This document shows positions 1 to 21,576 of a stretch of DNA of 21,576 nt, one piece after another. Each line of letters opens with the position of its first letter. The first letter of the stretch is position 1. The notes below the pieces were generated by a model. It did not search any database, was not told the origin of the DNA, and was given only the letters and a program-made list of their open reading frames with translations. The position numbers and the translations under genes are program-made. Origin of the DNA: a virus; the IMG/VR virus record IMGVR_UViG_3300031774_000185, positions 1 through 21,576 of that record. One strand, written 5' to 3'.

Positions 1-1
1 C

Positions 2-271
2 ATGCGTATCAGAACAGAGGAAGAAAGAGAGATGTATATGAATCTAATTAAAGAATCTATTCAACTCTATAAAGGTATAGTAGAAAATTCTGAGTTTGAT
101 ATGGAATGGATCAATACTATGAAGAGGATTGATGATCAGATTTATTATTGTAAACAACAAAGAAAGAATAAAAAGACTAAAGCAGTTTTGAGTCAATGGT
201 TCGATCCCCAATGGGCAGAGGATTACATCAACGAAATTCTCTTTGACACAAACGTAATAAATAAATCGTAA
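2..271 (+). CDS. Small hypothetical protein upstream of gp5 (5' end may be outside window)
   Basis: An open frame of at least 89 codons that starts with an ATG at base 2, so the true start may lie upstream of the window. The product is charged and probably mostly helical: an acidic N-terminus, a lysine/arginine-rich patch around residues 51-60 (QQRKNKKTK), and an aromatic C-terminal part (SQWFDPQWAEDYI). I do not recognise the family. In T4 the gene before gene 5 is baseplate wedge gene 53, but this product is far shorter than gp53 and I see no resemblance. The late promoter for the next gene lies inside its last codons. Confidence 0.6.
   Translation: MRIRTEEEREMYMNLIKESIQLYKGIVENSEFDMEWINTMKRIDDQIYYCKQQRKNKKTKAVLSQWFDPQWAEDYINEILFDTNVINKS
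256..263 (+). promoter_or_regulatory. T4-type late promoter upstream of gp5
   Basis: The octamer AATAAATA matches the late-promoter -10 box of T4-like cyanophages (NATAAATA), recognised in T4 by the gp55 late sigma factor. It sits about 24 bases before the gp5 ATG, inside the 3' end of the preceding gene, and no -35 box is expected. The leader carries AAGGA (270-274) and GTATAC just before the ATG. Confidence 0.65.
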
Positions 272-286
272 GGATAAAAGTATACA

Positions 287-2836
287 ATGTCATCAATTGA
301 AGGAATTATCAATGAACCTAATGTAAACTTTGTTGGAAAAGACGGGTTTTACTGGTGGGTTGGTGAGGTTGAAGACAATGAAGACCCTATGGAATTGGGT
401 AGGGTTAGAGTTCGTGTGCTTGGATATTATACTAATGTAAGAGGTGGGACGACAGCAGATCTTCCTACTGATAATCTTCCATGGGCAACAGTTTTACAAC
501 ACACATGTCAACCAGGAAATGATGGTCAGGGTGAAAGTTCTGGTCAACTACAGCCTGGTGCTATTGTTATGGGATTCTTCATGGATGGAGAGAACGCTCA
601 AATGCCAATAGTTATTGGTGTTATGAGAGTTAAGAAATCTACAGAATCACAGGAGAAGAAGGTATTTGCCTTTACTGGTGAGGACATGGAACCTGGCATT
701 GGTCCCAATATGGTGACCATGAAACCTGGAAATCCTAACTCAAGTATGGCAACGACCAAAGAGGGTGGTTATGGTAGGGCAAAACCAGATAACACTGTAG
801 ATCTTCCTAATCAAAAAGGTCAAGCAAATGCTGGTCAAATTTCTGGTAAGGGTTCTCCCAATAATCAGGGAACTACAATGAATGGTAGTGGTGGTAATCC
901 CGTCAAACCAAGAAATTCAAATAAACCTAATCCTGCTGCTAATGGTGTTGGTGGTCCTTGGAAAACGTTAGAGTATAAGTTATCATATCTTGTAGAAGAT
1001 CTTGCAGATCATGCTGGTGCTTTGATTCGTGCAGAGGATGGTGATTTCTTAGATGTTGTTACTGGTAAGTTGGTTACTGCAAAACAACTTACGGTAAGAC
1101 TTCAAAATTTCTTGAGTAGTGTATTTGCTCAAGTTATATCTGCAATGCGTCAAGCACTTGCTAACCTTGCCGAACAATTAGAGTTGGTTAATCTTCTTGG
1201 TGGTGCAACTGGTGTGCCATTTGTTGTGTTTACGGCAATTCAAGCAGCAGTTAAATTAATTCTTTCATCTCTTTGTAATGTTGATAGTAAGTTACTTAGT
1301 TTTGTTTCGGATCCCATAGGAAGCATTATGAATGTTCTTGAGGGTTTTCTTGATGGGTTGATTGATAAAGCAACCATGGTTATGCAGGGTGTTCAAGCAG
1401 CAATCGATGGTGTTATCTGCCAAGTTCAAAGACTTCTTGATTCAGTTTTAGGTATTGTTGATCAAGTAACAACAATCGTAGATGGTATTGGTAAAGCAAA
1501 AGAAATTATTGATGCATGGAAAGCAGGTAGTGAAATTTTTGAATCTGGAACTGATCTTCTTAAGAAAGGTATCAGTAGTATTACTGGATTGATTCAACTG
1601 TTCATTAAGTTTGCTGGTAGTAATTGTGATCGTAAACCTGATGGTGGTAAAGATACTGTAGGTTGGTATCCTTTATTTGGTGTTACTCATTGTACTCCTG
1701 AAGAACTTGCAGAAATTAATGCAATTAGAGGACAGAGTAGAGGAAGTTGTGGTGGTGATGCAGGATCTGGTGGTCTTTTTGATAATATTTTCAATGAAGC
1801 AGATCCATATTTAACTGCTGCTAAAACTTTCTTAGATGGTTCCTATGAAATGTTTGTTGGAACTCCTGGTCGTCAGGCAAGTGTAAATAAAAAAGCAAGT
1901 GGAACAACAGAAACATCTATATGCTGTAATCAGAACGAATATGCAAAGTATATTGCTGCTAAAACAATTCGTGAACAAAATCCAGACATAGATGCGGAAG
2001 AACTTCAAAGACAAGTAGATGCTTCCGTAGCGGCAGCAAATAGTGGTAAGGGTGATACTGGTTCTTTAGTTGCTGACCATACAACATATGCTGGTAACTA
2101 TACTCAAGAAACTCATGGTGATGATTGTAAACAAATCGATGGTGATTATGTCAGAAACGTTGATGGTGATTATTTCTTAAAAGTTACTGGTGATTGTCAC
2201 GTTGAAGTTGGTGGTGGTTTCTTCTTTACTGCTACAGGTGCCCCTAAACTTGTAGATAAAAAAGGTAATAAGAAAAACGAAAAAATTCAAAAGCATACAA
2301 TCAAATTTGAATCTGATGTTGACATCAATACTGTTGGTGCTAAGTTTGAAGTTCAAGGTGCAGAATTTAATGTAGGATCTGTTTCTACTAAGTTTACTAG
2401 CAGTGTTTTTGAATCTAGTGGTGGTCAGTTAGCACTCTCTGCAGGAGAAATGATTATTAGTGGAGATAACTCTATTGATATAATTACACCTTCATTAGTT
2501 AACCTGATTAACGTACCAGTGTCAAAAATTCCTAAGGTAATGTCAGGTATTCGTAATTTGGTTGGTGGTTCTGTTGAAACAATTATGATACCTGGTAGTG
2601 GAACTGATATTATTCCTAGGTATATTATTTCTAACCCTTCAGGACCATATTCATTGACATGTGGTACAACAGGATATAACTGTAATGTTCTCACTGGTGC
2701 ATACAATGTTAATGCTGTTGCTGGATTCGTCTATATGCAAGCATCTACTGCTGTAACTATTCTCGCTGGTGCTGGTATGCTTCTTGAAGCAGGAGCAGCA
2801 GTACTAATCCTTGGTAAGACAGTCTTTATCAACTGA
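287..2836 (+). CDS. 5: Baseplate hub subunit gp5-like (tail spike, no visible lysozyme domain)
   Basis: 849 aa, predicted central baseplate hub/spike protein at the tip of the contractile tail. The N-terminal ~115 residues read as the gp5 OB-fold domain: FYWWVGEVEDNEDPMELGRVRVR, an interrupted run ending in LPWATVLQHTCQPG, then QPGAIVMGFFMDGENAQMPIVIG. A Gly/Asn/Pro-rich linker (~120-220) follows, then a long helix-rich region (~225-460) of Ala/Val/Ile/Leu segments. Residues ~605-640 carry GDY/VxG repeats (IDGDYVRNVDGDYFLKVTGD) like the triple-stranded beta-helix needle of gp5. T4 gp5 has a lysozyme domain between OB fold and needle; here I cannot find the T4-lysozyme Glu/Asp/Thr motif, and the helical region sits in its place. 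A late promoter precedes it and a sigma70-like promoter follows its stop codon directly. Confidence 0.88.
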   Translation: MSSIEGIINEPNVNFVGKDGFYWWVGEVEDNEDPMELGRVRVRVLGYYTNVRGGTTADLPTDNLPWATVLQHTCQPGNDGQGESSGQLQPGAIVMGFFMDGENAQMPIVIGVMRVKKSTESQEKKVFAFTGEDMEPGIGPNMVTMKPGNPNSSMATTKEGGYGRAKPDNTVDLPNQKGQANAGQISGKGSPNNQGTTMNGSGGNPVKPRNSNKPNPAANGVGGPWKTLEYKLSYLVEDLADHAGALIRAEDGDFLDVVTGKLVTAKQLTVRLQNFLSSVFAQVISAMRQALANLAEQLELVNLLGGATGVPFVVFTAIQAAVKLILSSLCNVDSKLLSFVSDPIGSIMNVLEGFLDGLIDKATMVMQGVQAAIDGVICQVQRLLDSVLGIVDQVTTIVDGIGKAKEIIDAWKAGSEIFESGTDLLKKGISSITGLIQLFIKFAGSNCDRKPDGGKDTVGWYPLFGVTHCTPEELAEINAIRGQSRGSCGGDAGSGGLFDNIFNEADPYLTAAKTFLDGSYEMFVGTPGRQASVNKKASGTTETSICCNQNEYAKYIAAKTIREQNPDIDAEELQRQVDASVAAANSGKGDTGSLVADHTTYAGNYTQETHGDDCKQIDGDYVRNVDGDYFLKVTGDCHVEVGGGFFFTATGAPKLVDKKGNKKNEKIQKHTIKFESDVDINTVGAKFEVQGAEFNVGSVSTKFTSSVFESSGGQLALSAGEMIISGDNSIDIITPSLVNLINVPVSKIPKVMSGIRNLVGGSVETIMIPGSGTDIIPRYIISNPSGPYSLTCGTTGYNCNVLTGAYNVNAVAGFVYMQASTAVTILAGAGMLLEAGAAVLILGKTVFIN

Positions 2837-2839
2837 CCC

Positions 2840-2868
2840 TTGACAGGGTATCTCTTGACTGCTATACT
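2840..2868 (+). promoter_or_regulatory. Strong sigma70-like promoter of the auxiliary-gene operon
   Basis: TTGACA (2840-2845), 17 bases, then TATACT (2863-2868): a perfect -35 box, ideal spacing and a near-consensus -10. It starts three bases after the gp5 stop codon, so it separates late and early or middle expression. It also argues against a TTG start at 2840 for the next gene and for the in-frame ATG at 2891. Confidence 0.8.
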
Positions 2869-2882
2869 AGATACTGTAGTAT
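2864..2882 (+). promoter_or_regulatory. Dyad overlapping the -10/+1 region (possible operator)
   Basis: ATACTA (2864-2869) and TAGTAT (2877-2882) are perfect inverted 6-mers separated by 7 bases. A nested dyad ATACT-GT-AGTAT lies at 2871-2882. They cover the -10 box and predicted start point of the promoter at 2840-2868, where a repressor could bind. That function is only inferred from position. Confidence 0.3.
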
Positions 2883-2890
2883 GGAGTCAC

Positions 2891-3088
2891 ATGGTGGAAT
2901 CTGAACTAGCACACGTTTTTGTCAACTTCTCAAAACGCACAATCAAGGTCGTTGATGATGAAGGGTATGATAAGACCGTAAATTGGAAATGGGATAATGA
3001 AGGTTCTGAAGGTTTCTCTGAAACTGTTAAGGATATCGAAGACATTCTGGATCCTGATATGATAACCTATTGTTATGCTGTAAAATGA
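2891..3088 (+). CDS. Small acidic hypothetical protein
   Basis: 65 aa if started at the ATG at 2891. Upstream in-frame codons back to a TTG at 2840 lie inside the -35/-10 promoter and cannot be transcribed from it. GGAG at 2883-2886 may serve as ribosome binding site with a short 4-base spacer. The product (MVESELAHVFVNFSKRT...) is acidic, with alternating charged and hydrophobic residues suggesting a small alpha/beta fold. No cysteine pairs or membrane segment are evident. It is the first gene of the operon and its stop overlaps the next start (ATGA at 3085-3088). Family not recognised. Confidence 0.75.
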   Translation: MVESELAHVFVNFSKRTIKVVDDEGYDKTVNWKWDNEGSEGFSETVKDIEDILDPDMITYCYAVK

Positions 3089-3297
3089 TTGGACCTATTG
3101 GAATTACACAACGTCAAGCAGAAGAACACTTTGACTTTATTTTGAATCTAACAGATACACAACGTGTCTGTTGGAAAATTTCTCGTGAAGATGCAGGATC
3201 TGCTATGATTGTTCCTGTAAATGAAGTTTCTCCAATTCCTGACGAGTTACAAAACCAAGTAGAAGAATTTCAAAAACAGTTTATGGAGAACAAATGA
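3085..3297 (+). CDS. Small hypothetical protein
   Basis: 70 aa from the ATG at 3085, which overlaps the previous stop as ATGA; a TTG 15 bases upstream is also in frame but the overlap favours the ATG. The sequence begins MIGPIGITQRQAEEHF and contains a central hydrophobic/charged stretch (RVCWKISREDAGSAMIVPV) followed by an acidic helix-like C-terminus (ELQNQVEEFQKQFMENK). It looks like a small soluble cytoplasmic protein. The stop overlaps the next gene start (ATGA at 3294-3297), implying translational coupling. Function unknown. Confidence 0.75.
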   Translation: MIGPIGITQRQAEEHFDFILNLTDTQRVCWKISREDAGSAMIVPVNEVSPIPDELQNQVEEFQKQFMENK

Positions 3298-3464
3298 TTT
3301 TAGTATTCATTATAGTAGGACTATTATTTTTTATTATGGGTTATGGTTTATGGTTAACATTTGGACCAGGTAAGGAAGAATTGCGTGATCCTATTGACGA
3401 ACATGCTAGAATGCATGAACTAGGAATAGCACATGGACACTCACCCAAACGCAAAGACCAATGA
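3294..3464 (+). CDS. psbN: PsbN-like single-helix membrane protein
   Basis: 56 aa. Residues 1-22 form one hydrophobic helix (MILVFIIVGLLFFIMGYGLW). It is followed by LTFGPGKEELRDPIDEH, which closely follows the hallmark C-terminus of cyanobacterial/plastid PsbN: a GY/GF end of helix, T-A-F-G-P, K-E-L-x-D-P-F and an acidic EEH. PsbN is a thylakoid protein of about 43 residues, needed for photosystem II assembly and repair rather than being a core subunit. Here the usual C-terminus is extended by about 15 residues with several histidines (MHELGIAHGHSPKRKDQ). Starts and stops overlap both neighbours (ATGA). Known cyanophages carry psbA and psbD to keep photosynthesis running; a PsbN homologue would fit that strategy. 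Main doubt: the match is to one short motif. Confidence 0.72.
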   Translation: MILVFIIVGLLFFIMGYGLWLTFGPGKEELRDPIDEHARMHELGIAHGHSPKRKDQ

Positions 3465-3658
3465 TTACTAAAGAAAAACAAAGAGCACAAGTGAAATCTA
3501 AATTCTATTACATCTTTTGGGGTGTAGCAACAGCATCTGTACTATTTGGTCAATTATATGTTGGTTCTGGATATAGAATGTTTGCTCGCTCATTGAATAG
3601 GATCTTCGATACTATTGAAGTAGAAGTAAATCCTCAAAATCTACCTAGGTATTATTAA
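3461..3658 (+). CDS. One-helix membrane protein, tandem copy A
   Basis: 65 aa. A basic N-terminus (MITKEKQRAQVKSK) precedes a hydrophobic segment FYYIFWGVATASVLFGQLYV (residues ~16-35). Then comes a polar C-terminus ending in a conserved-looking block, NRIFDTIEVEVNPQNLP. Positive-inside reasoning puts the N-terminus in the cytoplasm. It resembles the following gene in order and motifs: Y-Y-x-F-W at the helix start, GQ/PQ in mid-helix, then L-(x)n-IEVEV/LEVEI and a proline. They therefore look like tandem duplicates. The neighbour upstream is the PsbN-like gene, so a thylakoid location is a guess from context. Start overlaps the previous stop (ATGA); stop shares a base with the next ATG (TAATG). 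Confidence 0.78.
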   Translation: MITKEKQRAQVKSKFYYIFWGVATASVLFGQLYVGSGYRMFARSLNRIFDTIEVEVNPQNLPRYY

Positions 3659-3837
3659 TGAGAACACAAAATAAAGAGAACTATTACTATTTCTTTTGGA
3701 TAGTTGCAATGGTTGCCTTTATAGTACCACAAGTATTTACTGCAATAGCATATAATAAACTTGCTAATATTCTTGATGCACCTTTAGAGGTTGAGATTAA
3801 AAAGATGCCACCTTATCAGGTGGAGTATATTAAGTGA
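3658..3837 (+). CDS. One-helix membrane protein, tandem copy B
   Basis: 59 aa (MRTQNKENYYYFFWIVA...). A hydrophobic helix at about residues 9-31 (YYYFFWIVAMVAFIVPQVFT) is followed by AYNKLANILDAPLEVEIKKMP and a short polar tail. The same layout as the preceding gene, including YYxFW, mid-helix PQ and the LEVEI block, suggests divergence after a tandem duplication. The ATG shares its A with the upstream TAA, and the stop overlaps the next GTG start (GTGA). No enzyme motif is present; a small membrane-associated partner protein is the most that can be inferred. Confidence 0.75.
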   Translation: MRTQNKENYYYFFWIVAMVAFIVPQVFTAIAYNKLANILDAPLEVEIKKMPPYQVEYIK

Positions 3838-4640
3838 ATAACGTGCTGAACTTATTTAAAAAGAAAAAACCAAAACCTTGGGTTAGGTTTCACAGTCTAG
3901 AACCTGGGTTGGCAGAATGTTATCCAGTCAAACCAACGTCTAGTATAAAACGTGCTTGGCAAGACAAAGAAACAAAGGAGAAAAAATGCCCTTTCCAAGG
4001 ATCACCGAATAGTTCAAACTGCCCTGCTATCAATCAAATTGTGAGAATGGGATGGGTAGTTGTTGCACCTATGGATTTTATTATTACCACAAATGGTGAT
4101 GGTGTATCTTTTACTTACGAAACCCCTGGCCAATTCTCAAGAGTTAGTGATGATTACATTAGTAATCACAAACCAGACCAGGTTATTCCATTAATTGACA
4201 GTCCACGTGACTCATTAGCACACATAGTTAAGGTGGACACACCTTGGCGACTGACATCTAGTGATGATGTTGTTCTATTACAACAACACGTTCATTGGAA
4301 TAATGAAGATCGTTTTACTGCTGTGACTGGGATCTTTGATACTAGATATGCTATGCAGGTAAACATGCAATTACAATGGCACGTTATGGATAGTGGTACA
4401 GATGGAACACTTGTGAAAGCAGGTACTCCATTAGCACAATATATACCTATACCACGTATTTCCTTAGAGAAAGGGTGGTATGATATAACAGTCAATAATG
4501 CGACTAATGAAGATTGGGAGTTAGAACACGCTTTTAATTACTCAGTTCTTTCTGGCAATGCCGAGTATAAGATACACGATAGTTTTCAAGGTCGTATATC
4601 TCGTGCTATGAAGGTACTTAATTACCACAAAAACATATGA
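3834..4640 (+). CDS. Conserved-looking protein, possibly DUF6065-like
   Basis: 268 aa. The GTG start overlaps the upstream stop as GTGA. A lysine-rich N-terminus (NLFKKKKPKP) precedes PWVRFHSLEPG. Three cysteines lie in the first 63 residues (C29, C52, C63). WVVVAPMDFIITTNGDG (74-90) follows, and near the end a beta-rich part with GTPLAQYIPIPR. The order of blocks (EPG start, V-V-x-P-M-D-F, a region of substrate-like W/H residues, then P-L-x-Q-x-x-P-x-P-R) reminds me of the uncharacterised DUF6065 family, but this is from memory and unverified. No known catalytic signature and no signal peptide or membrane segment is evident. It lies in the operon between membrane proteins and an Fe/2OG oxygenase. 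Confidence 0.75.
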   Translation: MNNVLNLFKKKKPKPWVRFHSLEPGLAECYPVKPTSSIKRAWQDKETKEKKCPFQGSPNSSNCPAINQIVRMGWVVVAPMDFIITTNGDGVSFTYETPGQFSRVSDDYISNHKPDQVIPLIDSPRDSLAHIVKVDTPWRLTSSDDVVLLQQHVHWNNEDRFTAVTGIFDTRYAMQVNMQLQWHVMDSGTDGTLVKAGTPLAQYIPIPRISLEKGWYDITVNNATNEDWELEHAFNYSVLSGNAEYKIHDSFQGRISRAMKVLNYHKNI

Positions 4641-4816
4641 TATTAAAACAAGAAGTCATTGACAAGATCCAATTAGCTATGTTACACACCAAAAAGAATG
4701 GTGATATGAACTGGTTAGATGGTGATGAGATAGATGTATGTCTTGCTGGCACATTTGCTGGTGACAAGTTTATTACTATCATTAACAGGACACGTAGCAA
4801 TACCACAAAGCAATGA
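4637..4816 (+). CDS. Small hypothetical protein
   Basis: 59 aa (MILKQEVIDKIQLAML...), overlapping its neighbours on both sides as ATGA (4637-4640 and 4813-4816). An N-terminal amphipathic helix (residues 2-18) is followed by a charged turn (NGDMNWLDGDEID), a short hydrophobic strand region (VCLAGTFAGDKFITII) and a basic tail. It looks like a compact soluble protein. I do not recognise a family. The tight overlaps and absence of a competing frame support it being real. Confidence 0.7.
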   Translation: MILKQEVIDKIQLAMLHTKKNGDMNWLDGDEIDVCLAGTFAGDKFITIINRTRSNTTKQ

Positions 4817-5433
4817 GTGAATTCCGTTACGTAGATCCTCCTAATGGTGGTTGGTTAGAAAATCGATTAGATTCTAACGAAATTGATTATGTTTGGGAAC
4901 GTGTAAAGGAGAAAGAGAGTTCTTATAAATCAAATAAACCTTTGTTAGCTGGAGATATTCACGAGAGTAAGTTATTAGAAGATCCTGATGATTGGTTTTT
5001 TAATAATGTTCTTTTAAAATGTTGTGGATCTTATAGTGATCTTTATCGTAATATGGGCAATACGATACCTATACCAGAAGGAAATTATTCATATCATATG
5101 AGAGAGTGGTGGGTAAATTATCAAAAACAAACTGAGTTTAATCCATCACACACTCATACTGGAGTTTATTCTTTTGTAATATGGTTAAAGATACCAACAG
5201 AACATGAAGAACAAAATAAAGATAATATATCTAATATGAAATTAAGATCTTCTTTTCAGTTTAATTATACTGATATATTAGGAAAAATAAGTCAGTATAA
5301 ATATGATTTGAATAAATCTTGGGAAGGAATTATGTTATTTTTTCCTTCACAATTACAACATCAGGTCTATCCATTTTATAATTGTGATGATTATAGAATT
5401 ACAGTTTCAGGAAATGTTTTAATTAAAGTATAA
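4813..5433 (+). CDS. 2OG-Fe(II) oxygenase (2OG-FeII_Oxy_5-like)
   Basis: 206 aa. Residues ~98-200 match a double-stranded beta-helix oxygenase. There is an HxH iron motif in FNPSHTHTGVYSFVIWLKIP (H113, H115), a distal histidine in FFPSQLQHQVYPF (H183), and the 2-oxoglutarate-binding arginine in DDYRITVSGNV (R195). The pattern pHxH...SGVyYl...FPS..H.V.P....RiSisgN is that of the Pfam family 2OG-FeII_Oxy_5, common in marine phages. Such enzymes couple 2-oxoglutarate decarboxylation to oxidation of a substrate (hydroxylation, demethylation, halogen or ring chemistry); the substrate here is unknown. It is the first of four oxygenase-like genes in the window and is followed 4 bases later by purS. 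Confidence 0.82.
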   Translation: MSEFRYVDPPNGGWLENRLDSNEIDYVWERVKEKESSYKSNKPLLAGDIHESKLLEDPDDWFFNNVLLKCCGSYSDLYRNMGNTIPIPEGNYSYHMREWWVNYQKQTEFNPSHTHTGVYSFVIWLKIPTEHEEQNKDNISNMKLRSSFQFNYTDILGKISQYKYDLNKSWEGIMLFFPSQLQHQVYPFYNCDDYRITVSGNVLIKV

Positions 5434-5437
5434 TATC

Positions 5438-5764
5438 ATGAGATTCAAAGCACTTGTACATGTTAGACTAAGAGGATCTGTATCTGATGCTGCTGGTAAC
5501 GCAGTGATGAAAAATACACATATGGTTGCTCCTAATCTTAAACCTCATTTGTTGAGGATTGGTAAGGCAATTGATTTTTGGTTTGATGCAGAGACTGAAG
5601 AGATTGCAAGAGAAGAGATGGATCTTCTGTCGGATAGGATGCTTGCCAATACTGTAATAGAAGATTGGGAATATAAATTAGAAGAGACAGAAGAAACTGG
5701 AATCGGAGATATATCCAATGACAATGCAGGTACCTCAAAACATGCATTGTTTGATGAATCATGA
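5438..5764 (+). CDS. purS: PurS, phosphoribosylformylglycinamidine synthase small subunit
   Basis: 108 aa. In organisms with split FGAM synthase, PurS bridges PurL and the glutaminase PurQ in the fourth step of purine synthesis. Seen here: FKALVHVRLRGSVSDAAGNAV near the N-terminus (the V-x-L-r-x-x-V-x-D-p-q-G-x-a-v pattern), then LLRIGKAIDFWFDAETEEIARE (V-r-x-G-K-x-i-e-x-x-v-d-A). The core ends with LLSDRMLANTVIEDWEYKLEE (the PurS hallmark LaNpVIEDyei). The core is the usual ~80 residues; an extra acidic tail of about 25 residues follows. Purine genes including purS are known auxiliary metabolic genes of cyanomyoviruses, thought to supply nucleotides for phage DNA. No purL or purQ is present in this window, so it would have to work with host or distant phage partners. 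Confidence 0.88.
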   Translation: MRFKALVHVRLRGSVSDAAGNAVMKNTHMVAPNLKPHLLRIGKAIDFWFDAETEEIAREEMDLLSDRMLANTVIEDWEYKLEETEETGIGDISNDNAGTSKHALFDES

Positions 5765-6882
5765 AAAAGATTGCAATTATTGGTGCTGGTAATGCAGGAT
5801 GTATTAGTGCATTACATTTTTATTATTATTCCCATGATAAGTATGAGATTGAAATCTATCATAGTCCAGGAGAACATCCAATAGAGAGAGTAGGACAGGG
5901 AACAGTAGTTCCACCTGCAGGACTTATTGCTAGTGTGTTGGATTTAAATTGGTATGCACCAGAGAATCCTATAGGTGCTACATTTAAGAGTGGTATTTTA
6001 TATGAAGGATGGGGTAAGTCTAAGGATGAATTCTTTCATCCCTTTCCAATGACTAACATGTCAATGCACTATGTTCCTCAAAAGTTATCAAATGCTGTAT
6101 TAGAATCTGGTTTATTTAAAGTTAAGCAACAAACTATAAATGATCCTGAAAAAGAAATAGATGCTGATATAATAATTGATTGTAGAGGAAGGCATAATCG
6201 AGATAAAGATAACTATGAACCACTTATCAATCCTTTAAATTCATGTCTTCTTTATCGGAAAGAGGGAAGAGATAGTGATTTAATCTATACGAGAACTGTT
6301 GCTACTCCTAATGGATGGACATTTGTTGTTCCTAATAGTGATGGTCTTTCTTATGGTTACTTGTATAATAATACTATAACATCAAAGGAAGATGCCAGAA
6401 AGGATTTCTTAGATAGATTTGATTTACCTGAAGTGGATGGTGATTTAACCTTTGAGAATTATATTGCTAAGAATGTTTGTGTAGGTGAGAGAACTTTCTT
6501 AAATGGGAATAGATGTGGATTCCTAGAACCTTTAGAAGCAACTGCTACAGGGTTCTATCAGAATGTATGTCAGGCGATTTATTGTACGACTATTGGTGCG
6601 ATACCTAGGCAAGGTGTTAATACATATGTTAGAGAGGAAATGTTTAGATTAGAAAAATTTATCCTGTGGCATTATCAATTTGGTTCAAAGTATGATACTC
6701 CTTTCTGGAAATATGCTAAATCTCTTCCATTTAATCCTGATGATAAATTTAATTATATGCTAGAGAAATCCAAGGGTATGACTAACTTAGAAATAGATAA
6801 ACAGTATGATCCCAAGGTTAGTGAGTTGTATGGGCAATGGTCATATCTTAGTTTTAAAAATTGGTATGGACATCAACTATGA
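5761..6882 (+). CDS. Flavin-dependent tryptophan-halogenase-like protein
   Basis: 373 aa. An N-terminal FAD-binding Rossmann motif (KKIAIIGAGNAGCISALHF, residues 2-20) is followed by a GQGT..P region. TFKSGILYEGW (74-84) carries a lysine (K76) at the position of the catalytic Lys of PrnA/RebH (K79). Then come DIIIDCRG (136-143), GWTFVVPNSDGLSYGY (185-200), GFLEPLEATATGFYQN (253-268) matching the FLEPLESTS halogenase block with its conserved Glu, and FILWHYQFGSKYDTPFWKYA matching the C-terminal HY...R.DTPFW motif. The family chlorinates or brominates tryptophan-like substrates using FADH2. Odd points: it is well short of the ~500-540 residues of characterised enzymes, and the WxWxIP motif reads GWTFVVP, so halogenation is not assured. 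It may be a divergent FAD monooxygenase. ATGA overlaps link it to purS and the next oxygenase. Confidence 0.85.
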   Translation: MKKIAIIGAGNAGCISALHFYYYSHDKYEIEIYHSPGEHPIERVGQGTVVPPAGLIASVLDLNWYAPENPIGATFKSGILYEGWGKSKDEFFHPFPMTNMSMHYVPQKLSNAVLESGLFKVKQQTINDPEKEIDADIIIDCRGRHNRDKDNYEPLINPLNSCLLYRKEGRDSDLIYTRTVATPNGWTFVVPNSDGLSYGYLYNNTITSKEDARKDFLDRFDLPEVDGDLTFENYIAKNVCVGERTFLNGNRCGFLEPLEATATGFYQNVCQAIYCTTIGAIPRQGVNTYVREEMFRLEKFILWHYQFGSKYDTPFWKYAKSLPFNPDDKFNYMLEKSKGMTNLEIDKQYDPKVSELYGQWSYLSFKNWYGHQL

Positions 6883-7505
6883 GATTATCTAAGATCAAAC
6901 ACCCTAGTGGTGGTGATGTAATTTTTGATAGAATTAGTGGATTCTTATCTCCAGAGAAAGAGGATATTATAGAAGAGTATTTTTTAACGGTAAGACCAAG
7001 GTCAAATAATAACTTTCCTTGGTTCTATCAACCACAGACGGTATCGAATTCTGAAAATACTATATTTGATGATTTTGGATTTCATACACATAATTTTTTA
7101 TTGGAAGGTGAAATCCAATCTCCTTATATGGAAGATATATGGACTTTAGTTGATCTGGAAAAATTCATGAAGGAATATGGATTGGGGGATCAAGTATATC
7201 ATGCTCATGTTAATTTGTTCTTACAACGTGATCGTGATGTAGTTCCTCATCCTCATATAGATTTTAGAAAGGTGAAGCACACTGTAATATTATATTATGT
7301 TAATGACTGTGATGGAGACACTATTTTTTATAACAAATGTGAGAATGATAGTTTAATGGATGTAGAGGAGTGGAAAAGAGAATCTCCAAAGAAAGGTGAT
7401 TTTGTAGTATTTGATGGATCGATATATCATAGCCCTTGTTGTCCAGTAGAGAATACAAGAAGATGTACATTAAATTTTGATTGTAAGGTAGTTGACATTT
7501 CCTGA
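6879..7505 (+). CDS. 2OG-Fe(II) oxygenase-like protein
   Basis: 208 aa from the ATG at 6879, which overlaps the halogenase stop (ATGA); a TTG 18 bases upstream is less likely. The C-terminal half has the iron triad of a cupin-type dioxygenase. HPHIDF gives H126 and D128, KKGDFVVFDGSIYHSP gives H184, and VENTRRCTLNF gives the 2OG arginine (R194 or R195). The arrangement resembles prolyl/aspartyl-hydroxylase-like phage oxygenases (2OG-FeII_Oxy_3 type). The N-terminal half (GFLSPEKEDIIEEYF...PWFYQP) is typical of the same superfamily in cyanophages. Coupling to the halogenase suggests joint expression. Substrate unknown. The promoter for the next gene begins inside its last codons. Confidence 0.8.
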   Translation: MRLSKIKHPSGGDVIFDRISGFLSPEKEDIIEEYFLTVRPRSNNNFPWFYQPQTVSNSENTIFDDFGFHTHNFLLEGEIQSPYMEDIWTLVDLEKFMKEYGLGDQVYHAHVNLFLQRDRDVVPHPHIDFRKVKHTVILYYVNDCDGDTIFYNKCENDSLMDVEEWKRESPKKGDFVVFDGSIYHSPCCPVENTRRCTLNFDCKVVDIS

Positions 7506-7519
7506 TATTGCTATATAAT
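7492..7519 (+). promoter_or_regulatory. Sigma70-like promoter for the 7541 gene and downstream
   Basis: TTGACA (7492-7497), 16 bases, then TATAAT (7514-7519): perfect boxes with slightly short spacing. The -35 box lies within the 3' end of the preceding oxygenase gene. The predicted start point would fall about 15 bases before the ATG at 7541. Confidence 0.75.
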
Positions 7520-7540
7520 AGACGAGTACAGGGCAAGACG

Positions 7541-7684
7541 ATGCACCTCAAAAGTCACGAAACACCAAGAAAAAGAGGTCGCAACGATAAATCGAGAAAA
7601 AGTCCTGTTGCAATCAGACAAGCAAAAGCAAGACTCCAAGCACTTAAACGCAAATTAGGGGGAGTACAAAAGATCTCTACGTAG
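7541..7684 (+). CDS. Very small, highly basic protein
   Basis: 47 aa (MHLKSHETPRKRGRNDK...QKIST). About a third of the residues are Lys or Arg, with only one Glu and one Asp. The N-terminal half is likely disordered; the second half (AIRQAKARLQALKRKL) should form a basic amphipathic helix. Such proteins often bind nucleic acid or host RNA polymerase or ribosomes, but no family is recognised. A near-perfect sigma70-like promoter directly upstream and a start codon 20-odd bases after its -10 support this being a real, strongly expressed early gene. A poor GGG-containing leader serves as ribosome binding region. Confidence 0.7.
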   Translation: MHLKSHETPRKRGRNDKSRKSPVAIRQAKARLQALKRKLGGVQKIST

Positions 7685-7709
7685 AAAGAGTGCCCCTTAT
7701 TAATTTTTT
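7658..7709 (+). terminator. Possible weak terminator after the basic protein gene
   Basis: A GGGGG run (7658-7662) can pair with CCCC (7693-7696), enclosing a short CTCT/AGAG stem, and a T6 run (7704-7709) follows. The loop is long and the stem imperfect, and part of it lies in the coding region, so this is tentative. Confidence 0.25.
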
Positions 7710-7718
7710 ATTATCATT

Positions 7719-8000
7719 ATGATATTCTGGATTGGTTTCACCCTCATGTTTTTTAATGAGGGTTTTGTTATGATGAGGCATGTTTCGCCTTGGTTCGCAA
7801 GACAAAGAGATAAGTTTATTGATAAGTACGGTGCTAATGTATGGTATCGTTTTCATGGTACATTAGATTACACATGGATAGGACTTGTAACCATTGGATT
7901 AATAGTTAATCCTAATAGGATACTACATATTGCAGCGTTAGCAACCTTCTGGTCTTTAAGTTTTATTGTATTTTATTTACCAAGATGGATAAAAAGATAA
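7719..8000 (+). CDS. Small integral membrane protein
   Basis: 93 aa. It has a hydrophobic N-terminus (MIFWIGFTLMFFNEGFVMM), a polar charged middle (SPWFARQRDKFIDKYGANVWYRFHGTLDY) and two further hydrophobic stretches (TWIGLVTIGLIV and LHIAALATFWSLSFIVFYL), ending in a basic tail (PRWIKR). This suggests two or three membrane helices with positively charged loops in the cytoplasm. I do not recognise the family. Its 3' end overlaps the next oxygenase gene by 16 bases, so the two are probably translated together. Ribosome binding site is not obvious. Confidence 0.78.
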   Translation: MIFWIGFTLMFFNEGFVMMRHVSPWFARQRDKFIDKYGANVWYRFHGTLDYTWIGLVTIGLIVNPNRILHIAALATFWSLSFIVFYLPRWIKR

Positions 8001-8473
8001 TAGATAACTTTTTGCCACAGGATTACTTTGAGTATTTGCAGGGAATAATGTTGGATCATAGTTTTCCTTGGTTATATAACGCATACGTTGCTCATAAAAA
8101 TGAGAACCAAGACGAACATTTTTATTTTACTCATAACCTTTTTGAATCCTTTGATCGTGCCAGTTCACTATTTGAAGAGTTTATACCTTTTTTTAAACAG
8201 TTAGAAATGAATGCTATGGTTAGAGCTAGAGCATTGTTGTATGTTAACCAAGGTAAACAAATTGTACATGAAAAGCATACTGATTTTAACTATCCACACA
8301 AAACTGCTGTATTCTATGTGACTACTAATAATGGTTACACAGAGTTTGAAGATGGTACAAAAGTAGAGAGTGTGGAGAACAGGATAGTCTTTTTTGATGG
8401 GTCGAGACTGCACAATAGTTCTACTTGTACAGATCAAAAGATAAGAGTAGTAATATCCGTTAATTATTTCTGA
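7985..8473 (+). CDS. 2OG-Fe(II) oxygenase-like protein, short form
   Basis: 162 aa. A compact double-stranded beta-helix oxygenase: HEKHTDFNYPHKTAVFYV gives H98 and D100 of the iron triad, RIVFFDGSRLHNSS gives H143, and QKIRVVISVNY gives the 2OG-binding arginine R154. The N-terminus (MDKKIIDNFLPQDYFEYLQ) is the typical lead-in helix of small phage oxygenases. It shares with the 6879 product the V-F-F/V-D-G-S-x-x-H-x-S block, suggesting those two are related more closely to each other than to the 4813 product. Reaction type predicted, substrate unknown. It overlaps the upstream membrane protein gene. Confidence 0.8.
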   Translation: MDKKIIDNFLPQDYFEYLQGIMLDHSFPWLYNAYVAHKNENQDEHFYFTHNLFESFDRASSLFEEFIPFFKQLEMNAMVRARALLYVNQGKQIVHEKHTDFNYPHKTAVFYVTTNNGYTEFEDGTKVESVENRIVFFDGSRLHNSSTCTDQKIRVVISVNYF

Positions 8474-8481
8474 TATATAAC

Positions 8482-8510
8482 TTGACGCTTTTAAAAAACC
8501 ATGGTACACT
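8482..8510 (+). promoter_or_regulatory. Sigma70-like promoter upstream of the 8532 gene
   Basis: TTGACG (8482-8487), 17 bases, then TACACT (8505-8510), with GG just before the -10. It lies in the 58-base gap between the oxygenase stop (8473) and the ATG at 8532. Confidence 0.6.
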
Positions 8511-8531
8511 ACACTTAAATCCCATTTAAAC

Positions 8532-8762
8532 ATGCTCAATGTCAAAGACAACGAAGACGGTTCGTTCACGGTCGAGTGGGACGAAAACGACAAAGACGAA
8601 AGTTTCTTCAACGACTGGACGAAAGAAGACTTCACGAGGTTCTTCCGTCTCGCCGCCGAGCGTGAGAACGCAAAAGAATCTGGAAAAGAATCTCAAGACT
8701 CTAACATCAGTGAAGCAACCCAAGAAGACTGGGAAGACTTCTGGCACAACAGCGAAGGTTAG
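8532..8762 (+). CDS. Small acidic protein
   Basis: 76 aa (MLNVKDNEDGSFTVEWDEND...). A beta-hairpin-like start (NEDGSFTVEWDEND) is followed by a helix rich in aromatic and acidic residues (DWTKEDFTRFFRLAAERENAKES) and an acidic tail (QEDWEDFWHNSEG). The DGSFT-W-DEND opening is one I associate with small hypothetical proteins of cyanomyoviruses, but this is unverified. Codons here are unusually rich in GAC, AAC, TTC and CTC compared with the A/T-ending codons of neighbours. The same stretch stays open in a second frame (from ATG 8539). The acidic frame is favoured because it starts nearest the promoter and has a protein-like pattern. Confidence 0.72.
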   Translation: MLNVKDNEDGSFTVEWDENDKDESFFNDWTKEDFTRFFRLAAERENAKESGKESQDSNISEATQEDWEDFWHNSEG

Positions 8763-8994
8763 AAAGACAAGGATTGATAAGAAACCAGTATTTACTAAAG
8801 TTAAGTCTGGTGATCTATGGGAACTAGGTAATGGTAATGGTAATATAAAGAATACAATGCCTTGGTATCTCCATCCAGTTATGAAGGATACATTTAATAG
8901 GTCATGGTTCAGAGACTATGATGATGTATGTAAACAAATTTCACGATTAAAATTAAGACCAGACCAATATACACTAACAAAATATAATGGGTGA
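8710..8994 (+). CDS. Small basic protein with uncertain start, overlapping the acidic gene
   Basis: This frame is open from an ATG at 8539 to the stop at 8994 (151 codons), but the first ~75 codons lie over the acidic gene and read as Ser/Thr/Lys/Arg-rich low complexity, as expected for its shadow. From about 8763 the translation becomes protein-like (KTRIDKKPVFTKVKSGDLWEL, then MPWYLHPVMKDTFNRSWFRDYDDVCKQ). Hence a real gene ends here, but its start is unclear. Options are GTG at 8710 (95 aa, given here), ATT at 8773 after GAAGG, ATG at 8857 (45 aa), ATG at 8539, or a frameshift from the acidic gene. The stop overlaps the next ATG (8987) by 8 bases. Function unknown. Confidence 0.5.
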   Translation: MKQPKKTGKTSGTTAKVRKTRIDKKPVFTKVKSGDLWELGNGNGNIKNTMPWYLHPVMKDTFNRSWFRDYDDVCKQISRLKLRPDQYTLTKYNG

Positions 8995-9643
8995 ACCAAT
9001 GATTAAGAATGAACCTTTTCCATATGTTTTGATTGATGATTTTTATGATCAATCTGAATTGGATGGTATTTGGGAAGAACTAGACTACTTGTGTAATCCA
9101 AAAAGAATGGGTAGATCTTCTATTGAACGTGGTGCTGCAGCAAATCCTGATGAAAATGGTGTTTACCAATCCCTAAAAAATACATGGGATTTGCGGTTGG
9201 ATAGTTTTTTTATCTCAAGAGATTCTTCTAATATTCTCGAAATTAATAGGAAATTATTGGATCAGGAAATATTTAAGAATCATCCTCATTGGTTATTTAA
9301 TCATCTTGATGCTCTTAATGAAGATAATACTCAAATTTTATACTATGAAAATAACGATGAATACAAACCACATAGAGATCTTGCAAGATTGACATCTATT
9401 ACTTGGTTTTATAGAGAACCAAAAAAATTTACTGGTGGAAATTTAAGATTTCCTTCGTTTGACATGGAAATTGAGTGTAAACATAATAGACTTATAATAT
9501 TTCCATCATCAATACATCATGGAGTAGATAAAATTAGTATGGAAGAAAAAGATATGGGTAAAAAACTTGGTAGATTTACTATGACACAGTTCCTATCTTG
9601 TGCAGAAAGACCAGATATGTTACCAATGAATATACCTTTATAA
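8987..9643 (+). CDS. 2OG-Fe(II) oxygenase-like protein
   Basis: 218 aa. YENNDEYKPHRDLARLTSITWF contains the HxD motif (H129, D131). A GGNLRFPSF strand follows (F-x-G-G-x-L-x-F pattern), then NRLIIFPSSIHHGVDKI with the distal histidine (H177 or H178) and GRFTMTQFL with the 2OG arginine (R196). This full HxD...GG.L.F...H...R order is characteristic of the prolyl-4-hydroxylase-like oxygenases. The N-terminus (PFPYVLIDDFYDQSELDGIWEEL) is the usual iron-oxygenase lead-in. An ATG at 8999 is an alternative start. The late promoter for the structural genes overlaps its stop codon. It is the fourth oxygenase-like gene of the window; substrate unknown. Confidence 0.83.
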   Translation: MGEPMIKNEPFPYVLIDDFYDQSELDGIWEELDYLCNPKRMGRSSIERGAAANPDENGVYQSLKNTWDLRLDSFFISRDSSNILEINRKLLDQEIFKNHPHWLFNHLDALNEDNTQILYYENNDEYKPHRDLARLTSITWFYREPKKFTGGNLRFPSFDMEIECKHNRLIIFPSSIHHGVDKISMEEKDMGKKLGRFTMTQFLSCAERPDMLPMNIPL

Positions 9644-9646
9644 ATA
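9639..9646 (+). promoter_or_regulatory. T4-type late promoter (perfect TATAAATA)
   Basis: TATAAATA is an exact match to the T4 late -10 box. It overlaps the stop codon of the preceding oxygenase (TAA at 9641-9643 lies inside the box) and lies 28 bases before the GTG start of the first structural gene. Confidence 0.8.
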
Positions 9647-9673
9647 AACTTGTAGCAAATAGTGTGATTATTC

Positions 9674-10996
9674 GTGGGAACTCGTAAAATTTCTCAACTG
9701 GATACAATCTCAGATTCAAATCTATCTGGAGAAGGAATTCTACCTGTAGTTGTATCTGATCCGTTGATCCCAAATAGAAAAGTAAAGATAAATCAACTCC
9801 ATAAAGGTCTTGCTCAAGGAGCAAAGGGAACTCCTGGACTTTGTTTCGATCTTGATCGTAACACTGGTTTATATCAATCTGCATATGATCAGTTAGGATT
9901 ATCTTTTGGTACAAGTGGTTTTTATATGACCACTATCTCAAATAGTGAGACTAGCAAATCTTTATACATTACTGCGGTTCACGAAACGTCTACAAATGCT
10001 GATATTGTTCTTGCTCCTAAAGGAACTGGTGCTGTAAAGGTTACTGGTAACTTTGTAGTTTCTGATCAAACTTTTATTCTCGAAGATGCTCAAGGTCCAA
10101 AGGCAAGATTTGAAGTTAGCAATATTGGTACTGGTACTAATACTCGTATCTTTACCCTTCCCGCCATTACCTCTGGTAACGGAACTACCGTTGTTGGTGA
10201 TAATACTACTCAGACATTAACTAATAAGACTCTTCTTATTGATGAAGATAATTTAGTTATTACTGATGGTGATGAAGAAGCAATTTTCCAAATTAACTGG
10301 ACAACTACATCTGATACTCGTCGATCTTATTTACTTCCTGATGCAGGAACTGTAACGACAACTGCTGAACCTACTGCTACATCATCTACATTACTTGATA
10401 CTAAAGCAGAACAAACTGTTCTTAACAAAAGTTTTGTTGATATTAAATTTCAAACTGATGCTGAGATTGGAACTGCTTGGGTACAAGTTAATACAGATGC
10501 TTTAACAGCAAATAGAATTATCACAGTTCCAGATTTAAGTCTTACATTAGTTGGTACGGAAACTACTCAAATTCTTCAAAACAAGACTGTTGAGTCATTA
10601 ATTCTTCAGGATGGTACAGATGGTACTAAGAAGATTACTTTTAGTGTCACTAATCAAAACGCATCATCTAACCAGACATTTGAAGTTCCACCTACAAATG
10701 ATCTAAATAATGGCAGTGACAATAATGTATTTGTTACCAATACAGCAACTCAAATTTTATCTAGTAAAACTATAGTTGCTCCTGTTCTCAAACAGTCGGT
10801 TGGTTCAAGTACAAATGTTACTCTTGATATGAGTAACATTACTGGAACTAGATCAATCAAATTTCCAGATTCAGATGCAACTTTACTATCTACGGAAAAC
10901 GTAACTCTAGAAGATGTTTCGTTTGGTGCTGGTATTGGTGGTAACAACCTTACTGGATTAACTAGACATCAACAATTCTTCTACGCAGGATTCTAA
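9674..10996 (+). CDS. Virion structural protein, repetitive fibre-like
   Basis: 440 aa with a GTG start at 9674, the first usable start after the late promoter. The N-terminus (GTRKISQLDTISDSNLSGEGILPVVV) is a fold common at the start of cyanophage fibre proteins (short KISQL lead-in). From residue ~155 the protein is a series of beta-rich repeats of roughly 55-65 residues. Each has a hydrophobic-P strand (FTLPAI, YLLPDAG, ITVPDLS, FEVPP, IKFPDSD), and most then carry a T-Q-x-L-x-N-K-T turn. The turns lie at 179-187, 246-254, 298-306 and 359-367. This resembles triple-stranded fibre shafts. The C-terminus ends GLTRHQQFFYAGF. Role inferred as a tail or baseplate-associated fibre; no enzymatic motif. 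Confidence 0.78.
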   Translation: MGTRKISQLDTISDSNLSGEGILPVVVSDPLIPNRKVKINQLHKGLAQGAKGTPGLCFDLDRNTGLYQSAYDQLGLSFGTSGFYMTTISNSETSKSLYITAVHETSTNADIVLAPKGTGAVKVTGNFVVSDQTFILEDAQGPKARFEVSNIGTGTNTRIFTLPAITSGNGTTVVGDNTTQTLTNKTLLIDEDNLVITDGDEEAIFQINWTTTSDTRRSYLLPDAGTVTTTAEPTATSSTLLDTKAEQTVLNKSFVDIKFQTDAEIGTAWVQVNTDALTANRIITVPDLSLTLVGTETTQILQNKTVESLILQDGTDGTKKITFSVTNQNASSNQTFEVPPTNDLNNGSDNNVFVTNTATQILSSKTIVAPVLKQSVGSSTNVTLDMSNITGTRSIKFPDSDATLLSTENVTLEDVSFGAGIGGNNLTGLTRHQQFFYAGF

Positions 10997-11005
10997 TAAC
11001 TAACC

Positions 11006-12460
11006 ATGGCTAAACAAGGACTTCTAGCACAACTTAAACCATCTGCTAACACTGATACGGTGTTATACTCAGTACCTATTAATAGGACTGCTAGTACGGT
11101 GTTGACGATTGCCAATGACGGAACAGGTTCCGCTTATGATGTGGCACTAAAGAATTACGATCAAAAATTTACTCTTGATGCTGCAACATATAAACTTCAC
11201 GAAGGTGATTTGATAACATCTTCTGTTGTCGAAGTTGGAACTCCAATTCCAGGAATTGGTTCACTTACTGTTGGTGATACAATTACTACAACCGATCAGG
11301 AAAAAACATTTAAATTTGAATCATTTTATACTCCTCCATTTACAGAAATTTTTGTCAAAGTATTTGCTATTAGAACAATTCCTATAGAGTCTGTTACTGG
11401 TTCATTCTCTGCTGGTGATACAATTACTAAAGGTACTTCTCCTAACGATACTACTGCGGTTGTATATGGTGTAGATGCTACTCTTCTTCATATTGGTCCT
11501 TCTACACTTAATGGAACTGGAACTGAATTCGCTGCTGGTGACAGTATAGGTACTGCTGGTGGTGCTGCTGCAACTATCTCAGCATCACCTGCTATTACTG
11601 CCGCAAATAATGAATTTTCATTCTCAACTACAACTGCTGGTGGAGTTTACAATCTTTATATGGGAGGTGGAAATTTCCTTAACCTTTTTGATGATCGTAC
11701 CTATAGATTTAATGTTGCAGATGCAAGCATGAGTGGTAGAGACTTTCATCTCTCTGAAACTGTAAATGGTGAATATGGACCTGATGGTGATGCTTCTACA
11801 ACAGCAGATAATGGTACAGAATATGCTACTGGTAAAACTACCAATGGTACTGCTGGATCAGGTGGTGCATATGTACAATATGCGTTCGGAGACAGCACAA
11901 CTCCAGTAGCGTTATTCTTTTATGATGGTGGAACAGGTACTGCATCGAATGCTAATTATGGTGGTGCTGATAGACTCCTTAATTTCACTAGCGTTTATAC
12001 CTATCCTGGAGTTTATGTTTTTGATAAAGTAGGTACTATCGTTAATAATACTGATACTTTTCTTTTAGATGGCGTTACTTATACTATTACCAGTCAAACT
12101 GCTGGTGCTTATGGATATGTTAGAGACTATACTGGTAGTGTTTTGACGTTTATTAAGGGACTTAATTCTGGTGACTTTGGTACAGACACCTTCAGGGATG
12201 TTCCTAAACTAAACAGTGCATCTAGAACTACTGCAACTATTAATAGTGTTGATGTTGCTTCTGCGGCGGTAGAGGTATCTAATTATCTTGTTGATGGTGA
12301 TGCTACTGGTAACAATGAAGTAGATAAAATTACTTCATTAGTTGTTGGACCTGGTGAAACACTTGTTGTAAAATCAACAACAGCAAATAATATATTCAGT
12401 TTAGTTGGTTTTGAAGATGCTTCAAATGCAATTACGACTAGAATATTTGGTCAATCATAA
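11006..12460 (+). CDS. Virion structural protein (Gly/Thr/Ala-rich)
   Basis: 484 aa, starting 10 bases after the previous stop, probably in the same late transcript. The N-terminal segment (MAKQGLLAQLKPSANTDTVLYSVPINRTASTVLTIANDG) is followed by a beta-sandwich-like domain to about residue 120. The rest is low-complexity, Gly/Thr/Ser/Asp-rich beta sequence with repeated turns such as FSAGDTITKG, FAAGDSIGTAGG and NNTDTFLLDGVTYTI, a pattern common in phage fibre or decoration proteins. No signal peptide, cysteine clusters or catalytic motif. Predicted virion surface or fibre component; which virion part is not determinable from sequence alone. The next gene's late promoter overlaps its stop codon. 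Confidence 0.75.
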   Translation: MAKQGLLAQLKPSANTDTVLYSVPINRTASTVLTIANDGTGSAYDVALKNYDQKFTLDAATYKLHEGDLITSSVVEVGTPIPGIGSLTVGDTITTTDQEKTFKFESFYTPPFTEIFVKVFAIRTIPIESVTGSFSAGDTITKGTSPNDTTAVVYGVDATLLHIGPSTLNGTGTEFAAGDSIGTAGGAAATISASPAITAANNEFSFSTTTAGGVYNLYMGGGNFLNLFDDRTYRFNVADASMSGRDFHLSETVNGEYGPDGDASTTADNGTEYATGKTTNGTAGSGGAYVQYAFGDSTTPVALFFYDGGTGTASNANYGGADRLLNFTSVYTYPGVYVFDKVGTIVNNTDTFLLDGVTYTITSQTAGAYGYVRDYTGSVLTFIKGLNSGDFGTDTFRDVPKLNSASRTTATINSVDVASAAVEVSNYLVDGDATGNNEVDKITSLVVGPGETLVVKSTTANNIFSLVGFEDASNAITTRIFGQS

Positions 12461-12463
12461 ATA
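12456..12463 (+). promoter_or_regulatory. T4-type late promoter
   Basis: CATAAATA, with the TAA stop of the upstream gene (12458-12460) inside the box, 20 bases before the ATG at 12484. The leader carries AAAGG and GTATAA (12475-12480) just before the start. Confidence 0.75.
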
Positions 12464-12483
12464 ATCAAAAGGCAGTATAAGTA

Positions 12484-15400
12484 ATGGCACTCACCAGGTT
12501 AAAGAATATTATTACGTCCAGAACTGGACGTATCATATATGTCAACCCAGATGACTTCGATGCTTCTGATGCTATTGACAATAGAGGAAACTCAGCACTG
12601 CGACCTTTTAAAACTATTCAAAGAGCGTTTCTTGAAGTTGCTAAGTTTTCATATAGAGTTGGATTAAGTAATGATGAGTTTGATGCTTTTAGTATCATGC
12701 TCTATCCATCTGAATATGTTATTGATAATCGTCCTGGTGAGGTTCTTTATACTAATGTTCCCCCTATTGATTCTAACTCTAACTTAGATATTACATCATC
12801 TAGTAATGTACTATACAAATACAACTCTATTGAAGGTGGTGTCATTGTACCTAGAGGTTGTTCTCTTGTTGGTACTGACCTTAGAAGAACTAAAATAATT
12901 CCAAAGTATGTACCTTATCCAACAACGTATGCTGCGAAAGGTATTAATACTGAAGCAGATATTCCCCCACGCACAGCATTATTCAAAGTAACTGGTGGTA
13001 CGTATTTCTGGCAATTCTCATTCTTTGATGGTGCTGAAGAGGGGGTATATTTCAAACCTGATAGTACGGATACATTAGCACCTAAGTTCTCTCATCATAG
13101 ACTTACATGTTTTGAGTTTGCAGACGGTCTTAATCCATTATCAACTCTTATTTCTCAAGGTACTGTACCTAACTCAGATTACACTGCTGTTTCAAATATT
13201 CAAGAGAGAACAGATTTAGAAATTTATTATCAAAAAATATCGAAAGCATTTGCTGCTGTTCCTGATACATCTGGTGATCCTGATACCGACCAAATTCAGG
13301 CAAGAGTAGAAGAAAATAGAATTGTTGGTCCTATTTCTGATGAATATAGAGTCCTACAGATTACAAGAAATGGTCAGACTGCTACTGCTGTTACTGTTGA
13401 TGAATTTGATAACCCAAGAGATCATGGATTCTCTGTTGGTGTTAACATTAACATCTCTGGAGTTACAGGTTCAACTGGACCGTCATCTGAAGCAGACGCA
13501 GGAGTTTATAACGGATCTTTCACGGTCACATCTGCATCTGGTAACGTCTTTACTTACCAAATGCAATCAGAACCAACAGGTAATGCTGTAGGTTCAAACA
13601 TAAGTGTTAAGACTGAGATTGATACAGTCGACTCTGCATCACCTTATGCTTTCAACCTATCACTAAGATCAGTGTGGGGTATGAATGGTATGCACGCTGA
13701 TGGTTCTAAAGCAACTGGTTTCAAATCAATGGTTGTTGCTCAGTTTACTGGACTATCACTACAGAAAGACGATAGAGCATTTGTAAGATATAACGCATCA
13801 ACTGGTAACTATGATACTGCAACAGCAGGTGATGGTGCTCATTTGGATGGATTTGCTGAGTATAGAAAAGATTGGGGTCATAGGCACATTGTTGCATCTA
13901 ATGACGCATTTATTCAGGCGGTCTCGGTGTTCGCTGTTGGATACTATGCTCATTTCTCAGCACATAGAGGTGCTGATATGTCAATTACTAACAGTAACAG
14001 CAACTTTGGTAATACTGCACTTAGATCTGCTGGATTTAAAGCAAAATCATTCTCAAAAGATAAAGCAGCAGCGATTACTCATATCATACCACCTAAAGCA
14101 TTAAGTGTTATTTCAACAACTGGTACTGGTAATTCAGGTGGTACAACAATTACACTCGCTGATGATGGTTCGGTTAATGGTCTTGTTCAAGGAGTTGCAG
14201 TTGGTGGTACTGGTATTGCTACTGGTGCAACAATCGTTTCTTTTAACACAAATACTAGAGTAGTTACTCTTTCAGCAGCAAATACTGGAACTGTTAGTGG
14301 TAATATAATCTTTGGGCAAGAAACTACTGTCAACTGGGTAAACGTTGATATTCAAAGAACTAGAGTAATTAATCAAGCACTTGCAAGTGGTGGTGGAACA
14401 CCTGGAACTAGACTTTACTTATATGGTTATATTGTTGAAGCATCTCCACCAACAAGTAAAGTACAGGGTTTCACAGTTGGTGCAAGACAAGATGGTACAG
14501 GTGGTAGTGCAGTACCTGATAAATTGAATTGTCTGTTAATTGCTAGTGGTGCTAGTGAAGCAACTGTTCAATCTGCAACAATTACTCCTTATGGACCTTC
14601 TGTCTCTGGTAAAACACCAGGTACTGTAGGTTCACCATTACAATATGATGATGGTACATATACTATCGGTGGAGTAGCAGGTACTGTTGGTGGTTGGTAT
14701 ATTACTGTATCAGAGACTAATAATGAAATTTACACATCAATCAACACAAATACACAATACAATAATGTAAGTTTTACTCCTACAACTTTCATTAAGAGAA
14801 TTTCTGATGGTAGGGATCTTCAAGATAGAACATATCGTGTTAGATTTGTAATTGATAAGGATAAGGCAAATCCATTACCAAGAGATCCTCTATCTGGTTA
14901 TGTAATGCAACCTTTGAATACTGATACTACCTCTTATGCTTTAAATAAGTGTTATTATGTTTATGATATTGAAGTAGTACAACCATTTGTTCGAGGTGTT
15001 GATGATGGTATCTATTATATAACTCTCTTATGTGGATCTATTGCACCTACAACTTCTAACTTTAATGATAGGAAGTTCAGTCAAAACGTCAACGAAGTCT
15101 ATCCTACATTTGATAGAGATAATCCTGTTGCTGACCCTGATGCTTCTGTATCTGTTGCTGATAATGAAATTATAGGTCTTGTAAATGCAACTGATGGTGC
15201 AACTCCAACTCCTAATTTAGATCCTAAGTTATCAATTACTAAAGAATCAATAGAATTTATTCTTGCTGATAATGGATGGACACAACCAGGTACAACTCCT
15301 GGATGGGATGCAATTAATAGAGAACTTTCTGATGTTGAATTAACTGCTCGTGCTGGTGATGAGGAAGTTAGAAAGATTAATATTAGAGAAAATAATGATG

Positions 15401-16446
15401 GTTCTGTAGCACCTATTCCTGTTGAGTTTAGACGACATTCAATTCTAAGATCTGGTAACCATACGTTTGAGTATCTTGGTTTTGGTCCAGGTAACTATTC
15501 AACTGCGTTCCCTCAAACACAGGTTGAAACTCTAGATGCTAACCAAGTTAAATTCTCTCAGTCTATTAAAGAAGAAGCAGGTGTTGCTTTCTACTCTGGT
15601 CTTAACTCAAATGGTGACCTATTCATTGGTAACCAGGTTATTAACCCAGTTACAGGTCAGATAACAAATGAAGATATTGCACAGTTGAATGTTATTGGTG
15701 AAGAAAACACAACTATCGAAACATTCTCTGAGATTGTTCTTACTGATAAACTCACAGTTATTGGTGGAGCATCTAACCAGTTAGAATCTATATTCGCTGG
15801 TCCTGTTACTTTCCAAGGTCAAGTATCATCTACTGACAATCTTATTGCAAAGAAATTAACTTATAATAATCAAGATGGTACTGTAATTAAACAAACATTA
15901 CTAGCACCTGAAAATGCTTTAGGAAATCCTGACTTTAGTAATGTTACAGGATACGATACTCCTGGTGATGGTGACTTAGTTTATAATATTAACTGGACTC
16001 CAGGTAAATCTCTAGGTTGGATATATTATGGTCAAACGTGGCATGAATTTGGTTTAACTGATACTGGAGATATTAATATTGCTACGTTCAATAATGAACA
16101 GCATCTTGGTATTGGTAAGGAAGCAACTACTGATTTTAGGGTTGATGTCTTAGGTAATGCTAAGGTAGATGGTAACTTAGTTGTTACTGGACAAGGTGGT
16201 GTTTCTGCTGATAACTATAATACTAGAGAATATAATGGTGATGGAACACAATTAACATTTGCGATCACAACATACGCTGGTGGTATTAAACATACCGCAG
16301 ATTCTGTTCTAGTATTCTTGAACGGTGTTGCTCAGGTTGGTGGAACTGATTATACAGTTGATGGTACTGGTTCAAATATTGTGTTTGCGTCAGGATCAGC
16401 ACCACTTGCAAGTGATGATGTCCATATTATAGAAATGCCTATCTAA
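12484..16446 (+). CDS. Large tail fibre/adhesin-like structural protein
   Basis: 1320 aa, the largest gene of the window. The N-terminal part (RTGRIIYVNPDDFDASDAI, RPFKTIQRAFLEVA, FSIMLYPSEYVIDNRPG, GGVIVPRGCSLVGTDL) reads like a right-handed parallel beta-helix (pectate-lyase-like) of the type found in cyanophage fibre proteins. Around residues 541-612 is a small Gly/Thr-rich beta module (GTGIATGATIVSFNTNTRVVTLS). Residues ~1040-1160 contain a fibre-like stretch, and the C-terminus (DSVLVFLNGVAQVGGTDYTV, ASDDVHIIEMPI) matches the widespread phage fibre-tip domain with the L-N-G-V-x-Q-x-x-x-x-D-Y motif. Predicted long fibre or spike for host contact. Codons are uniform through the gene, with no break suggesting a frameshift. 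The last gene of its subtranscript may be the one at 16452. Confidence 0.83.
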   Translation: MALTRLKNIITSRTGRIIYVNPDDFDASDAIDNRGNSALRPFKTIQRAFLEVAKFSYRVGLSNDEFDAFSIMLYPSEYVIDNRPGEVLYTNVPPIDSNSNLDITSSSNVLYKYNSIEGGVIVPRGCSLVGTDLRRTKIIPKYVPYPTTYAAKGINTEADIPPRTALFKVTGGTYFWQFSFFDGAEEGVYFKPDSTDTLAPKFSHHRLTCFEFADGLNPLSTLISQGTVPNSDYTAVSNIQERTDLEIYYQKISKAFAAVPDTSGDPDTDQIQARVEENRIVGPISDEYRVLQITRNGQTATAVTVDEFDNPRDHGFSVGVNINISGVTGSTGPSSEADAGVYNGSFTVTSASGNVFTYQMQSEPTGNAVGSNISVKTEIDTVDSASPYAFNLSLRSVWGMNGMHADGSKATGFKSMVVAQFTGLSLQKDDRAFVRYNASTGNYDTATAGDGAHLDGFAEYRKDWGHRHIVASNDAFIQAVSVFAVGYYAHFSAHRGADMSITNSNSNFGNTALRSAGFKAKSFSKDKAAAITHIIPPKALSVISTTGTGNSGGTTITLADDGSVNGLVQGVAVGGTGIATGATIVSFNTNTRVVTLSAANTGTVSGNIIFGQETTVNWVNVDIQRTRVINQALASGGGTPGTRLYLYGYIVEASPPTSKVQGFTVGARQDGTGGSAVPDKLNCLLIASGASEATVQSATITPYGPSVSGKTPGTVGSPLQYDDGTYTIGGVAGTVGGWYITVSETNNEIYTSINTNTQYNNVSFTPTTFIKRISDGRDLQDRTYRVRFVIDKDKANPLPRDPLSGYVMQPLNTDTTSYALNKCYYVYDIEVVQPFVRGVDDGIYYITLLCGSIAPTTSNFNDRKFSQNVNEVYPTFDRDNPVADPDASVSVADNEIIGLVNATDGATPTPNLDPKLSITKESIEFILADNGWTQPGTTPGWDAINRELSDVELTARAGDEEVRKINIRENNDGSVAPIPVEFRRHSILRSGNHTFEYLGFGPGNYSTAFPQTQVETLDANQVKFSQSIKEEAGVAFYSGLNSNGDLFIGNQVINPVTGQITNEDIAQLNVIGEENTTIETFSEIVLTDKLTVIGGASNQLESIFAGPVTFQGQVSSTDNLIAKKLTYNNQDGTVIKQTLLAPENALGNPDFSNVTGYDTPGDGDLVYNINWTPGKSLGWIYYGQTWHEFGLTDTGDINIATFNNEQHLGIGKEATTDFRVDVLGNAKVDGNLVVTGQGGVSADNYNTREYNGDGTQLTFAITTYAGGIKHTADSVLVFLNGVAQVGGTDYTVDGTGSNIVFASGSAPLASDDVHIIEMPI
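12514..12531 (+). repeat. Perfect inverted repeat near the start of the large fibre gene
   Basis: ACGTCCAG-AA-CTGGACGT: two perfect 8-base arms with a 2-base centre, 30 bases inside the coding region. It could form a hairpin in the mRNA near the ribosome binding region or be a protein-binding dyad. It encodes part of a conserved-looking peptide (TSRTGR), so it could be coincidental. Confidence 0.45.
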
Positions 16447-16451
16447 GAACT

Positions 16452-17162
16452 ATGCCTACCTCAAGAATTAGTGGTAATCAGATTGAAACTACCACAAATG
16501 CAACTATTAACGGATTAGATTTCGCTGTTCAAGAAGGAGAATTAAAACTTCCTACAGGAACAGAGATACAGAGACCTGCCTCTGGTGCTATTGGCATGAT
16601 ACGGTTTAATACTACAGAGGATAAAGTAGAGCAATATTTAATTAATGGACCTGATAATCTACCTGGTTGGAAAAAGGTAAAGGGTGGTGGTAGTGCTAGT
16701 GGATTAGGAGAATTTGGTATAATTAAAGGTAATGCGAGAACTATTGATGAAGATCTAATTATTCCTGCAGTTACTGAGGATCCACCCTTTGCTTTTGAAT
16801 ATGCATTTACAGTAGGACCAACTGTTACTATTACAAGTGGTTATACTCTTACAGTTGGACAGGGTGTATCGTATGTTGTTGTTGGTGATAATCCAGATAC
16901 ATGGGTTGTTATGGATGGTGGGGAAGTTGCGGGTAAAGTTGGACCAGGTTGGACAATTATCGGATCTGATGATGGACTTGGGGAAGTTAATTTGATTCGT
17001 GGTAATTCAAGAAGTATCGATCAAAATCTAATTATCCCATTTACTACAACCGATCAGGAAGGTTATGCCTTTGAAAACTCTTGTTCAGTAGGACCAGTTA
17101 TTACTATTAGTAGTGGTTTTACTGTCACCGTCACTGAAGGTGTAACTTACGAAATAATATGA
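16452..17162 (+). CDS. Small fibre-like structural protein with a duplicated C-terminal module
   Basis: 236 aa, 5 bases after the large fibre gene stop, no own promoter seen. Residues 1-80 form an N-terminal domain with MPTSRISGNQIE and RPASGAIGMIRFNTTEDKVEQY, a trimerising or attachment motif common in phage fibres (RP..g.IGM.RfN...dk.E.Y). Two copies of a ~60-residue module follow, at 85-144 and 176-236. Each has LGE...I.GN.R.ID..LIIP, an acidic or aromatic middle, then VGP..TI.SG.T.TV..GV.Y. The following gene has the same N-terminal domain with one such module, so both arose by duplication. Predicted host-contact fibre component. Confidence 0.8.
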   Translation: MPTSRISGNQIETTTNATINGLDFAVQEGELKLPTGTEIQRPASGAIGMIRFNTTEDKVEQYLINGPDNLPGWKKVKGGGSASGLGEFGIIKGNARTIDEDLIIPAVTEDPPFAFEYAFTVGPTVTITSGYTLTVGQGVSYVVVGDNPDTWVVMDGGEVAGKVGPGWTIIGSDDGLGEVNLIRGNSRSIDQNLIIPFTTTDQEGYAFENSCSVGPVITISSGFTVTVTEGVTYEII

Positions 17163-17168
17163 TAAATA
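17161..17168 (+). promoter_or_regulatory. T4-type late promoter
   Basis: GATAAATA, its first two bases being the last two of the upstream TGA stop codon (17160-17162), 23 bases before the ATG at 17192. AGGAGG at 17171-17176 is a perfect Shine-Dalgarno but lies 15 bases from the ATG, unusually far; GTTATAA (17182-17188) lies nearer. Confidence 0.7.
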
Positions 17169-17191
17169 CAAGGAGGACAGTGTTATAAGAC

Positions 17192-17632
17192 ATGGCAACT
17201 ACAAGAATTAGCGATAACCAAATTGATGAAGCGACTGCTGCAACAATTACGACACTGAATTTTCTAAATACTAACAGTGAATTTAAAATTCCTGTTGGTG
17301 ACACTGCAACAAGACCAGGCACTCCTGCTATTGGTATGATGCGGTTTAATTCAGAAAATGATAAAGCAGAAATTTATGTTCAGGACTTTGATGGTGATGG
17401 TAATCCTGGATGGATTAATCTAGGTGCTGGTGCTGGCGGTTCTGTTAGTCTTCTAGGTGATAATAATAATATTAGGGGAAACCCTAAAACTATTGCGGAG
17501 GATATTGAAATTCCTAATCCCGCAACAGATAAAACATATGAAAATTCTTTCACTCTCGGACCAAAAATACGTATTGCCAGTGGTTTTACTGTTACAGTTC
17601 CAGTTGGAGTTAATTGGCGTATTTTCGATTAA
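17192..17632 (+). CDS. Small fibre-like structural protein with a single C-terminal module
   Basis: 146 aa. The N-terminus (MATTRISDNQIDEATAATI, RPGTPAIGMMRFNSENDKAE) is clearly related to that of the preceding gene. Residues 87-146 carry one copy of the module (NNIRGNPKTIAEDIEIP..., YENSFTLGPKIRIASGFTVTVPVGVNW) that is present twice in that gene. It therefore looks like a shorter paralogue. It has its own late promoter. Predicted virion fibre or adhesin component; partner unknown. Confidence 0.8.
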   Translation: MATTRISDNQIDEATAATITTLNFLNTNSEFKIPVGDTATRPGTPAIGMMRFNSENDKAEIYVQDFDGDGNPGWINLGAGAGGSVSLLGDNNNIRGNPKTIAEDIEIPNPATDKTYENSFTLGPKIRIASGFTVTVPVGVNWRIFD

Positions 17633-17648
17633 TTATAGGTTTTAACTA

Positions 17649-18272
17649 ATGTCACAAATAAACGTAAATAAAGTTTTCTCTCCAACTCAAGCAGGAATTC
17701 CTGGACCACATATTGATACTGCCTCTAATGGTAATATCTCTATAGATACAGATACACTTTTTGTAGATTCTACAAATGATCGACTGGGGATAGGGACTAC
17801 ATCTCCTGGTAGAACATTAGATATACAACATATTGGTGGTATATCATTTAATGCTGGTATTATTTTTGAAGATTGCACTATAAGTGGCACTGCAATGAAT
17901 GGAACAGTAAACCATGATGTTGAAACTGCAAATGCTGGTTATTACAGTTCTGTATCTGGAAACTGGACTTATAATATAAGATGGGATTCTTCTACAACAC
18001 TAAATACAAAAATGAGTAATGGTGAGACTATTAATGTCACATATACAGTTCCAGTTACAGGAAGTAGTTACTACCAAACTACATTTCAGATTGATGGTAG
18101 TTCTAAAACTGTACAGTGGGTAGACCAACTACCACCTGTTCAGGGTGGTGGAAGAGAAAGTGGTGATGATGCAGCAACAACAGGATTTGATGTATATAGT
18201 TTTGCTATTAATAAATATGGTACTAACAACTATTATATTTTAGGATCGCATACACACTTCGGTGCGTACTAG
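17649..18272 (+). CDS. Fibre/adhesin-like protein, copy A of a paralogous pair
   Basis: 207 aa. The N-terminal block MSQINVNKVFSPTQAGIPGPHI is followed by DTDTLFVDSTNDRLGIGTTSPGRTLDIQ (residues 33-60), the VD..ND.VGIGT.SP...LDI motif common in phage tail fibres that often precedes an intramolecular chaperone domain (no chaperone is seen here). The C-terminal half (LNTKMSNGETINVTYTV, FQIDGSSKTVQW, GGGRESGDDAATTGFDVYSFAI) is a beta-rich domain shared with the next gene. No promoter of the late type is visible in the 16-base gap before it. Predicted host-contact tail component. Confidence 0.8.
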   Translation: MSQINVNKVFSPTQAGIPGPHIDTASNGNISIDTDTLFVDSTNDRLGIGTTSPGRTLDIQHIGGISFNAGIIFEDCTISGTAMNGTVNHDVETANAGYYSSVSGNWTYNIRWDSSTTLNTKMSNGETINVTYTVPVTGSSYYQTTFQIDGSSKTVQWVDQLPPVQGGGRESGDDAATTGFDVYSFAINKYGTNNYYILGSHTHFGAY

Positions 18273-18280
18273 TATAAATA
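18273..18280 (+). promoter_or_regulatory. T4-type late promoter (perfect TATAAATA)
   Basis: TATAAATA begins immediately after the TAG stop (18270-18272) of the upstream gene, 22 bases before the ATG at 18303. The leader contains AATCAAA and AGGTATAA, closely like the leader of the 12484 gene. Confidence 0.8.
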
Positions 18281-18302
18281 ATCAAACGATAGGTATAACA
18301 AG

Positions 18303-18896
18303 ATGTCTCAATTAAATGTAGATACACTAAAACACTCTCAAGGTACTGGACCTGGTATTGATCTACAAAGTAGTGGTAACTTTGCATTTGATACGAATAC
18401 ATTATATGTCGATTCTGTTAATGATAGAGTCGGAATTAATGATTCATCACCAAGTCATTCCTTAGATGTTGCTGGTAGTGATGGAGTTAATCTTGGTTGT
18501 GGTGCTATATTTGAAAAGGTCAATATTGTTTCAAACACATCTAATAGTGGCGGTACCAATATTGACCTACTAACCTCGTCAGTCTGGTTATTTACTTCTT
18601 CTAATAATGGTAGTTGGACTCCGAACTTTAGAGGAGATGCAAGTACCAGTCTAGATAGTATAATGTCTACTGGTCAAGTCATTGTTGCAACTATTATTTC
18701 TCAAAATGGTGGAAGTAGTGGTTATGCATCGAATATGAATATTGATGGTAGTGGACAAACTGAGTATTGGTCAAATGATGAAACACCTGACGAAAGAGGT
18801 GGTACATCTGGATATGATGTATACCAATACAGTATAATTAAAACTGGTGGCGGTAACAGTTACCTAGTTTTGGCAAATAGAACTTATTGCGATTAA
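18303..18896 (+). CDS. Fibre/adhesin-like protein, copy B of a paralogous pair
   Basis: 197 aa, parallel to the preceding gene along its whole length. It has MSQLNVDTLKHSQGTGPGI, then DTNTLYVDSVNDRVGINDSSPSHSLDVAG (residues 30-58), then the C-terminal beta domain (LDSIMSTGQVIVATI, MNIDGSGQTEYW, ERGGTSGYDVYQYSIIK). Alignable blocks at both ends and in the middle indicate gene duplication followed by divergence, most of all in the region just before the C-terminus. It has its own late promoter. The next gene starts 16 bases after its stop, after a GGAGA ribosome binding site. Predicted tail adhesin or fibre component. Confidence 0.8.
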   Translation: MSQLNVDTLKHSQGTGPGIDLQSSGNFAFDTNTLYVDSVNDRVGINDSSPSHSLDVAGSDGVNLGCGAIFEKVNIVSNTSNSGGTNIDLLTSSVWLFTSSNNGSWTPNFRGDASTSLDSIMSTGQVIVATIISQNGGSSGYASNMNIDGSGQTEYWSNDETPDERGGTSGYDVYQYSIIKTGGGNSYLVLANRTYCD

Positions 18897-18912
18897 TACG
18901 GAGAACTGAACT

Positions 18913-19860
18913 ATGACACCACCTATTTTTTCTCAATTTTCATCTGGCGGCGGCGGTAGAGCAAAGGGTTTCGGTATGGGACCAATGGCAGGAGGCGGTT
19001 TATATAAATTCACAACTGCTACATTTGCGGGTACAGGAAGTAATCCAAATGGTCCTGCTCTTTCAGAAGCACGTTCGGGATTAAGTGGAGGGGAAACATC
19101 CCAATGGAAAAACGATACTAACTTCTTTAATCAGTCTGGTGGAATTCAATATTGGACTGTACCAACTGACGGAACATATCGAATTGAGGCAGAGGGTGCT
19201 AGAGGTGGATATCCGAGAGGTGGTGGATATGGTGCTAGGATGCGAGGAGATTTTAATTTAACTGAAGGTGAGCAGATAAGAATAGTTATTGGACAACAAG
19301 GTAATACACAAGGACATCCTTGGGGTGGTACTCAAGGTACTGGCGGTGGCGGTACATATGTTGCCAGAACCCCATACAATAGTAATTCATCTATTTTAGT
19401 GGTCGCTGGTGGCGGTGGTGCTGGTACTGGTACCCCATGGTCTAATCAGGGAGGAGATAACGCAAACACTGGAACCAGTGGTAATAGTGGTGGTCAAAGT
19501 GGTGGAAGTGGCGGTAACGGTGGAAGTGGATTTTGGGGTGCTGGTGGTGCAGGATTTTTTGGAGATGGACCCACGATGTCTGGAACCCCATCATCTCAAC
19601 GAGCAAGATCTTTCACTAATGGATCAAGGGGTGGTCTTGGTCCAAACAGTTGGGGCGGTACAGGTTGGGGCGGTTTCGGAGGAGGCGGCGGTTCTGGTGT
19701 TGGCGGCGGTGGTGCAGGAGGGTACTCTGGCGGTGGCGGCGGACAATGGTCATCTCAACTGAGAGGTGGCGGCGGCGGTTCACGTAATAATGGTAACAAT
19801 CAAAGTAACTCCCGATCCAATCGGGGTGGTAATGGAGTAGTTTATATTACTCTCCAGTGA
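18913..19860 (+). CDS. Glycine-rich adhesin-like protein
   Basis: 315 aa. After GGGGRAKGF (12-20), the region 30-170 carries LYKFTTATFAGTG, GGIQYWTVPTDGTYRIEAEGARG, FNLTEGEQIRIVIGQQG and ILVVAGGGGAG. This order strongly recalls the Gly_rich domain (PF12810) of the ALK/LTK receptors: w.f.T.g..G, gvQ.w.VP.tG.Y.I.A.GA.G, l..G..l.i.vGQ.G, v.AGGGGG. The C-terminal half (~175-310) is poly-glycine with Ser/Asn/Trp, like poly-Gly sandwich adhesins such as T-even gp38 tips. A GGAGA ribosome binding site precedes the ATG. Codons switch to GGC/GGT tandem runs, unlike the AT-rich surroundings. Predicted distal receptor-binding or surface adhesin; host receptor unknown. Confidence 0.8.
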   Translation: MTPPIFSQFSSGGGGRAKGFGMGPMAGGGLYKFTTATFAGTGSNPNGPALSEARSGLSGGETSQWKNDTNFFNQSGGIQYWTVPTDGTYRIEAEGARGGYPRGGGYGARMRGDFNLTEGEQIRIVIGQQGNTQGHPWGGTQGTGGGGTYVARTPYNSNSSILVVAGGGGAGTGTPWSNQGGDNANTGTSGNSGGQSGGSGGNGGSGFWGAGGAGFFGDGPTMSGTPSSQRARSFTNGSRGGLGPNSWGGTGWGGFGGGGGSGVGGGGAGGYSGGGGGQWSSQLRGGGGGSRNNGNNQSNSRSNRGGNGVVYITLQ

Positions 19861-19894
19861 TAACGACTAATGTGACAATCGACATAAGTGGCAC

Positions 19895-19920
19895 AAGGGG
19901 GTTTACATACCCCCTTTTTT
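19895..19920 (+). terminator. Rho-independent terminator after the structural genes
   Basis: AAGGGGGT (19895-19902) pairs perfectly with ACCCCCTT (19909-19916), closing a 6-base loop TTACAT, followed by a T run to 19920. It lies 35 bases after the glycine-rich gene stop and ends the late structural block. Confidence 0.88.
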
Positions 19921-19930
19921 ATGGCATAAT
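19902..19930 (+). promoter_or_regulatory. Sigma70-like promoter overlapping the terminator
   Basis: TTTACA (19902-19907), 17 bases, then CATAAT (19925-19930). The -35 box sits in the loop and last stem base of the terminator hairpin. It would drive the gene at 19954, whose ATG is preceded by AGG at a short spacing (19948-19950). Confidence 0.6.
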
Positions 19931-19953
19931 ACCGAAGTATTCAATGTAGGATC

Positions 19954-20169
19954 ATGCCTCAATTTACACTCATCTGTACTGATGAGGATCAAACAATCTC
20001 AACTAAAGAATTTGAAGCAACGATTCTTCAAGATGTTGTAGAAAAAACAGAAGACTTCCTTAGAGGAGTTGGTTATGTTTTTGAAGGACTAAACACTGAG
20101 GTTAATCCTGTCAACGAAATGAACAAACTACATGAGGATTACATCACTGCCTACAGAAATGTAGAGTGA
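19954..20169 (+). CDS. Small hypothetical protein
   Basis: 71 aa (MPQFTLICTDEDQTISTKEFEATIL...). The pattern is a short beta-strand pair (QFTLICTDEDQTISTKEFEA) followed by a helix (QDVVEKTEDFLRGVGYVFEGLN) and an acidic tail. I associate this opening with short conserved proteins of cyanomyoviruses, without a known function, and I have not verified it. A sigma70-like promoter and AGG ribosome binding region precede it. Likely a soluble early protein. Nothing indicates enzyme activity. Confidence 0.75.
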   Translation: MPQFTLICTDEDQTISTKEFEATILQDVVEKTEDFLRGVGYVFEGLNTEVNPVNEMNKLHEDYITAYRNVE

Positions 20170-20208
20170 TATATAACTGTAAGTAGTTTATTGTAACTTC
20201 AAACTCAC

Positions 20209-20214
20209 TATAAT
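20209..20214 (+). promoter_or_regulatory. TATAAT box overlapping a start codon
   Basis: TATAAT followed by G places the ATG of the next gene (20213) inside the box. No good -35 lies 15-18 bases upstream. CTTCAAACTCAC directly precedes it, nearly the same as CTTTAAACTCAC before TATACT at 20800. It may be a second promoter serving genes farther downstream. Confidence 0.35.
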
Positions 20215-20392
20215 GGGCAAGACTTTTAGACGTGGCGGTAGTGAACAGGGGAACTATTCTCCTGGAAAATCTATCCGAGATAAGCGACAAAAAGCGAGTA
20301 CCAGTCGTTCGACTTGGGCACACGAGAACAATCAATCCAAAACTAATATGGGAAAACGTAAAAAGTTGTACCCTGATAATAATGAATGGTAA
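20213..20392 (+). CDS. Very small basic protein
   Basis: 59 aa (MGKTFRRGGSEQGNYSPGK...). It is rich in Lys/Arg (KSIRDKRQK, MGKRKK) and Ser/Asn, with an aromatic C-terminus (YPDNNEW); probably mostly disordered and nucleic-acid- or RNA-polymerase-binding by composition, which is inference only. The next gene's ATG (20382) lies inside its last codons. Its first codon overlaps a TATAAT sequence, so its mRNA must start upstream, or this box is not used for it. The reading frame is uninterrupted, and the competing frame over the same bases gives no sensible start until 20382. Confidence 0.6.
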   Translation: MGKTFRRGGSEQGNYSPGKSIRDKRQKASTSRSTWAHENNQSKTNMGKRKKLYPDNNEW

Positions 20393-20552
20393 CGACACTG
20401 AAAAATTCAACAGAGGGTTAGATCTCTTTGCTGAATCGGTTATGAAACCTGACCACGCACTTCGTCAATGTGCCCACAACCAGAAATGTTATCACGAACT
20501 AATGTGGGTTCGTGAACATGTCCTTGATTATCTTAAAACCTTGAGACACTAA
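20382..20552 (+). CDS. Small hypothetical protein
   Basis: 56 aa from ATG 20382 (MNGNDTEKFNRGLDLFAESVMKPDH...). The frame is open upstream to 20232, but that part lies over the basic gene at 20213. The product has helical character with two cysteines (C29, C36 in LRQCAHNQKCYHELMW) and several histidines nearby, possibly metal-binding, though the spacing does not match a known finger. It overlaps the gene before by 11 bases and shares a base with the next ATG (TAATG at 20550-20554). Family unknown. Confidence 0.65.
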   Translation: MNGNDTEKFNRGLDLFAESVMKPDHALRQCAHNQKCYHELMWVREHVLDYLKTLRH

Positions 20553-20758
20553 TGACCATTGGCATCCACTCAGCAATCCTTATTAAGGATCAAAAAATGA
20601 TATTAAAAGATGCGTTACTTTTGTATGTCTCTGACTTGCAAAAGAAACATTTTGGTGCTAAAGTAATTGACACAGATGACTATCTTTCTAAAATGAAAGA
20701 AGTTGAAGAGATCGTTAGGATATTAAGTCTTGATGATCTATACAAGTATGCCAGTTGA
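20552..20758 (+). CDS. Small hypothetical helical protein
   Basis: 68 aa (MTIGIHSAILIKDQKM...). A hydrophobic helix-like segment (SAILIKDQKMILKDALLLYVSDLQKK) is followed by a charged helical C-terminus (DDYLSKMKEVEEIVRILSLDDLYKYAS). Predicted all-helical, soluble or membrane-peripheral; no recognised family. It starts by sharing a base with the upstream TAA, and its stop precedes a 53-base gap that holds a possible -10 box. Confidence 0.7.
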   Translation: MTIGIHSAILIKDQKMILKDALLLYVSDLQKKHFGAKVIDTDDYLSKMKEVEEIVRILSLDDLYKYAS

Positions 20759-20799
20759 AGAACCTGCACACATCTTCACCCATCACTTTAAACTCACAT

Positions 20800-20805
20800 T
20801 ATACT
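20800..20805 (+). promoter_or_regulatory. Possible -10 box before the 20812 gene
   Basis: TATACT, preceded by CTTTAAACTCACAT. Its end lies 6 bases before the ATG at 20812, so a transcript from it would start at or within a base of that ATG, giving a leaderless mRNA. The -35 region is poor. Confidence 0.4.
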
Positions 20806-20811
20806 AAGAGC

Positions 20812-21000
20812 ATGTTTAACAAAGACATTCGCCTATTGAACAAAGTCATTCGCTTAGGAGAAAGCGGCAAAGTCCAATATACGGACGAAGAACTGATTAG
20901 GTTAAAGAAAAAACGTAGTCAGTTGCGTGATTGGAAACAATCTGCTAAAATTTCACAAAACAACGGTTTCGGACACTATGACAAAAAAACTGACAGTTGA
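20812..21000 (+). CDS. Small basic hypothetical protein
   Basis: 62 aa from ATG 20812 (MFNKDIRLLNKVIRLGES...). In-frame upstream codons reach a TTG at 20755, but they cover the possible promoter, so the ATG is preferred. The N-terminus alternates basic and hydrophobic residues (DIRLLNKVIRLGESGKVQYTDEELIRLKKKRSQLRDWKQ), which should form one or two helices; the C-terminus is polar. No family recognised. It overlaps the next gene by 23 bases. Confidence 0.65.
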   Translation: MFNKDIRLLNKVIRLGESGKVQYTDEELIRLKKKRSQLRDWKQSAKISQNNGFGHYDKKTDS

Positions 21001-21106
21001 ATATGATGAGCAGTTCGATAACTGCCAAGAGCAAGAAGATGATTGGGTTTCTTCAATTATCGGATCTGAAGATGATGCAGTTTATGACGTATTAGCAAAC
21101 CTATGA
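20978..21106 (+). CDS. Tiny acidic hypothetical protein
   Basis: 42 aa (MTKKLTVEYDEQFDNCQEQ...). Strongly acidic with many Asp/Glu, one Trp and one Cys. Its start lies inside the 3' end of the preceding gene, and its stop forms ATGA with the next start (21103-21106), the coupling style used throughout the operons here. This is the main evidence that it is real. Function unknown. Confidence 0.6.
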   Translation: MTKKLTVEYDEQFDNCQEQEDDWVSSIIGSEDDAVYDVLANL

Positions 21107-21576
21107 CAACAACTAATGAACCAAACGTAGTACAAGACTACGACAATCTCAATTTACAATTTGGTGTAGACTTTACTGCACATGAAATCAATGAAGATCT
21201 TGTATTCAATAGTGAGTTATTGAATCGTTGTCGTGAAGAATGTAAGCATAAAATTGATGTTCAGGTTCTTGCTTATGGTGGCAAGATGGTTACGAATGTA
21301 TTGGAGTTAATTGATATTCGTACAGTACATCCAGCAGGTAAAGAGATAAAGAATAATGATACTGGTGATGTTTTATCTAAAGGATTTCAAATTCGTTTTG
21401 ATACTAATATCGATATTGGACACAAGAATGATATTCTTGAGGATATTTGGAGTAGAGATTGGTTACCTTCTGCACCTCAAATGGTATTCTTTCGTTTACC
21501 TATAGAGTATCAATATTTTGATAATGGTGTTAAAGTAGTCTGGGGTATTATTGATGGGGCACACCGTTATGATGCT
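21103..21576 (+). CDS. Partial gene with ParB-like motif (cut by window end)
   Basis: At least 158 codons, open to the window edge (no stop seen), starting MTTTNEPNVVQDYDNLNLQF. Near the end VWGIIDGAHRYDA resembles the ParB-superfamily box (v.iDG.HRy.A), and the preceding strand-turn pattern (QMVFFRLPIEYQYFDNGVKVVWGI) fits the same domain, which occurs in ParB CTPases/nucleases and related phage proteins. The residues before about 60 do not show a known motif. The gene is coupled to the tiny acidic gene upstream (ATGA). The assignment rests on one motif; the rest of the protein is not visible. Confidence 0.5.
   Translation, partial: MTTTNEPNVVQDYDNLNLQFGVDFTAHEINEDLVFNSELLNRCREECKHKIDVQVLAYGGKMVTNVLELIDIRTVHPAGKEIKNNDTGDVLSKGFQIRFDTNIDIGHKNDILEDIWSRDWLPSAPQMVFFRLPIEYQYFDNGVKVVWGIIDGAHRYDA

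Follow-up and report, generated by a model that had tools for sequence, protein, structure and literature searches.

A histidine-tailed PsbN-like protein of cyanophages with tailed relatives in Prochlorococcus and Synechococcus

Introduction

We analysed a virus contig of 21,576 nucleotides (hereafter the window) and found that it encodes a small membrane protein that, as judged from profiles and phylogeny, is a homologue of photosystem II protein PsbN but no copy of the ordinary host PsbN. It belongs to a separate, histidine-tailed clade that is under strong purifying selection in phages, and its nearest cellular relatives appear to be a tailed paralogue of Prochlorococcus and Synechococcus. 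Some of the hosts that carry this paralogue have lost canonical psbN.

Phage PsbN as such is not new, since Sullivan et al. reported T4-GC163 in 2010 as 'a possible photosystem II PsbN', present in each of six Prochlorococcus phages and in no others (PMC3037559). Later papers record psbN from cyanomyophages and note its abundance among the photosynthesis genes of viruses (PMC7029224, PMC8940887). In surveys of marine viral metagenomes, which treat psbN as one gene, it counts as one of the photosynthesis genes with the highest abundance (PMC8940887). The suspicion voiced in the initial annotation, that the gene was already recorded in other cyanophages, was therefore correct; P-TIM68, for instance, carries it as 'putative photosystem II protein PsbN'. 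In the literature searched we found no report of T4-GC163 as a mix of two lineages, no description of a tailed paralogue in hosts, and no paper that pairs 'PsbN-like' with phage or sodU with sodT. The window gene belongs to this known family, the label of which appears to cover two lineages, with the window in the tailed one. If so, viral psbN counts may mix two functions.

The window gene and its product

The gene (3294-3464, forward strand, as are its parts, its two neighbours and gp5) encodes the 56-residue protein MILVFIIVGLLFFIMGYGLWLTFGPGKEELRDPIDEHARMHELGIAHGHSPKRKDQ, which consists of one membrane helix, followed by TFGPGKEELRDPIDEH and a histidine tail, exactly as first described. AlphaFold2 predicts the membrane helix at residues 2-23 (3297-3362), with pLDDT above 90 across residues 1-20. 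Pfam PF02468 and hhalign to canonical PsbN place the PsbN signature TFGPGKEELRDPIDEH at residues 22-37 (3357-3404), and column counts and pN/pS delimit the tailed-clade core DEHARMHELGIAHGH, which contains H37, H41, H47 and H49, at residues 35-49 (3396-3440). The remainder, SPKRKDQ (3441-3461), is variable when compared with phage relatives. AlphaFold2 also proposes a weaker, short helix at residues 33-43, the tail being of low confidence. In such a helix H37 and H41 would be separated by one turn, H47 and H49 coming next, an arrangement that would be compatible with binding of a metal or cofactor. The window protein sequence had no match among solved structures, and a profile of the host tailed proteins gave weak matches to these (the best a photosystem I subunit XI chain, E 0.005; PsbJ, E 0.6).

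Upstream lies a gene of PHROG 375, 'Phd-like antitoxin' (T4-GC342; 3094-3297), and downstream one for a PHROG 2000 small membrane protein (T4-GC158; 3461-3658). Both boundaries are ATGA overlaps, of the psbN ATG with the upstream stop and of the psbN TGA with the downstream ATG, and the gene is translationally coupled to both neighbours in an operon-like arrangement. The PHROG 2000 proteins encoded at 3461-3658 and 3658-3837 are adjacent and 32% identical, likely a tandem duplication. Elsewhere in the window a tryptophan-halogenase-like protein (5761-6882; PF04820, 107 bits) adjoins PurS and 2OG-Fe(II) oxygenase genes, and 2OG-Fe(II) oxygenase-like genes at 4813-5433, 6861-7505 (below the Pfam cut-off) and 8987-9643 occupy one 5-kb stretch.

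The open reading frame is a genuine coding gene under selection, not a chance one, since pN/pS among 67 phage relatives is as low as 0.083 over residues 2-49. Partitioned, it amounts to 0.011 for the core (residues 34-49), 0.082 for the helix and 0.241 for the linker, which makes the tail core the most conserved part of the phage tailed protein. In alignment-based column counts of eight groups, the four histidines H37, H41, H47 and H49 are present in 63/63 short-form and 8/8 long-form phage sequences, and in hosts in 14/14 (type A), 18-19/19 (B), 9/9 (C) and 9-11/11 (D) sequences, the types being introduced below. The extra histidine-rich tail that had been noticed at the outset is real and conserved in phage relatives as well as in the host paralogue, its four histidines being nearly invariant across the tailed clade.

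Relation to canonical PsbN

The proposed search with Pfam PF02468 gave 30.7 bits (E 2.9e-7, residues 2-37), which passes the curated cut-off of 25 bits, whereas the NCBIfam PsbN equivalog NF009650 gave 33.5 bits, with a cut-off of 70 bits and 93.3 bits for canonical host PsbN. The claimed homology with PsbN hence stands at the level of the Pfam family, but not at that of the equivalog. Profile-profile comparison by hhalign aligned the phage tailed family to canonical PsbN with a probability of 96.9% (E 1.5e-10) and to the host tailed family with 99.7% (E 5e-26). Host tailed and canonical PsbN profiles aligned with 97.6% over 43 columns, N-terminus included, and a control, the unrelated small membrane protein of the next gene, gave 0.35%.

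Like canonical PsbN, the window protein has a single N-terminal membrane helix and then FGP...L.DP. Canonical PsbN is about 43-50 aa long and ends in D[DE]H[DE]D; the window protein instead continues past H37 for twelve more core-tail residues and the variable end. Its DEHARMHELGIAHGH corresponds to the tailed-clade core EHA[RK][ML]H[EK]LGIAHxH with all four histidines.

A phylogeny of 161 sequences separated canonical PsbN and phage form I (see below) from all tailed sequences, the window among the latter, with support 100/99, in a tree that has only 78 columns, long branches that meet at this split and a bootstrap that had not fully settled. Trees and profiles draw on some 50 aligned residues. 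In the same tree the tailed phages grouped together next to the host sequences, with weak support (82/41), so that the tree does not give the donor host type or the number of acquisitions.

Phage lineages and loci

T4-GC163 appears to combine two lineages, canonical-ended and tailed. The first (P-HM1, P-HM2, P-SSM4, P-RSM4) has the canonical D[DE]H[DE]D end, lacks a tail and clusters with cyanobacterial PsbN; the second (the window, P-SSM2, P-SSM7, P-TIM68 and about 80 IMG/VR contigs) ends in EHA[RK]MHELGIAHGH. Three forms were distinguished by architecture. Form I (P-HM1, P-HM2, P-SSM4, MED4-213, P-RSM6, P-TIM40, S-SSM4) has an N-terminal MIFLSCPPVYTLPGTW module, the helix and a canonical ...DEHDD end, the canonical end occurring without the module in P-RSM4 and S-SSM7. 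Form II (P-SSM2, P-SSM7, P-TIM68, several single-cell viruses) has a module like that of form I as well as the tail, and in form III, which comprises the window and the 80 IMG/VR loci kept, the tail is present and the module absent. Distant relatives were reached by tblastn with an artificial hybrid query, and one host search started from a PsbN query sequence; our conclusions are drawn from the natural sequences that these queries retrieved. One viral contig (L050) carries two tailed psbN genes, at 3729 and 7360, 3.6 kb apart. The T4-GC646 proteins (L142, L143 and L144, each at 1501-1668) have the MxFxSxPSVYTLPGTW module of forms I and II without a PsbN end.

Published exclusivity to Prochlorococcus phages fails, because Synechococcus phages S-SSM4, S-SSM6b, S-TIM4 and S-SSM7 carry the gene, which is also present in metaG-MbCM1.

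The gp5 region of the window (gp5 baseplate hub/tail lysozyme, 287-2836) matches T4-like cyanophages, best P-SSM7. The window shares the gene order gp5, GC341, GC342, GC163, GC158 with P-SSM7, which has an annotated T4-GC163 member, although P-SSM7 has a sulfotransferase gene after gp5. Since gp5 fixes the position, the window locus is that of P-SSM7. Here the flanks are closely similar but the 5' halves of psbN completely different, and the canonical-ended copy of P-RSM4 sits near the same locus, from which we conclude that psbN has been reshuffled at one site. A different position is typical of the IMG/VR relatives, most of which, where neighbours were recognised, have the gene within the replication block, close to gp44, dam, gp62 and regA. 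A PHROG 2000 (T4-GC158) gene accompanies psbN at several loci.

The host tailed paralogue

Many of the 400 host-family genomes searched with the tailed phage protein contain tailed proteins. Read at some 55 loci, these fall into four types, here named A to D, with a putative assignment, based on genome size and sequence, to Prochlorococcus clades or Synechococcus. Type A reads DEHAKMHELGIAHGHGG or ...AHGHSPK, type B ends in ...AHGHNHHNHNEAEHIH, type C, from Synechococcus-sized genomes, reads EEHARLHKLGIAHSHQG, and type D is short, with ...GIAHTHD; canonical host PsbN ends at DDHDD or DDHED. Among 390 genomes across the class, 11 matched at E 1e-8, a threshold that may miss type C, and all 11 are 1.7-1.9 Mb in size. 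A phage-specific tail was rejected, the genome search having found the tail in hosts. The suggested comparison with hosts and other cyanophages did yield PsbN relatives in both, but among host genes it is the tailed paralogue, not canonical psbN, that is closest.

At ten type B loci, two of which are the same gene, an hli (high-light-inducible) gene lies 325-433 bp downstream of the tailed gene. At L175:1244-3287 and L193:4957-6983 the host tailed psbN adjoins sodT, with sodN and sodX close by.

In G007, G060, G090, G149 and G176 the single PF02468 match is the tailed gene. A motif search around psbH (loci L183-L186 and L190, from G149, G176, G090, G060 and G007 respectively) detected no psbN in these five but detected it in six other genomes. 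The psbI-psbH interval, read whole in G060 (L186) and G007 (L190), lacks psbN, which is present between psbI and psbH in control genome G071. Two hosts keep only the tailed gene, as read from this interval, and for three more the motif and profile searches point the same way; further genomes have the same single weak PF02468 match, from the profile search alone. Hosts that keep only the tailed gene provide a direct test of PsbN replacement.

Possible function

We lean, with somewhat more belief than doubt, towards a diversified PsbN that aids photosystem II assembly or repair during infection and has a cytoplasmic, possibly metal-binding tail. It would be a thylakoid membrane protein with one helix, from a tailed PsbN branch common to cyanophages and their picocyanobacterial hosts, the phage gene most likely having been acquired from hosts, a direction of transfer that we infer. 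The helix would act as membrane anchor, and the PsbN signature and tail would face the cytoplasm, by analogy with plant PsbN, the functional C-terminus of which is stromal (PMC4823308, PMC4754418). Most likely the tailed protein would assist when D1 and D2 precomplexes unite to a photosystem II reaction centre or, alternatively, when damaged centres are repaired, at a time when the phage sustains photosynthesis in its host. With its four conserved histidines (HxxxH...HxH) the tail probably binds a metal or cofactor, and such a site would tune this step. Plant PsbN is needed for reaction-centre assembly and for recovery from photoinhibition (PMC4823308, PMC4754418), which suggests a photosystem II role of the tailed protein in infection and makes phage control of photosystem II assembly plausible. 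Also in favour of this reading are the Pfam and profile matches to PsbN, the placement in the tree, the conserved histidines, the hosts with the tailed gene as their sole PF02468 match and the hli genes near type B. Against a PsbN role count the wide margin by which the NF009650 cut-off is missed, the altered canonical end and the type A neighbour, which is sodT and no photosystem gene. Furthermore, a Synechocystis psbH psbN double mutant resembled the psbH mutant alone (PMC4823308), hence PsbN may matter little in cyanobacteria.

Rather unlikely, in our judgement, is that the tailed clade constitutes a membrane protein that handles nickel or some other transition metal, either supplying the Ni-SOD system or buffering metal, and that phages would use against oxidative stress, not for photosystem II. 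In all eight type A loci examined the tailed gene and sodT, the predicted nickel transporter for SodN (PMC4284471), are on the same strand with gaps of 161-254 bp, and in two of the eight a sodN-sodX pair lies within 1.4 kb; types B, C and D, at the loci read, have other neighbours than sodT. One type D gene has an ABC-3 metal permease gene 794 bp away. The four invariant histidines and the further HxH ends of most tailed subtypes are consistent with metal binding, but no metal-binding family matched above cut-off, and helix and signature are still PsbN-like. Among Synechococcus-sized genomes, 7 of 9 that carry the tailed gene have Ni-SOD, as against 4 of 15 that lack it (Fisher p 0.03), which is weak evidence, since common descent and the choice of control genomes by hand confound the test; Prochlorococcus G001 and G005 have sodN and no tailed gene. 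A general link with Ni-SOD was rejected, since sodT adjoins type A only and sodN occurs without the tailed gene. A nickel-related role, which sodT beside type A suggests, is kept as a rival because the context is mixed, with sodT in type A and hli in type B.

Unlikely as a whole is a scheme in which the tailed clade, as a separate membrane metalloprotein that binds a transition metal through HxxxH...HxH, would link the supply of metal, possibly nickel, or the defence against oxidative stress to photosystem II repair. One Prochlorococcus lineage would then have it in place of canonical PsbN, and cyanophages would spread and reshuffle it.

It seems quite improbable that the gene product is a small membrane protein of the phage with the host membrane or its PHROG 2000 neighbour as target, a merely PsbN-like motif and no tie to photosynthesis. 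The tailed gene and PHROG 2000 do occur together at more than one locus, the short phage form has its membrane segment replaced, and the module added to the long form recurs in non-PsbN phage proteins (T4-GC646); on the other hand, selection has preserved the PsbN end and tail, and the protein has cellular homologues outside phages. That the phage simply carries an ordinary host PsbN to which an irrelevant tail is attached, as the Pfam match and the PsbN label in the literature might suggest, is largely refuted by the tree, which sets the clade apart from canonical PsbN, and by a tail core that is the most conserved part and occurs in the host paralogue, and we consider it highly improbable.

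Comparison with known PsbN proteins

The window protein, in our preferred reading a diversified PsbN, shares with canonical cyanobacterial and plastid PsbN the N-terminal membrane helix and an FGP...L.DP..[DE]H end, and D32 and H37 (window numbering) are invariant in canonical PsbN as well. In contrast, the canonical GPPxxxLDDPFDDHED end is altered in the window protein, which has a tail after the histidine and lacks the invariant DD/ED end. With the tailed paralogue of Prochlorococcus and some Synechococcus it has the core EHA[RK][ML]H[EK]LGIAHxH in common. Phage and host tailed proteins differ at the N-terminus, which is MET..TDPTLL in hosts and either a short hydrophobic start or the MIFLSxPSVYxLPGTW module in phages. 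Most phage relatives end in ...AYEMSGKLxHxHD, whereas the window protein beyond residue 49 has the shorter SPKRKDQ. Its AHGHSPK resembles that of hosts G007 and G064, and the AHGHGGNxxAYEMSGKL of other phages that of hosts such as G060 and G149.
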